Source of the DNA: Streptomonospora mangrovi
GTDB taxonomy: Bacteria; Actinomycetota; Actinomycetes; Streptosporangiales; Streptosporangiaceae
Assembly: GCF_027604915.1 (NCBI RefSeq)
Contig: NZ_JAJAQC010000001.1
Span: 1 to 64,000, forward strand
DNA: 64,000 nt
Direction of reading: 5' to 3'
In this document: piece by piece, positions 1 to 64,000 of the stretch
Layout: the number at the start of each line of letters is the position of its first letter
Position numbering within the stretch: position 1 is the stretch's first letter
Made by a program: the position numbers and the translations under genes
Notes under the pieces: model-generated
Databases searched by the model: none
Seen by the model: the letters and a program-made list of their open reading frames with translations, nothing else
Told to the model about the DNA's origin: nothing

Positions 1-1
1 G

Positions 2-127
2 CTCAAGCAGAACAGGGCGGTCGCGACCAGGTACGACAAGAGGGCCGCGGTCTATGACGGAACCGTCCAACTCGCCTCCATCCGCATCTGGCTGCGCGAC
101 CTCACCCGTTCAAAAAACACTGCCTAG
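2..127 (+). pseudogene. IS5-like transposase, C-terminal fragment cut by window edge
   Basis: The open frame from base 2 encodes 41 residues ending at TAG 125-127. The tail includes RYDKRAAVYDGTVQLASIRI and WLRDLTR, which I recognise as the C-terminal signature of actinomycete IS5-group DDE transposases, where this helix follows the last catalytic Glu. The rest lies left of the window, so I cannot tell whether the element is intact. The terminal inverted repeat should lie just after the stop, but only one end is visible. The sequence around the stop is more A/T-rich than its surroundings, as is common at IS ends. The family call is from recognition only. Confidence 0.72.
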
Positions 128-259
128 CGGGGCGTCCGCGCCCGCCTCGCGGCGGGTGCGCGCGGACCGCGCCGCCCCCGGCGGTGCGGTTGCCGATCCG
201 TGACGTCCCACGCCGACACCCCTGCCTTGTGCCTTCTGTCGACGTTGGAGTACGCCGTC

Positions 260-1261
260 GTGTCCGAATCCGAATCCGCCGCGCGCCCGTCCGCCGCGGC
301 GTCCCCCTCCTCCGCTGCCGCCTCTTCACCGCTTTCCTCGCCCTCCTCCGCCCGGCGCGGGTTCGCGCTGCTGACCGCCGCCGGGGTGCTGTGGGGCACC
401 GGCGGCCTGGCCGGGCACCTGCTCCAGGCCGACGGTGTGCCGGCGCTGGCCGTGGCCGCCTACCGGCTGCTGGTGGCCGGCGCCGTGATCACCGCGTTCC
501 TGGCGGTGTCGGGTCGGCTGCGCCGGTTGCCGCGCTCGCGCCCCCTGGCGGTGCGGCTGGCGGCCAACGCGCTGCTGCACGCGGTGTTCCAGAGCCTGTA
601 CTTCCTCTCGCTCGCGCTCATCCCGGTGGGGCTGGCCACCCTGGTCAAGATCGGCAGCGTGCCGGTGTTCGTCGCGGCGGGGATCTGCCTGGCGGCGCGC
701 CGAGCGCCGTCGCGGCGGCTGGCCGTGGCGGTGCTGCTGGCGGTGGCCGGGCTGGCGCTGCTGGCGGGGTTCCCGGCCACCGACGCCCCGCCGCCGCACC
801 TGGCCCTGGGCCTGGCGTGCGCGCTGGGCGCCGGCCTCACGTTCTCGGTGATGACGCTGGTCAACCGCTCCCCCGTGGCGGGGCTGGACCCGCTGGCCAA
901 CGTGGGCGTGGGCCTGCTGGCGGGCGGGCTGCTGCTGCTCCCGGCGGGGCTGGCGGCGGGCATGGCCGTGCCGGCGCGACCCCTGCCGCTGCTCCTGCTG
1001 CTGTTCCTGGGCCTGGTGCCCACCGCCCTGGCCTACGTGGCCTACTTCGGCGGGCTGCGCACCGCCTCCGACGCGGGCGCGGCCGTTGGCACCATCGCCG
1101 AGCCGCTGACGGCGGCGCTGCTGTCCATGGCGCTGCTGGGCGAGGAGATGACGGCGGCCGGCGCGGTGGGCGCGGTGCTGCTGCTGGCCGCCATGGGCGT
1201 GGACCAGGCCGCCGAGGCGCTGCGGCGGCGCCGGAGGCACCGGAGGCACCGGAGGCACTGA
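260..1261 (+). CDS. EamA/DMT-family transporter
   Basis: This predicted 333-aa inner-membrane protein has about ten hydrophobic segments arranged as two EamA halves, the drug/metabolite transporter fold that exports metabolites or amino acids. Residues in the first half (GVLWGTGGLAGHLLQ) and second half (LVPTALAYVAYFGGLRTASD, then a GTIAEPLTAALLS segment) match the usual DMT signature. I chose GTG 260 because GGAG at 247-250 lies ten bases upstream; an in-frame GTG at 200 would add 20 non-hydrophobic residues. The N-terminus is Ser/Ala-rich and disordered. The C-terminus ends in RRRHRRHRRH, made by three copies of a 9-bp unit (ccggaggca). The substrate cannot be predicted. Confidence 0.88.
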   Translation: MSESESAARPSAAASPSSAAASSPLSSPSSARRGFALLTAAGVLWGTGGLAGHLLQADGVPALAVAAYRLLVAGAVITAFLAVSGRLRRLPRSRPLAVRLAANALLHAVFQSLYFLSLALIPVGLATLVKIGSVPVFVAAGICLAARRAPSRRLAVAVLLAVAGLALLAGFPATDAPPPHLALGLACALGAGLTFSVMTLVNRSPVAGLDPLANVGVGLLAGGLLLLPAGLAAGMAVPARPLPLLLLLFLGLVPTALAYVAYFGGLRTASDAGAAVGTIAEPLTAALLSMALLGEEMTAAGAVGAVLLLAAMGVDQAAEALRRRRRHRRHRRH

Positions 1262-1283
1262 GCCGAGCCCACCGGCCTGCTCC

Positions 1284-1374
1284 CCGGTCCTACTCCCCGG
1301 GGAGTAGGACCGGCCACCGGGGAGTATCCCCCCGGACGAGGGCCGGGCGCGGAGCGGGCGCGTACCTTCTAAGC
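1284..1374 (+). promoter_or_regulatory. 30-bp perfect palindrome, extra half-site and leaderless promoter upstream of the two-component pair
   Basis: Bases 1284-1313 are a perfect inverted repeat, with the core CTACTCCCCGGGGAGTAG centred at 1298/1299. The half-site GGGGAGTA (1299-1306) recurs at 1319-1326, exactly 20 bp (two helical turns) later. A -10-like TACCTT (1363-1368) lies six bases before the GTG at 1375, so the transcript may start at the start codon. The spaced half-sites upstream of a promoter suit autoregulation by the NarL-type regulator encoded downstream. The palindrome could also end transcription of the preceding exporter gene, but no T-tract follows it. Confidence 0.55.
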
Positions 1375-2616
1375 GTGAGGTCCGCCCTGCTTCCCACCCG
1401 CCGCGACACCGCCGTCACCCTGGTGACGGCGGCCGTGTCCCTGAGCACCGCGCTGGTGGTGGCGTACTGGCTGCCGGAGGAGGATCCCGCGCGCCCGCTG
1501 CTCCCCTGGGGGCTGGTGTGGACGGCGGCGGCGGTGGTGCCGCTGCTGTGGCGCAGCCGCTACCCCGCCACGGTGGCCGCCGTCAGCGCGCCGCTGTCGG
1601 TGCTGTACTACCCGCTGGGGTTCCCCGACGGCTGCGTCGGGCTGGCCGGGGCCATCGCGCTGTTCGGCGCGGCGGCCGACGGCCGGCGCTGGCAGGCGTG
1701 GAGTCTGGCATCGGCGCAGTTCCTGGTCATCCACCTGTGGGAGGCGGTGGCCTACGGCGCCCCGCGCCTGGGGCCGGCCCTGGGCATGCTCGCCTGGTGC
1801 CTGGTGCTGGTGGGCGGCGGCGAGATGAAGCGCAAGCACACCGAGTTCCGCGCCCTGGCGCGCGAGCGCGCCGACGAGGCCGCGCGCACCCGCGAGGAGG
1901 CCGTGCGGCGGCGGATCTCCGAGGAGCGGGTGCAGTTGGCGCGCGACGTCCACGACACGGTGGCGCACAACATCTCGCTGATCAACGTGCAGGCGGGCAC
2001 CGCGCTCTACCTCATCGAGTCCGAGCCCGAGCGGGCCGCCGAGGCGCTGGCCACGATCAAGCGCACGAGCAAGGAGACCCTGCGGGAGCTGCGCGCCACG
2101 CTGAACCTGCTGCGCTCGGTGGAGGAGCCGGCGCCGCGCTCGCCCGCGCCGGGGCTGGACCGCATCGCGGAGCTGGCCGAGAACACCCGGGGCGCCGGGC
2201 TGGACGTGCGGGTGGTGCGCACCGGCGCCGACCGCCCCCTGTCGGCCAACACCCAGACGGCGGCCTACCGTATCGTCCAGGAGGCGCTGACCAACGCCGT
2301 GCGCCACGCCCGCGCAACGACCGTGGTGGTCGAGGTGGACGTGGCCGGCGACGGCGTGCGCCTGGCGGTGACCGACGACGGCACCGCCTCGGGGGAGTTC
2401 ACGGCGGGCAACGGCATCGCGGGTATGCGTGAGCGGGCCGCCGCCCTGGGCGGCGAGCTGGCCGCCGGGGCGCGTCCCGGGGGCGGGTTCGCCGTGCGGG
2501 CGCGGCTGCCCGACCGGGCCGACCCCGGGTCCATGACCAGCGGAGACGACGACGGCGGCGCGCGGCCCCGGCACCCGGCCGGAGCGGCGCCCGCGCGGGA
2601 GGAGCGGCAGGCGTGA
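1375..2616 (+). CDS. Sensor histidine kinase, NarL/DesK (HisKA_3) class
   Basis: This 413-aa membrane kinase has several hydrophobic N-terminal segments (about residues 15-160), then a basic helical linker. The HisKA_3 dimerisation box contains ARDVHDTVAHN with phospho-acceptor His193, followed by a C-terminal HATPase_c domain. The N-box is QEALTNAVRHA and a later ATP-lid motif is NGIAGMRERAAALGGEL. It should autophosphorylate and donate phosphate to the response regulator, whose GTG overlaps this stop codon (GTGA, 2613-2616), implying translational coupling. There is no recognisable extracytoplasmic sensor domain, so the signal is probably sensed in or at the membrane. The start was chosen because the hydrophobic region begins directly after it and a -10-like hexamer lies six bases upstream. 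Confidence 0.9.
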   Translation: MRSALLPTRRDTAVTLVTAAVSLSTALVVAYWLPEEDPARPLLPWGLVWTAAAVVPLLWRSRYPATVAAVSAPLSVLYYPLGFPDGCVGLAGAIALFGAAADGRRWQAWSLASAQFLVIHLWEAVAYGAPRLGPALGMLAWCLVLVGGGEMKRKHTEFRALARERADEAARTREEAVRRRISEERVQLARDVHDTVAHNISLINVQAGTALYLIESEPERAAEALATIKRTSKETLRELRATLNLLRSVEEPAPRSPAPGLDRIAELAENTRGAGLDVRVVRTGADRPLSANTQTAAYRIVQEALTNAVRHARATTVVVEVDVAGDGVRLAVTDDGTASGEFTAGNGIAGMRERAAALGGELAAGARPGGGFAVRARLPDRADPGSMTSGDDDGGARPRHPAGAAPAREERQA

Positions 2617-3278
2617 TCAGGGTTCTCCTCGCCGACGACCAGGCCCTGGTGCGCGCTGGGTTCCGCGCGCTGCTGGACAGCGCCCCCGACATCACCGTGG
2701 TGGCCGAGGCGCCCGACGGCGCCGAGGCGGTGCGCCAAGCGCGGGCCGAGCGCCCCGACGTGGTGCTCATGGACGTCCGCATGCCCGGCCTGGACGGGCT
2801 GGCCGCCACCGCCCAGATCCTGGCCGACCCCGCCCTGAAGGCGGTGCGGATCGTCATCCTCACCACGTTCGACCTGGACGAGTACATCTTCGAGGCGCTG
2901 CGCGCGGGCGCCAGCGGGTTCCTGGTGAAGGACACCGAGCCCGAGGACCTGCTCCAGGCCGTGCGGGTGGTGGCGCGCGGCGACGCCCTGCTGTCGCCCG
3001 GGGTCACCCGGCGGCTGATCGCCGACTACGCCCGCCGCCCGCGCCGGCCCGCGCCCTCCACCCGGCTCAACGACCTGACCGACCGCGAGCGGGAGGTGCT
3101 GGCGCTGGTGGCCGAGGGGCTGTCCAACGACGAGATCGCGCGGCGGCTGGTGGTGAGCCCGGCGACGGCCAAGACCCACGTCAGCCGGATCATGGTGAAG
3201 CTGGGCGTGCGCGACCGTGCGCAACTGGTGGTGCTGGCGTACGAGACCTCGCTGGTGGTGCCCGGCTGGGCCGACTGA
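2613..3278 (+). CDS. NarL/LuxR-family response regulator
   Basis: The 221-aa protein has an N-terminal receiver domain with acidic pair Asp8/Asp9, phospho-acceptor Asp54 (VVLMDVRMPG) and the conserved Lys in LVKDTEP. A C-terminal LuxR helix-turn-helix follows (about residues 153-212), containing LTDREREVLALVAEG and the recognition-helix region SPATAKTHVSRIM. It is encoded in a four-base overlap with the kinase gene and is its obvious partner. NarL-type regulators bind short inverted half-sites, so the palindrome 1284-1313 is a plausible target. The regulon is unknown. A short 8-bp-arm hairpin at 3313-3329 follows the gene. Confidence 0.93.
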   Translation: MIRVLLADDQALVRAGFRALLDSAPDITVVAEAPDGAEAVRQARAERPDVVLMDVRMPGLDGLAATAQILADPALKAVRIVILTTFDLDEYIFEALRAGASGFLVKDTEPEDLLQAVRVVARGDALLSPGVTRRLIADYARRPRRPAPSTRLNDLTDREREVLALVAEGLSNDEIARRLVVSPATAKTHVSRIMVKLGVRDRAQLVVLAYETSLVVPGWAD

Positions 3279-3312
3279 ACCGGGGGCGGGTGCGGTCGGC
3301 GCCGCCGGAAGC

Positions 3313-3329
3313 GGCCCCGGACCGGGGCC
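3313..3329 (+). terminator. Short hairpin after the response regulator
   Basis: The arms ggccccgg (3313-3320) and ccggggcc (3322-3329) form an 8-bp inverted repeat around a single base, 34 nt after the response-regulator stop. No T-tract follows. It is a possible weak terminator before cydA. Confidence 0.4.
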
Positions 3330-3505
3330 ACCACCCCCGGCCGCCCTCAGGGTCTCCCCTACACCGGGGGCGGTAGCGCGCCCCCGCCCCTGACACCGGC
3401 GGGCGTAGCGCCGGAGCCTCCCGCAGGCCGATGAAGCGGACCGAACCTCGCCGCCATGCTCAAGGCGTCCTGGTCCACCCACCGATCCGCGAGGCGCCGC
3501 CCGTC

Positions 3506-4753
3506 ATGTTCGACGATCCGCTGACCCTCGCCCGCCTCCAGTTCGCGCTGACGGCGGGCACCCACTACATGTTCGTGGCCCTCACCCTGGGACTTGCGCC
3601 GTTCATCCTGTTCGGCCAGCTCAGCGCCACCCTGCGCGGCGACGCCGACCGGATGCGCGGCGTGCGGTTCTGGGGCGGGCTCTACGTCGTCAACTACGCC
3701 ATGGGCGTGCTCTCGGGCCTGATGATGGAGCTGCAACTGGCGCTGAACTGGAGCGGGCTGAGCGACATGTTCGGCCACGTCTTCGGCGCGCCGCTGGCCG
3801 TGGAGACCATGGGCGCCTTCTTCGTGGAGTCCACGTTCCTGGGGCTGTGGATCTTCGGCTGGGACCGCATGGGCCGCTGGGCGCACCTGGCGTGCTTCGG
3901 CGTGGTCACCGCCACCGCCTACCTGTCGGCCTACTGGGTGCTGGTCTCCAACGGGGTCCTGCGCTACCCGGTGGGCTTCCGGGTGGAGGACGGGACCGCC
4001 GTGCTGACCGACCTCTCCGCCGTACTCGCCAACCCCTCCACGCTGATGGCGCTGGGCCACATCGCGCTGAGCGCGCTGATGCTGGGCGGGTCCGTGGTGA
4101 TAGCGGTCAGCGCCTACCACCTGGCGCGGCGCCACGACCCCTACGGCGTCTTCGCCCGGGGCATCCGCCGCGGGGTGGCGGTGTTCGCGGCCGCGCTGCT
4201 GCCCACGGCGGCGGTGGGCGGCGCCCAGTTCGCCCTCTACGACGTCACGCCCCCGGCCTCGGGGGCCACCTACTCCGCCCAGGAGATCGCGGCCATCGAG
4301 GCCGAGCACGACGCGACCAGCGCGATGCTCGTGGTCGGCGGGCTGGGCGACGCCTTCATGATGGGCTTCTGGACGCTGATGTTCTTCCTGGCGCCCGTGC
4401 TGCTGCTGGCCTGGCCGCTGCGCGGCCTGGACCGCTGGAGCTGGCTCCAGTGGCCGCTGACGCTCCTGCCGTTCCTGCCCTACCTCGCCAGCATCGCCGG
4501 GTGGGTGGTGCGCGAGACCGGGCGCCAGCCCTGGGCGGTGGAGGACGTGCTGACCACGGCCGACGCGATGACCGACATGTCGCCGGGCATGGCGGTGGCC
4601 TCGTTCTCGCTGTTCACCCTGATGTTCGCCCTGCTGGCCGCCGTCACCTACGCGCTGCTGGTGCGCTACGCGGTGCGCGGCCCCGACCGGGGGCCGCTCT
4701 CCCCCGCCGAGCACGAGCCGAAGCCCCCCGCCGCGCCGGCACCGACGTTCTAG
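3506..4753 (+). CDS. cydA: Cytochrome bd ubiquinol/menaquinol oxidase subunit I
   Basis: This 415-aa multi-spanning subunit of the bd oxidase oxidises membrane quinol and reduces O2 without pumping protons. Features seen are an N-terminal helix with His20 (TAGTHYMFVALTLG, haem b595 ligand type), a Glu-containing segment (GAPLAVETMGAFFVESTFLG), a His in MALGHIALSALML (haem b558-type ligand) and a Met-containing segment MTDMSPGMAVASFSLF. It is shorter than the roughly 470-520 aa enterobacterial proteins, as usual for forms with a short Q-loop. ATG 3506 was chosen because homologues begin just before this first helix; an in-frame upstream ATG at 3431 would add 25 polar residues. cydB follows 72 bp downstream. 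No cydCD assembly transporter is visible in the window. Confidence 0.92.
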   Translation: MFDDPLTLARLQFALTAGTHYMFVALTLGLAPFILFGQLSATLRGDADRMRGVRFWGGLYVVNYAMGVLSGLMMELQLALNWSGLSDMFGHVFGAPLAVETMGAFFVESTFLGLWIFGWDRMGRWAHLACFGVVTATAYLSAYWVLVSNGVLRYPVGFRVEDGTAVLTDLSAVLANPSTLMALGHIALSALMLGGSVVIAVSAYHLARRHDPYGVFARGIRRGVAVFAAALLPTAAVGGAQFALYDVTPPASGATYSAQEIAAIEAEHDATSAMLVVGGLGDAFMMGFWTLMFFLAPVLLLAWPLRGLDRWSWLQWPLTLLPFLPYLASIAGWVVRETGRQPWAVEDVLTTADAMTDMSPGMAVASFSLFTLMFALLAAVTYALLVRYAVRGPDRGPLSPAEHEPKPPAAPAPTF

Positions 4754-4825
4754 CGGTGGGTGCCGCGCCCCGTCCCCGCCTTCTCTTCCCTTTCCCTCCC
4801 CTCCCTTCCTTTCCAGGAGCCAGCA

Positions 4826-5917
4826 GTGGACATCGTCGCCGTCACCCTCCTCGCCGGCACGGTCGTGGGCTACTTCGTGCTCGCGGGCAACGACGTCGGC
4901 CTGGGCATGCTGATGCCCTTCGTCGCCCGGGGCGAGGCCGAGCGCCGACGGGTCGTGCGCGCCGCCGCGCCCTACTTCCTGGGCACCGAGGTGTGGCTGG
5001 TCGGCGCCGTCGGCGTGGTGGCCGGCCTGTTCCCCGCGCTCAAGTCGGCGGTCATCACCGGGATGTGGCCGGTCTTCACGGTGCTGCTGGCCGGGTGGCT
5101 GATCCGCGACGCGGGGCTGTGGTTCCGCGGCCGGTTCGCCTCCGCGGCGGGCCGGGGCGTGTGCGACGCGGCGATCGTCACCGGGAGCTGGACCCTGGCG
5201 CTGACGTGGGGCCTGGTGTTCGCCGGGCTGCTCGGCGGCGGCGCCCTGCCGACCCCGTTCGCGATCACGTGCGCGGCCACCGTGGCGACGCTGTTCGCCC
5301 TGCGCGGCGCCGCGTTCGGCGCGGAGCGGCTGGTGCCCCGGGACACGCCGGCGCCGGTGCCGGGGTCCGCGCCCGCCGCCGTGGGCGGTGGCGGGCACGC
5401 GGTTGCGGGCGGCACCATGAGCGGTGCCGTGGGTGCCGGCGGGCACGCCGCCGCGGGCGGCGCCATGAGCGGTGCCGTGGGCGCACCCGCTCCCGCCCCT
5501 CGGCCCTCCGACGCGGCCGAGAGCGCCGACGCCGCCGCGCGCGCCACCCGGCCGCTGGCGCGGGTGGCGCTGGCGGGGGTCGTGCTCACCGCCGGAGCCG
5601 CCCTGCTGCCCGGCGGCGCCGTCGCGGACCGGCCGCTGATGGCCGTCATGCTCGCCGTGCCGCTGGCGGTGGCCCTGGCGGCGACCTCCGGGCTGTCGGG
5701 GCCGGGGCTGGCCCGGCACACCTCGGCGGCGGCGATGGCACTGCTGCCGCTGCTGGTGGCGGCCGCGGTCGCGCTGCCTGTCGCGGCCGTCCCCCCGGGC
5801 ACGTCCGCGATGTTCTGGCTGGGTGTGGGACCGGCGCTGCCGTTCATCGCGCTGGGCCAGGTCGCGCTGTACCGGATGCTGCGCCGCCCGGCGCCGGCGG
5901 GCGGCTTCTTCGGCTGA
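4826..5917 (+). CDS. cydB: Cytochrome bd oxidase subunit II
   Basis: This 363-aa membrane protein starts at GTG 4826 with AGGAG six bases upstream. The N-terminus has the CydB hallmark YFVLAGNDVGLGML, followed by RAAAPYFLGTEVWL and further helices; the C-terminus (PALPFIALGQVALYRM) is hydrophobic. It partners CydA in the oxidase. An unusual Gly/Ala/His-rich linker near residues 188-230 carries two imperfect 16-residue repeats (GGHAVAGGTMSGAVGA and GGHAAAGGAMSGAVGA), encoded by a 48-bp tandem duplication at about 5391-5486. The duplication lies between membrane segments and probably lengthens a loop. Family assignment is firm; the repeated loop is atypical. Confidence 0.9.
   Translation: MDIVAVTLLAGTVVGYFVLAGNDVGLGMLMPFVARGEAERRRVVRAAAPYFLGTEVWLVGAVGVVAGLFPALKSAVITGMWPVFTVLLAGWLIRDAGLWFRGRFASAAGRGVCDAAIVTGSWTLALTWGLVFAGLLGGGALPTPFAITCAATVATLFALRGAAFGAERLVPRDTPAPVPGSAPAAVGGGGHAVAGGTMSGAVGAGGHAAAGGAMSGAVGAPAPAPRPSDAAESADAAARATRPLARVALAGVVLTAGAALLPGGAVADRPLMAVMLAVPLAVALAATSGLSGPGLARHTSAAAMALLPLLVAAAVALPVAAVPPGTSAMFWLGVGPALPFIALGQVALYRMLRRPAPAGGFFG
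5391..5486 (+). repeat. 48-bp imperfect tandem duplication inside cydB
   Basis: The landmark gggcacgc recurs at 5393 and 5441, 48 bp apart, and the following gcggc(a/g)ccatgagcggtg is also repeated. It keeps the reading frame and adds 16 residues of Gly/Ala-rich loop. Confidence 0.8.
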
Positions 5918-6113
5918 GGGCGCGGCGGCGGCCCAGGGGCTCGCCGACTCCCGGCCCTGGGGACTCCGGGACTCCGGGAAGTGACACCTTCCTCACCGCT
6001 CGGTTGGCGATCACGGGCAGCGGGCAGGTGAGCCTGTGGAGAGCGAGCACACGGCGCACCCGCACGTCCGCGTCACCCCGGCACGCCGACGCGCCTGGAA
6101 TGAGGAGGCCCCC

Positions 6114-6227
6114 ATGCGTGAGTCCGCACCCACCCCGCCCGTCCCCGGCGGCTGCAACTGCGGTTCCGGCTGCGGCTGCGGCTGCCAGAGCGGCGGATCG
6201 TGCAGTTGCGGAGGCAACTGCGGCTGA
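6114..6227 (+). CDS. 37-aa cysteine-rich peptide, metallothionein-like
   Basis: A tiny gene starts at ATG 6114 with a strong GAGGAGG ribosome-binding site at 6102-6108. The peptide is MRESAPTPPVPG followed by a tail of Gly, Ser, Asn and eight cysteines arranged CNC, CGCGC, CSC and a final C. Paired C-x-C motifs are typical of metal-thiolate clusters in metallothioneins, so copper or zinc binding is plausible, but I do not recognise a named family. No leader peptide or cyclase-type partner suggests a RiPP precursor. A 19-bp perfect hairpin (6296-6339) ends the unit, which supports it as a discrete monocistronic transcript. An upstream in-frame ATG at 6036 lacks a comparable ribosome-binding site. 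Confidence 0.72.
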   Translation: MRESAPTPPVPGGCNCGSGCGCGCQSGGSCSCGGNCG

Positions 6228-6295
6228 TCCGCGCCACCGCCGATCCCGGCCCGTCGCGCGATCCCGTACCCCCCGCTCCCCGCAGCGGCGCGGCC

Positions 6296-6339
6296 CGCCG
6301 AAGGCCCGCCGACCCCATCCGGTCGGCGGGCCTTCGGCG
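6296..6339 (+). terminator. Strong intrinsic-type hairpin after the Cys-rich gene
   Basis: A perfect 19-bp stem (6296-6314 with 6321-6339) closes over a six-base CCATCC loop. There is no T-tract, as usual for actinomycete terminators. It lies 69 bp after the small gene's stop and 76 bp before the next start. Confidence 0.85.
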
Positions 6340-6414
6340 TGGAGGAGCCGCCCGCGCCGCGCCGCCCGGTTAGGCTGACCGCGTTCCGCGGTGGATGCGA
6401 CACGGAGGGTGGCC

Positions 6415-7599
6415 ATGGCGGCGGAGTCGACCACGGGCGGACGGCACCGCTCCCCCGCCGCACCCGCCCGGACCGGGGCGCGTACGGCGCCGGACACCGG
6501 TGCGCAGAGCACCGGGGCGGCGGGGACGAGGGGGCGGAGCATGAGCGGCGCGGACACGCGGGCGGCGGACGCGGACACGGGGACGCAGGCGGTGGAAGCC
6601 GGGCCACAGGCCGCGAAGGCGGCGGTGGACTTCCGCGCCACGCCCCGCGCGCGGCGGCGCGGCTGGTACGGCGCCAAGAAGCCCGTCAAGCGGCTGCTGG
6701 GCTGGGGTCCGGCCAACCTCGCCATGCGGGCGGCGGTGGCGGTGGCGGCGCCGCACCTGCGCCGGACCGGACGCCTTCCCGTGCCCGCCGGACTCACCGA
6801 GGTCACCGGCCTGGTCCCCGCCCCTGATTCCGGTTCCGCGCCCGCCCCCGAGCCCGCCGCGTTCACCATGCTGCGCCCGTCGGCGTGCGTGGTGGCGGCC
6901 GAACTGCACTGGGGCGGCGGGCGGCGGCCGGGCGCCGCCGACGACCTCGCGCTGCGGGTGTTCGCCGCGGCGGCGCGGCGCAGCGCGGTGCTGCTGGACA
7001 TCGGCGCCTACACCGGCCTGTTCACCCTGGCGGGCACCGCCGTCAACCCGCGCCTGCGCGCGCACGCGTTCGAGATCGTGCCCGAGGTCGTGCACACCCT
7101 GTTCGACAACTGCGTGCGCAACCGGGTGCTGCACCGCACCACGCTGCACCACGTGGGGGTGGGCGACCCCGCGACCACGGTGGCCATGCCCGCGCGGTCG
7201 GGCGACTCCGCGCTGCCCTGCTACTACTCCGCCGAGATGGTGTTCGCCGACGGCGTCCCGGTCGAGGTGGTGGCGCTGGACTCCTTCACCGGTGTCGTGC
7301 CGCCCGGCTCGTCCTCGGTGCTCAAGGTGGACGTGGAGGGCACCGAGGCGGCCGTGTTCGAGCACGGCCAGGAGTTCCTGGCCGCGCACCGGCCCGACAT
7401 CCTGTGCGAGGTGCTGCCCGGCGCCGACGCCGACCTGCTGAGCGGCCTGCTCGCGCCGCACGGCTACCGGTTTCACCTGGTCGGCGACCGCGCCCTTGCC
7501 CCGGCCGGGGCGCTGGCGCCCCACGACCGGTTCCGCGACTGGTTCGTCACGACCCGGGACGGTGCCGAACTGGCGGCGATGGGGATCCCGGTGGCGTAG
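6415..7599 (+). CDS. FkbM-family SAM-dependent methyltransferase
   Basis: The 394-aa protein has a low-complexity Thr/Ala/Gly-rich N-terminus (to about residue 80), a basic stretch (RARRRGWYGAKKPVKRLLG) and then an FkbM methyltransferase domain. SAM-binding motif I is LLDIGAYTGLFTLAG, and the motif VLKVDVEGTEAAVFEHG is the FkbM signature, followed by RPDILCEVLPG. FkbM enzymes O-methylate sugars or small molecules, sometimes as tailoring enzymes; the substrate here is unknown and no glycosylation or biosynthetic genes adjoin. ATG 6415 was chosen because CGGAGGG at 6402-6408 precedes it; an in-frame GTG at 6391 is possible. It is transcribed towards the Dabb gene. Confidence 0.87.
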   Translation: MAAESTTGGRHRSPAAPARTGARTAPDTGAQSTGAAGTRGRSMSGADTRAADADTGTQAVEAGPQAAKAAVDFRATPRARRRGWYGAKKPVKRLLGWGPANLAMRAAVAVAAPHLRRTGRLPVPAGLTEVTGLVPAPDSGSAPAPEPAAFTMLRPSACVVAAELHWGGGRRPGAADDLALRVFAAAARRSAVLLDIGAYTGLFTLAGTAVNPRLRAHAFEIVPEVVHTLFDNCVRNRVLHRTTLHHVGVGDPATTVAMPARSGDSALPCYYSAEMVFADGVPVEVVALDSFTGVVPPGSSSVLKVDVEGTEAAVFEHGQEFLAAHRPDILCEVLPGADADLLSGLLAPHGYRFHLVGDRALAPAGALAPHDRFRDWFVTTRDGAELAAMGIPVA

Positions 7600-7940
7600 G
7601 ACGACCGCGCGGCGGCCGGGCGGCGGCGAGACGGCGGCCGCGCGCGGGCGCCACCCGCCGGCGGCGGGGCGCGATCCGCCTCCGGCAGGTGGCGCGGTAC
7701 TGCGCGCACCCGTGCGGCGCCCTCCGAGCGGCGCGGGGTCTGCCCGCCGCACCGTCGGGGCGTGATGGCCGCGACGGCCGCACCCCGAACGTAGTTGTAG
7801 AACATGTTCTAGCGCAACCCCCGGGGCGGCGACCGGCCCGCGCGGTCCACCCCCACCAGGCTGGAGCCGCGTCTTCGGATACTTCCGCGCCTTCGCCCCG
7901 CCCGCCGGAAGGAACGGATACCACCGGCTGCCCGACCGGG
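7600..7940. other. Gene-free convergent interval holding an orphan palindrome
   Basis: These 341 bp separate the 3' ends of the FkbM and Dabb genes. No credible reading frame is seen. The notable content is the 14-bp palindrome at 7798-7811, described separately. The rest is GC-rich without obvious hairpins longer than about 6 bp. Confidence 0.6.
7798..7811. promoter_or_regulatory. KstR-like TetR-family operator palindrome
   Basis: TAGAACATGTTCTA is a perfect 14-bp palindrome. It fits the TNNAACNNGTTNNA pattern known for the TetR-type cholesterol regulator KstR. It is isolated: both flanking genes end, rather than start, near it. It is either a remnant of a deleted promoter, an unrelated TetR site, or chance. 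Confidence 0.45.
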
Positions 7941-8246
7941 TCAGGCTCCCGCGTCCACGCGGAACTGCACGGCCGCGCGGTCGGCCAGCAGCGGCCGGAT
8001 CACCGCGAGCGCGGCCTGGTGCTCGGGATGGTCCCGGTAGGCGATGAAGCCTTCTTCGTCGTCGACGTCGGCCACCACGGCGAAGTCGTAGGCGCCCTCG
8101 CTGATCCCGGCGTCGGGCCCGAAGGCGTAGGCGCGCAACTGGGTGATGGCGTCGGGCAGCGGCGCGAGCAGACGCCCGACCTCGGCGACCTGGTCGGGCG
8201 TGACGCCCTCGGCCCACTTGAACAGCGCGATATGGCGGAGTGTCAT
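7941..8246 (-). CDS. Dabb-family stress-responsive A/B-barrel protein
   Basis: This 101-aa ferredoxin-like-fold protein is of the Dabb domain family. The start MTLRHIALFKWAEGVTPDQV and the later YRDHPEHQAALAVIRPLL are typical: the family has an HxxxFKW motif on strand 1 and a YxDHPxH motif before the last helix. Members dimerise into alpha/beta barrels; some are cyclases or monooxygenases, but most actinomycete copies have no known role. The gene lies 58 bp downstream of the methyltransferase gene on the same strand, so they may be co-transcribed. Confidence 0.9.
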   Translation of the reverse strand: MTLRHIALFKWAEGVTPDQVAEVGRLLAPLPDAITQLRAYAFGPDAGISEGAYDFAVVADVDDEEGFIAYRDHPEHQAALAVIRPLLADRAAVQFRVDAGA

Positions 8247-8304
8247 GCCCCGACCGTACTAGCCCCCGGGGTACCGGAGGGCGGATCCCCGCGTCGGGGC
8301 CGGC

Positions 8305-9105
8305 TCAGGAGCCGGGTCCGCGCTTTCGCGCCTTCCAGACCTCCTCGCCGGGCCAGCGGCGGGCCCACTCCATCGGCAGGTAGTCGTAGTCGCGCTCGGG
8401 CCGCTCCGGCGCCCGGACCTCCACCATGTCCTCCACCTCCAGGCCGCAGGAACGCAGTAGCCGCAGCATCGCGCCGTGGGGCAGCGAGAACTCCACGGAG
8501 TCGCCCCAGTCGCGCCGGTGCGGGCCGAACTGGGGGCGCGCCAGCGCGGACCCGGCCGGGCCGTCGTCGGGGACGCACATGGCGAACAGCGGGGACATGG
8601 TGAGGAAGGACAGCCGGCCACCGGGCGCCAGCACGCGCGCGGCCTCGGGGATCCACCGGTAGGGGTCGCACCACAGCGCCGCACCCAGCTCACTGACGGC
8701 GAAGTCGAAAACGGCGTCGGGGAAGGGCAGCCGCTCGGCGTCGGCCAGCACCAGCGGGAACTCCACGCCGAAGCGCGCCTGCATCGCGCGGGCGGTTTCG
8801 AGCTGGGCGGCGGAGACGTCCACCCCCACGGGACGGGCGCCCGCGCGCGCCAGCCACGAGGACACGTAGCCGGTGCCGCAGCCGAGTTCGACGGCGGTCC
8901 GGCCGCTGAGGTCGCCGGGCAGCAGGCCGAGTTCGGACTCCGGAACGGCCCAGTGGCCCCAGGCGGGCCCGGTCCGGGACCACTGGCCGGGGGCGAGTCG
9001 GCCGAACACCGGTGCCAGGGCGGTGTCCCAGTGGTCGCGGTTGCGCGCGACATGAGAGGCGTCGTCGCGGTCGGGACGGACGTGGTGGGGGGTCTCGGCG
9101 CTCAT
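8305..9105 (-). CDS. Class I SAM-dependent methyltransferase
   Basis: This 266-aa cytosolic protein has a methyltransferase fold. Motif I is AVELGCGTGYVSSWLARAG, followed by VGVDVSAAQLETAR (acidic end of strand 2), ADAERLPFPDAVFDFAVS (motif II) and a post-motif region APGGRLSFLTMSP. This is the Methyltransf_11 (UbiE-like) arrangement. The N-terminus (HVARNRDHWD) resembles small-molecule methyltransferases of actinomycetes. The substrate is unknown. It is followed by the Dabb gene and preceded by an uncharacterised small gene, all on the minus strand. Confidence 0.88.
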   Translation of the reverse strand: MSAETPHHVRPDRDDASHVARNRDHWDTALAPVFGRLAPGQWSRTGPAWGHWAVPESELGLLPGDLSGRTAVELGCGTGYVSSWLARAGARPVGVDVSAAQLETARAMQARFGVEFPLVLADAERLPFPDAVFDFAVSELGAALWCDPYRWIPEAARVLAPGGRLSFLTMSPLFAMCVPDDGPAGSALARPQFGPHRRDWGDSVEFSLPHGAMLRLLRSCGLEVEDMVEVRAPERPERDYDYLPMEWARRWPGEEVWKARKRGPGS

Positions 9106-9258
9106 CGGGCCATTGCATCCGAGCCGGCCGCGGGCGGCAATCCGTTTTCCGCGGCGCGGCGGCGCGCCGGGAGGGAGGAAGACCGCGGTCCCGGCACCGG
9201 GGCGGCGCCGCGGGGGCGCGCCCGGGGCCCGGCCCGGGGATCGGATCGGGGGGACCGC

Positions 9259-9534
9259 TCAGCTCACCCGGACCGCCGTGAGGTAGGCGTCCTCCGAGTC
9301 CGCGTCCACGATTTCGGTGATCTTCCAGGTCTGACCGCCCACCGTGAAGGTGTCGCCGGTGTGCACGTCGATCATGCCGTGGCTGCGCCACTCCTCCGGG
9401 CCGCCGAGCTTGGCGGCGGGGCGGCCGTCGTCTTCGAGCCAGAAGCGGCCACCGCCCACGGGACCTCCGTAAAAGCGATCGTTCCGGCCGTAGGTGATCG
9501 TCTCTTCGGCGCCGATCTCATGAACCACGTCCAC
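9259..9534 (-). CDS. Uncharacterised 91-aa protein
   Basis: Unrecognised gene. GTG at 9534 was chosen because GGGAG lies about ten bases upstream on the minus strand and the protein then starts VDVVHEIGAEETITYG; an upstream in-frame ATG at 9642 would add 36 residues of basic, low-quality sequence. The protein is acidic, probably all-beta and cytosolic, with a C-terminal part (DTFTVGGQTWKITEIVD) resembling the small beta-barrel found in several actinomycete DUF proteins. No catalytic motif or cysteine is present. Its promoter region carries a near-perfect 22-bp palindrome (9651-9672), so it is likely to be a regulated gene. Confidence 0.65.
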   Translation of the reverse strand: MDVVHEIGAEETITYGRNDRFYGGPVGGGRFWLEDDGRPAAKLGGPEEWRSHGMIDVHTGDTFTVGGQTWKITEIVDADSEDAYLTAVRVS

Positions 9535-9638
9535 GTTTGACCGTCTCCCATCGTTCAGCGGAGTTCCGGTGCCTGCGCTGCGCGCGCAACAGGGCGGAAG
9601 CCCGCGCCGAAGCACGGGCGTCCGCCTGATTGCCTGGC

Positions 9639-9672
9639 ACACTACCCCTTCTCTCGTGCAATTGCATGAGAG
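9639..9672 (-). promoter_or_regulatory. Candidate promoter with 22-bp palindromic operator
   Basis: Bases 9651-9672 read CTCTCgTGCAATTGCAtGAGAG, a palindrome with one mismatched pair. On the minus strand a -10-like TAGTGT lies at 9644-9639, and the matching -35 window (9662-9667) falls inside the palindrome. The geometry suits a dimeric HTH regulator acting at the promoter of the 91-aa gene. Confidence 0.55.
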
Positions 9673-9797
9673 TCAGTGAATCGACGGGATGGCGCACGTG
9701 AGCGTCCAGGCCGAGTCCCCGCAGAACCGCCCGCACGGGCACTCGCCGCCCCGGGGCGACCCGACCGGGTGACCTCCGGGACGGCGCGCGGACACGC

Positions 9798-12110
9798 CTA
9801 GGCGGTGGACTCCCCCGAGCCGACCGTGCCCTTGATGCGGCCGACCACGGTCTCCAGCGCCGAGGAGAACGGGTGGTCGTGGACCATGTAGGTCCAGGTC
9901 ATCGAGGGGCGCTTGACGCCCACGGCGGAGACGTCGATCGTGCCGTCCTCGCCGGCCTCCGCCTCCAGGAAGGTCTCGGCGGCGCGGGCGCGGGCCTCGT
10001 CCAGGAAGCCCTTGAAAGCCGGGACCGCGTCGCGGTTGAACTCGTCCAGGGGGTCGCGGCGGCCCAGGAAGCGCAGGTGGATGCCCTCGCGCAGCTCGGC
10101 CAGGAAGGCGTTGTGGTCGGTCCAGCCGCGGTCGAGGTGGTACAGCGTGATCAGCCGGGCCGCGCGGGCGACCTCCTCCTCGCCGACCTCCTCGACCAGC
10201 TCGGCGTGGCGCTCGGGGCAGTCGTGCTTGAGCTGGCGGTCGCCGAGGCCGTCGGTGAGCACGGCCTCGCGGTGCTCCAGCACCACGCCGCGCTGCACGT
10301 CGATGAGCTGGTTGTAGCGCCAGGTGTTGCGGTGGACCTCCAGCAGGTTGCCCTCCGACACCCGCTGGGCGTGGTCGACCATCTCCAGCCAACTGGGGTC
10401 GGTGATGGCGCCGTCGCCCTCGGCCTCGTAGCCGCGGGTCTGGGGGGCGTTGTTGGCGACCAGGTCGTCCTCGACGGAGACGAAGAAGACCGAGGCGCCG
10501 GGGTCGCCCTGGCGGCCGGCGCGGCCGCGCAACTGGTCGTCCAGCCGGCTGCTGGGGTAGCGGCCGAAGCCCATGACGTAGAGGCCGCCCTTGTCAACCA
10601 CGCGGTCGCGGTCGGCCATGTCGCTGCCGCCCAGGCGGATGTCGGTGCCCCGGCCGGCCATCTGGGTGGAGACCGTGATGGCGCCGTGGGTGCCGGCCTC
10701 GGCGATGATGCCGGCCTCCTCGGCGTCGTTCTTGGCGTTGAGCACCACGCATTCGAGGCCATCGTCGGCCAGGCGCTTGGCCAGCAGCTCGGACTCGGCG
10801 ACGTCCTGGGTGCCGATGAGGATCGGCCGGCCGGTCGCGTGGACCTCGGCGACCTCCTCGACCAGGGCGTCCTCCTTCTCCTCGCGGGTGGCGTAGAGGC
10901 GGGTGCCCTCGTCCTCGCGGACGTTGGGCTTGTTGGGCGGGATGACCGCGACTTCCAGCTCGTAGAACTCGCGAAGCTGCTCGGCCACGGCCATGGCCGT
11001 ACCGGTCATGCCGCAGCGCGTGGGGTAGCGCAGCACCAGCGACTGCACGGTGATGGAGTCGAGCACCTCGCCGGTCTCGGAGACGGCGACCTTCTCCTTG
11101 GCCTCCACGGCGGCCTGGAGGCCGTCGGGCCAGCGCTGGAGGAGGGCGATGCGCCCGCGCGACTCGTTGATGAGGCGGACCTCGCCGTCGCGCACGACGT
11201 AGTGGACGTCGCGCTGGAGCAGCACGTGGGCGTGCAGGGCGAGGTTGACCCGCGGCAGCACCGAGGTGTCGTGCTCGTCGTAGAGGTCGATGCCGCCCAG
11301 CTCCTTCTCGACGGCGTCGATGCCGGCGTCGGTGAGCTGGACGTTGCGGCCGTCGACGTCGACCTCGTAGTGCACGCGCGGGGTGAGGCGGCGCACGAGG
11401 TCGGCCATCTCCAGGTCGGCCTCGGTGGTCTCGGCGGCGCCGGCCAGCACCAGCGGCACGCGGGCCTCGTCGACCAGGACGGAGTCGGCCTCGTCGATGA
11501 GCGCGATGTTGGGCTCGGGCACCACGCGGTCGGCGATGTCGGTGACCATGCGGTCGCGCAGGACGTCGAAGCCCAGCTCGCTGACCGAGGCGTAGGTGAC
11601 GTCGGCGGCGTAGGCCGCGCGGCGCTGCTCGGGCGTGGACTCCTCGCTGATCCAGGCGACGGCCACCCCCAGGCGCTCGTACAGCGGCGCCATCCACTCG
11701 GCGTCGCGGCGCGCGAGGTAGTCGTTGACGCTGAGGACGTGCACGCGCTGGCCCCGCAGGGCGAACCCGGCCGCCGCCAGCGCGCCGGCCAGGGTCTTGC
11801 CCTCGCCGGTGGCCATCTCGGCGATGTGGCCGTCGAGCAGCGCCATGACGCCCAGCAACTGGACGTCGTAGGGCCGCTCGTCGAGGGCGCGGCGCGCGGC
11901 CTCGCGGCCGACGGCGCACAGTTCGACCAGGTCGCCGCGGTCGTAGGGCAACTCCGCGTTGCCGAGCTCGGCCGCCTTCTCGGTCAGCTCGGAGTCACTC
12001 AGCTCGCGAAGTTCCGGCTCGCGCGCCTCGATGGCTTCCAGAAGCTTGCTGTAGGGCCGCAGGTCCACCGCGCCGGGCCTGCCCAGGAGCCGGCGGACGC
12101 TTTCTGCCAT
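9798..12110 (-). CDS. secA2: Accessory Sec translocase ATPase SecA2
   Basis: This 770-aa protein is a SecA-type DEAD motor. It has Walker A MATGEGKTLAGALAAAG (about residues 98-114), VNDYLARRDAEWM, Walker B-like ALIDEADSVLVDEARVPLVL, the second RecA half with TVSTQMAGRGTDIRLGGSD and the arginine-finger region RLDDQLRGRAGRQGDPG. The blocks LHAHVLLQRDVHYVVRDGEV and RWPDGLQAAVEAKE closely match mycobacterial SecA2. The C-terminal Cys/His zinc tail of housekeeping SecA1 is absent, as expected. ATG 12110 was chosen by alignment with the family; an upstream in-frame ATG at 12170 would add 20 residues. In mycobacteria SecA2 exports a subset of proteins through SecYEG. No dedicated SecY2 or accessory genes are in the window. 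Confidence 0.93.
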   Translation of the reverse strand: MAESVRRLLGRPGAVDLRPYSKLLEAIEAREPELRELSDSELTEKAAELGNAELPYDRGDLVELCAVGREAARRALDERPYDVQLLGVMALLDGHIAEMATGEGKTLAGALAAAGFALRGQRVHVLSVNDYLARRDAEWMAPLYERLGVAVAWISEESTPEQRRAAYAADVTYASVSELGFDVLRDRMVTDIADRVVPEPNIALIDEADSVLVDEARVPLVLAGAAETTEADLEMADLVRRLTPRVHYEVDVDGRNVQLTDAGIDAVEKELGGIDLYDEHDTSVLPRVNLALHAHVLLQRDVHYVVRDGEVRLINESRGRIALLQRWPDGLQAAVEAKEKVAVSETGEVLDSITVQSLVLRYPTRCGMTGTAMAVAEQLREFYELEVAVIPPNKPNVREDEGTRLYATREEKEDALVEEVAEVHATGRPILIGTQDVAESELLAKRLADDGLECVVLNAKNDAEEAGIIAEAGTHGAITVSTQMAGRGTDIRLGGSDMADRDRVVDKGGLYVMGFGRYPSSRLDDQLRGRAGRQGDPGASVFFVSVEDDLVANNAPQTRGYEAEGDGAITDPSWLEMVDHAQRVSEGNLLEVHRNTWRYNQLIDVQRGVVLEHREAVLTDGLGDRQLKHDCPERHAELVEEVGEEEVARAARLITLYHLDRGWTDHNAFLAELREGIHLRFLGRRDPLDEFNRDAVPAFKGFLDEARARAAETFLEAEAGEDGTIDVSAVGVKRPSMTWTYMVHDHPFSSALETVVGRIKGTVGSGESTA

Positions 12111-12200
12111 TCGTCCGAACACCACGCAAGGGTAACTCCGTTCGGCGCCCGGTGGGTTCCCGCGCGGCAACGATCGCGGACGATCGAGCGCGGGCGCGGC

Positions 12201-12800
12201 TCAGCCGCGCGCGACGAGTTGGCCGCCGCGCCCGGCGGCGTTCCCGGCCTCCACCGCCATGGCGTGGCGGACCAGGGCCGCCAGCACGCCGATGACCGAC
12301 TGGCGGTCGCGGGCGTCGCAGCGCACGATCGGCACCTCGGGCCGCAGGTCCATCGCGTCGCGCAGTTCCTCGTAGGTGTACTCGGGCTCGCCCTCGAAGG
12401 AGTTGAGCGCGATGAGGAACGGGATGCGGTACTGCTTCTCGAAGTAGTCCAGCGCCTGGAAAGACTCCTCCAGGCGGCGGGTGTCGGCGAGGATGACCGC
12501 GCCCAGGGCGCCGCGCACGATGTCGTCCCACATGAACCAGAACCGCTGCTGGCCGGGGGTGCCGAACAGGTAGAGGGTCAGGTCGGTCTCCAGCGAGATC
12601 CGGCCGAAGTCCATGGCGACCGTGGTGCTGGTCTTGTCGGGGGTGTGGGAGAGGTCGTCGATTCCGGCGCTGGCGGCGGTCACGGCCGCCTCGGTGCGAA
12701 CGGGGGGAATCTCCGAGACCGCTCCGACGAAGGTCGTCTTGCCCACGCCGAAGCCGCCGGCGACGATGATCTTCGTTGAGAGTTTCGGGGTATCGCTCAC
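12201..12800 (-). CDS. CvnD-like conservon GTPase (orphan)
   Basis: This 199-aa Ras-like P-loop GTPase of the actinomycete conservon family starts at GTG 12800. P-loop IIVAGGFGVGKTTFVGAVSE, switch region TVAMDFGRISL, the DxxG variant LFGTPGQQRFWFMW and the guanine-specificity strand FLIALNSFEG are all seen. In conservons, CvnD follows a histidine kinase (CvnA), a roadblock protein (CvnB) and a DUF742 protein (CvnC). None of these adjoins here: the upstream neighbour is an NCS2 permease and the downstream one is secA2, 90 bp away. It is therefore either a solitary paralogue or one acting with partners encoded elsewhere. In the specificity strand, LNSFEG stands where NKxD is canonical, a known feature of this family. 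Confidence 0.9.
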   Translation of the reverse strand: MSDTPKLSTKIIVAGGFGVGKTTFVGAVSEIPPVRTEAAVTAASAGIDDLSHTPDKTSTTVAMDFGRISLETDLTLYLFGTPGQQRFWFMWDDIVRGALGAVILADTRRLEESFQALDYFEKQYRIPFLIALNSFEGEPEYTYEELRDAMDLRPEVPIVRCDARDRQSVIGVLAALVRHAMAVEAGNAAGRGGQLVARG

Positions 12801-12999
12801 GTGGATCTCTGGCTCCCTCACGACGCTGGAAGCCGCAGGGCGTGCTGCGGAGAAACGCCCTTGCGGACAGAAGGGGAAGAAAGGCGCGGGTCCCGTTGGT
12901 GGCGGCGCATCGGGCACCACGCACTGAAACTAGCACCGCCCGGCACACTCCAGCGCCACGCGGTGACGATCCGGATTGGGCACCGCGGTGACGGCCGTC

Positions 13000-14535
13000 T
13001 CAGCCCTCGGCGGCGCCCCCGCCGGGCCGCCCGCCGGTCCCCCGCGCGCCGCCCGCGCGGGGGTCGGCGGGCTCCTCCGGCGCGCCGGAGGCGGCGGGCC
13101 GCCCCTGTCCGTCGGCGGGGTCCTCGGGCGCCATGGCGTCGACCCCGCTGCCCAGCAGCAGGCCGGCCCCGGAGTCGGCGTCGGTGTGCTCGTGGTCCAG
13201 CGGTCCGGCGGGCGCCGGGGCGGGGCGCATCGCGGCGGGCGCCAGGCGCGCCAGCGCGTGGTAGCCGACCAGGGTGATGAGCGTGCCCAGCGCGATGCCC
13301 TCGATCGCGAAGGTGCCGGTGATCTCCAGCCGGACCCCGCCGATGCCGGCGATCAGGCCGGCGGCCACCGGCACCAGGACGATCGGGTTGCCGAAGTCCA
13401 CGCGGTTCTCGACCCAGATCTTGGCGCCGAGCAGGCCGATCATGCCGTAGAGGACCACGGTGATACCGCCCAGCACACCCGCCGGGGTGGCGGCGACCAG
13501 GGCGCCGAACTTGGGGCACAGCCCGACCAGCACGGCGGCCAGGGCCGCCACGTAGTAGGCGGCGGTGGAGTAGACGCGGGTGGCGGCCATGACACCGATG
13601 TTCTCGGCGTAGGTGGTGGTGGGCGGGCCGCCGACCGCGCTGGACAGCGAGGTCGCCACGCCGTCGGCGATGATGGCGCGGCCCATGTAGCGGTCGAGGT
13701 CCTCGCCGGTCATCTCCTGGACGGCCTTGACGTGCCCGGCGTTCTCGGCGATCAGCGCGATCACGGCGGGCAGCACCACCAGCACGGCCGAGGTCTCGAA
13801 CTGGGGCGCGTGGAACTCGGGCAGGCCGATCCAGGGGGCGGCGGCGACGTCGGCGAGGTCCACGCGCGGCGCGGTGCCGCCTTCGGGCAGCGCGGCCGGG
13901 CCCAGCAGCAGGTCGGCCGCCCAGGAGAGCGCGAACCCGAACACCAGCCCCAGCAGGATGGTGACGCGGCCCAGGAACCCGCGCAGCAGCACGGTGGCGA
14001 GGATGACGAAGGCCATGGTCAGCAGGCCGGTCCACTGGTCGAAGGGCCAGTAGCTGTCGGCCACCACGGGGGCGAGGTTGAACCCGATGAGCATGACCAC
14101 CGCGCCGGTGACGGCGGGCGGGAAGGCGGCGAGCACGGCGCGCGGGCCCAGCAGGTGGATCACGAAGCCCGACAGCGCCAGCACGACGCCGGCGACGCAC
14201 ACGGCGCCGGTGAGCACGGCCGGGTTGGCGCCCCCGGGCGAGACGACGGCGGCGGCGGCCACGAACGACGCGCTGCTGCCCAGGTAGCTGGGAATGCGGC
14301 CCTGGACCACGAGCAGGAACAGGATCGTGGCCACGCCCGACATCATGATGGCGAGGTTGGGGTCCAGCCCCATGAGGACGGGGAACACGAAGGTTGCGCC
14401 GAACATGGCGACCACGTGCTGGGCGCCCAGGCCGGCCGTGCGGCCCCACGACAGCCGCTCCTGGGGGCGGACGACCTCGCCGGGCGGCGGCGCCGTGCCG
14501 TCGCCGTAGAGCTTCCACCGCAAGCCGAGATCCAC
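13000..14535 (-). CDS. NCS2-family xanthine/uracil permease
   Basis: This 511-aa polytopic permease resembles UraA/RutG-type nucleobase:cation symporters. Seen are about 12-14 hydrophobic segments, the N-terminal GLGAQHVVAMFGATFVFPVL, the family motif region PAVIALIAENAGHVKAVQEM with its conserved Glu, and GGPPTTTYAENIGVMAATRV. It imports uracil, xanthine or another purine/pyrimidine base; the motif is closer to the uracil-type branch, but specificity cannot be read with confidence. The last 75 residues are a polar Ala/Pro/Gly/Glu-rich cytoplasmic tail that is unusual in length. GTG 14535 follows GGAGG. The PucR regulator lies upstream on the same strand, which suggests purine-responsive control. 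Confidence 0.92.
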   Translation of the reverse strand: MDLGLRWKLYGDGTAPPPGEVVRPQERLSWGRTAGLGAQHVVAMFGATFVFPVLMGLDPNLAIMMSGVATILFLLVVQGRIPSYLGSSASFVAAAAVVSPGGANPAVLTGAVCVAGVVLALSGFVIHLLGPRAVLAAFPPAVTGAVVMLIGFNLAPVVADSYWPFDQWTGLLTMAFVILATVLLRGFLGRVTILLGLVFGFALSWAADLLLGPAALPEGGTAPRVDLADVAAAPWIGLPEFHAPQFETSAVLVVLPAVIALIAENAGHVKAVQEMTGEDLDRYMGRAIIADGVATSLSSAVGGPPTTTYAENIGVMAATRVYSTAAYYVAALAAVLVGLCPKFGALVAATPAGVLGGITVVLYGMIGLLGAKIWVENRVDFGNPIVLVPVAAGLIAGIGGVRLEITGTFAIEGIALGTLITLVGYHALARLAPAAMRPAPAPAGPLDHEHTDADSGAGLLLGSGVDAMAPEDPADGQGRPAASGAPEEPADPRAGGARGTGGRPGGGAAEG

Positions 14536-14657
14536 CGGGCCTCCACCAGGACGAGTCGGGTGCGCCCGCGCCGCCGGGTGCCGGCGGCGGGGCGCGCGTG
14601 CGCGGGGCGGGCGGGGCGTGCACCGCGCCGGCCCACGGGGCGCATCCCCCCCATTAG

Positions 14658-14682
14658 GTCACAACAGTCGCAATATGTCGCA
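14658..14682 (-). promoter_or_regulatory. Tandem direct repeats upstream of the permease gene
   Basis: On the plus strand GTCACA (14658-14663), GTCGCA (14667-14672) and GTCGCA (14677-14682) recur at 9- and 10-bp intervals, one helical turn each, in an A/T-enriched island 120-150 bp upstream of the permease GTG. Head-to-tail sites on one DNA face suggest cooperative regulator binding; PucR is the natural candidate. Confidence 0.4.
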
Positions 14683-14789
14683 CACCAGGATGGACCACCA
14701 TGATCGCCGGGAGGTTGCGCCCCGGTAACCGGTGCCGCTCGGCGGCGGCCGGCGCGCGCCCGCCCGGTGCGCCCCTCCCGCGCCGCCCG

Positions 14790-16583
14790 CTACCCCGGGT
14801 CGCGCATGCGCAGCACCCGCAGGGCCACCAGCAGGTCCAGCCGCAACTGCGGATCGGTGCTGAAGGGCCCCAGCATGCGCTCCAGCTTGCCGATCCGGTA
14901 GCGCAGGGTGTTGTAGTGGAAGTGCAGCGCCCGCGCGGTCTCGGCCACGTTGAGGTTGTTGTCCAGCAGCGCCTCCAGGGTGGCGCGCAGGTCGTCGGCC
15001 TCGGGCGACCCCGTCTCGGCCAGCTCCCCCAGCGTCTCGGCGGCGAAGGCCCGCAGCTCGGTGCCGTCGCTGATCAGGCTGAGCAGCCGGTCCACCCCCA
15101 GCGCGTCGAACTCCGCCACCGCGCCGGGGCCGCGCGTGCGCCGGGCCACCCGCGCCGCGCGGCGCGCCTGCTCGTAGGCGCGCGGCAGATCGCGCGGGCC
15201 CCGCGCCACCCGGCTGATCCCGGCGGTGAAGTCCGGCGCGGCGCCCGCCCCGCCGGACTCCCGGGCCATGTGCGCCACCAGGTCGCGGGCGGCCCGCGCC
15301 GGGGCACCGTCCCGCCCCTCGGGGGGCTCCCCGGCGGTCCGCCGGGCGCGTCCCGGGGCGCCGCCGCCGGCGCCCATCAGCACCACGACCTCGCGGCGGT
15401 AGCCGGCCACGGCCGCACCGGGGTCGCGCTCGCGCGCGGCGGCGGCCCAGGCGGCGGCCGGCTCCGGGCCGGGGCGCGGCCCGGCACCGGCGGGCGCCCC
15501 CGCCGGCTCGTCGGCGCCGGCCGGCTCGGGGAACTCCGCCACCACCGCGACCAGCGGCCGGTCGACGTCCCAGCCCAGGTCCGCGCAGCGCCGCACCGTG
15601 TCGTCGGGGTCATCGGGGTCGCCGGCGTGCCCGGCCAGCAGGTCGCGCAGCAGGTCGCCCCGGTACTTGGCGCCGGCCGCGGCCTCGGCCAGGCCGCGCG
15701 TGAACACCAGGGCGGCGGAGGCCGCGGCGCGCTCCAGCAGCGCGAGGTCCTCGGGCGCCGCCGCGCGGCCGTGCGGTACCAGCACGAGGCGGCCGTGGTC
15801 GACTCCCCCGGCCAGGACCGGCACCTGCACCGCCCGGGGCGCCGGCGCCGGCGCGCCCTCCTCGGGCGCCGGCAGGCCCAGGGGGAGGTCGGCGGTGCGG
15901 AAGCGCGCGCCGCCCTCGGCGAAGAGCGCGGGGTCGGCGGCCTCGCCGTCGGCCAGGCCGGCCCGCGCCAGCACCCGCCCACGCGGCGCCGTCACCAGGA
16001 CCCCGCCCTCCAGCGGCCCGGCCAGCGCGGCGGCGAGCGCGGCCAGGCCGCCGCCGGCGCGGTCGGCCTCGGCCAGCGCGCGGTGCACCCGCTCGGCCCG
16101 CTCCAGCGCGGCGGCGCGGCCCGCCAGGACGTCGGCCAGCACCCGGCCGGGCACCTCGGCCGGCGGCACCGCCGCGCCCAGGCGCAGCAGGGGCAGCGCG
16201 ATGCTGTCGGCGGTGCGCAGCGCCTCGCGCGGCACCGCGCCGGCGTCGGCGGCCACGGCCACCCCCGCCAGGCCCCGGTCGTCCAGGTCGCGCAGCAGCC
16301 GCACCGCGCCCACGCCCCGGCCCGCGCGCAGCGGCACGGCGGCCAGCAGCAGCTCACCGGCGCGGGCGCCGGCCAGGTCCTCGGGCGCGGCGGCCACGGC
16401 CAGCCGGCGGACCACCCGGTCCAGCCCGGCGCCTCCGGCGAGGACCTCGGTGCCGCGCAGGGCGGGCAGGGCCAGCGCCTGGGCGACGGTGAGTCCGCGC
16501 GCGGTCGCGCCCGCCGGTGGGGTCCGGCCGGGGCCGGAGGCGTCCGCCGCGGGCGGGGCGTGCCCGCCGGCCTGGTGGTCCAT
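14790..16583 (-). CDS. PucR-family transcriptional regulator
   Basis: The 597-aa regulator has an N-terminal PucR domain (about residues 30-150, LTVAQALALPALRGTEVLAG onward), a central GGDEF-like/CdaR region and a C-terminal PucR-type HTH (about residues 530-590). The HTH contains LDNNLNVAETARALHFHYNT and LRYRIGKLERMLG. PucR proteins sense purine-catabolic or amino-acid-derived signals and activate transport and degradation genes. It shares strand and neighbourhood with the NCS2 permease gene 254 bp downstream, so regulation of nucleobase uptake is the simplest role. ATG 16583 directly precedes the Ala/Pro-rich N-terminus. The gene diverges from hisS. Confidence 0.9.
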   Translation of the reverse strand: MDHQAGGHAPPAADASGPGRTPPAGATARGLTVAQALALPALRGTEVLAGGAGLDRVVRRLAVAAAPEDLAGARAGELLLAAVPLRAGRGVGAVRLLRDLDDRGLAGVAVAADAGAVPREALRTADSIALPLLRLGAAVPPAEVPGRVLADVLAGRAAALERAERVHRALAEADRAGGGLAALAAALAGPLEGGVLVTAPRGRVLARAGLADGEAADPALFAEGGARFRTADLPLGLPAPEEGAPAPAPRAVQVPVLAGGVDHGRLVLVPHGRAAAPEDLALLERAAASAALVFTRGLAEAAAGAKYRGDLLRDLLAGHAGDPDDPDDTVRRCADLGWDVDRPLVAVVAEFPEPAGADEPAGAPAGAGPRPGPEPAAAWAAAARERDPGAAVAGYRREVVVLMGAGGGAPGRARRTAGEPPEGRDGAPARAARDLVAHMARESGGAGAAPDFTAGISRVARGPRDLPRAYEQARRAARVARRTRGPGAVAEFDALGVDRLLSLISDGTELRAFAAETLGELAETGSPEADDLRATLEALLDNNLNVAETARALHFHYNTLRYRIGKLERMLGPFSTDPQLRLDLLVALRVLRMRDPG

Positions 16584-17212
16584 GGCAACGACGATAACGG
16601 CCGCCCCGCGACCGCCCCGGGGCCCGCTCGGCCCCTCCGCGGCCGCCCCGGGCGGCCCGGATCGCCGCCGTGGCGGGGATGCCGGGCGCCGGGGCGGGCG
16701 CGTCGGGGCCGCTGAGAGCGCACGTGTGCTTTATGACATTGTGAGCGGCCCATTTCGGCCGCCTCCGGCTCTGGGCGTGGTGGGCTCGGCGGTCTACCGT
16801 GAACCCAAGGACCCGCGCCGTGCGGTGCTCCGGCGCCGTTCTCCTGGCACGAGACTCCGCCGGACCCCGCGGCCGCCGGATCCGCGTCGACACACGCTGA
16901 GCGTGGGGCCGTTCGCTGACGTCGCTGGGGCAACGTCGGCTCGCATCGGTCGATGCTCCGCGGTGCTCGACGGCCCCACCGGCCCGTGAAACCGTCCACG
17001 CGGGCCGGTGGCGGCGTCCCCCGGCCGCCCCCGGCCGCCCCGCGCCCCCCGGCGGCGCGTCCGGCCGGATCCGGCCCCCGGCGCAGCTCCGCGCCCGCGC
17101 CCGGAGGCGGCGCCCGCACCCCCGCCGTACCGGCCGCCCGCCGGGCGCCGAGGCCCTACCATTGAGCTGTTTGGGCTGTTCCGCACACCGGCGCAAGGAG
17201 CCACACGAACCA
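16584..17212. other. Divergent intergenic region between pucR and hisS
   Basis: 629 bp without a supported gene. It holds an A/T-richer patch near 16730-16745 (possible pucR promoter elements), TACCGT at 16795-16800 that could serve a plus-strand transcript, a multi-branched inverted-repeat array at 16903-17011 (listed separately), and TACCAT at 17157-17162 as a possible hisS -10 element. Confidence 0.55.
16903..17011 (+). ncRNA. Candidate structured RNA or leader upstream of hisS
   Basis: Arms gtggggccgt (16903-16912) and acggccccac (16970-16979) pair perfectly and enclose two smaller hairpins (ctgacgt/acgtcgg near 16916-16939, and gcat/atgc near 16943-16955), giving a three-way-junction shape. 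A second perfect 11-bp stem (16976-16986 with 17001-17011) overlaps the right arm of the first, so the two are mutually exclusive, like a switch. The strand is inferred from hisS lying downstream. No T-box or known class is recognised, and GC-rich DNA gives chance stems. Confidence 0.35.
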
Positions 17213-18550
17213 ATGTCCGACCAGCGCGTCCTCCGCCCCGCACCCGTCAGCGGCTTCCCCGAGTGGTCGCCGGAGATCCGGTCCGTGGAGCAGCGCTGGC
17301 TGGACCATATCCGCGCCGGGTTCGAGCGCTACGGGTTCGCCTCGGTCGAGACCCCCTCGGTCGAGAACCTCGACGTCCTGCTGGCCAAGGGCGAGACCTC
17401 CCAGGAGGTCTACACCCTGCACCGGCTCCAGGCCGACCCCGACGACCGCTCCGACGCCCGCCTGGGCCTGCACTTCGACCTCACCGTGCCGTTCGCCCGC
17501 TACGTGGCCCAGCACTTCAACGACCTCACCTTCCCGTTCAAGCGCTACCAGATGCAGCGCGTGTGGCGGGGCGAGCGCCCCCAGGAGGGGCGGTTCCGCG
17601 AGTTCACCCAGTGCGACATCGACGTCATCAACGTCGACCAGGTGCCGCTGCACTTCGACGCCGAACTCCCGCGCATCGCGCACGAGGTGCTGAGCGGGCT
17701 GGACCTCCCCGCCTGGACGCTCTACGTCAACAACCGCAAGGTGCTCCAGGGCTTCTACGAGGGGCTGGGGATCGCCGACCCCGTCGCGGTCATCCGCGCC
17801 GTCGACAAGCTGCACAAGATCGGCGCCGACGCCGTCCGCGAGATCCTGGTCGAGCGGGCCGGGCTCACCCCCGAGCAGGCCGGCCGCTGCCTGGACCTGG
17901 CGGCCGTCAAGGGCGCCGACTCCGCCTCGGTGGTCGCCGAGGTCACCAAGCTGGGGGTGTCCTCCGCGCTGCTGGACCAGGGTCTGGAGGAGCTGGCGTT
18001 CGTGCTGGACTCCCTGGCCGACCTCCCGGCCGGCGCGGTGGTGGCCGACCTCTCCGTCGCGCGCGGGCTGGACTACTACACCGGCACGGTCTACGAGGCC
18101 GCCTTCGACGACGACCCCGGCTACGGCAGCATCTGCGCGGGCGGCCGCTACGAGGACCTCGCCGGCCAGTTCATCCGGCGCAGCCTGCCCGGGGTGGGCA
18201 TCTCCATCGGCCTCACCCGGATCTTCGCCAAGCTGGTGGCCGAGGGCAGGATCGCCCCGGGCCGCTCCTGCCCCACCGACGTGCTGGTGGTGCTGCCCTC
18301 GGCCGAGCGCCGCGACGACGCCCTGCGCACCGCCGCCCTGCTGCGCGGGCGCGGCGTCAACACCGAGGTCTACCACCAGCCCGCCAAGCTCGGGAAGCAG
18401 ATCCAGTACGCCTCGCGCAAGGGCATCCCCTTCGTGTGGTTCCCCCCGTTCGAGGACGGCAAGGGCCACGAGGTCAAGGACATGGCCGGCGGCGACCAGA
18501 CCGCCGCCGACCCCGCGTCCTGGCTGCCGCCCGCGCCCGCGCGGGACTGA
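17213..18550 (+). CDS. hisS: Histidyl-tRNA synthetase
   Basis: This 445-aa class II aminoacyl-tRNA synthetase charges tRNA-His. Features are motif 1 around the N-terminal FPEWSPEIRSVEQRWLDHI, motif 2 with KRYQMQRVWRGERPQEGRFR followed by EFTQCDIDVI, the HisA motif LDYYTGTVYEA, motif 3 SLPGVGISIGLTRIF and a C-terminal anticodon-binding domain (DVLVVLPSAERRDDAL). ATG 17213 has AAGGAG at 17195-17200. Family length is about 420-450 aa. A 12-bp hairpin (18557-18584) ends the gene, so it is probably monocistronic. The sequence resembles the longer eukaryote-like/actinobacterial HisRS branch by its ADPDDRSDARLGLHFDLTVP block. Confidence 0.96.
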   Translation: MSDQRVLRPAPVSGFPEWSPEIRSVEQRWLDHIRAGFERYGFASVETPSVENLDVLLAKGETSQEVYTLHRLQADPDDRSDARLGLHFDLTVPFARYVAQHFNDLTFPFKRYQMQRVWRGERPQEGRFREFTQCDIDVINVDQVPLHFDAELPRIAHEVLSGLDLPAWTLYVNNRKVLQGFYEGLGIADPVAVIRAVDKLHKIGADAVREILVERAGLTPEQAGRCLDLAAVKGADSASVVAEVTKLGVSSALLDQGLEELAFVLDSLADLPAGAVVADLSVARGLDYYTGTVYEAAFDDDPGYGSICAGGRYEDLAGQFIRRSLPGVGISIGLTRIFAKLVAEGRIAPGRSCPTDVLVVLPSAERRDDALRTAALLRGRGVNTEVYHQPAKLGKQIQYASRKGIPFVWFPPFEDGKGHEVKDMAGGDQTAADPASWLPPAPARD

Positions 18551-18556
18551 TCCGCC

Positions 18557-18584
18557 GCGGCGGCGGGCGCGGGCCCGCCGCCGC
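18557..18584 (+). terminator. hisS terminator hairpin
   Basis: A 12-bp GC stem (18557-18568 with 18573-18584) with a four-base loop begins seven bases after the hisS stop. Confidence 0.75.
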
Positions 18585-18696
18585 CGAGCCGGAACCGGCC
18601 ATTCCCGGGACAGGGCCGGTCCCGCGTGGAAAACTGGCCGACACCGGCGCCGCAGCCCTGGCGGCACCGGCGCGGCCACGACCACGCGGCTGCCGA

Positions 18697-21156
18697 GTGA
18701 ACGAGGCCATGACACACCCGCGCCCCACCCCGAGCCCGGCGACCGGGCCGTTCCCCGGCGACATGGTCGGCCGCGAACGCGACGTCGCGGAGCTGTGCCG
18801 GATCGTCGGGCAGAGCCGCCTGGTGTCCCTCACCGGCAGCGGGGGCATGGGCAAGACCCGGCTGGCGGTGCGCGTCAGCGACCTGGTGCGCGCCCGCTTC
18901 ACCCACGGCAGCGGCTTCGTCGACCTCAGCGAGGCCGCCACCCCCGACCAGGTGGTGCGGGCGGTGGGCCGCTCCCTGCGGGTCCTGGAGAACAGCCAGA
19001 AGCCGCCGCTGGAGGCGATCGTCACCGCGCTGCGCCACCGGCGCACGCTGCTGCTGCTGGACACCTGCGAGCGGGCCGTCGCCGCGCTGGCCGAGCTGTG
19101 CCGGGTGCTGCTGGACACCTGCCCGGGGGTGCACATCCTGGCCACCAGCCGCCAGCCGCTGCGGGTCTGCGGCGAGACCGTGTGGCGGGTGCCCCCGCTG
19201 TCGCTGCCCCCGCCCCCGCGCCCCTCCGACGAGGGCCGCCCGCCCGCCGCCGTGGGGCCCGACCACGTCCTGCGCTACGAGGCGGTGCGCCTGTTCGCCG
19301 CCCGCGCCGCCCGCGCCCGCCCCGGGTTCCGGGTGACCGCCGACAACGCCGGCGCCATCGCCAGCATCTGCCGGATGCTGGACGGCGTGCCGCTGGCCAT
19401 CGAACTGGCGGCGGCGCGCGTGCGGGTGCTGTCGGTCCACCAGATCCTCAGCCGGCTCGACGACCGGTTCCGGCTGCTGGTGACGGCCGGCAGCGAACTC
19501 CCCGCCCGCCAGCGCACCCTGCGCGCGGTGCTGGAGTGGAGCCACGACCTGCTCGTCCACCCCGAGCAGATCCTGCTGCGCCGCCTCACCGTGTTCGGCA
19601 TCTGGAACCGCATCCAGGCCGAGCGGGTGTGCGGCCACAGCGGGGTGGACGCGGCCGAGGTCGCCCGGCTGCTGGGGTCGCTGTGCGACAAGTCGCTGAT
19701 CGTGCCCGACGGCGAGGTCGACGGCGTGGCCTACTACCGCCTGCCCGACACCGTGCGCGCCTACGCCGCCGAGCGCCTGGCCGCCGCCGGCGAGGAGGCC
19801 GACACCTGGCGGCGCTGCCTGGACGCCGCCGTCGCCGACACCGAGGCCATGGCCGAGGCGGTGTCCGGCCCCCTGTCCTGGCCCGAGCGCCTGGCCTTCC
19901 TGCGGGTGCTCGACCACCACCGCGAGAACACCGCCCGGCTGCTGGAGTGGGCCCAGCGCCACGGCCGCGCCGAGGAGGGCCTGCGGCTGTGCGTGGCGCT
20001 GCGGCCCTACTGGTTCGCGCGCGGGCTGCTGGCCGAGGGCAGCCGGTCGCTGCGCCGGCTGCTGGCGGAGTCCCCCGAGGACCTGCCGCCGCATGTGCGC
20101 GCCCGTGCGCTGGCCGTGCGCGCGGAGCTGAGCCTGGACCTGGAGGGCGCCCGCACGGCCGCCTCCATCGCCGACACCGCCCTGGAGGCCGCGCGCGCCT
20201 GCGGCGACGCGCCGGCGGCGGTGATCGCCTGGGGTGTGCGGGCGGCGGCGGCGCTGCGCGCCGGCGAGGACGCGGCGTGCGTGGCGGCCGCCGAACGCGC
20301 GCTGGCCGACGCCGCCGGGGTCAGCGACCACTTCACCGAGGTGTCGGTGCTGGGCACCCTGGGCCGCCTGGCCCGGCGCTCCGGCGACCTGGACACCGCC
20401 GAGAAGTACCTCAACCGCAGCGTCGAGGCGGCCGAGAAGCTGGGCGACCTGTGGTGCGTGGCCCGCTGCCTGAACGGGCTGGGGGTGCTGGCCACCCAGC
20501 GCGGCGACCTCGACGTCGCCGCCGAGCAGCTCGACCGCGCCATGCGGATCTTCGGCGACATGGGGATCGCCCCGGAGACCGCGCGCTCCTCGGCCGCGAT
20601 GGGCCACCTCGACCTCGCCCGCGGCGACGTCTCCGGCGCGCGCCGCCGGTTCGCCGGCTGCCTGCGCATCAGCGCCGCCTCGGGCCGGCGCGCCGCCGTG
20701 GCGCGGGCGCTGGAGGCGCTGGCCGAGCTGGCGGTCGCCGAGGAGCAGCCCGAGCGGGCGGCCGCTCTGGCGGGGGTGGCGGCGCGGCTGCACGCCGGGC
20801 TGCGCCAGCCCTATCCGCGCGCCGAGCGCGTCTTCGGCGCCGTCTGCCAGACCCTGCCCGCCGAGGCCGCCCAGCGGGCCTGGAAGTCCTGGCGCACCCT
20901 GCCGCTGGAGGAGGTGGTGGAGCGCGCCGCGACCTTCCCGGTGCCGCGCCGCCCGCTGCCGACGCTGCTGACCCCGCGCGAGCGCGAGATCGCGGTTTTG
21001 GTCGGCGAGGAGATGTCCAACCGGCAGATCGCCCAGCACCTCACCATCAGCCAGCCCACGGTCGCCCGCCACATCGCCAACATCTTCCGCAAGCTGCTCA
21101 TCACCTCCCGCGCCCAGCTCGCGGACTGGGCGGCCGAGCACGGACTGAACCGCTGA
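18697..21156 (+). CDS. AfsR-like STAND ATPase/TPR/LuxR regulator (first of tandem pair)
   Basis: This protein of about 819 aa has an N-terminal P-loop (VSLTGSGGMGKTRLAVRVSD), a Walker B-like LLLLDTCERAV, NB-ARC/STAND motifs including LDGVPLAIELAAARVRVLS and the winged-helix part, then TPR-like helical repeats (about residues 420-720). It ends in a LuxR helix-turn-helix with LTPREREIAVLVGEEMSNRQ and SQPTVARHIANIFRKL. This is the LAL/AfsR-related architecture: ATP-dependent oligomerisation gated by an unknown ligand or partner. GTG 18697 and ATG 18709 are both possible; neither has a clear ribosome-binding site. It is followed 173 bp later by a paralogue of the same design. The target genes are unknown. 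Confidence 0.85.
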   Translation: MNEAMTHPRPTPSPATGPFPGDMVGRERDVAELCRIVGQSRLVSLTGSGGMGKTRLAVRVSDLVRARFTHGSGFVDLSEAATPDQVVRAVGRSLRVLENSQKPPLEAIVTALRHRRTLLLLDTCERAVAALAELCRVLLDTCPGVHILATSRQPLRVCGETVWRVPPLSLPPPPRPSDEGRPPAAVGPDHVLRYEAVRLFAARAARARPGFRVTADNAGAIASICRMLDGVPLAIELAAARVRVLSVHQILSRLDDRFRLLVTAGSELPARQRTLRAVLEWSHDLLVHPEQILLRRLTVFGIWNRIQAERVCGHSGVDAAEVARLLGSLCDKSLIVPDGEVDGVAYYRLPDTVRAYAAERLAAAGEEADTWRRCLDAAVADTEAMAEAVSGPLSWPERLAFLRVLDHHRENTARLLEWAQRHGRAEEGLRLCVALRPYWFARGLLAEGSRSLRRLLAESPEDLPPHVRARALAVRAELSLDLEGARTAASIADTALEAARACGDAPAAVIAWGVRAAAALRAGEDAACVAAAERALADAAGVSDHFTEVSVLGTLGRLARRSGDLDTAEKYLNRSVEAAEKLGDLWCVARCLNGLGVLATQRGDLDVAAEQLDRAMRIFGDMGIAPETARSSAAMGHLDLARGDVSGARRRFAGCLRISAASGRRAAVARALEALAELAVAEEQPERAAALAGVAARLHAGLRQPYPRAERVFGAVCQTLPAEAAQRAWKSWRTLPLEEVVERAATFPVPRRPLPTLLTPREREIAVLVGEEMSNRQIAQHLTISQPTVARHIANIFRKLLITSRAQLADWAAEHGLNR

Positions 21157-21212
21157 GGCCCCGGGCGGCCGGCGGCCGCGCCGGGGCGGGGCGTGATCCG
21201 ATTCCGCGGTAC

Positions 21213-21241
21213 CGCTTGCGCACCGAGTGTGCACCTACTAA
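21213..21241 (+). promoter_or_regulatory. Candidate promoter with short dyad before the second regulator
   Basis: TGCGCAC/GTGTGCA (21217-21233) forms a short dyad with one G-T mismatch, directly upstream of a -10-like TACTAA (21236-21241). The leader to GTG 21330 would be about 80 nt. Confidence 0.35.
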
Positions 21242-21329
21242 GACAGAGCTTTAGGCACGAGCACGCACCACTCCCGATCCCGCCCTTACCCCCAGGCAAG
21301 GTGAGCGCGGTCCCCGACTGCCTACTCGT

Positions 21330-23783
21330 GTGAAGGCCATGGCACTTCAGACCGCGCCCGCGCGGCAGAACCTCCCCGTTGAGACCGACAGCTTCATCGG
21401 ACGCGACCGGGATCTGAGCGACCTGTTGCGGCTGCTCGACGCCGACCGCGTCGTCACCCTCAGTGGCGCCGACGGCATCGGCAAGACCCGGCTGGCGCTG
21501 CGGCTGGCGGCGCACGCCACCGCCTCCTTCCCCGACGGCGTGTGGCTGGCCGACCTCTCCGGCCTGGACACCCGCGCCGAGGTCGCCGCCCGGATCGCCG
21601 CGGCGGTGGGCGTGACCGAGGAGGCGCTGGCCGACCCGGTCGAGAACCTGTGCGAGACCCTGCGCCGCCGGGCGCTGCTGCTGGTACTGGACGACTGCGA
21701 CGCAGCCGCCGGCCACGTCGCCGAGGTCGCCGCCGCGCTGGTCGCCGGCTGCCCCGCGCTGTCGCTGCTGCTGACCGCGAGCGAGCCGCTGCGGGTGCCC
21801 GGCGAGCGGGTCTGGCGGGTGCCACCGCTGACCCTGCCGCGCGAGGGCGCCGACCCCGCCGAGAGCGGCGCGGTGCGGCTGTTCCTGGACCGCGCCGCGG
21901 CCGCCGCGCCCGGTTTCACCGTCGACCCCGCCGGGCTGCGGGCCGTCGCGCGGGTGTGCGAACGGCTCGGCGGCGTGCCGCTGGCCGTGGAGCTGGTGGC
22001 CGCGTGGGCGGGACGGGTGCCGCTGGACCGCCTGGCCGAGGGGCTGGCGGCCTACCTGCCCGCGGCGCCGGGGCGCCGCCACGGCCGCGCCGCGCGGCTG
22101 CGCCTGGTGGAGGGCGTGCTGGCCTGGAGCCACGCCCTGCTCAGCGGGCCCGAGCGGGTGCTGCTGCGGCGGCTGTCGGTGTTTCCCGACTGGGACCTCG
22201 AAGGCGCCGAGCGGGTGTGCGGCGGCGCCCCGCTGGAGGAGCCGGCGGTGCTGGACCTGCTGTCGGGGCTGGTGGACCGCGCGCTGGTCGCGCTCACCGG
22301 CGAGCACCACAACCGGGTGCGCTACCGGCTGCCCGGCGCGGTCCGCCGGTTCGCCGCCGCCCGCCTGGCGGAGTCCGGCGAGGCCGACGAGGTCGGCGCC
22401 GCGCACACCGCGCGGATGGCCGCCGTCGCCGAGGAGCTGGGCCGCATCGCGATGGAGGGCCGGCCCATGCCCTGGGCCGAGCGGTTCGGCCACCTGCAAC
22501 GGGTGGTCTCGGAGTACGGCAACATGCGCGCCGCGCTGCTGCGGGCCGAGCGGCGCGGCGACGCCGCCTCGGGGCTGCGGCTGTGCGCGGGGCTGCGGAC
22601 CTACTGGGTCCTGGGCCACCACTTCGGCGAGGCCGGGGCCTGGTGCGACTCCTTCCTGCCCATGGCGGGCGGCGACGACGCGCTGCGCGCCCCGGTGCTG
22701 GTGCTGCGCGCCCAGGTGTACCGCGCCCAGCGCCGCTACGCCGAGGCCGCGCGCGCGGCGGCCCGGGCCGAGGAGCTGGGCCGGGCGGCCGGCGACGCCG
22801 AGACGGTGGGCCAGGCGCTGAACGTGCTGGCCGACCTCGACGTCCGCGACGGCGCCTACGCGCGGGCGCGCGAGCGGGCCGTCGAGGTGCTGGAGTCGGC
22901 CCGCTCCACCGGCGACCTGTGGAACGAGGCGGTGGCGCTGGCCCTGGTGGGCGCGGTCGCCGTGCACACCCGCGAGCTGGGCGAAGCCGACACCCGGTTC
23001 AACACCGCGCTGATGATCATGCGGGGCATGGACCACCGCTGGGGGGTGGGCCTGGTGCTGATGGCCCAGGGCGCGGCCGCCGAGGTGCAGGGCGACGCCC
23101 AGAGCGCCGACCGCTGCTACCGCGAGGCGCTGGACATCCAGCGCGGCATCGGCTCGGCGCCGGAGATCGCGGCGGCGCTGGCGGGGGTGGGCCGCATCGC
23201 CCCGGCCCTGGGGTCGGTGGCCCAGTCCTACGACTACCTCAGCGAGAGCTTGCTGGTGGCCCACGCGGCCGGGCACCGCCCCGGTGTCGCCCACGCCCTG
23301 ACCGCCATCGCCAAGGTCGCGCTGGAGCAGGGCGCGGCCGCCGACGCGTTGCGGTGCGCGGGCGCGGCGGCGGCCCTGCGCGGCGGGCTGGACTCCGAAC
23401 TGCCCGACCCGCTCCGCCTGGCGGCCCCCGCCGGGGTGGGGGCCGATCCCGAGCAGGTGCGGGCCTGGTGGGAGGAGGGCGGTCGGCTCGGGCTGGACGC
23501 CGCCGTGGACCTCGCGCTGCGCATCACCGAGTCGGGCCGCCCGATGCGGCCGCGCCCCGCGCCCACCCGCTTGTCCCAGCCGCCGCGCACGGCGCTCACC
23601 CCGCGCGAGCACGAGATCGCGCAGCTCATCGGGCAGGGGCAGAGCAACCGGGTGATCTCGGAGAACCTGTTCATCACCCAGGCGACCGTGGCGCGCCACG
23701 TCGCCAACATCAACCGCAAGATGGGCTTCAACTCCCGCCGGCAGATCGCCGCGTGGGTGAACCGCCATGCGGTGTCGCCGTGA
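21330..23783 (+). CDS. AfsR-like STAND ATPase/TPR/LuxR regulator (second of tandem pair)
   Basis: 817 aa with the same architecture as its upstream neighbour: P-loop VVTLSGADGIGKTRLALRLA, Walker B-like LLLVLDDCDAAAG, LGGVPLAVELVAAWAGRV, TPR-like helices (about residues 380-720), and a C-terminal LuxR HTH with LTPREHEIAQLIGQGQSNRV and TQATVARHVANINRKM. Asp-Gly-Ile replaces Gly-Gly-Met in the P-loop but the Gly-Lys-Thr is intact, so ATP binding is expected. GTG 21330 was used; ATG 21339 (MALQTAPARQN) is an equally good start and neither has a clear ribosome-binding site. The two proteins align along their length and look like an old tandem duplication. Confidence 0.85.
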   Translation: MKAMALQTAPARQNLPVETDSFIGRDRDLSDLLRLLDADRVVTLSGADGIGKTRLALRLAAHATASFPDGVWLADLSGLDTRAEVAARIAAAVGVTEEALADPVENLCETLRRRALLLVLDDCDAAAGHVAEVAAALVAGCPALSLLLTASEPLRVPGERVWRVPPLTLPREGADPAESGAVRLFLDRAAAAAPGFTVDPAGLRAVARVCERLGGVPLAVELVAAWAGRVPLDRLAEGLAAYLPAAPGRRHGRAARLRLVEGVLAWSHALLSGPERVLLRRLSVFPDWDLEGAERVCGGAPLEEPAVLDLLSGLVDRALVALTGEHHNRVRYRLPGAVRRFAAARLAESGEADEVGAAHTARMAAVAEELGRIAMEGRPMPWAERFGHLQRVVSEYGNMRAALLRAERRGDAASGLRLCAGLRTYWVLGHHFGEAGAWCDSFLPMAGGDDALRAPVLVLRAQVYRAQRRYAEAARAAARAEELGRAAGDAETVGQALNVLADLDVRDGAYARARERAVEVLESARSTGDLWNEAVALALVGAVAVHTRELGEADTRFNTALMIMRGMDHRWGVGLVLMAQGAAAEVQGDAQSADRCYREALDIQRGIGSAPEIAAALAGVGRIAPALGSVAQSYDYLSESLLVAHAAGHRPGVAHALTAIAKVALEQGAAADALRCAGAAAALRGGLDSELPDPLRLAAPAGVGADPEQVRAWWEEGGRLGLDAAVDLALRITESGRPMRPRPAPTRLSQPPRTALTPREHEIAQLIGQGQSNRVISENLFITQATVARHVANINRKMGFNSRRQIAAWVNRHAVSP

Positions 23784-24378
23784 GACGCCGGTGAACTGCG
23801 GCGTTCCCGGCTGAACCATATCCGGCCCGGATCTACATATGCAGATGCACTCGTTTCTGCATGTGCAAAAGCGCGCGAAAACGCTAGAGTCGTCCTCATG
23901 AGACCGGCCCCGGTGCCGGCGCCCCGGCGCCGGATTCCCGGAACCGGCTCAGACCTCCCGGAGGCCGCACCTCCGGGACGCCGTGACCGCCGCGGACCCG
24001 CGTCCGCGTGCCGGCCCCGCCTGACGTCAACGGGGGCCGGCGCGCACGGGAGTCCCGGCGCCGCGGCATCGCTGGAGCCGTGCCGCCGCGGGCGCGCTGA
24101 GGGGATGCGCCCGCGGATCCCATCGGCACGGCACCGCCGGGCTCGCCACGTGGAGGGGGCGTGACGAGCCCGGCGCGCGATGACGGCCGGGGTGTCCGGC
24201 GGTGCGCGGCCGATCTGCCCCCGGGCAGCGGCCCGCGCCGGTGCGCCGCGGGCGCCGCCGCCGCGGCGCGAGGGGTCCGAGGTGGGCCCGCGCGCCGAGT
24301 GGGAGGCGGCCGGCGGCGCCCGCGCACCGCGCCGCACACCGACACCGCCGCACACCCCGCGCCGGAGGGGAGGGACCC
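23784..24378. other. 595-bp gene-poor region with a dyad-rich promoter
   Basis: No convincing gene. A/T-rich sequence near 23820-23890 holds a double dyad (23839-23867) and a -10-like TAGAGT (23885-23890). An 88-codon Arg/Pro-rich open frame (23898-24164) follows it, but its composition looks like frame-shadow sequence. The unit may be a long leader for the adenylate-forming-like gene at 24379, which has its own strong ribosome-binding site. Confidence 0.5.
23839..23890 (+). promoter_or_regulatory. Dyad-containing promoter candidate
   Basis: ATGCAGA (23839-23845) and TCTGCAT (23856-23862) form a perfect 7-bp inverted repeat, interleaved with TGCAC (23846-23850) and GTGCA (23863-23867). TAGAGT at 23885-23890 could be the -10; the -35 window would overlap the right arms. 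The arms share TGCAT/ATGCA with the palindrome at 9651-9672. Confidence 0.4.
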
Positions 24379-25221
24379 ATGGACGTCGACCGGTGCGACT
24401 GGGCAGCGCGCCCTCTGGGCGCGCCCGTCCGCGCCCGCCCGGCCGGCTCGCTCACCGGCGGGCTGGCCGACCGGCTGCGCCGCGGCCCCGGCCGCCCCCG
24501 GGTGCGCGACACCTCGGGCACCGACCTGGACGCGCTGGCCTTCGCCGAGACCGTGGAGCGCGCCGCCGCCGGGCTGAGCCGGCGCGGCACCTGCCCCGAC
24601 GACGTGGTGGGCGTGCTGGCGCCGGTGTGCCCCGAGCGGCTGACCGCGGTCTACACGGTGATGGCCGTGGGCGGGATCGCGCTGCCCCTGGACCTGGACT
24701 CCGACCTGGAGACCATCATCGAGGTCCTCACCGCCGTGGACGCCCGGATGATCCTGGTGACCGCGCCGCTGGCGGGGATCGCCCGCGAACTCGCCGACCG
24801 CTCCCGGGTGCGCCAGGTGGTGTCCTTCGGCGAGGCGCCCGAGACCACCCCGTTCGACGAACTGCTCATGCCCAGCCCTGACGGCAGCCGCTACGGCCCC
24901 GCGCGCGGCCTGTTCGACAGCGGCATCCTGGCCTACACCGCCGACGCCCGGGGCGTGCGCACCGCGCTGCACGGCCACGGGCGGCTGCTGCGCCGCCTGG
25001 CCGAGGTCACCGAGGCGCTGGCGCTGGGCCCCGCCGACACCGTGGCGGTGGACTCCGCGATGGCCGAGCCCGAGCGCGCGGTGCTGGCCGCCGCCGCGCT
25101 GTGGAGCGGGGCCTCGGTGGTCACCACCGCCGCGCGGGGCGCCGAGGCCGTGGCCCGCGACCTGGCCGGGTTCGGCGTGACCGTCCACGGCTCCCCCGCG
25201 CCCGCCCGGGTGGCGGGCTGA
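24379..25221 (+). CDS. Truncated, motif-degenerate ANL (adenylate-forming) homologue
   Basis: This 280-aa protein starts at ATG 24379 behind a GGAGGGGAGGG ribosome-binding site. It resembles only the N-terminal subdomain of acyl-CoA synthetases and 4-coumarate-CoA ligases, with DVVGVLAPVCPERLTAVYTV and MAVGGIALPLDLDSDLETI like the usual early helices. The place where the A3 P-loop (YTSGTTGxPKGV) belongs reads ILAYTADARGVRTALHGHG, so the nucleotide-binding loop has lost its Ser/Thr/Gly residues. The later half and the C-terminal lid domain are absent, yet the gene is open, well initiated and ends cleanly before a terminator. Catalysis is therefore unlikely; a binding or regulatory role is inference. 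It could also be a decaying pseudogene. Confidence 0.65.
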   Translation: MDVDRCDWAARPLGAPVRARPAGSLTGGLADRLRRGPGRPRVRDTSGTDLDALAFAETVERAAAGLSRRGTCPDDVVGVLAPVCPERLTAVYTVMAVGGIALPLDLDSDLETIIEVLTAVDARMILVTAPLAGIARELADRSRVRQVVSFGEAPETTPFDELLMPSPDGSRYGPARGLFDSGILAYTADARGVRTALHGHGRLLRRLAEVTEALALGPADTVAVDSAMAEPERAVLAAAALWSGASVVTTAARGAEAVARDLAGFGVTVHGSPAPARVAG

Positions 25222-25223
25222 GG

Positions 25224-25246
25224 GCGCGGCGCCATCCGCGCCGCGC
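25224..25246. terminator. Bidirectional terminator hairpin
   Basis: A 9-bp stem (25224-25232 with 25238-25246) and a five-base loop lie between the convergent ANL-like and esterase genes. Confidence 0.65.
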
Positions 25247-25277
25247 GATCCGTGCCACCCGTGCCAGCCGTGCGGTG

Positions 25278-26210
25278 CTACCCGTGCAGGGCCGCCCGCA
25301 GGGCGTCGAACGCGGGCTGGGCGGCGGCGCGGGCCGCCGGGACCGCGTGCAGGAACCGCAGGAACCCGTGCACCATGCCGGGGCTGTCGTGCCAGTGCGC
25401 CGCGACGCCCGCCTCGGCCAGGCGGCGCGCGTAGAGCGCGCCGTCGTCGCGCAGCGGGTCGGCCTCGGCGGTCAGCACGTAGGCGGGCGGCAGGCCGGAG
25501 AGGTCGGGCGCCCGCGCCGGGCTGAGGTAGGCGGGCAGGGACTCCGGCGGCGCGGCGCCGAGGAAGGCGCGTTGGTACCACGCCAGCTCGTCGGGCCGCA
25601 GCCCCGAGGCGTCGGCGAACGCGCGGGCGGACTCGGTCGGCCCGGCACCGGTGGAGGGGTAGACCAGCAACTGGAACATCGGCGGGCGCAGGCCGCGCTC
25701 GGGCGCGGCGAAGCACAGCACGGCCGCGAGCAGGCCGCCCGCGCTGTCGCCGGCCACCGCCACCCGGTCGGGGTCGCCGCCCAGGTCGGCGGCGTGCGCC
25801 AGGGTCCAGCGGTAGGCGGCCAGGGCGTCCTCGACGGCGGCCGGGTAGGGGTGTTCGGGGGCCAGCCGGTAGTCGACCGCCACCACCACGGTCCGGGCCT
25901 GTTCGGCCAGCAGCCGCACCGCGTTGTCGTGGGTGTCCAGGCTGCCCACGACGAACCCGCCGCCGTGCAGGTAGAGGGTGACGGGCAGGCCGGGGTTCGG
26001 CGAGGGGCGGTAGATCCGGACGGCGACCTCGGGCGCGCCGGGCGGGCCGGGCACGAGGGTGTCGCGGACCTCGTGGAGGTCGGCCAGGCGGGGCGCCGCC
26101 CGGCTCTCGGCGTTCTCGGCGGCGCGCACGGCCGCGAGGTCCAGGGCGTCGTTCCACACCAGGTCGGGCTGGTCGGCCAGGTAGGCGGCCAGGACGGGGT
26201 CGAGCCGCAC
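25278..26210 (-). CDS. HSL-type alpha/beta hydrolase (esterase/lipase)
   Basis: The 310-aa protein belongs to the hormone-sensitive-lipase family. It has the oxyanion motif LYLHGGGFVVGS, the nucleophile elbow VAVAGDSAGGLLAAVL (Ser in GDSAG), an acid residue in LTAEADPLRDDGALY and the catalytic His in SPGMVHGFLRF, in the expected order and spacing. It hydrolyses short-chain esters; no signal peptide is seen, so it is probably cytosolic. GTG 26210 has AGGAG upstream on the minus strand. It follows the anti-sigma-like gene by 72 bp on the same strand and converges on the ANL-like gene. Confidence 0.93.
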   Translation of the reverse strand: MRLDPVLAAYLADQPDLVWNDALDLAAVRAAENAESRAAPRLADLHEVRDTLVPGPPGAPEVAVRIYRPSPNPGLPVTLYLHGGGFVVGSLDTHDNAVRLLAEQARTVVVAVDYRLAPEHPYPAAVEDALAAYRWTLAHAADLGGDPDRVAVAGDSAGGLLAAVLCFAAPERGLRPPMFQLLVYPSTGAGPTESARAFADASGLRPDELAWYQRAFLGAAPPESLPAYLSPARAPDLSGLPPAYVLTAEADPLRDDGALYARRLAEAGVAAHWHDSPGMVHGFLRFLHAVPAARAAAQPAFDALRAALHG

Positions 26211-26282
26211 GGTGCCCGTGCTCCTCTCGTGGCGGGCTCGGGGCCGCCGCGGCTCAGAGCGCCCCGGCCGCGCCGAGGGGGA

Positions 26283-26837
26283 CTACTCCGCGGCGGCGCC
26301 GCGGTCGGGGTCGGTGAGGTCGATCTCGAACCACGCCACGTGGGTGGTCTCGGTCCAGTACTCGCCGCTGCGGGTGGTGCAGCTCTCGATGATGAGCTTG
26401 CCCCGGCCGTAGTCGTCGTTGTCGGGCCGGGCGGGGTCGGTGGTGGCGGCGGTGGTGTGCTTCTCGCCCTGGTCGGCGACCGCCACCCGCACGCGGTCGC
26501 GGCCGGAGCGGATGAAGAGGGTCATGACGCCGCCGGTCTGGCCGGAGCGGGAGTGCAGCAGCGCGTTGGTGGCGAGTTCGCTGGAGGCGAGTTCGGCGTC
26601 GTCCAGGACCCCGGGGGGCGGGGCGGAGCGCTCCAGGAACTCCCGCACGCGCGCCCGGATGGAGCGGACGGCGGTCAGGTTGCCCACGCAGCTCCACACG
26701 GTGTGGTCGGTGGCGGCCTCGGCGTGCTCGCTGGCCTCCAGCGCGGCGGTCTCGACGGGGTCGGCCGCGGCGGGGGCAGAATCGGGGTCGACAGGATCGG
26801 CGGCGCCGTACTCGCGGAGTCGCTGCGAATCGCTCAT
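26283..26837 (-). CDS. RsbW-like anti-sigma factor ATPase (HATPase_c)
   Basis: A 184-aa protein with an acidic, Ala-rich N-terminal tail (about 45 residues) followed by a GHKL ATPase domain of the serine-kinase anti-sigma type. The N-box is LASSELATNALLHSRSG and the G1-like box VRVAVADQGEKH. Such proteins bind a sigma factor and phosphorylate an anti-anti-sigma partner, or act in developmental signalling. Neither partner is encoded nearby. On the minus strand the promoter region has a repeated GTCGAGGG (about 26893-26914), a TCTAAG -10-like element just before 26880, and GGGAG before the ATG. Confidence 0.85.
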   Translation of the reverse strand: MSDSQRLREYGAADPVDPDSAPAAADPVETAALEASEHAEAATDHTVWSCVGNLTAVRSIRARVREFLERSAPPPGVLDDAELASSELATNALLHSRSGQTGGVMTLFIRSGRDRVRVAVADQGEKHTTAATTDPARPDNDDYGRGKLIIESCTTRSGEYWTETTHVAWFEIDLTDPDRGAAAE

Positions 26838-27155
26838 ACCCGTCTCACTCCCATCGCGACCGGGGGACAGCCGACGGCCTCACCTTAGACAACCCCTCGA
26901 CACGCCCTCGACAAGGCACACCACCACCAGGACAGCACACCAGGTGCCGGCTGTTCTCGTATACCCCGCAAAACGCGGCCGTGTGTTGGATCCGACAGGG
27001 GGCGGGCGCGGCCGCGCCGGATCAGGGTCATACGCACTGACCTGCGCCTTCACCCTACGCGCCCGCGCAAGCGGCGCGCCGGGCGCGGGGGTGGGCGGCT
27101 TTTCCGCGCAGGTCAGCGGGGCTCGGGGCGGCCAGGACACGATCCGGTGAATTAC

Positions 27156-27189
27156 CTGACAGCACCCTCGGACAACAACGATAATCGTT
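27156..27189 (+). promoter_or_regulatory. SigA-type promoter overlapped by a CGATAATCG palindrome
   Basis: CTGACA (27156-27161) and GATAAT (27180-27185) are spaced by 18 bp, a good vegetative promoter. The -10 is the centre of the 13-bp palindrome AACGATAATCGTT (27177-27189), an arrangement expected for a repressor that blocks open-complex formation. The 9-bp core CGATAATCG recurs in TTGCGATAATCGCAA at 28546-28560. Confidence 0.65.
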
Positions 27190-27199
27190 TCCAGAAACC

Positions 27200-27229
27200 G
27201 CGGAGCGTGCCCGGTCGGGGACGCTCCGC
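27200..27229 (+). promoter_or_regulatory. 5' leader hairpin of the CooC-like gene
   Basis: gcggagcgt (27200-27208) pairs with acgctccgc (27221-27229). With a start site near 27191 it would occupy most of the leader before the AAAGAGGA ribosome-binding site at 27243-27250. It may stabilise or regulate the mRNA. Confidence 0.45.
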
Positions 27230-27254
27230 CCGGACGCTGTGGAAAGAGGACCCT

Positions 27255-28220
27255 GTGAAGATCGCGTTCGCCGGCAAGGGCGGCAGCGGCAAGACCACCC
27301 TGTCCGCGCTGTTCACGCGCTACCTGGCCGCCACCGGTGCGCCCGTGGTCGCCATCGACGCCGACATCAACCAGAACCTCGGCGCGGCGCTGGGCCTGAG
27401 CGCCGACGACCTCGCGCGGATCCCGCCGATGGGCGGGCACCTGAGCGAGATCAAGGAGGTCCTGCGCGGCGACAACCCGCGCATCGACTCCGCCGAGGCC
27501 ATGACCAAGACCACCCCGCCCGGGCGGGGCTCGCAACTGCTGGAGGTCGCGCCGGACAACCCGCTGCACCGCCGGTTCGGGGTGCCGGCGGCGGGCGCCA
27601 CCCTGCTGGTCACCGGGCCCTACGGCGAGGACGACCTCGGCGTCTCCTGCTACCACTCCAAGGTCGGCGCGGCCGAGATGTACCTCAACCACCTGGTGGA
27701 CGGCCCCGGCGAGTACGTCGTGATGGACATGACCGCCGGCGCCGACTCCTTCGCCTCGGGCCTGTTCACCCGCTTCGACCTCACCTTCCTGGTGGCCGAG
27801 CCCACTCTGCGCGGCGTGGGCGTCTACCGCCAGTACGCCGAGTACGCCGGCGACCACGGGGTCGAGATCCAGGTGATCGGCAACAAGGTGCAGGGCGAGG
27901 ACGACGTGGCGTTCCTGCGCGAGCACGTCGGCGACGCGCTCGCCGCCTGCTTCGGGTTCTCGCCGTTCGTGCGGGCCATGGAGAAGGGCCGCCACCCCGA
28001 ACTGGACGAACTGGAGGAGGAGAACGTCAAGACCCTGGCCTGGATGCGCGACGCCGTCGACTCCGCGGCCAAGGACTGGGCGAAGTTCACCCGGCAGAGC
28101 GCGGAGTTCCACCTGCGCAACGCCCGGCGCTGGGGCGGCGACAACGGCGCCGCGCTGGCCGCCCAGATCGACCCCGACTTCCTGATGGGCCCCGAGGCGC
28201 TCGCCGCCCAGCGCGGCTGA
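27255..28220 (+). CDS. CooC/MinD-like deviant Walker A ATPase
   Basis: This 321-aa SIMIBI-class P-loop ATPase has the N-terminal deviant Walker A VKIAFAGKGGSGKTTLS, a second conserved strand VVAIDADINQNLGAALG, and EYVVMDMTAGADSFASG. The layout matches CooC, the nickel-insertion ATPase of CO dehydrogenase, and related accessory ATPases. The CxC metal motif of CooC is not seen; cysteines occur singly at about residues 133 and 231. No CO dehydrogenase, hydrogenase or urease gene is in the window, so its client is unknown. GTG 27255 has AAAGAGGA upstream. The gene ends in a 36-bp direct duplication that includes the stop codon, then overlapping hairpins. Confidence 0.85.
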   Translation: MKIAFAGKGGSGKTTLSALFTRYLAATGAPVVAIDADINQNLGAALGLSADDLARIPPMGGHLSEIKEVLRGDNPRIDSAEAMTKTTPPGRGSQLLEVAPDNPLHRRFGVPAAGATLLVTGPYGEDDLGVSCYHSKVGAAEMYLNHLVDGPGEYVVMDMTAGADSFASGLFTRFDLTFLVAEPTLRGVGVYRQYAEYAGDHGVEIQVIGNKVQGEDDVAFLREHVGDALAACFGFSPFVRAMEKGRHPELDELEEENVKTLAWMRDAVDSAAKDWAKFTRQSAEFHLRNARRWGGDNGAALAAQIDPDFLMGPEALAAQRG

Positions 28221-28277
28221 GCGAGCGGCCGGGCGCCCGCCGCCCAGCGCGGCTGAGCGAGCGGCCGGGCGCCCGCC
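28202..28277 (+). repeat. 36-bp tandem duplication spanning a stop codon
   Basis: The unit beginning cgccgcccagcgcggctgag at 28202 is repeated at 28238 with no mismatch seen, plus four bases of a third copy. The first copy encodes the last residues and TGA of the CooC-like protein; the second lies in the untranslated tail. Confidence 0.9.
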
Positions 28278-28315
28278 ACTCCAGGCGCCCGGCCGCCCCT
28301 CCGGCGGAGGGGCGG
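28261..28315 (+). terminator. Two overlapping hairpins after the CooC-like gene
   Basis: Stem 1 pairs 28261-28273 with 28284-28296 (13 bp). Stem 2 pairs 28293-28302 with 28306-28315 (10 bp, loop GGC). They share four bases, so they compete at their junction. Confidence 0.7.
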
Positions 28316-28545
28316 GCAGGACCCCGGAGGAGCGCGGGGAGGGAGGGGAAGGAGGGGAGGGCGGGGACGGCCGGCGGGGTGTTACCCCCAGGCAAAATCC
28401 GACAAACTACGCAAATCTCACCATAAACAACAAGATTTCACCACCCCGCGGCATCGATCGGATTACGACCTGCGTGCCCGAACTGACACGCCCCACACGG
28501 GGGAAGACGCTTTCAGTGCACCCGCGCTCCACTGCGGCGCCGCTC

Positions 28546-28560
28546 TTGCGATAATCGCAA
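28546..28560. promoter_or_regulatory. 15-bp perfect palindrome TTGCGATAATCGCAA
   Basis: A perfect 7-1-7 palindrome, with core CGATAATCG identical to that in the promoter at 27177-27189. Fur-family metalloregulators (Fur, Zur, Nur) commonly bind 7-1-7 or related dyads, but the exact sequence is not a consensus I know. It is about 110 bp upstream of the transporter -35. Confidence 0.6.
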
Positions 28561-28668
28561 ACCCCCTGCTGGCAGCCGGAATCGCTACGCACCGTGCGCA
28601 CCTCCCCACGCGCCATTCGCACGCCCCCGCCGCCCCATTGCCACGCGCGGTGAGCATCCCGACACGGT

Positions 28669-28697
28669 TTGACGTGCGTGTTCGGTGTGACAACTAT
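28669..28697 (+). promoter_or_regulatory. Promoter of the family-5 ABC transporter operon
   Basis: TTGACG (28669-28674) and AACTAT (28692-28697) are separated by 17 bp. The predicted leader to GTG 28815 is about 110 nt. Confidence 0.55.
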
Positions 28698-28814
28698 CGA
28701 ACGGTCGGCGTTGTGCGCTCGTGCACACGCCGGCGGGACGCGCCCGCGCACCGCCGGGACCCCGGCCTCGCGGCGCCGCCTCCTGACCGAACACCCGACC
28801 GAACCGAGGTTGCC

Positions 28815-30404
28815 GTGCCGCCCACACCCGCCGACAGCGAACATCCGGTTCCGCGCGCCGCGTCCGCCCCCAGCCGCCGCAGCGTCCTGATGGCCGGAGC
28901 CGCCGGTGCCGTCGTCGTCCCCGCGCTCTCCGCGTGCGGCGGTGGCGGTTCCAGCGGGGCCGGGAGCGGACGGCTGCGGGTGGGGGTGGCCGGCGGGTCG
29001 GCCGAGGACACCCTCGACGCCCACAAGCCCACCGACAACACCGACATCGCCCGCGCGCACAACCTGTACGCGGGCCTGTGCTACTTCGAGACCGACTACA
29101 GCATCCAGATGGCGCTGGCGGAGTCGATCGAGCCCAACGACGACGCCACGGTCTGGACCATCCGCCTCAAGCCCGGCCTCACCTTCCACGACGGCTCGCC
29201 GGTCACCGCCGACTCCGTGGTCTTCACCCTGCGCCGGGTCACCGACCCCGACATCCTGGGCATCGGCGCGCCGCAGTTGGCCACCATGGACCGCGACAAC
29301 ATCGAGCGGGTGGACGACCGCACGGTGCGGGTGCCGTTCTCCGAGCCCTACGTCACCCTGCTGGACCTGCTCGCCGAGTACTCGATGGGCATCGTGCCCG
29401 AGGACTACGACCCCGACAACCCCGTCGGCGCCGGCCCCTTCAAGCTCATGGAGTTCACCCCCGGCCAGCGCAGCCTCTTCGCGAAGTTCCCCGGCTTCTG
29501 GCAGGAGGGCCACCCCCGCATCGAGGAACTGGAGATCATCAACTTCCCCGACGAGACCGCCCGGGTCAACGCGCTGCTGGGCGGCCAGGTCGACGCCATC
29601 AGCCAGCTTCCGCCCAGCCAGATCGAGGTCGTGCGGGCCAACCCCAACATCGAGACCCTGGAGTCGGAGTCGGGGATGTGGACCCCGTTCACCATGCGGG
29701 TGGACAAGGCCCCCTTCGACGACGTGCGGGTGCGCCAGGCGTTCCGGCTCATCGTGGACCGCCGGCAGATGGTCGACCAGGCGCTGGCCGGCTACGGCAG
29801 CGTCGGCAACGACATCTACGGCCGCTTCGACCCCGCCTACGTCGAGGACAAGCTCCCCGACCAGCGCGAACGCGACATCGCCGAGGCCAAGCGGCTGCTG
29901 GCCGAGGCCGGCCACGGCGACGGCCTGGAGGTCCAGTTGGTCACCGGCCCCATCACCCCCGGGGCCGTGGCCGCCGCCCAGGTCTTCAAGGAGCAGGCGC
30001 GCGCCGCCGGCGTGACCGTCAACCTCAAGCAGACCAACTCCACCGAGTACTACGGCGAGAACTACCTCCAGTGGACGTTCGCCCAGGACTTCTGGGCCAC
30101 CCGCAACTACCTGTCGCAGGCGGCGCAGGGCTCCCTGCCCGACGCGCCGTTCAACGAGACCCACTGGGCCGACGAGGAGTGGGTGGACATCGTCAACGAG
30201 GCCCGCCGCACGGTCGACGAGGAGGAGCGCAACCGGCTCATCCAGCAGGCCATGGCCATCGAGCACGAACGGGGCGGCTACATCATCTGGGGCTTCGTCA
30301 ACACCCTCGACGCCTTCCACCGGAAGGTCAAGGGGCTGGAGCCCTCGGTCACCGGGCACCCGCTGACCTCCTACGGCTTCCACCGCGTCCGCATCGAGGA
30401 GTGA
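28815..30404 (+). CDS. ABC transporter substrate-binding lipoprotein, family 5 (peptide/nickel type)
   Basis: This 529-aa exported lipoprotein has a Tat-like leader with twin Arg21-Arg22 in PSRRSVLMAG and a lipobox LSAC ending in Cys41, then a Gly/Ser linker and an SBP_bac_5 domain. Typical motifs are LAESIEPNDDATVWTIRLKP, LTFHDGSPVTADSVVFTLRR and NPVGAGPFKL, followed near the centre by DVRVRQAFRLIVDRRQMVDQ. Family members bind di- and oligopeptides, nickel chelates or opines; the binding-pocket residues cannot be assigned by eye. GTG 28815 was chosen with CGAGG upstream. It heads an operon with two permeases and a fused ATPase. Confidence 0.92.
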   Translation: MPPTPADSEHPVPRAASAPSRRSVLMAGAAGAVVVPALSACGGGGSSGAGSGRLRVGVAGGSAEDTLDAHKPTDNTDIARAHNLYAGLCYFETDYSIQMALAESIEPNDDATVWTIRLKPGLTFHDGSPVTADSVVFTLRRVTDPDILGIGAPQLATMDRDNIERVDDRTVRVPFSEPYVTLLDLLAEYSMGIVPEDYDPDNPVGAGPFKLMEFTPGQRSLFAKFPGFWQEGHPRIEELEIINFPDETARVNALLGGQVDAISQLPPSQIEVVRANPNIETLESESGMWTPFTMRVDKAPFDDVRVRQAFRLIVDRRQMVDQALAGYGSVGNDIYGRFDPAYVEDKLPDQRERDIAEAKRLLAEAGHGDGLEVQLVTGPITPGAVAAAQVFKEQARAAGVTVNLKQTNSTEYYGENYLQWTFAQDFWATRNYLSQAAQGSLPDAPFNETHWADEEWVDIVNEARRTVDEEERNRLIQQAMAIEHERGGYIIWGFVNTLDAFHRKVKGLEPSVTGHPLTSYGFHRVRIEE

Positions 30405-30483
30405 GCGCGCCGCGGCGCCCCCGGACGCCGCGCGACCCCGCCCCCGATCCCCGCTGACCGATGTCTCGCAAAGGTCGTCACAC

Positions 30484-31434
30484 ATGTCACGTCTGATCCT
30501 CTACCGCCTCGGCTACGGGCTGCTGACCCTCTTCGTGGTCTCGCTCGTGGTGTTCCTGGCGACCCAGGCCCTGCCCGGCGACGCCGCGCGCGCCATCCTG
30601 GGCCGCGACGCCACCGCCGAGCGCGTCGCGCTGCTGCGCGACCAGCTCAACCTCAACGACCCGCTGGCCGTGCAGTACGGCAAGTGGCTGGCCGGCCTGT
30701 TCACCCTGGACCTGGGCGACTCCTTCGCCAACGCCCGCCCGGTCAGCGAGTACCTGGGCCCGCGGGTGACCGCCAGCTTCGTGCTGATGGGGCTGGCGGC
30801 GCTCATCGCCACCCCCGTCTCGCTGCTGATCGGCGCCTACAGCGCCCTGCGCCGCGACCGCGCCGCCGACCACGCCACCTCGGCGGTGTCGCTGGTGCTG
30901 GCGGCCCTGCCGGAGTTCGCGGTGGGCATCCTGCTCATCCTGCTGCTGTCCACCGGCTGGCTGCACCTGCTGCCGCCGGTGTTCGCGGGCAGCGCGAGCG
31001 CGGTGCTGGCCGACCCCGCGCAGCTCATCCTGCCGGTGCTGACGCTGGTGCTGGCGGTGAGCCCGCCCATCATCCGGATGATGCGCGCCTCGATGATCGA
31101 GGTGCTGGAGAGCGAGTACGTGCAGCAGGCGCGGCTCAAGGGGCTGCCCGAGCGGGTGGTGGTGTGGCGCCACGCCGCGCCCAACGCCATCGGCCCGGTG
31201 GCCCAGGTGATCGCGGTGCAGTTGGGCTGGCTGGCCGGGGGCGTGGTGGCGATCGAGTTCCTCTTCGCCTTCCCGGGGATCGGGCTGGCGCTGATGGACG
31301 CGATCACCACCCGCGACATCCCGGTCATCCAGGCCGTGACCCTGCTGATCGCGCTCGTCTACATCGTGGTCAACCTGCTGGCCGACGTCGTGGGCCTGGC
31401 CGCCAACCCGAAGGTGAGGGTGTCCGCCCGATGA
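30484..31434 (+). CDS. ABC transporter permease, DppB/NikB type
   Basis: This 316-aa inner-membrane permease has an N-terminal helix (LILYRLGYGLLTLFVVSLVV), the conserved ALPGDAARAILGRDA, and a BPD_transp_1 region with about six helices. The ATPase-coupling loop contains EYVQQARLKGLPERVVVWRH and NAIGPVAQVIAVQ. It forms the channel with the next permease. The stop overlaps the following ATG (ATGA, 31431-31434), so translation is coupled. Confidence 0.93.
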   Translation: MSRLILYRLGYGLLTLFVVSLVVFLATQALPGDAARAILGRDATAERVALLRDQLNLNDPLAVQYGKWLAGLFTLDLGDSFANARPVSEYLGPRVTASFVLMGLAALIATPVSLLIGAYSALRRDRAADHATSAVSLVLAALPEFAVGILLILLLSTGWLHLLPPVFAGSASAVLADPAQLILPVLTLVLAVSPPIIRMMRASMIEVLESEYVQQARLKGLPERVVVWRHAAPNAIGPVAQVIAVQLGWLAGGVVAIEFLFAFPGIGLALMDAITTRDIPVIQAVTLLIALVYIVVNLLADVVGLAANPKVRVSAR

Positions 31435-32326
31435 GTCTCGCCACCGCAACCGCACCCGAGTCCGCCGCCGCGGCCGCCGCGCCCGCCGGCCGGCGCCAGG
31501 GCCTGTTCCGCGCGGCCTGGCGGCACGGCCGCACCAAGGTGGGCGTGGTCCTGGTCGGCCTGGTCGTGCTGACGGCCGCGCTCGGGCCGTTCCTCAGCCC
31601 CTACTCCCCCACCGAGCTGGTGGGGATCCCCAACCGCACCGACGTCGAGGGCACCCTGTTCGGCACCGACGGCATCGGCCGCGACGTGCTCAGCCGGTTC
31701 CTGCACGGCGGCTACACGCTGATCACCATCGCGGTGTCGGCGGCGCTGGTGGGCGTGGTAGTGGGCGCCGCGATCGGCGTCGTCGCCGGCTACCGGCGCG
31801 GCTGGCCGGACGAGGCGATCATGCGCACCAACGACATGGTGCTCGCCTTCCCCCAGCTCGTGCTCGCCCTGCTGGTGATGTCCATCATCGGCCCCCAGGT
31901 GTGGCTCATCATCCTGCTGATCGGGGTGTCCCACGCCGCCCGCGTGGCCCGGGTCGCCCGCGAGGCCACCCTCAAGGTGGTCGAGCAGGACTTCGTGAAG
32001 TCGGCCGAGGCCATCGGCGTACCGGGGTGGCGGATCATGGCCGGGGAGATCCTGCCCAACATCACCAGCCCGCTGCTGGTCGAACTGGGCCTGCGCATCA
32101 CCTACTCGGTGGGCCTGATCGCCACGCTGAGCTTCCTGGGCATGGGCCTGCAACCGCCCACCGCCGACTGGGGCCTGATGATCAACGAGAACCGCATCGC
32201 CATCACCGTGCAGCCGTGGTCGGTGGTGCTGCCCGTGGCGGCGGTGGCGCTGCTGACCATCGGCGCCAACCTCATCACCGACGGCCTGTCGCGGGCCTCG
32301 ATCGGCATCGACCGGGGGGTGGAGAA

Positions 32327-32330
<4 letters not shown>
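31431..32330 (+). CDS. ABC transporter permease, DppC/NikC type
   Basis: 299-aa partner permease: an Ala-rich polar N-terminus (about 30 residues), a first helix, the family motif GTDGIGRDVLSRFLHGGYTL and a coupling loop with EQDFVKSAEAIGVPGWRIM followed by ILPNITSPLLVELG. The C-terminal FLGMGLQPPTADWGLMINEN is typical of this family. Its stop overlaps the ATPase start (GTGA, 32327-32330), continuing the coupled operon. Confidence 0.93.
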
Positions 32331-34030
<1,700 letters not shown>

Positions 34031-34054
34031 CCGTCCGCTCCGCGCGCCGTGTCC

Positions 34055-34194
34055 CGCGCCCGTCCGCCGCACGCGCGGCGGGCGGGCGCGGGCCGGCGCA
34101 GCCGCGCCCGTCCGCCGCCCGCGCGGCGGGGGGGCGCGGGCCGGCGCCGCCGCGCCCCCCCCCCCCCCCGCGGGGGGGGGGGGCGCGGGCCGTC

Positions 34195-34198
<4 letters not shown>
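34055..34198. repeat. Three tandem 48-bp hairpin units with C15/G12 tract
   Basis: Units begin with CGCGCC at 34055, 34103 and 34151. Each is an imperfect inverted repeat (for example cgcgcccgtccgccgc against gcggcgggcgggcgcg in unit 1). In unit 3 the arms have become C15 (34155-34169) and G12 (34172-34183). The array lies between convergent dpp-type and ackA genes and its last bases include the ackA stop codon, so it can end transcription from both sides. Confidence 0.85.
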
Positions 34199-35390
<1,192 letters not shown>

Positions 35391-35394
<4 letters not shown>

Positions 35395-37481
35395 GCGCCG
35401 GTTCCCTCCTGTTCGGGCCGCGGGGGCGGCGGTTGCGCCTCGCGCGCCGCGTGCGCCTGCACGGCGGTGATGGCGACCGTGTTGACGATGTCCTGCACGG
35501 TCGCCCCGCGCGAGAGGTCGTTGACCGGCTTGCGCAGCCCCTGGAGCACCGGCCCCACGGCCACGGCGCCCGCGCTGCGCTGCACCCCCTTGTAGAGGAT
35601 GTTGCCGGTGTTGAGGTCGGGCGCGATGAACACGGTGGCGTGCCCGGCCACCGCGCTGCCGGGCAGCTTGGCGCGGGCGACGTCGGGGTCGATCGCGGCG
35701 TCGTACTGGATGGGCCCCTCCACCGGCAGGTCGGGGCGGGCCGCCCGGACGGCCTCGGTGGCGCGGCGCACCTTGTCGACGTCGGCGCCGGCGCCCGAGG
35801 CGCCGGTGGAGTAGGACAGCATCGCCACGCGCGGCTCCACCCCGAACCGGGCGGCGGTGTCGGCGGAGTCGGCGGCGATGCGGGCCAAATCCTCGGCGGA
35901 GGGGTCGGGGTTGACCGCGCAGTCGCCGTAGACGAGCACGCGGTCGGGCAGCGACATGAAGAAGACGCTGGAGACCAGCGAGGTGCGCAGGATCTCGAAG
36001 GAGGGCCGGATGGTCTGGGCGGTGGTGTGGGCGGCGCCCGACACCATGCCGTCGGCCAGCCCGCAGTGCACCATGAGCGTGCCGAAGTAGGAGACCTCGC
36101 CGACGGTGTCGCGCGCCAACTGCTCGGTGACGCCCTTGTGGGCGCGCAGCCGGGCGTACTCGGCGGCGAAGCGCTCGCGGAGTCCGGGGTCATCGGGCGA
36201 CACCACCTCGGCGGCGCGCACGTCCAGCCCGAACTCCGCGGCGCGGGCGGCGACCTCGCGCGGGCGGCCCAGCAGCACCAGCTCGGCGGCCTCGCGCCGC
36301 AGCAGCAGGTCGGCGGCGCGCAGCACCCGCTCCTCGGTGCCCTCGGCCAGCACGATCCGCGCCGGGCGGGCGCGCGCCCGGGTGAGCAGGGTGTGCTCGA
36401 ACATCAGCGGGGTCACGACCTCGGCGCGGTCCACCTGGAGGCGCGCCAGCAGCGCGGGGCCGTCCACGGCCTGGCTGAAGGCGGCCAGCGCGGACTCGGT
36501 CTTGCGGTCGGCCTCGGGAGTGATGGCGCCGCGCACGGCCGCCAGCCGGGTGGCGGTGGTGAAGGTGTCCTGGGCCGAGGCGATGACGGGCAGCCGCAGG
36601 TCCATGCCCGACAGCAGCCGCCACACCGGCTCGGAGACTCCCAGGTCGCCGGTGAGGACCACGCCGGCCAGGGTGGGGAAGTCGGCCGAGCGGTGCGCGG
36701 CCGCCAGGGCGGGCAGCAGCGCACCGGCGCGGTCGGCGGCCACCAGCACCACGTGGTCCTCCTCCAGCCGGTCCAGCACGTTGGGCAGCGACATCGCCGC
36801 CACCAGCAGGCCGGAGGTCTCGCGGTCCAGCCGCTGCTCCTCGCCGAACAGCAGCCGGCCGCCGCAGGCGCGCACCAGGTCGCGCACGGTGGGCGCGGCC
36901 AGCCCGGGGACCTCGGGCAGCACCCAGGCGTCGCCCGCCAACTCGGCGCGCAGGCCGGCGACCCGCTCGGGCTCCACCCGGTCGACCACGGTCCCGGCCC
37001 GGGCGGCGTGCTCGCGGTCGACCTCCTTGGCCGCCAGCGCGATGGCGTCGCGGACGGCGCGGGGCTCGCGCCCGGTGCCCGAGACCGCCAGCAGCACCGG
37101 CAGCCCGAGGTTGGCGGCCACGCGGGCGTTGAAGGTGAACTCGGTGGGCGCGCCGACGTCGGTGTAGTCGGTGCCCACCGCGACCACGGCCGCGCAGTCG
37201 CGCGCCAGCCGCTGGAAAGAGTCGATGATCTGGGCGGTGGCGGCCTCGGGGTCGGCGTGCACGGCGTCGTAGTCGACGCCCACGCACCGCTCGTAGGGCG
37301 CGGCGATCTTGAAGCGGCGGCGCAGGGTCTGCACCACGGGGTCGGGCGCACCGCCGGCCACCACCGGGCGGAACACCCCGATCGGGTCGACCGCGCCCGA
37401 GAGCACCTCGGCCGCGCCCAGGGCGACGGCGGCCACGCCGCTCTCGGGTCCGCTGGCGGCGACGTAGACTCCGCGCGTCAT
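35391..37481 (-). CDS. pta: Phosphate acetyltransferase
   Basis: This 696-aa long-form Pta converts acetyl-CoA + Pi to acetyl-phosphate + CoA. The N-terminal P-loop-like/BioD-related part starts MTRGVYVAASGPESGVAAVA, a central DRTGG domain includes LPVIASAQDTFTTATRL, and the C-terminal PTA_PTB catalytic domain includes HCGLADGMVSGAAHTTAQTI, MLSYSTGASGAG and FIAPDLNTGNILYKGVQRS. ATG 37481 was chosen because homologues start at the equivalent of MTRGVYV; a GTG two codons upstream is possible. It is transcribed before ackA. Confidence 0.95.
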
Positions 37482-37628
37482 GGCCACACACTCCCCGCTG
37501 CGCTGCTGGGCTGCCTGCGTCTGTGGCCTACCCCGCCGCGGGGCGCGGGACGCGCGGGCGGGGCGGACTGCTCGGTCACACCGCTGGGCGTTCGTGCGAC
37601 GCGGCGGGCGCGGCGGGCCGCGCGGGGC

Positions 37629-38477
37629 TCAGAACAGGACCGAGCGCACGGCCCCGACCTCGCGGAACCCCACCCGGCGGTAGGCGGCGCGCGCCGGGGT
37701 GTTGTAGTCGTTGACGTAGAGGGTGACGCGCGGCGCGATCTCGGCCAGCGCCCGGCGCACCACGGCGGCCATGCCGGGCACCGAGTGGCCGCGCCCGCGC
37801 AGGTCGGGGTGGACCCACACGCCCTGCACCTGGCAGGCGTGGGGGGTGACCGCGCCGATCTCGGCCTTGAACACCACGCGGCCGTCCTCGATCCGGGCGA
37901 AGGCCCGGCCGGTGCGCACCAGCTCCTCGACGCGCGCGCGGTAGAGCGAGCCGCCGTCGCCGGAGTCGGGCGGCACCCCGACCTCCTCGGTGAACATGGC
38001 CACGCAGGCCGGCACCAGGATGTTGATCTCCTCAGGGCGCACCCGGCGCACCAGGGGGTCGGGCTCGACCTCGGGCGGCCCGGAGATCTCCAGCACCGGC
38101 TGGCACTCGCGGATCGCGCGGGCCGGGCCCCAGGCCGGGCGCAGCCGCGCCCACAGGTCGGCGACCGCGTCGACAGGGCCGACGATGGAGGAGCAGCGGC
38201 GGCCCTGCCAGCGCGCCTGCTCGGCGAACTGGCGGATGGCGGCGGGGCCGGCGTTGACCGGGACCAGGTTGGCCCCCGAGTAGCACAGCGCGGTGACGCG
38301 GCCGCGCTCCACATAGCCCCACAGCTCGGCGCCGAGCCGGCCGGAGTCGATGCCGGCGGCGCGCAGCCGCGCGCTGACGAACACGTTGCCCACGGGGTCG
38401 GAGTCGAGGATGGCGTGGACGGTGTCGCGGTCGCGTTCGTCGAGCACCCGCACGGACGAGGTCCGCAGCATGCGCAT
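37629..38477 (-). CDS. DUF4081/GNAT-family N-acetyltransferase
   Basis: The 282-aa protein has an N-terminal DUF4081 domain (ALCYSGANLVPVNAGPAAIR, GRRCSSIVGPVDAVADLW) and a C-terminal GNAT fold (about residues 150-282) with acetyl-CoA loop motif VHPDLRGRGHSVPGMAAVV and the end YVNDYNTPARAAYRRVGFRE. In many actinomycetes this gene sits just after ispG. Here a TAP-like peptidase gene intervenes. The acceptor substrate is unknown. ATG 38477 (MRMLRTS) was chosen by similarity to homologues; an earlier GTG at 38558 would add 27 Ala/Gly/Pro-rich residues. Confidence 0.9.
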   Translation of the reverse strand: MRMLRTSSVRVLDERDRDTVHAILDSDPVGNVFVSARLRAAGIDSGRLGAELWGYVERGRVTALCYSGANLVPVNAGPAAIRQFAEQARWQGRRCSSIVGPVDAVADLWARLRPAWGPARAIRECQPVLEISGPPEVEPDPLVRRVRPEEINILVPACVAMFTEEVGVPPDSGDGGSLYRARVEELVRTGRAFARIEDGRVVFKAEIGAVTPHACQVQGVWVHPDLRGRGHSVPGMAAVVRRALAEIAPRVTLYVNDYNTPARAAYRRVGFREVGAVRSVLF

Positions 38478-38621
38478 CACCCCATCCACTGGTGGGGCGG
38501 CCTCAAGCGCCCCGCCTGCCGCGCCGGCCCGCCCGGCGGGCGGCGCCTGAACAGTCACGATCCTGGTGACTCCAGCCTAATCGACCCCCGCCGCCGCGAG
38601 AGTGGCGCGGCGGCCTTCGGC

Positions 38622-38637
38622 GTGGCGCCGGCGCCAC
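38622..38637. terminator. 16-bp palindrome downstream of the TAP-like peptidase gene
   Basis: gtggcgccggcgccac is perfectly palindromic and sits inside a longer imperfect stem (cggcggcc/ggccgccg), 21 bp past the peptidase stop on the minus strand. Confidence 0.5.
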
Positions 38638-38657
38638 AGCCGGGCCGCCGCCGGGGA

Positions 38658-40280
38658 TCAGACCCGGGGGGCGTGCGGCGCGGCCTCGGCCGCCCCGGCC
38701 TCGGCGGCGGGCGCGGGCTCGGCGGGCGCGTCCGCGCCTTCGGCGGCGGCCTCGGCGGCGCCGGCCTCGGGCTCGGGCTCGGGTTCGGGCGATGCCGGGC
38801 AGGTGAGGTCGGGCGCGTGCGGGTCGCCGCCGGCCGGCGGCAGCGCGCCCGACAGCAGGTACTCGGCGAACGCGTCGTCCACGCAGGTGTTGCCGCCCAG
38901 GGCCACACCGTGGGAGACCCCCTCCTCCTCCAGCACCAGGCGCCCGCCGGGGAAGCGCTCGCGCATGGCGTAGGCGCCCTCCAGCGGGGTGGGGCCGTCG
39001 TGCTCGGCCTGGATGAGCAGGGCGTCGGCCGCACGGGTGCCGTCGACGTGGAACCACGGCTCGTGGCCGGCCGGCCAGGTCGCGCAGGGCATGTTGTACC
39101 AGATGTTGTTCCAGCCCTGGAAGGGCGCCTCGGCGTGGACCTCGCGGCCGTCGGTCAGCCAGGTGTCGGTGTTGCGCGGCCAGCGGGAGTCGGTGCACTG
39201 GGTGGCGAGGTAGGCGCCGTAGCCGGGGTCGCTCTCGGCGTCCTCGCCGTAGCGCTCGTGCACCGCCACCAGCCCGGCGGTGTCGCCGCCCACCGCGTAG
39301 TCGGCCAGCGCCCGCGCCAGCCGGGGCCAGCTCGCCGAGGAGTAGGCGGCGGTGAGGTAGGAGTTCTCCAGTTCGGTGGGGCCCACCGTGTCCTCGGCCG
39401 GCTTCTCGGCGAGGGCGGCGCGCGCGGCGTAGTAGCGCTCGGCGACCGCCTCGCCCGTTGAGCCCAGCCCGTAGGCGGCGTCGTGGCGGGCGGTCCAGGC
39501 GAAGAAGTTGTGCGCGGCGTCGTCCAGGGCGCGGCTCTGCCGGAGGTTGCTGGCGTACCAGGGGCGGCCGGGGTGCACGACGCTGTCCAGCACCAGGCGG
39601 CGCACCCGGTCGGGGTGCAGCGTGGCGTAGACGCCGCCGAGCAGGGTGCCGTAGGAGTAGCCGAGGTAGTCGATGCGTTCCACGCCGAGCGCGGCGCGGA
39701 TCGCCTCGAGGTCGGCGGCGCTGTCGCGGGTGGTCATGTTCTCCAGCAGCGCGGCGCCGGTGTTGTCGGCGCAGGCGGCGGCGTAGTCGGCGGCGCGCCG
39801 CACCAGGGCGTCGGTCTCCTCGGCGGAGCCGGGCCAGGTGTCGGGGCGGACCGGCGCGAAGTGGCCGGGGTCGCAGGCCACGGCGGGGGTGCTCGCGCCG
39901 GTGCCGCGGGGGTCGAACCCGATCACGTCGAAGTGGTCGCGCACGCGGTCGGGCAGCCCGGCGGCGGTGCGCGAGGCCCAGACGCGCCCCGGGCTGCCGG
40001 GGCCGCCGGGGTTGACCACCAGGGTGCCGGTGGGCTCCTTACGGGCCGGCACGCGGGAGAGCGCCAGCTCGGCGGTTCCGGCGCCGGTGGCGCGGTCCAG
40101 CGGGACGGCCAGGGTGGCGCACTCCAGCGGGCCGCCGTCCTCGACCGCCTCGATGTCCTCGCAGGGGACCCACTCCAGGGCCGGCTCGGCGGCGGCCGGA
40201 CGGGCCGGCACCGCCGACACCGGCACCGCCATCAGCACGGCGGCGCCCACGGCCGCCACCTTCCATGCGCTCCGCGCCAC
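38658..40280 (-). CDS. Secreted tripeptidyl aminopeptidase-like alpha/beta hydrolase
   Basis: This 540-aa exported protein has a signal peptide (about residues 1-31, basic VARSAWK then a hydrophobic core ending ARPAAA). The hydrolase fold contains VNPGGPGSPGRVW (oxyanion region), FDVIGFDPRGTGAS and the nucleophile elbow DYLGYSYGTLLGGVY near residue 208. The C-terminal TAP-like domain has the Asp and His (LLIQAEHDGPTPLEGA, EEEGVSHGVALG) and cysteines in LGGNTCVDDA. The last 60 residues are a Glu/Pro/Ala repeat-rich tail. This matches Streptomyces mycelium-associated tripeptidyl aminopeptidases (Tap/Slp). The gene lies between ispG and the GNAT gene. Confidence 0.9.
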   Translation of the reverse strand: MARSAWKVAAVGAAVLMAVPVSAVPARPAAAEPALEWVPCEDIEAVEDGGPLECATLAVPLDRATGAGTAELALSRVPARKEPTGTLVVNPGGPGSPGRVWASRTAAGLPDRVRDHFDVIGFDPRGTGASTPAVACDPGHFAPVRPDTWPGSAEETDALVRRAADYAAACADNTGAALLENMTTRDSAADLEAIRAALGVERIDYLGYSYGTLLGGVYATLHPDRVRRLVLDSVVHPGRPWYASNLRQSRALDDAAHNFFAWTARHDAAYGLGSTGEAVAERYYAARAALAEKPAEDTVGPTELENSYLTAAYSSASWPRLARALADYAVGGDTAGLVAVHERYGEDAESDPGYGAYLATQCTDSRWPRNTDTWLTDGREVHAEAPFQGWNNIWYNMPCATWPAGHEPWFHVDGTRAADALLIQAEHDGPTPLEGAYAMRERFPGGRLVLEEEGVSHGVALGGNTCVDDAFAEYLLSGALPPAGGDPHAPDLTCPASPEPEPEPEAGAAEAAAEGADAPAEPAPAAEAGAAEAAPHAPRV

Positions 40281-40422
40281 TCCGGCCGCCCTTCACTCAC
40301 CGCCACTGGCCGCATTCTCTCCGAGACCGTACACGGCGCGGCGCTGCGACACGGGGTGTTCGCGGGTTCCCACCGGCCCGCGTCGGCGGGGCGGGCGGGC
40401 GCGGGCGGCCCACGCCTCGGAA

Positions 40423-40464
40423 CGCGCCGCGCCCCGGCGGGTCAGCCCACCGGGGCGCGGCGCG
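40423..40464 (-). terminator. ispG terminator
   Basis: A perfect 15-bp stem (40423-40437 with 40450-40464), with a further 3 bp inside after a mismatch, lies 26 bp beyond the ispG stop. Confidence 0.8.
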
Positions 40465-40489
40465 AAGCGGGAACGCGGAGGCGGTGCGG

Positions 40490-41647
<1,158 letters not shown>

Positions 41648-42101
41648 GCGTATTTCACCTCGTCGGCCACCGGGGCTCGGCCGGCGGCGTCGTTTGAAAT
41701 CGGCTGAGGAAAGGGCAGCGGGCATGCGACGAGCCGCCGCCGAAGGGCGCCGGATGAGGGTCCGGGCGCTCCGACACGCTGCCAAGGCTACCCGTATCGG
41801 GCGAGACGTTACGCCCTGGCCGAGCGAACAGAGGGTGACCGTTCCCTGGTGGGTTGCGGGTTTTGCCCCGCCTTGGGAGGTGGTGGTGATGTGGCTCTAC
41901 CCGGCGAACCGGGACAAGAGGGGGCACAGTAGCGCCGCGAACGCCCCCCGCACACCCCGCCCGCGTCCCGTGAGTCACACCCGGCGCACCCGCACCACGG
42001 CCCGGCCGCCGGCCGCCCGGGGCGGCGCGGCCCCGTGATCGGCGGCGATGACAGGACGTGGCGGCCGGCCCGCGCCGCGCGCGGGCCGGGGCGCGCCGGG
42101 G
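41648..42101. other. 454-bp gap between rseP and ispG
   Basis: No gene is supported. It contains the rseP terminator (42065-42089) and, on the minus strand, a possible ispG promoter GTAACG/TAGCCT near 41785-41813 with 16-bp spacing. The separation is unusually long for this conserved gene order. Confidence 0.55.
42065..42089 (-). terminator. rseP terminator
   Basis: A 10-bp stem (42065-42074 with 42080-42089) and a five-base loop lie 12 bp beyond the rseP stop. Confidence 0.7.
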
Positions 42102-43460
42102 TCACTGCGTGAGCCGCACCGGGTTCACCACGTCGGCCACCAGCAGCATCAGGCTGAACACCACGAAGCAGGCCACCACGATGTAGGCGAACGGCATGAG
42201 CTGGGCGACGTCGAACGGCCCGGGGTCGGGCTTGCGGAACAGCCGGGCGATCCCCCGCCGCGCCCACTCCCACAGCGCGCCGAAGATGTGCCCGCCGTCC
42301 AGCGGCAGGATCGGCACCATGTTGAAGGCGAACAGGAACAGGTTCACCCCGGCCAGCATGTTCACCAGGAAGACCACGCGATCGATCGCCGGGATCGGCT
42401 GGGCCAGCACCTCGCCGCCGATGCGCGAGGCGCCCACGATGCCCACCGGGGAGTCCACCGTGCGCTCCTCGCCCAGGAAGGCGGCGCGGAACACGTCGTC
42501 GACCCGCGAGGGCAGCTCGATCAGCGCCTGGCCCACGCCCACGACCGACTGCCACATGGTGGCCGCGGACTCCCCCACGGTCAGCGGGGCGCGCTCCTGG
42601 GCGAAGGTGATGCCCAGGAACCCGGCCGGCTCGGTGCGCGGCACCCGGTAGCCGTCATCGTCGGTGACGGGCTCGCCGTCGGCGTCGGTCTCGTAGCGGA
42701 TGTCGCCGTTGGCGTCGCGGGCCACCACCTGGTTCTCGATGATCTCGGCGGTGACCGTGCGGGTGTCGCCGCCGCGCTCCAGGGTGATCTCGGTGGGGCC
42801 CATGGACTCCCGGATGGCGACGTTGGCGGTCTCCCAGTCGGGGGTGGACTCCCCGTCGACGGCCACGATGCGGTCGCCCGGCCGGATCCCGGCCTCCATG
42901 GCGGGGGTGGGCGGGGCGTCGGCCGGGCAGTCGGTGGCCGTGGAGTCGGCGGGCAGCACGCAGCGGGCGACGGTGTCGACCGTGGTGGTGCTCTGCGGCA
43001 GGCCGATCCCCATCATGATGATCGAGAACAGGATGACCGCCAGCACCAGGTTCATGAACGGCCCGGCCGCCATGACGATGATCCGCTTCCACGGCGCGCG
43101 CTGGTAGAACTGGCGGTCCTCGTCGCCGGGCTCCAGGTCGACGGTGTTGGCCTCGCGGGCGTCCTCGATCATGGCCCGCCAGCGCGACATCGGCTTGCCC
43201 GAGGTGTCGCGCGGCTTGGTGGCCGGCGGGATCATGCCCACGATGCGGACGTAGCCGCCCAGCGGCACCAGCTTCAGGCCGAACTCGGTCTCGCCCCGCT
43301 TGCGCGACCACAGGGTCTTGCCGAAGCCCACCATGAACTGCGTGCAGCGGATGCCGAACATCCGCGCCGTGGCGAAGTGGCCCAGCTCGTGCCAGGCGAT
43401 CGAGAAGAGCAGCCCGAGGAAGAACAGCACGATCCCGAGCGTGGTCAAAAGAGCGACCAT
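42102..43460 (-). CDS. rseP: Site-2 protease RseP/Rip1
   Basis: This 452-aa intramembrane zinc metalloprotease cleaves anti-sigma factors and other membrane substrates. HELGH at residues 24-28 (His24, Glu25, His28) is in the first helix, GLKLVPLGGYVRIVG follows, a central PDZ region contains EAGIRPGDRIVAVDGES, and the second metal-ligand motif is FNMVPILPLDGGHIFG. C-terminal helices follow. An insertion rich in Asp/Glu (DANGDIRYETDADGEP) lies in the PDZ region. It is 30 bp downstream of dxr and probably co-transcribed with it. Confidence 0.95.
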   Translation of the reverse strand: MVALLTTLGIVLFFLGLLFSIAWHELGHFATARMFGIRCTQFMVGFGKTLWSRKRGETEFGLKLVPLGGYVRIVGMIPPATKPRDTSGKPMSRWRAMIEDAREANTVDLEPGDEDRQFYQRAPWKRIIVMAAGPFMNLVLAVILFSIIMMGIGLPQSTTTVDTVARCVLPADSTATDCPADAPPTPAMEAGIRPGDRIVAVDGESTPDWETANVAIRESMGPTEITLERGGDTRTVTAEIIENQVVARDANGDIRYETDADGEPVTDDDGYRVPRTEPAGFLGITFAQERAPLTVGESAATMWQSVVGVGQALIELPSRVDDVFRAAFLGEERTVDSPVGIVGASRIGGEVLAQPIPAIDRVVFLVNMLAGVNLFLFAFNMVPILPLDGGHIFGALWEWARRGIARLFRKPDPGPFDVAQLMPFAYIVVACFVVFSLMLLVADVVNPVRLTQ

Positions 43461-43490
43461 GAAACTCTGTACCTCTCCCCGCAGGTCGGC

Positions 43491-44768
43491 TCACCGCGAC
43501 CGGGAGATCAGCTCCCGTGCCCGGTGGCGTGCCCATTCGTCGGCCGCGTAGACGTCGGCCAGCGACAGATCGGACGCGGCCGGCGCGTCCGCTCCGCGTT
43601 CTGAGACTACCTGGGCGACCGTGTCCACAATCGCGGGAAATGCCAGACCTTCCGCCAGGAAGGCCGCGACCGCCTCCTCGTTGGCCGCGTTGTAGACCGC
43701 CGGGGCGGTGCCGCCGGCCGCTCCGACCTCGCAGGCCAGGGCGACCGCGGGGAACGCGTCGTGGTCCAGCGGGGCGAAGGTCCAGGTGTGGGCCTGGGTC
43801 CAGTCGACGGCCGGCGCCGCGCCGCTGACCCGATCCGGCCACCCGATCCCGTAGGCGATGGGGATGCGCATGCTGGGCGGGCTGGCCTGGGCCAGGGTGG
43901 AGCCGTCGACGAACTCGACCATGGAGTGCACCACCGACTGCGGGTGCACCACGACCTCGATGCGGTCGAAGGGGATGTCGAACAGCAGGTGCGCCTCGAT
44001 GACCTCCAGCCCCTTGTTGACCAGGGTGGCGGAGTTCACCGTGATGACCGGCCCCATGGCCCAGGTGGGGTGGTTCAGCGCCTCGGCGGGGGTGACCCCG
44101 GCGAGCTGGTCGCGGGTGCGGTCGCGGAACGGCCCGCCGCTGGCGGTGATCACCAGCCGGCGGACCTCGCCCAGATTAGCCGCCACCTGGCCCTGGGCCA
44201 GGCTGGTCAGCTCGGCGAAGGGCACCCGGGGGAAGCACTGGGCCAGCGCGAAGTGCTCGGAGTCGACCGGCACCACCTGGCCGGGCTGGGCGGCGGCGCG
44301 CACCAACGGGCCGCCGATGATCAGCGACTCCTTGTTGGCCAGCGCCAGCAGCCGCCCGGCGCGCAGCGCGGCCAGGGTGGACTCCAGGCCCAGCGCGCCG
44401 GTGATCCCGTTGAGCACGACGTCGCACGGCCACCCGGCGAGTTCGGCCACGCCCTCGGCGCCGGCCAGCACCTTGGCGCCGCTGCCGCGCTCGCGCAGCC
44501 GCGCCGCCAACTCGGGTGCCGCGCCGGTGTCGGCCACGGCCACGGCCTCGGCGCCCAGCGCGCACGCCTGGTCCACGAGGAGGTCGAGGCGGCCGCCGCC
44601 GGCGGCCAGGCCGACCACGCGGAAGCGGTCGGGGTTGGCGGTGACGACCTCGACGGCCTGGGTGCCGATGGACCCGGTGGAGCCGAGGAGCACCAGCTCG
44701 CGCGGGCGGTCGGGAGAGGGTGCCTCAAGAAGCTGCTGGGCGATTCGCACGCGCCCATTGTCGCGCAT
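43491..44768 (-). CDS. dxr: 1-deoxy-D-xylulose 5-phosphate reductoisomerase
   Basis: This 425-aa NADPH-dependent enzyme makes MEP from DXP. The Rossmann motif is [47 protein letters not shown] and the active-site/flexible-loop region [12 protein letters not shown] are present, then [20 protein letters not shown] and the metal-binding Glu in [12 protein letters not shown]. The C-terminal helical domain includes [13 protein letters not shown]. It leads the dxr-rseP unit. ATG 44768 gives the usual length plus a short polar N-terminus. Confidence 0.96.
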
Positions 44769-44888
44769 GGCGGCGGGTGCGCCGGGCGGGCGGACGGCGG
44801 GTGCGCGGGCCGCGCGCGGGCGCGGGCGGCGGCGCCCGGGGCGGGGAGGCCGCCCGCGCGGGGGCCGGCGACCCGCCCTAACCCCAAA

Positions 44889-44921
44889 GTAGCCGAATGG
44901 CTACGCAAAGTGTGGCATGAT
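44889..44921 (+). promoter_or_regulatory. Promoter/operator of the trypsin-like protease gene
   Basis: GTAGCC-GAAT-GGCTAC (44889-44904) is a perfect 6-bp dyad in an A/T-rich island. CATGAT (44916-44921) is -10-like and ends eight bases before the ATG at 44930, so the message may be nearly leaderless. The dyad spans the -35 window. Confidence 0.5.
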
Positions 44922-44929
44922 CCTTTGCC

Positions 44930-45991
44930 ATGACTTCATCCGTCGTCTCCAGGCTGGTCGGCGCGCTGGCCGGCGCCGGCGCCGCGCTCGCGGTGGCCGG
45001 GGTGCTCGCCGTCCCCGGCGCCGCGGCCGACACCCCCGCCACCGGGGTCCCCGGCTCGGGCACCGCCGGCTCCGCGCCGCACGACCCCGGCGGCGTGGTG
45101 CGCCAGGCCGCGGCCGTCGACCCCGACTCCCAGCGCCGCGTCCTGGACTACTGGACCCCCGAGCGCATGGCCGCCGCCGTCCCGCTGGTCCGCACGCTCG
45201 ACGGCGTCGCGGGCGGCCTGCTCGGCGGGGACCAGGCCCGACCCGGCGGCCAGGCCGCCGCCGAAGCCGAACCCGGTGGCCAGGTCGCGGTGCCGCAGGC
45301 CGCCGCGGCCTCCAGCACGGGCGAGCCCTGGACCGGCGGCGGGCGGGTGGCCAAGACGACCGGAAAGGTCTTCCTCACCCTCGACGGCCGCGACTTCACC
45401 TGCTCGGCGGCCGTCGTCTCGGCGGACAACCGCGACACCGTCATCACCGCCGGCCACTGCCTCAAGGACGGCACCGGCGCCTGGGTCGACAACTGGACCT
45501 TCGCGCCCGGCTACGCCGACGGCGACAGCCCCTACGGCCGCTACACCGCGCGGCAGATGTTCGTGGCGCCGCAGTGGGCCGACAGCGGCGACGACAGCTA
45601 CGACTTCGGCATGGCGGTGCTCAACCGCTCCGGCGACCGCCACGTCCAGGACCGCACCGGCGCGCACCCCGTGGCCTTCAACACCGCGCCCGGCGACCCC
45701 ACCTACGCGTTCGGCTACCCCGCCACCGGCCGGTTCGACGGCAACCGCCTGCACTACTGCGCCGGAGGCACCAAACCCGACACCGGCGGCACCACCGCCA
45801 GCGGCATGGCCTGCACCATGACCGAGGGCTCCAGCGGCGGCCCGTGGCTGGCCGGCTTCGACCCCGCCTCCGGCAAGGGCACCGTGGTCTCGGTCATCAG
45901 CTTCAAGTACGCCGACGACACCCGCACCCAGTACGGCCCCTACCTGGGCGACGCCGCCCAGCGGGTCTACGACCGCGCCCAGTCCTTCTGA
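44930..45991 (+). CDS. Secreted trypsin-like serine peptidase
   Basis: This 353-aa exported protease has a signal peptide (about residues 1-33, cleavage near PGAAA-D), a pro-region to about residue 130 and a chymotrypsin-fold domain. The triad is His in DTVITAGHCLKDG, Asp in DSYDFGMAVLN and Ser in MTEGSSGGPWLAG. Cysteines in DFTCSAAVV with TAGHC, and in LHYCAGG with GMACTM, are placed to form the usual disulfides. The large propeptide suggests secretion as a zymogen. No cell-wall-binding domain is seen. A C/G homopolymer array and a 17-bp terminator follow. Confidence 0.93.
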   Translation: MTSSVVSRLVGALAGAGAALAVAGVLAVPGAAADTPATGVPGSGTAGSAPHDPGGVVRQAAAVDPDSQRRVLDYWTPERMAAAVPLVRTLDGVAGGLLGGDQARPGGQAAAEAEPGGQVAVPQAAAASSTGEPWTGGGRVAKTTGKVFLTLDGRDFTCSAAVVSADNRDTVITAGHCLKDGTGAWVDNWTFAPGYADGDSPYGRYTARQMFVAPQWADSGDDSYDFGMAVLNRSGDRHVQDRTGAHPVAFNTAPGDPTYAFGYPATGRFDGNRLHYCAGGTKPDTGGTTASGMACTMTEGSSGGPWLAGFDPASGKGTVVSVISFKYADDTRTQYGPYLGDAAQRVYDRAQSF

Positions 45992-46007
45992 CCGGGCGCC
46001 GGCGGGG

Positions 46008-46054
46008 CCCCCCCCCCCCCGGGGGGGGGGGGGGGCGGGGCCCCCCCCCCCCCC
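46008..46054. repeat. C13-G15-C-G4-C14 homopolymer array
   Basis: After the protease stop the plus strand reads C13 (46008-46020), G15 (46021-46035), C, G4, then C14 (46041-46054). It is self-complementary (C13 with G15, and G15 with C14) and could form hairpins or quadruplex/i-motif structures. Confidence 0.9.
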
Positions 46055-46075
46055 GCGCACCCCGATCGGGGGGCC

Positions 46076-46119
46076 GGCGGCCCGCGCCCCGCGGCGGGGA
46101 AGGCGGGGCGCGGGCCGCC
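46076..46119 (+). terminator. 17-bp hairpin terminator
   Basis: A perfect 17-bp stem (46076-46092 with 46103-46119) with a ten-base loop lies between the protease and the dacB-type gene. Confidence 0.85.
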
Positions 46120-46232
46120 ACCACACGCCGAGCACCGTCTTCCTTGAGGAACCTGAGGAAGTCGTGTGGGATACGTGTGCTTCGGCGCGGACGGGCTGTT
46201 TTTCGGTTTCGGCTCCGGTAGGTTACGGCGCC

Positions 46233-47861
46233 ATGTCCATCCGCAACCCCCCCACTCCCGTTCCGGCCGCCGCGCCGCGCCGGGGGCGCGCCGTCGCGCG
46301 CCTGGGCTCGGCCGCCGTGGCGGCCACCGCCGCCGCCGCGCTCGTGGCCGCCGGATCGGCCCCCGCAGCCGCGGACACCGCGACCGGTGTCGCCGACCTG
46401 CGCGCCGACATCGAGGCGCTGCTCGCCGACCCGGCGCTGGAGGGCGCCACCTCAGGGGTCGTCGTCACCAGCCTCACCCGCGGCGACGTCCTGTACCGCA
46501 ACGAACCCCGGACCCAGGTGGTCCCGGCCTCCAACGCCAAGCTTTTGACCTCGGCCGCCGCCCTGGAGGTCCTGGGCGCCGACTACCGGTTCACCACCTC
46601 GGTGGCCGCCGGCGAGGACCCGGGCGACGGCGTGGTCGACGGCGACCTCTACCTCGTGGGCACCGGCGACCCCACCCTCACCCCCGAGGCGGTCGACAAG
46701 CTGGCGGCCGAGGTCGCCGCGGCCGGGGTCACCGAGGTCACCGGCGACCTGCTGGCCGACGACACCTGGTTCGACTCCGAGCGCTACCTGCCCGAGTGGG
46801 ACCCCACCGACGCGCCCTACTACTACGCGGCGCAGATCTCGGCGCTGACGGTCGCCGCCAACACCGACTACGACACCGGTGTGGTGGACGTCGACGCCCA
46901 GGCGGGCGGTGCCGCGGGCGACCCCGTGGACGTCGCCCTGGAGCCCATGACCGACAACCTCAGCCTGGACAACCGGGCCGAGACCGGCGCCTCCGGCAGC
47001 ACCTCCACGTTCGGGGTGAACCGGGCCACCGGCACCAACGAGTTCACCGCCGAGGGCGCCCTGCCGGTCGAGCAGACCTACTCCACGCTGCGCACGGTGC
47101 ACGAGCCCACCGACCACGCCGCCCACCTGTTCGCCGCCGCGCTCGCCGAGCACGGCGTCGCGGTGGCGGGCGAGGTCGGCCGGGGCGCCGCGCCGGAGGC
47201 GGCCGACCAGGTCGCCGCGCGCTCGTCCATGCCGCTGCGCGAGCTGTTGACCCCGTTCATGAAGCTGTCCAACAACCCGCACGCCGAGATCCTCATGAAG
47301 GCCATGGGGCAGGAGGAGTCGGGCGAGGGCACCTGGGCCGCCGGCATCGACGCGGCGACCGAGGCCCTGGGCGACATGGGCGTCAACACCCGCAAGGTGG
47401 ACCTGGTCGACGGCTCCGGGCTCTCCCACTCCGACCGGGTGACCGCCCAGGCGGTCATGGACGTGCTGGAGGAGGCCCGCGCCGAGCCCTGGTTCGGCGT
47501 CTGGCGGGACTCCCTGCCGCTGGCCGGGCACCCCGACCGGCTGGTCGGCGGGACCCTGACCAGCCGCATGCGCGACACCCCGGCCGAGGGCAACGTCCAG
47601 GCGAAGACGGGTTCGCTCACCGGCGCCAGCGCCCTGTCGGGCTACGTCACCGCGGCCGGCGGCGAGGAGCTGGCGTTCACCGTCATCAACAACGGGTACT
47701 CCGGCGCCGCGCCGCGCGGCGTCCAGGACGCCATCGCGGTGCGCCTGGCGGAGTTCACCCGCGGCGGAACCGTGGACGTCGTCCGCCCGATGGCGGCCGA
47801 GCGCACCTCGCCCACCGCCCCCGACGCCGACCTGGAGTGCACCTGGGCCGGCACCTGCTGA
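46233..47861 (+). CDS. dacB: D-alanyl-D-alanine carboxypeptidase/endopeptidase, PBP4 (S13) class
   Basis: This 542-aa exported penicillin-binding protein has an Ala-rich signal peptide (about residues 1-48, ending APAAADTA), then a serine-type transpeptidase fold. The nucleophile motif is SNAK in QVVPASNAKLLTSAAALEV, the SxN motif lies in MKLSNNPHAEILMKAMG and the KTG box in VQAKTGSLTGASALSGYV. It trims peptidoglycan stem peptides. ATG 46233 was chosen because it begins the signal peptide and a -10-like TAGGTT (46219-46224) lies eight bases upstream, suggesting a leaderless message. The C-terminus has two cysteines in ECTWAGTC. Confidence 0.93.
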   Translation: MSIRNPPTPVPAAAPRRGRAVARLGSAAVAATAAAALVAAGSAPAAADTATGVADLRADIEALLADPALEGATSGVVVTSLTRGDVLYRNEPRTQVVPASNAKLLTSAAALEVLGADYRFTTSVAAGEDPGDGVVDGDLYLVGTGDPTLTPEAVDKLAAEVAAAGVTEVTGDLLADDTWFDSERYLPEWDPTDAPYYYAAQISALTVAANTDYDTGVVDVDAQAGGAAGDPVDVALEPMTDNLSLDNRAETGASGSTSTFGVNRATGTNEFTAEGALPVEQTYSTLRTVHEPTDHAAHLFAAALAEHGVAVAGEVGRGAAPEAADQVAARSSMPLRELLTPFMKLSNNPHAEILMKAMGQEESGEGTWAAGIDAATEALGDMGVNTRKVDLVDGSGLSHSDRVTAQAVMDVLEEARAEPWFGVWRDSLPLAGHPDRLVGGTLTSRMRDTPAEGNVQAKTGSLTGASALSGYVTAAGGEELAFTVINNGYSGAAPRGVQDAIAVRLAEFTRGGTVDVVRPMAAERTSPTAPDADLECTWAGTC

Positions 47862-47867
47862 TCCGGG

Positions 47868-47895
47868 CGCCGCGCGGCTGATCGGCCGCGCGGCG
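47868..47895 (+). terminator. Hairpin after dacB
   Basis: An 11-bp stem (47868-47878 with 47885-47895) and a six-base loop begin seven bases past the stop. Confidence 0.75.
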
Positions 47896-47960
47896 ACTTG
47901 CCGCACTCCGGTGCGCAGCCACGGCCGCATCCGCCCCGCCCCCGGCGCGGGCGGGTGCGG

Positions 47961-48004
47961 CCGCTGTCCTGCGCTGTGCTGCGCTGCCCTGCGCTGTCCT
48001 GCGC
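47961..48004 (+). repeat. Short CTGCGCTG-type tandem repeats
   Basis: The sequence iterates (c/t)tgcgctg(t/c) about four times with spacer variation, directly upstream of the glycosylase-like gene. It looks like replication slippage. Confidence 0.6.
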
Positions 48005-48041
48005 GCACCGCACCCTCCGCCCCCGCCTACCCTGGAGGGCG

Positions 48042-49013
48042 ATGGACCGCAGCACCCCCACGCCCGACACCGCGCCCGAGCCCGCCGCGCCCCAGCGGCC
48101 CGGCGCCGCCCCGGCGCGGCCGGCCGTCCTCTCCCCCGACCTCTGGCGCCCGCGCGAGCGGCGCCACCACGAGCGGGTCGACGCGCTGCTGGCCGACCAC
48201 CTGGAGCGCCGCCGGCGCGGGGTGGCCCACCCCGTCGAGGACTTCCTCTTCACCTACTACAGCCACCGCCCCGCGCAACTGCGGCGCTGGCACCCCGGCG
48301 CGGGCACGGTGCTGCTCGGCGACGACTCCCCCGACCGCGCCGGCGACTCCTACCGTGCCGTGCGCGCCGCCGGCCCCGACGGCCGCCCCGCGCCCGGCCG
48401 CACGCTCGACACCGCCGCGTTCACCGCGCGGCGCGGCGCCACCGCGGAGTTCGTGGCGGCGCTGCTGGGCGCCGTGCGCGGGCGCGCCCCGCACCTGGGC
48501 TGCTTCGGGCTGCACGAGTGGGCCATGGTCTACCGGCTGCCGCCCGAGCGGGTGCGGCACTCCGCGGTTCCGCTGCGACTGGGGCCCGAGGGCACCGACC
48601 GGGTGGTGGAGTCCCACCGCGTGCGCTGCTCGCACTTTGACGCGTTCCGGTTCTTCACCGACGCCGCGCGCCCGCTCAACCGGCTCCAACCCACCCGCGC
48701 CGACCAGGTCGCCCTGGACCAGCCCGGGTGCCTGCACGCCAACATGGACCTCTACAAGTGGGCCTACAAGCTGTCGCCGGGCGTGCCCTCCGAACTCGTG
48801 GTCGACTGCTTCGAACTGGCCCGCGACATCCGGGTGCTGGACATGCGGGCCTCGCCCTACGACCTGCGCGCCCACGGCTACGCGCCGGTGGAGATCGAGA
48901 CGCCGGAGGGCAAGGCGGAGTACGTGGCGGCCCAGCGCGCGTTCGCCGACCGGGCGGCCGTCCTGCGCGACCGGCTCCTGGCCGCCTGCGCGCCGCTCAC
49001 CGCCGGCGGCTGA
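48042..49013 (+). CDS. Conserved actinobacterial protein, annotated elsewhere as 3-methyladenine DNA glycosylase
   Basis: This 323-aa cytosolic protein starts at ATG 48042 with GGAGG close upstream. It is well conserved in actinomycetes: AHPVEDFLFTYYSHRPAQLR, GCFGLHEWAMVYRLPPERVR, SHRVRCSHFDAFRFFT and QPGCLHANMDLYKWAYKL are strong family blocks, rich in His, Cys and aromatic residues that suggest a metal- or ligand-binding pocket. Homologues often carry the name 3-methyladenine DNA glycosylase, but I do not see a HhH-GPD or AAG signature, so the biochemical name should be treated as unproven. It converges closely on the serine hydrolase gene (36 bp). Confidence 0.75.
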   Translation: MDRSTPTPDTAPEPAAPQRPGAAPARPAVLSPDLWRPRERRHHERVDALLADHLERRRRGVAHPVEDFLFTYYSHRPAQLRRWHPGAGTVLLGDDSPDRAGDSYRAVRAAGPDGRPAPGRTLDTAAFTARRGATAEFVAALLGAVRGRAPHLGCFGLHEWAMVYRLPPERVRHSAVPLRLGPEGTDRVVESHRVRCSHFDAFRFFTDAARPLNRLQPTRADQVALDQPGCLHANMDLYKWAYKLSPGVPSELVVDCFELARDIRVLDMRASPYDLRAHGYAPVEIETPEGKAEYVAAQRAFADRAAVLRDRLLAACAPLTAGG

Positions 49014-49049
49014 GGGCGCGGCGGCTCGGGGGTCAGGGGCAGGCGGGCG

Positions 49050-50660
49050 TCAGCCGTTGGCGGCGGCCAGCGCGGCGGCCACGGTCGCGATGAGCGCGCC
49101 GGAGACCGCCACCGACACCGCGAAGAACACCACGTGCAGCCAGCGCCAGCGGCCGTTCTCGACCGGCACCCGCGGCCAGTACCACCCGCCGGCCACCGCC
49201 GCCGCGGCGACCGCGCCCACCGCCGCCGACCACACCGCCGGCGGGGTGTGCACCCACTCCCCCATCGGCACCGCCGCCAGCAGCGCCGCGAACGCGCCCA
49301 GCGGCATCGACACGATCCGCAGCCGGTCCAGCGGGCGCTGGCCAACCAGGGTGCGGCGCCGCACCACCAGCGACACCGCCAGCAGCGGCGGGAGCAGCAG
49401 CATCGGCAGGGTGGCGCCCAGGCTGTAGGCCACGCCGGGCATCATGGGCGACTCCGCCAGCGGGGGCACCTCGGGCGCGCCCATCAGGCGGGGGCCGATG
49501 ATCGCGGCGTCGGCGGCGAAGCTGTTGGACAGCACGACCACGCCCTGGTCGCCCTGGTAGCCGACGAACGCGGTGGAGCCGTAGGTGCCGCCGCTGTGCT
49601 GTACCAGTTCCACGCCCTCGCCGAAGTCGGTGGTGAGCCAGCCCAGCCCGATGCGGGTGTCGCCGTTGGGGCCCTCGTGCGCGGGCTCGACGGCGGCCAT
49701 GCCCGGGGCGGTGCCCTCCATCAGGGCGCGCAGCAGCCGCTCCAGGTCGCCGGCGGTGGTCCAGGTGCCGATTCCCACCGGCAGGTACTCCGCCGAGCGC
49801 CACGGCTCGCTGCGCTTGCCGGGGGCGATGTGCGGCACGGCCGCGCCCTCGGGCAGCCCGTCGAGGTCGGCGCCGCGCAGCACGGTGTCGTCCATGCCCA
49901 GCGGGTCCAGCACGCGCTCGCGCACCAGCTCCGGGTAGGGGGTGCCGGTCTCCTCCTCCAGCGCGTCGCCCAGCACGGCGAACCCGAAGTTGGAGTAGCT
50001 CCACTCGGGCTGGTTCTCGGCCAGCGGGGTGGACTCCAGGGACGTCTCCACGGGCGGCAGGCCGGCGTAGGGGTCGGTCCCCAGGAACAGGCTGTAGCTG
50101 CCGACGGCCGTGCCCTCCACGGGCATGCGGGGCAGGCCGGAGCGGTGGGTGGCCAACTGCTGCAAGGTGATGTCGGCGGCCTCGGGCGAGGCGAACTCCA
50201 CGTCGGGGTAGACCTCGCCGAGCGTGCGGTCCAGGGAGGTCGCGCCGTCGGCGGCGAGGTCGGCCAGCGCCATGGCGGTGATCACCTTGAAGACCGAGCC
50301 GGTCTCGAAGGGGGTGTCGACGGTGACCGGCGCGTCGCCGTCCCGGGTGCCGCCGACCAGGGTCGTGGTCTCGCCGCCGTCCACGCGCAGCACCGACAGC
50401 CCCTGCACCTGCCCCTCCACGCCCGCGACGGTGCCGGCCACCGAGTCTTCGAGGGCGGGGTCGCCCTCGAAGGCGACCGGCTCGGCCGGCGGTTTGGCCG
50501 GCATCGCCAGGTGGGCGGCGACCGCCGCGACCGCGCCGACGGCGAGGGCGACGGCCCAGACGCGAAGCGGCGCGCGCTCGGGGCGGGGCGCCCGGGGGCG
50601 CCGCGAGGGCGGGGGCGAAGAGGGTGCCGCGGCGGGTGCGGCGACGTCGGTGTGCTCCAT
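49050..50660 (-). CDS. Membrane-anchored beta-lactamase-family serine hydrolase
   Basis: The 536-aa protein has a polar Pro/Ala-rich N-terminus, one membrane segment (about residues 33-53) and a class C beta-lactamase-like domain. The SxxK motif is in TPFETGSVFKVITAMAL, the YxN motif in QPEWSYSNFGFAVLGDAL and the HxG-type motif in LVQHSGGTYGSTAFVGY. Four or five helices follow in the last 130 residues. The domain is probably extracytoplasmic. Such proteins are D-alanyl-peptidases or esterases rather than resistance enzymes; no antibiotic role is implied. The start is ATG 50660; the divergent gene begins at 50837. Confidence 0.9.
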   Translation of the reverse strand: MEHTDVAAPAAAPSSPPPSRRPRAPRPERAPLRVWAVALAVGAVAAVAAHLAMPAKPPAEPVAFEGDPALEDSVAGTVAGVEGQVQGLSVLRVDGGETTTLVGGTRDGDAPVTVDTPFETGSVFKVITAMALADLAADGATSLDRTLGEVYPDVEFASPEAADITLQQLATHRSGLPRMPVEGTAVGSYSLFLGTDPYAGLPPVETSLESTPLAENQPEWSYSNFGFAVLGDALEEETGTPYPELVRERVLDPLGMDDTVLRGADLDGLPEGAAVPHIAPGKRSEPWRSAEYLPVGIGTWTTAGDLERLLRALMEGTAPGMAAVEPAHEGPNGDTRIGLGWLTTDFGEGVELVQHSGGTYGSTAFVGYQGDQGVVVLSNSFAADAAIIGPRLMGAPEVPPLAESPMMPGVAYSLGATLPMLLLPPLLAVSLVVRRRTLVGQRPLDRLRIVSMPLGAFAALLAAVPMGEWVHTPPAVWSAAVGAVAAAAVAGGWYWPRVPVENGRWRWLHVVFFAVSVAVSGALIATVAAALAAANG

Positions 50661-50836
50661 ACCCGCAAGCGTCGCGGAACCGCGCCGTGGCCTGTAGAGG
50701 GCGATGTCAGCGATGCGTGATGACAGGTGTCATACGGGTGGGCGGGCGCGGCGGTGCGCGCAACCGGCCCGAGGTGCCGGCGACCACATCCCCCACCAGC
50801 GGGAACCCGGGCGCCGCCGGACGCGTCGGAACGCCC

Positions 50837-51694
50837 ATGACACCCCCGCACTCCTTCCCTCCCCCCGGTCCGCCGCCGGCGTCCTACCGCCAGGGCCAGG
50901 GCCGGGGCGTCGCGGCCGCGGTGCTGTCGGTCGCGGCCGTCCTGGTGGTCGGCATCGTCGTGCTCACGGTGGTCATGCTGCGCGGCGCGCTGCCGTCTGG
51001 GCTGGCCGACCTGCCGGGGGCCGGCGGGGCGCCCGCGCCGTCGGCCTCGGCGAGCCCGTCGCCCACCCCGGTCGAGCTGAGCACCCCCACCGCCGACGCG
51101 CCCGAGGCGCTGACCGACGCCACGGTGGCCAACTGGAAGGGCGTGGCCGTCCCCGACTACGGGATCGCCTACGACGTCCCCCAGGCGTGGTTCGCGGCCG
51201 ACCCCGGCGTGATCACCGGGTTCGAGGAGCCCGACCCCGACGCGCCCTTCGGCTACAGCCCGACGGTGGCCATGAGCGGCGTCGCCGAGTTCGGCGCGCG
51301 GCAGGGCCCCTGCCACACCTACCCGCCGGGACCGGGGACCTCCGGGATCTCAGGGGAGGGCGAGCCGGCCGACACCGCCCAGACCGCGCCGCGCGTGGCC
51401 GAGGCGTGGGCGGTGGCCGCCTACGGCAACGACAACGGCGACCCGGAGGTGTCGCTGGGCGAGGCGGTGCCCTTCGCCGCCAACGGACTGACCGGCCACC
51501 AGGTCACGGCGACCGTCAAGGTGCCGGAGTTCGAGTGCTACCCGGGTGAGGCCCAGGTGCGCGCGGTGTCGTTCGCCGCTCCCCAGGGCGGCGACGTCTA
51601 CCACTTCGTCGTCTACGCCGACGCCTCGGGCGACGAGGGCCCCAACCTCGCCGACGTCGACACCATGGTCTCGACCCTGCGCCCGCTGGCCTGA
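50837..51694 (+). CDS. Uncharacterised single-pass membrane protein with extracellular domain
   Basis: Unrecognised 285-aa protein. It has a short Pro-rich cytoplasmic head (MTPPHSFPPPGPPPASYRQG), one transmembrane helix (about residues 25-48, AAAVLSVAAVLVVGIVVLTV), an Ala/Ser/Pro/Thr linker and an extracellular domain of about 190 residues containing VAVPDYGIAYDVPQAWFAAD and two cysteines (GPCHTYPP, EFECYPGE) that may form a disulfide. Its C-terminus (VDTMVSTLRPL) resembles small actinomycete DUF proteins that fold like lipoprotein-associated sensor domains. ATG 50837 was chosen because it gives this topology. Confidence 0.75.
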   Translation: MTPPHSFPPPGPPPASYRQGQGRGVAAAVLSVAAVLVVGIVVLTVVMLRGALPSGLADLPGAGGAPAPSASASPSPTPVELSTPTADAPEALTDATVANWKGVAVPDYGIAYDVPQAWFAADPGVITGFEEPDPDAPFGYSPTVAMSGVAEFGARQGPCHTYPPGPGTSGISGEGEPADTAQTAPRVAEAWAVAAYGNDNGDPEVSLGEAVPFAANGLTGHQVTATVKVPEFECYPGEAQVRAVSFAAPQGGDVYHFVVYADASGDEGPNLADVDTMVSTLRPLA

Positions 51695-51700
51695 GCGCGG

Positions 51701-51727
51701 CCCGCGCCGCCCCGGGGGCGGCGCGGG
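51701..51727. terminator. Bidirectional terminator
   Basis: A perfect 12-bp stem (51701-51712 with 51716-51727) with a CGG loop lies between convergent genes. Confidence 0.85.
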
Positions 51728-51740
51728 CGCGGCGGCCGGC

Positions 51741-53156
<1,416 letters not shown>

Positions 53157-53576
53157 GGTGCGGTGACCTCCGGTGGGTCGTGGTGGCGCGCGGGTCGGGG
53201 CGGGTACAGGCGGGTCAGGGCGGGCGGCGGCGCGTGGGCCGGGAGCGCTCCCAACGCGCGGTCGCGGGCACCCGGGACGGCCCGCACGCCAGGGGGCGCG
53301 GGGCCGCTGAACCGATTCGTCTTCCTCTGGGATGGTAGGAACGCCCCACCGCCGGGGTCAATGGGTGATCATGGCGCGGACCGGCCGCGACACCGCCGCC
53401 GGGCCCGGCCGGGCGGCGCCCGGGGGGATTCGGACGGCCCCGTTTTGCCAAGGAACCCGCCGAGGAATATCGTTCCGGACCGCGGAGAACCGCAGAGCGG
53501 CCCGGATCCCCGGCGCGGCGGGCCCTGTGGCCCCCGCTTGGCCGCACACGCGCGACAGCGGAAAGACGGCGCTTCC
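53157..53576. other. Divergent region between bgl and the nuclease-like gene
   Basis: 420 bp. It holds the CebR/CelR-type box and a moderately A/T-rich patch near 53320-53360. No gene is supported. Confidence 0.55.
53240..53253 (-). promoter_or_regulatory. CebR/CelR-type LacI-family operator
   Basis: The 14-mer CGGGAGCGCTCCCA differs at one end base from the palindrome TGGGAGCGCTCCCA bound by CelR of Thermobifida and CebR of Streptomyces. The inner 12 bp are perfectly palindromic. Confidence 0.85.
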
Positions 53577-54326
53577 ATGGACCCCGACGCGACCCAGATC
53601 CTCAACAGGACCGTGGAGATCACCCGCAAGGGCGACACCGCACCGGCGTGGGAGGTGGCGGCGCGCGCCCGGCTGAACGCGGCGATCGAGCGCTTCACCG
53701 GCCCGCTGGCCGACCTGCTGGCCCGCGACGCCAACGAGGGCGACACCCGGCTACTGGTCACCGACTTCCTCAGCGACGGCCTGAACTTCAGCAAGTACGG
53801 CGACCTCACCACCGAGTACCGCACCAAGGGCGAGTCGGTGGACTACGGGATCACCCTGAACGGCGACCTCTTCGCGTTCATCGAGGTCAAGCCGTGCGGC
53901 GCGAAACTGGACCCGCGCGGCCTGCGCCAGGCGCGGCTGCACGCGGCCGAGCGCAAGGTGGCGTGGGTGGTGCAGACCAACGGGCGGGTGTGGCAGGCCC
54001 ACCACCTGGGCGACGGCGGCGAGGACGCCGGCACCGGCCTGGTGGTCGACGTGGACCTGCTCTCCGAGGCGCCGCTGCACGAGCGGGTGGACGCGCTGCT
54101 GCCGCTGACGCGCGAGGCCGTGGAGCGGGGCCGACTGGAGACCCTGCGGGCGTGGCGGGCCGCCCTGGAGCCCGCCCCGCTGGCGGCCGCGGCGGCGGCC
54201 GACTCGGTGATGGCGGCGCTGCGCGCCGAACTGCTGCGCCGCACCGGGCACGAGGGCCACATCGGCGACACCCAGGAGGCGGCGCGGGCGCTCACCGAGG
54301 GCGTCTTCAAGCGCGGCCTCCTCTAG
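53577..54326 (+). CDS. Stand-alone HsdR-N/PD-(D/E)XK-like nuclease-fold protein
   Basis: This 249-aa cytosolic protein resembles the N-terminal nuclease domain of type I restriction R subunits. A core pattern of Asp in ESVDYGITLNGDLFA followed by FIEVKPCGAK fits the PD-(D/E)XK metal-dependent nuclease motif (D-x(n)-ExK), after a helical region with NEGDTRLLVTDFLSDGL. There is no helicase domain and no hsdM/hsdS next to it. Homologues are widespread as single genes in actinomycetes; their role is unknown. It could be a degraded restriction component, a phage-defence effector or a structural homologue. ATG 53577 is a reasonable start, with a GGAAAG-type ribosome-binding site. Confidence 0.72.
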   Translation: MDPDATQILNRTVEITRKGDTAPAWEVAARARLNAAIERFTGPLADLLARDANEGDTRLLVTDFLSDGLNFSKYGDLTTEYRTKGESVDYGITLNGDLFAFIEVKPCGAKLDPRGLRQARLHAAERKVAWVVQTNGRVWQAHHLGDGGEDAGTGLVVDVDLLSEAPLHERVDALLPLTREAVERGRLETLRAWRAALEPAPLAAAAAADSVMAALRAELLRRTGHEGHIGDTQEAARALTEGVFKRGLL

Positions 54327-54356
54327 CCCGCTCCTTTCTCCCGGACCCCTTCCCTC

Positions 54357-54383
54357 AGCCCGGCCCCGCTTGAGGGCCGGGTT
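54357..54383 (+). terminator. Hairpin terminator with T-rich tail
   Basis: A 10-bp stem (54357-54366 with 54374-54383, one G-T pair), a seven-base loop, then GTGTGGTGGTGG. Confidence 0.7.
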
Positions 54384-54556
54384 GTGTGGTGGTGGCGGCC
54401 CCGGTTTCGGTCCGGCCGATTCCGGGGCCGCGCGCTGCGTGGCCAAGGGGTTACACAAACATCACCCGGCATTTTCCGCGTCAGCCTTTCGCACGGTGCG
54501 TGATCTCCCCTATCTATCTGTAGTCACCTCGTTCGCACCGGAAGGGGAATCCCCCC

Positions 54557-55186
54557 ATGCGCTCTCCCGTCCGACGCCTCGTCCAGGCCGCCACCGCCCT
54601 CGCCGGCGCCGCCGCCCTCGCGCTCACCGGCGCCGGCGCGGCCCATGCCGCCGCCCTGCCGCCCGAGGAACTGCGGCGCGTCACCGACACCTACCTCTAC
54701 GACATCTCGCTCACCGAGTTCATCGACGTCCGCGACCAGGCCCCCTACGCCGACCAGCTCGACTGGAGCAGCGACTCCTGTAGCTGGTCGCCCGACCAGC
54801 CCATCGGCTACGACTTCGACCCCGGCTGCAAGCGCCACGACTTCGGCTACCGCAACTACGAACTCCAGAGCCGGTTCACCGAGGACAACCGGCTGCGCAT
54901 CGACGACAACTTCCGCGACGACCTCTACGGCATCTGCGACGGCGACTGGCTGTGCCGGGGCGTCGCCGACATCTACTACGCCGCCGTGCGCCAGTTCGGC
55001 GGCTCGGGCGTCCAGACCGCCGAGGCGCTGCGCGCGGCCGGCGCCCACCAGCAGGCCGAGGAACTGGTGGCCGTCCACGACGAACTGCGCGCCGCCGACA
55101 CCCAGGCCGAGGCCAACGCCCTGATCGCGGCGTTCGAGGCCGAGAACGACGTCGACCTCACCCAGCGCTACCCCGTGGCCGGCTGA
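54557..55186 (+). CDS. Secreted prokaryotic phospholipase A2
   Basis: This 209-aa exported protein has a signal peptide (about residues 1-31, LTGAGAAHAAA) and a small helical domain. The catalytic block SWSPDQPIGYDFDPGCKRHD is followed by FGYRNYELQSRFTE. The His-Asp pair in CKRHDFGYRN is the prokaryotic PLA2 active site (Streptomyces violaceoruber type), with cysteines DSCSW/PGCKR and GICDGDWLCRG in place for two disulfides. It releases fatty acids from phospholipids outside the cell. A GGAAGGGG ribosome-binding site and CTATCTATCTG -10-like sequence precede it. Confidence 0.92.
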   Translation: MRSPVRRLVQAATALAGAAALALTGAGAAHAAALPPEELRRVTDTYLYDISLTEFIDVRDQAPYADQLDWSSDSCSWSPDQPIGYDFDPGCKRHDFGYRNYELQSRFTEDNRLRIDDNFRDDLYGICDGDWLCRGVADIYYAAVRQFGGSGVQTAEALRAAGAHQQAEELVAVHDELRAADTQAEANALIAAFEAENDVDLTQRYPVAG

Positions 55187-55383
55187 TCGGCTCCGCCCCG
55201 CCGGGACCGGCCCGCCGGCCGGCCCCGGCCCCGCGCGGCCCCGATCCCGGGGTCGCGGCGGGGGCGGGCGGCGGGGTGGGTCGAACGGGCTGATCTCGGG
55301 CACAATCGGTGCCACCCCCGCTTGGGCGGGGCGCGCCGGGGCGGCTGCGGCCGGGGCCGGCGCCGAACCGGTGAGGGAGTCCG

Positions 55384-56184
55384 ATGGTCAACATCGCAGT
55401 CGCGCAGTTCGCGCCCGGCCAGGACAAGCTGGCCAACCTGGCCCAGGCGGGGCGGCTGGTGGCCGAGGCCGCCGACCGGGGCGCGCGGGTGGTACTGCTG
55501 CCCGAGTACGCGATGTTCACCGCGCCCCGCACCGACGAGCGGTTCGTGGCGGCGGCCGAACCCCTCGACGGCGCGTTCGCGGCGGGACTGGCCCGGCTCG
55601 CGGCGGCCTCGCGGGCGGTGGTGGTGGCCGGCGTGGTGGAGTCGGTGCCCGGCGGCGAGCGGTTCCGCAACACGCTGGTGGCGGTCGCGCCCGACGGGGA
55701 GGTCGTGGCGCTGTACCGCAAGCTGCACCTCTACGACGCGTTCGGGGTCACCGAGTCCGACGTGGTGGAGCCCGGCGAGATCGAGGAGCCGCGCACCTTC
55801 ACCGTGGACGGCCTGACGTTCGGCCTCCAAACCTGCTTTGACCTGCGCTTCCCCGAGGTCACCCGGCGCATCGCCGACGCCGGCGCCCAGGTGCTGCTGC
55901 TGGCCGCCCAGTGGGTGCCGGGTCCGCTGAAGGAGGACCACTGGACCACCCTGGTGCGCGCCCGGGCGATCGAGAACACGATGTATGTGGCGGCCGCCGG
56001 GCAGAACGCCCCGACCGGGTCCGGAAACAGCGTGATCGTCGACCCGATGGGGGTGCGGCTGGCCGCGCTGGGTGAGCAGACGGGGATTGCGGTCGCGCAC
56101 ATATCGGACGAACGGCTCACCGAGGTCCGGGCGAAAAACCCCGCCCTGGCCCTGCGGCGGTTCACCGTGACCGCCAAGCCGTAA
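55384..56184 (+). CDS. Nitrilase-superfamily carbon-nitrogen hydrolase
   Basis: This 266-aa cytosolic amidohydrolase has the Glu-Lys-Cys triad: Glu in VVLLPEYAMFTAP, Lys in VALYRKLHLYDAFGVTES, and Cys in GLQTCFDLRFPEVTRRI. The YDAFG and DLRFPE context is like the Nit1/Nit2 branch, which hydrolyses deaminated glutathione or omega-amides. It could instead act on another small amide. No operon partner is apparent. ATG 55384 follows GGGAGT. Confidence 0.93.
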   Translation: MVNIAVAQFAPGQDKLANLAQAGRLVAEAADRGARVVLLPEYAMFTAPRTDERFVAAAEPLDGAFAAGLARLAAASRAVVVAGVVESVPGGERFRNTLVAVAPDGEVVALYRKLHLYDAFGVTESDVVEPGEIEEPRTFTVDGLTFGLQTCFDLRFPEVTRRIADAGAQVLLLAAQWVPGPLKEDHWTTLVRARAIENTMYVAAAGQNAPTGSGNSVIVDPMGVRLAALGEQTGIAVAHISDERLTEVRAKNPALALRRFTVTAKP

Positions 56185-56383
56185 GGAGAATTCCGACATT
56201 CAGCGTCTTCAGTCACACTTCCCCCGCCCCATTCCGCCGACAACTACGGATAGTTACTCTACCTAGGCTCTCTGTAGTAAAAATCGGCCAGTGCCATTCC
56301 GGTTGCAGACCGTTTCTGATTCAATAAGAGCCGATAGCCACAAGCCCGCCACACTGTCCTAAACCACGGGGGGAGCAAGGACG

Positions 56384-56659
56384 TTGAGCGGTCTGAGCAT
56401 TATGTGCGGATCAGACATCAAAAATACGGACACAACCGACATTCACCTCTTTGACCCAGGATCGCTGAGCACCGCGCAGATGATGGGGGACGCCTGCGCC
56501 GTGTGCCACGTCCGCTGGCCGCGTCCGCGCCACCCGCTGGGCGATTCGCCCGAGGGCGGCGAACTCTACGGGTGCGACGAATGCGCGGGTTTCCTGGCCG
56601 GCCACGAGGACAGCCACGAGAACGGCCACCTGCTGGAACACGCCCTGGTCGCCCACTGA
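56384..56659 (+). CDS. Small double-CxxC protein with A/T-rich 5' end
   Basis: 91 aa, unrecognised. TTG 56384 is chosen because GGGGGGAG (56368-56375) is well placed; ATG 56402 (MCGSDIKNTD) is the alternative. Two CxxC pairs in GDACAVCHVRWPRPR and LYGCDECAGFLAG, with nearby His residues and a His-rich tail (HEDSHENGHLLEHALVAH), suggest a zinc-ribbon-like metal site. The first 30 codons use AAA, AAT, ACA and CTC and are A/T-richer than the neighbours, perhaps to keep the start region unstructured. A 13-bp terminator follows (56739-56775), and the upstream 200 bp are A/T-rich with the dyad AACTA/TAGTT (56242-56255). Confidence 0.68.
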   Translation: MSGLSIMCGSDIKNTDTTDIHLFDPGSLSTAQMMGDACAVCHVRWPRPRHPLGDSPEGGELYGCDECAGFLAGHEDSHENGHLLEHALVAH

Positions 56660-56738
56660 CCGCGCACGGGGGCGCGGGAGCGGCCGGGGGCGCGCCGCGG
56701 CGCAAAGGGGTGCGGATGGCCCCGCCGAACAGGGCGGG

Positions 56739-56775
56739 GCGCTCCGGGTCCAGGGGGGCCTGGGACCCGGAGCGC
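56739..56775 (+). terminator. Terminator of the small double-CxxC gene
   Basis: A perfect 13-bp stem (56739-56751 with 56763-56775) with an 11-base loop. Confidence 0.8.
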
Positions 56776-56939
56776 ACCCGCTGACGCGCCCGCTCCAAGG
56801 GGGGAGGAGGGGAATGAGCGCGCCGTCCGGAAACGCCGGCGGCCGCCGCCGCGCGCGGTCGCGCACGTCGGCGGATCGGCCTCCACCCTACCCCTGACTC
56901 CCGGTGCCCGTGGGGAAACCCTGTGTATACGGCACCTTC

Positions 56940-56978
56940 CGCGTGCGGCGGACCGGCCGGGCCGGTCCGCCGCACGCG
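56940..56978 (-). terminator. mmsA terminator
   Basis: A perfect 18-bp stem (56940-56957 with 56961-56978) around a CGG triplet, 77 bp past the mmsA stop. Confidence 0.88.
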
Positions 56979-57054
56979 TGTTTCGGGCAGTTCAGCCTTT
57001 TCGGTCCGTTCTGCGCTTTCAGCCTGTTCGGCCCGCCCAGCCCGGTTGGTCCGT

Positions 57055-58557
<1,503 letters not shown>

Positions 58558-58589
58558 GGGCGTCCTCGCAGAGCGTGGGATGGCGGGGG

Positions 58590-59882
58590 TCAGCGGGCGG
58601 CGGTGTCGACCTCGGTGACGGCGTCGACGAGGATGTCGCGCGCCTCGCGCGCGTCGCCCTCGCCCACGGTCAGCGGCGGCGCCACGCGCAGCACGTTGCC
58701 GCGCAGGCCGCCCTTGCCGATGAGCAGGCCCCGGCGCCGGGTGGCCTCCAGGACGGCGGCGGCCAGCTCGGGCGCGGGCCGCCCGGTGCCCGGCTCGACC
58801 ATCTCGATCGCGAACATCAGCCCCTTGCCGCGCACGGCGCCCACCGCCGGCAGGTCGGCCAGCGGGCGCAGGCCCTCCAGCACCAGCGCGCCCAGCCGGG
58901 CGGCGTTGGCCTGGAGGTCGTGGTCGAGGACGTAGTCCAGGGTGGCGTTGGCGGCGGCCGTGGCGATGGGGTTGCCGCCGAAGGTGGAGACCCCGTTGGC
59001 GGTGAGGGTGTCCATGAGGTCGCCCCGCGCCACCACGCCGCCGATAGCGAAGCCGTTGCCCAGGCCCTTGGCGAAGGTCATGGCGTCGGGGGTGACGCCG
59101 TGCTCGGCGATGCCCCAGAACGCGGCCCCGGTGCGGCCCCACCCGGTCTGCACCTCGTCGGAGACGAACAGGATGCCGTGCTCGTCCAGCACCTCCTTGT
59201 AGGCGGCGAACAGGCCGGGCGGGGGCATGGTGAACCCGCCGACCCCCTGCACGGGCTCGGCGATCAGGCAGGCCACGTCGGGCGCGGTGGCGGTGGCGAG
59301 CACGTCGCGCAGGTCGGCCACACAGGCGGCGACGTACTCCTCGTCGGACAGCCGCGCGAACGCGGGGGCGTCGCGGTCGGTGCCGTGCAGGTAGTGCACG
59401 TTGAGCGGGGAGAGCGCGGAGTTCTTCCAGGAGCGGTTGCCGGTCACGGCCACCGTGCCGTAGGAGCGCCCGTGGTAGCTGTTGCGCATGGCCAGCACCT
59501 GGTCGCTGCCCCGGGCGCAGGTGGCCAGCAGCAGCGCGGTCTCGTTGGCCTCGGTTCCGGAGTTGGTGAAGAACACCTTGGCGTCGGGGATACCGGAGAG
59601 CCGGGCGATCTTCTCGGCCAGCTCGACCTGGCCGCGCAGCAGGTAGAGGGTCGAGGTGTGCACGACGCCGCTGGCGAGCTGGCGCTCGACGGCCTCGCGC
59701 ACCTCGGCGACGTCGTAGCCGAGCATGTTGGTGAGGATGCCGGCGAAGAAGTCGAGGTAGGTGGTGCCGTCGGCGTCGGTGACGCGCACCCCCTTGCCGC
59801 TGACGATCTCGATGGGGGCGTCGTAGTAGAGGGACAGCCAGGAGGGCAGGACGGCGCGGTGGCGAGCGAGCAGATCCGACAT
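58590..59882 (-). CDS. Class III (omega) aminotransferase
   Basis: This 430-aa PLP enzyme of the GABA/beta-alanine/acetylornithine class has VFFTNSGTEANETALLLAT, NSYHGRSYGTVAVTGNRSW, LFVSDEVQTGWGRTGAAFWG and the PLP-Lys in MTFAKGLGNGFAIGG. It transfers the omega-amino group to pyruvate or 2-oxoglutarate, giving a semialdehyde that MmsA, encoded next, would oxidise. The likely substrate is beta-alanine or GABA; sequence alone does not decide. Control is probably by the PucR protein divergently encoded at 60089, through the dyad 59922-59959. Confidence 0.93.
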   Translation of the reverse strand: MSDLLARHRAVLPSWLSLYYDAPIEIVSGKGVRVTDADGTTYLDFFAGILTNMLGYDVAEVREAVERQLASGVVHTSTLYLLRGQVELAEKIARLSGIPDAKVFFTNSGTEANETALLLATCARGSDQVLAMRNSYHGRSYGTVAVTGNRSWKNSALSPLNVHYLHGTDRDAPAFARLSDEEYVAACVADLRDVLATATAPDVACLIAEPVQGVGGFTMPPPGLFAAYKEVLDEHGILFVSDEVQTGWGRTGAAFWGIAEHGVTPDAMTFAKGLGNGFAIGGVVARGDLMDTLTANGVSTFGGNPIATAAANATLDYVLDHDLQANAARLGALVLEGLRPLADLPAVGAVRGKGLMFAIEMVEPGTGRPAPELAAAVLEATRRRGLLIGKGGLRGNVLRVAPPLTVGEGDAREARDILVDAVTEVDTAAR

Positions 59883-59921
59883 GTGCCCAGTCTCGCCCGC
59901 CGGGCATCCGCGTGCCAGCGG

Positions 59922-59959
59922 CAGGGTGTCGGTTTCGCGGCGGGGTGGTTGACACCCTG
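59922..59959. promoter_or_regulatory. 9-bp inverted repeat in the aminotransferase/pucR intergene
   Basis: CAGGGTGTC (59922-59930) and GACACCCTG (59951-59959) are a perfect dyad with a 20-bp spacer. TTGACA (59949-59954) falls in the right arm. It sits 40-77 bp from the aminotransferase start and is a likely site for the divergent regulator. Confidence 0.6.
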
Positions 59960-60076
59960 TCAGGGCGCGCGCGGGCGGCGCCGCCGGCGCGCGGGGCGCG
60001 GCCCGGCCCCCGGGCGCGGCACCGCGGCGCTTCGCGGGCTCCCGGACGGCCCCGGGGACGCCCCGGCCGGCCGCCC

Positions 60077-60082
60077 TAGACT
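60077..60082 (+). promoter_or_regulatory. Leaderless -10 element of the second pucR gene
   Basis: TAGACT lies six bases before the ATG at 60089, the spacing expected when transcription starts at the start codon. No Shine-Dalgarno sequence is needed, and only GGCGGG is present. Confidence 0.6.
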
Positions 60083-60088
60083 GGCGGG

Positions 60089-61708
60089 ATGCTGCCGACG
60101 CTCGCCGATGTGCTGGCGCTGCCCGCCGTCCAGCGCGCCCGCCCGCGCGTGGTCGTCGGCGCCGACCGCCTCGGCGGCACCGTCCGCTGGGTGCACATCG
60201 CCGAGGTCACCGACCTCGCCCACCTGCTGCGCGGCGGCGAGCTGGTGCTGACCACCGGCATCGCCATGCCCGACGACCCGCCCTCGCTCCAGCGCTACGT
60301 CGACGGCCTGGCCTCGGCCGGGGTGGCGGGGATCGCGGTCGAACTGGGCCGCAAGTACCGCACCGAGCTCCCCCCGGCGCTGCTGGAGCCGGCGCGGGCG
60401 GCCGGCATCCCGGTGATCTGCCTGGAGCGCGAGGCCCGGTTCGTCGAGATCACCGAGGCCGTGCACTCCCGCGTGGTCAACCAGCAACTGGCGGAGCTGC
60501 GGGAGTCCGCGCGGCTGCACGAGGTCTTCACCGAGCTGTCGGTGGAGGGCGCGCCGCCGCAGCGGGTGCTGCGCGAGATCGCGCAGTTGTCGGACTGCCC
60601 GGTGGTGCTGGAGAACCTGGCGCACCAGGTCCTGGTGTGCGACCTCAACGGCGAGGACCCCGGCCGGCTGCTGGCGTCGTGGGAGGCGCGCTCGCGCGCG
60701 GTGCGCACGTCAGGGCGCACGGTGCACGACGCCCCCACGGGGTGGCTGGTGACCACGGTGGGCGCGCGCGGCCAGGACTGGGGGCGGCTCATCCTGGTCT
60801 GCGGCGCCGCGCCCAGTCCGCGCCAGACCATGCTGCTGGAGCGGGCCGCCACCACGCTGGCCCTGGGGCGGCTGCTGGAGCGCCACCAGGAGAGCCTGGA
60901 GCGCCAGACCCACCGCACGATCATCTCCGGGATCATCGACCGCGCCTACTCCGACCCCGAGGAGGCGCTGGTGCGCGCCCGCGCGGTGGGCGTGCCGCTG
61001 GGCGGGCGGCCCCTGGTGGGGCTGGTGCTGCGGCTGCGCGAGGCCGGCACCGGGCTGGCCGCCCAGGCGCGGCTGGCCGACACCGCCGAGGCGGTGGCGC
61101 GGGCCTGCCGCGAACTCCGGCTGGCGGCGCTGGTGGGGTCGGTGGACGACCTGCGGGTGGGCGTGCTGCTGGCCGAGCCCGAGTCGGGCGGGCTGGACGC
61201 CGCGCTGCACCGGCTGGCCGGGCGCATCCGCGAGCGGGTGGGCGCCGAGGCGGTGCTGGCGGCGGGCTCCACCGCCGAGGACGTGCGCGACGTGCGGCGG
61301 TCGTTCCTGGAGGCGCGCCAGGTGGGCGACGTCGCGGCGCACGAGGAGCCGCGCGAGGGCGGCCGGCCGTTCTACCGGCTGACCGACCTGCGGCTGCGCG
61401 GCCTGCTGCACCTGCTGCGCGACGACGAGCGGGTGCAGACCTACGTGGAGCGCGAACTGGGTCCGCTGCTGGACCACGACGCCCGCCACGGCGGCGACCT
61501 CACCGAGATGCTGCGCCGCTACCTGGAGGCCGGGCGCAACAAGGCGCTGGCGGCGTCCACCGCCCACCTGTCGCGCCCGGCCTTCTACGAGCGGCTGCGG
61601 CGGATCTCCCACGTGCTGGACGCCGACCTGGACTCCGTGGAGACCTGCCTGTCGCTGCACGTGGCCCTGCTGGCGCTGGACTCCGTGCGCGGCCGGCTCT
61701 CCGGGTAG
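60089..61708 (+). CDS. PucR-family regulator
   Basis: The 539-aa regulator has an N-terminal PucR domain (about residues 5-125, MLPTLADVLALPAVQRARPR and HLLRGGELVLTTGIAM), a central GAF/GGDEF-like region and a C-terminal HTH (ALAASTAHLSRPAFYERLRR, then ISHVLDADLDSVETCLSLHV). It diverges from the aminotransferase-mmsA pair, the usual layout for a local activator of catabolic genes. It differs from the PucR at 14790-16583, whose C-terminus has the more typical NVAETARALHFHYNTLRYRI helix. Confidence 0.92.
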   Translation: MLPTLADVLALPAVQRARPRVVVGADRLGGTVRWVHIAEVTDLAHLLRGGELVLTTGIAMPDDPPSLQRYVDGLASAGVAGIAVELGRKYRTELPPALLEPARAAGIPVICLEREARFVEITEAVHSRVVNQQLAELRESARLHEVFTELSVEGAPPQRVLREIAQLSDCPVVLENLAHQVLVCDLNGEDPGRLLASWEARSRAVRTSGRTVHDAPTGWLVTTVGARGQDWGRLILVCGAAPSPRQTMLLERAATTLALGRLLERHQESLERQTHRTIISGIIDRAYSDPEEALVRARAVGVPLGGRPLVGLVLRLREAGTGLAAQARLADTAEAVARACRELRLAALVGSVDDLRVGVLLAEPESGGLDAALHRLAGRIRERVGAEAVLAAGSTAEDVRDVRRSFLEARQVGDVAAHEEPREGGRPFYRLTDLRLRGLLHLLRDDERVQTYVERELGPLLDHDARHGGDLTEMLRRYLEAGRNKALAASTAHLSRPAFYERLRRISHVLDADLDSVETCLSLHVALLALDSVRGRLSG

Positions 61709-61871
61709 CGGGTGGCGGGCGGCGCTGCCCGGCGCCCGGCCGCCTTTAGGACCGCCCCGCACCATGCAGTACTTTTGATTCCGTTTTCCAGCCCTACTCG
61801 CGCGACCGATTCGGCAGAATGGCGAGCAGGACGCATTCGTTCGCGTCAACCCACGGACATCGGAGGTCCCT

Positions 61872-62369
61872 GTGACCGACCACGGTGGTACGGCACCGGC
61901 CGGACGGAGGCACGCCGCCTCCGGCGTCGCCCTCGACGCCACCGCCAAGCGCATCATCGAGCAGCTCCAGCAGGACGGCCGCCGCTCCTACGCCGCCATC
62001 GGCAAGGCCGTGGGGCTGTCGGAGGCCGCGGTGCGCCAGCGGGTGCAGCGGCTGCTGGAGGCCGGTGTGGTGCAGGTGGTGGGCGTGACCGACCCGATGA
62101 TGCTGGGGTTCAGCCGCCAGGCCATGATCGGCGTGCGCTCCGACGGCGACCTCACCGCCGTGGCCGACGCGGTGTCGGAACTGGACGGGGTGGACTACGT
62201 GGTGATCACCGCGGGCTCCTTCGACGTCCTGGTCGAGGTGGTGGCCGCCGACGACGACGAACTGCTGGAGATCCTCGGCGCCATCCGCGCCGTGCCCGGG
62301 GTGACCGCCACCGAGACGTTCCTGTACCTCAAGCTGCGCAAGCAGACCTACGCCTGGGGGACCCGCTGA
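61872..62369 (+). CDS. Lrp/AsnC-family transcriptional regulator
   Basis: This 165-aa protein has an N-terminal winged HTH (about residues 20-70, LDATAKRIIEQLQQDGRRSY and LSEAAVRQRVQRLLEAGVV) and a C-terminal RAM ligand-binding domain (GVRSDGDLTAVADAVSELDG and the ETFLYLKLRKQTYAW end). Lrp proteins sense amino acids and usually regulate nearby metabolism, here perhaps the aminotransferase/mmsA genes. GTG 61872 follows GGAGG. It starts 163 bp after the PucR gene, with an A/T-rich promoter patch (61775-61830). Confidence 0.94.
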   Translation: MTDHGGTAPAGRRHAASGVALDATAKRIIEQLQQDGRRSYAAIGKAVGLSEAAVRQRVQRLLEAGVVQVVGVTDPMMLGFSRQAMIGVRSDGDLTAVADAVSELDGVDYVVITAGSFDVLVEVVAADDDELLEILGAIRAVPGVTATETFLYLKLRKQTYAWGTR

Positions 62370-62387
62370 GGGCCCGGCGGCGCGGCC

Positions 62388-62864
62388 CTACAGCAGCCCC
62401 ATGGCCACGCCGGGCGCGTAGACCAGCGCCGCGAACCGGGCCGTGCGGGTTACGAAGGTGACCACCACGAAGCTGAGCAGCGGCATCCGCAGGGTCCCGG
62501 CCAGCACCGCCACCACCATGAACGGCGGGATGCTGGAGAACGAGCTGACCCCCACCAGCCCCATGGTCCACAGCGGCCGGCCCTCGGCCTTGGCGCGCCA
62601 GCGCTCCGCCCGCTCGGCCCACTTCGAGGGGGTCTCGGCCCTGCGCTTGAGCCAGGGGATGTTGAGCGCGCCGCGGCCGAGGTAGAAGTAGACGACCTTG
62701 GCGAGGGTCTGGCCGATTCCGGCCGCCACCGCCATGGCGAACAGCACCCCGCCGCCCAGCGCGCCCATGCCCATCAGGTACAGCTCGACGTTGATGACCG
62801 GGAACAGCGCCGACACCGCCCCCATGACGAACGCCAGCGCGGTCTCGGTCACGGACTGGATCAC
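62388..62864 (-). CDS. YqaA/VTT-like small membrane protein
   Basis: This 158-aa integral membrane protein starts at GTG 62864 with GGAG six bases upstream. It has four hydrophobic segments. The second to third include QTLAKVVYFYLGRGALNIPW, a basic stretch (WLKRRAETPSKWAERAERWR) and the family-like GVSSFSSIPPFMVVAVLAGT, similar to the VTT/SNARE-associated (DedA-related, YqaA) group. Function is unknown; DedA relatives act in lipid and proton homeostasis. It lies 71 bp downstream of rlmN. Confidence 0.78.
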   Translation of the reverse strand: MIQSVTETALAFVMGAVSALFPVINVELYLMGMGALGGGVLFAMAVAAGIGQTLAKVVYFYLGRGALNIPWLKRRAETPSKWAERAERWRAKAEGRPLWTMGLVGVSSFSSIPPFMVVAVLAGTLRMPLLSFVVVTFVTRTARFAALVYAPGVAMGLL

Positions 62865-62935
62865 TGCGGTCTCCGTTTGCGCCGGGAACGAAGGAGCCGG
62901 GCGGGCCGGGTGATGCGGTGCGGCGGAGCTGGGCG

Positions 62936-64000
62936 CTAGTTCTCGGCGGCGGCCAGCTGGCCGCACGCGCCGTCGATCTCCTGGCCGCGGGTGTCGCGGA
63001 TGGTGACCGGCACGCCGTGGGCCTCCAGGCGGCGCACGAACTCGCGTTCGTCCTCGGGCCGCGAGGCGGTCCACTTCGAGCCGGGCGTGGGGTTCAGCGG
63101 GATCAGGTTGACGTGCACCAGGTGGCCCTTGAGCAGCCTCCCGAGGAGGTCGGCCCGCCACGCCTGGTCGTTGATGTCGCGGATCAGAGCGTACTCGATG
63201 GAGACCCGGCGCCCGGTGGTGTCGGAGTAGCGCCACGCGGCGTCGAGGACCTCGGCGACCTTCCAGCGGTTGTTGACCGGCACGAGTTCGTCGCGCAGGT
63301 CGTCGTCGGGGGCGTGCAGCGACACCGCCAGCCGCACCTGCATGCGCTCGGCGATCAGCTTGTCGATGGCCGGCACCAGGCCGACGGTGGAGACCGTGAC
63401 GCTGCGCTGGGAGATCCCCAGGCCGCCGGGGACGGGGTCGGTCATGCGCCGCACGGACTCCAGCACCCGCTTGTAGTTGGCCAGCGGCTCGCCCATGCCC
63501 ATGAAGACGATGTTGCTGATGCGGCCCGGCCCGCCGGCGACCTCGCCGCGGGCGAGGTCGCGCGCCACCGACACCACCTGGTCGACGATCTCGCCGGTGG
63601 AGAGGTTGCGGGTGAGGCCGTTCTGGCCGGTGGCGCAGAAGGGGCAGTTCATGCCGCAGCCGGCCTGGGAGGACACGCACAGGGTGACGCGGTCGGGGTA
63701 GCGCATGAGCACCGACTCGAACAGCACGCCGTCGAAGGCGCGCCACAGGGTCTTGCGGGTCATGCCGTCGTCGCAGGTGATGTGGCGCACGGGGGTGAGC
63801 AGCGGCGGCAGCAGCGCCTCGCCCAGGCGCTCGCGGGCGCCGGCCGGGAGGTCGGTCATGGCCGCGGTGTCGGACTCCAGGCGGCCGAAGTAGTGCTGCG
63901 CGAGCTGCTTGGCGCGGAAGGGCGGCTCGCCCAGCTCGGCGACCGCCGCGCGGCGCTGCTCGGGGCTGAGGTCGGCGAGGTGCCGGGGCGGCTGGGCCCT
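62936..64000 (-). CDS. rlmN: Dual-specificity rRNA/tRNA methyltransferase RlmN (5' end outside window)
   Basis: This radical-SAM enzyme methylates C2 of A2503 in 23S rRNA and of A37 in some tRNAs. 354 residues are visible and the frame is open to the right edge, so the start is missing. The radical-SAM CxxxCxxC motif is in [20 protein letters not shown], the GGE-like SAM motif in [20 protein letters not shown] and the catalytic Cys at the C-terminus in [35 protein letters not shown] is also typical. The visible N-terminal part includes [15 protein letters not shown]. Internal ATG 63857-63859 is not the true start. Confidence 0.94.

Follow-up and report, generated by a model that had tools for sequence, protein, structure and literature searches.

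The window, that is, the whole 64-kb stretch of DNA that was analysed, carries on its plus strand a gene for a CooC/MinD-type ATPase of 321 residues (27255-28220, GTG start), so classed by its fold and by CooC1 being its best solved relative. Further along on the same strand lie the genes of a family-5 ABC importer, namely a substrate-binding protein (SBP_bac_5, 28815-30404, GTG start, E=7e-82), two permeases recognised by profile matches (30484-31434 and 31431-32330) and a fused double ABC ATPase with two ABC_tran domains (32327-34030). A promoter scan of positions 27050 to 28850 returned a single sigma-70-like match (0.0 expected), located ahead of the CooC-like gene (27156-27185, plus strand) and formed by CTGACA (27156), an 18-bp spacer and a GATAAT -10 hexamer (27180-27185). 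For the transporter operon, a putative promoter made up of TTGACG, a 17-bp spacer and AACTAT (28669-28697, plus strand) was assigned by visual inspection and conservation; the same consensus scan did not report it. Of the Nocardiopsis-group loci, 20 extend far enough to judge, and 12 of these retain the ATPase gene next to the transporter.

The region between the two units contains an AT-richer, conserved non-coding element (28420-28472, plus strand; TAAACAACAAGATTTCAC...CATCGATCGGATTACGAC), which travels with the transporter cassette: a pattern search finds it in the window and in 10 of 12 transporter loci, visual inspection adding the remaining two, and gives no match in the nine loci where no transporter lies within reach. 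Visual inspection also revealed a near-perfect tandem duplication, GCCGCCCAGCGCGGCTGAGCGAGCGGCCGGGCGCCCGCC, at 28221-28279, which spans the stop codon of the ATPase gene. The sole terminator-like match in this region lies on the minus strand and is no better than chance, so that the terminator scan leaves room for read-through from the ATPase gene into the transporter genes. An RNA element at the locus was considered and discarded, since Rfam gave one sub-threshold match inside coding sequence (E=0.32), which was attributed to chance.

Each unit is preceded by a palindrome built on a common 9-mer, CGATAATCG, which occurs exactly twice in the window (27179-27187 and 28549-28557; expected 0.04), while none of 100 shuffled windows had two copies. 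Site 1, AACGATAATCGTT (27177-27189), and site 2, TTGCGATAATCGCAA (28546-28560), lie where the preliminary description had placed them; each is a perfect dyad around a central A, and neither has a further match in the window at up to two mismatches, their own reverse strands aside. Both palindromes are confirmed as genuine and beyond chance, in a window whose GC content was computed as 75.1% instead of the about 73% given earlier. Two other early statements also held, as the GATAAT of the lone promoter reported falls inside site 1, and site 2 precedes by 116 bp the TTGACG (28669) taken as the -35 hexamer of the transporter promoter. Nor is the motif scattered over coding DNA, the 6.36-Mb genome having five occurrences of RCGATAATCGY, two of them in the window and one inside an ORF. 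The three outside the window are found between an ABC-3 permease gene and its divergent ATPase gene (a zinc-ABC pair, L004), upstream of a haem-oxygenase gene (L003) and within a DHFR-like ORF (L005). Outside the common 9-mer the half-sites of the two palindromes differ, with AACGAT in site 1 and TTGCGAT in site 2.

The genomic company of site 1 points to zinc. A mismatch search with AACGATAATCGTT led to TGAAAACGATAACCGTTTTCA upstream of paralogs of the ribosomal proteins S18 and L28, the former without Cys and the latter with one Cys (by eye), and a search with TGAAAACGATTTTCA led to sites before ZnuA, NRPS, SDR, FecCD permease and cation-efflux genes. The sites of the genome agree with the S. 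coelicolor Zur motif, given as tGaNNatSatNNtCa together with a 21-bp actinobacterial form in the available part of the source (PMC5472717). A Zur matrix was built from nine 15-mers outside the window (L004, L008, L012, L013, L015, L016 and L017), chosen by the analyst after inspection; they precede rpsR/rpmB paralogs, an ABC-3 zinc-type permease and its ATPase, ZnuA, NRPS, FecCD and SDR genes, with one locus (L015) having no assigned gene. In the 64-kb window, the top score of this matrix falls on CGATAATCGTTTCCA at 27179, with 20.8 bits against 12.2 for the next 15-mer. Site 1 still ranks first when L004, the most similar training locus, is removed (19.7 versus 12.0 bits) and when four training sites only are used (17.4 versus 12.8 bits). 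A second, overlapping frame at 27173 reaches 12.1 bits, and the two halves of site 1 are unequal, ATCGTTTCCA being the good one and the other poorer. The predicted box, CAACAACGATAATCGTTTCCA, would extend over 21 bp (27173-27193) as two 7-1-7 boxes overlapping by nine bases. The haem-oxygenase gene was rejected as a third target, its best Zur-type score being weak (8.3 bits), and so was L005 (3.1 bits, within the ORF); the L003 site itself (L003:1496-1510, C17:177234) carries AAACGATAATCGCC. Elsewhere in the genome, two strong Zur-type boxes stand about 3.6 kb apart at NRPS and SDR genes (C26:20286 and 23853; L012 and L016), which makes these genes a candidate zincophore cluster.

A suitable regulator is encoded in the genome, where a PF01475 search found two Fur-family proteins. 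One is Zur (L104), its best match being PDB 3mwm (E=1.6e-51), which we take to be the S. coelicolor Zur, and its neighbours, judged by eye, are ZnuC/ZnuB-like genes. The other is PerR/CatR-like and adjoins a catalase gene. Neither was best matched to 3eyy, presumably the S. coelicolor Nur, and with one Zur and one PerR/CatR-like protein making up the pair there is no evident Nur. The early suggestion of a Fur-family metalloregulator can hence be kept for site 1, where the matrix and its conservation indicate that Zur very probably acts, and not for site 2, whose score is too low for a Zur box.

The conservation of site 1 was followed in 63 loci with homologues of the ATPase, 21 from the Nocardiopsis group (L027-L046 and L088) and 42 others, mostly from Amycolatopsis, the close relatives among them not being independent. 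AA[CT]GATAATCGTT is present in all 21 Nocardiopsis-group loci, with the box centre 34-102 bp before the start codon in 20, and in most of them CTGACA or a close variant stands 18 bp ahead of GATAAT. In Nocardiopsis lucentensis (L036:4393-5964), an inserted RRXRR/HNH gene, presumably IscB-type, separates the Zur box from the ATPase gene. Over the whole set, the highest-scoring 15-mer within 150 bp upstream ranked first in its own locus in 52 of 63 cases and among the top four in 62; for the 42 non-Nocardiopsis loci the corresponding counts were 32 and 42. The matrix without L004 placed it first in 51 of 63 loci and that from four sites in 46, both with rank five or better in 62. Distant homologues are preceded by Zur-like sites of different sequence, TGAAAA-N9-TTTTCA being visible in many of the non-Nocardiopsis loci; 15 of the 42, mostly close Amycolatopsis relatives, score just 13.1-13.4 bits, near noise. 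Within the genus, the 13-mer AACGATAATCGTT was found in six of six genomes, in one or two copies each, and its nine places comprise six at the CooC-like gene and three at the zinc ABC pair. Taken together with its position, site 1 is very probably a Zur box covering the -10 hexamer of the CooC-like gene. Zur control of the ATPase family is not universal, since seven homologues from another genus have no upstream box. The ATPase was detected in eight of 296 sampled phylum genomes, the home genome and seven from that genus, and seven of the eight loci of the latter scored 3.4-5.7 bits within 150 bp upstream. In these loci (L107-L113) a Zur-like 15-mer of 15.4-17.5 bits, partly forced by the MKIAF codons, lies over the start codon and the AT-rich first codons ATGAAAATTGCTTTCG. 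One genome of this genus has two paralogs, just one of which has a 20.5-bit box in the 150 bp upstream.

As regards the protein, its structure was predicted with confidence (mean pLDDT 91.9, pTM 0.92) and CooC1 was the first Foldseek match. In VIA-align, the Z score of CooC1 (19.8) was tied with those of the nitrogenase Fe protein (20.2) and BchL (20.1), and because these proteins, and MinD too, are equally good matches, the fold alone does not choose the function. The MinD/CooC-type fold and the P-loop of the CooC family are present. CooC1 has a metal-binding CxC motif at its dimer interface; this motif is absent here and an invariant Cys132-Tyr133-His134 (codons at 27648-27656) takes its place, profile alignment setting it on Cys112-Tyr113-Cys114 of CooC1. 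Cys132, His134, His146 and His286 are identical in 70 of 70 sequences, a set from which the search pattern omitted two loci, and also in 34 of 34 sequences of an alignment that includes these two; the C-terminal residues 275-321 are barely covered by the tests. Zinc binding by the ATPase may be inferred from these residues, and ATP-driven zinc handling during zinc starvation would be its likeliest role. That it acts as a true zinc chaperone is a proposal to which we give somewhat less than even weight. Of comparable standing, and likewise short of an even chance, is the reading in which Zur control is right but the ATPase serves another client, as the zinc-sparing or stress version of, say, a carrier of Fe-S or another cofactor, or of a partitioning-type ATPase. 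The fold is indeed common to many ATPases of other functions, and the genome from the other genus pairs boxed and unboxed paralogs in the manner of the Zn-free ribosomal proteins. However, both paralogs retain the Cys/His positions, so that the Cys-plus/Cys-minus split of the ribosomal proteins is not reproduced, and the Nocardiopsis studied here has a single ATPase copy at E<=1e-30.

The preliminary description had pointed to nickel as the metal of a two-unit regulon, perhaps under a Fur/Nur/Zur-type protein. In a nickel system of this kind, the ATPase would mature a nickel enzyme and the transporter would import nickel, both under Nur. CooC1 being the closest solved relative of the ATPase speaks for this, as does the weak matching of the substrate-binding protein and permeases to nickel models, but searches for the partners gave it no support and we regard it as hardly credible. 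Besides the lack of an evident Nur, the home genome has no match to the Prismane/CooS family of Ni-CO dehydrogenases (PF03063, the client family searched for, which matched in 5 of 14 genomes as a control). PF02492 revealed no clear CobW, UreG or HypB chaperone of the G3E type, its lone match (23.2 bits) lying, by eye, in a methylmalonyl-CoA-mutase region, and the ATPase itself has no PF02492 match. On the transporter, the NikA, NikB and NikC models remained far under their curated cut-offs (156 of 600 and 79 of 393 bits for NikA, 199 of 447 for NikB, 174 of 358 for NikC), as Opp2B did under its own (261 of 350); the NikD and NikE cut-offs were passed by unspecific ABC ATPase halves matching 195 families. 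The solved relatives of the binding protein do not decide on a substrate either, AgaA and peptide, nickel and haem binders all matching alike. Finally, the spacing of site 2 is TTGC-N7-GCAA, unlike that of the Nur box, tTGCaa-N5-ttGCAA in the available part of its description (PMC3919588).

It could still be supposed that both sites belong to one regulon, under Zur or another single regulator, given their common 9-mer core, found at these two places only in the window, and the retained neighbourhood of the two units. Such a two-unit regulon, as first put forward, is very improbable, however. As a Zur box, site 2 reaches at most 6.1 bits in its best overlapping 15-mer (rank 54 in the window) and -5.0 bits in its own symmetric frame; the half-sites differ, and so does the position relative to the promoters, site 2 being far upstream of its own. 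Moreover, among 12 relatives carrying both the ATPase gene and the transporter, site 1 is kept in all, whereas site 2 occupies the corresponding gap in six (in L030 with three mismatches) and was not found in the other six. The two sites look like different, non-equivalent operators, and do not look like parts of one nickel regulon. The site 2 15-mer is unique in the genome, where the next best match has two mismatches, and is present in 2 of 396 phylum genomes; its 14-mer occurs in 3 of 6 genus genomes and in 10 of 100 family genomes, in five of these ten at this transporter. In the window and nine relatives, the distance from the centre of site 2 to the transporter TTGAC is 106-107 bp in eight cases and 116-117 bp in two, the latter being the window and a relative 94% identical to it. 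This offset of one helical turn suggests that site 2 is a distal, phased operator, with the conserved element at 28420-28472 located upstream of it.

Six occurrences of site 2 away from the transporter, five of them in the ten family genomes and one among the 396 phylum genomes, were examined for a hint of its regulator. Two are followed at 13-25 bp by genes encoding an HTH_3 domain, as expected if site 2 were the operator of an XRE-type regulator, but the other four are in coding DNA or near no clear gene, and the two HTH_3 proteins otherwise differ, one being a TetR fusion and the other an M78 peptidase fusion. Two in six are too few to name the regulator, and an XRE-type protein is unlikely in that role.

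The explanation that we consider best, and quite probable as a whole, combines a Zur operator at site 1, a zinc-handling ATPase and a separate operator at site 2. At the level of sequence, it builds on the established identity, conservation and promoter overlap of the box, the CxH/CxC equivalence and the absence of evident nickel partners. When zinc is plentiful, Zn-Zur would bind the overlapping 7-1-7 boxes and cover the -10 hexamer, keeping the CooC-like ATPase gene off. Under zinc starvation, Zur would leave site 1 and the ATPase would be produced alongside Zn-free ribosomal proteins, zinc importers and the zincophore-like NRPS cluster. The ATPase is envisaged as a dimer-forming MinD/CooC-type enzyme with Cys132-x-His134 where CooC1 has Cys-x-Cys, in which a pair of Cys and a pair of His residues might hold zinc at the dimer interface. 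Its ATP cycle could then load or release the metal, so that the enzyme would do for zinc what CooC does for nickel. Site 2 would serve the neighbouring family-5 ABC importer as a different operator, read by another regulator.

When compared with known systems, the locus resembles the S. coelicolor Zur regulon, with which, as far as the available parts of its descriptions go, it shares the type of box, the Zur protein, Zn-free ribosomal paralogs, znuA-type importers and a boxed NRPS cluster. It differs in having a CooC-type ATPase as a target and a AACGATAATCGTT core with two overlapping boxes; in addition, those descriptions list yciC, whereas the home genome has no clear COG0523 gene. Streptomyces Nur/NikABCDE offers a family-5 ABC importer with an upstream palindrome, yet the palindrome spacing is another, no Nur is evident and the NikA/B/C models stay below cut-off. 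With Carboxydothermus CooC1 (PDB 3kje), which serves in Ni-CO-dehydrogenase maturation, the ATPase shares the P-loop signature lysine, the fold (Z 19.8) and the aligned CxC/CxH position. Unlike CooC1, it has CxH for CxC, is about 60 residues longer, stands behind a Zur-type promoter and belongs to a genome without Ni-CODH. The name CooC makes a nickel annotation tempting, which is corrected here.

To our knowledge, the Zur-controlled candidates for zinc delivery under scarcity are COG0523 GTPases. No Zur-controlled CooC-type ATPase turned up in the open-access papers searched; the 172 S. coelicolor Zur peaks may hold one. The COG0523 proteins (CobW/YciC/ZNG1), as Zur-regulated metal chaperones, have the same place in the Zur regulon and are also SIMIBI-class NTPases (class names as in the available part of PMC2770081); the present ATPase belongs to the MinD/CooC side and not to G3E, with no PF02492 match. 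It is tempting to speculate, as a possibility rather than an expectation, that Zur-controlled Cys-x-His ATPases form a second, non-G3E class of ATP-driven zinc metallochaperones in actinobacteria, replacing COG0523 in Nocardiopsis, with an unrelated regulator governing the transporter from a distal, helically phased site. In the home genome, which has no clear COG0523 protein, a conserved ATPase from a different branch and probably under Zur provides a directly testable second candidate for this function.
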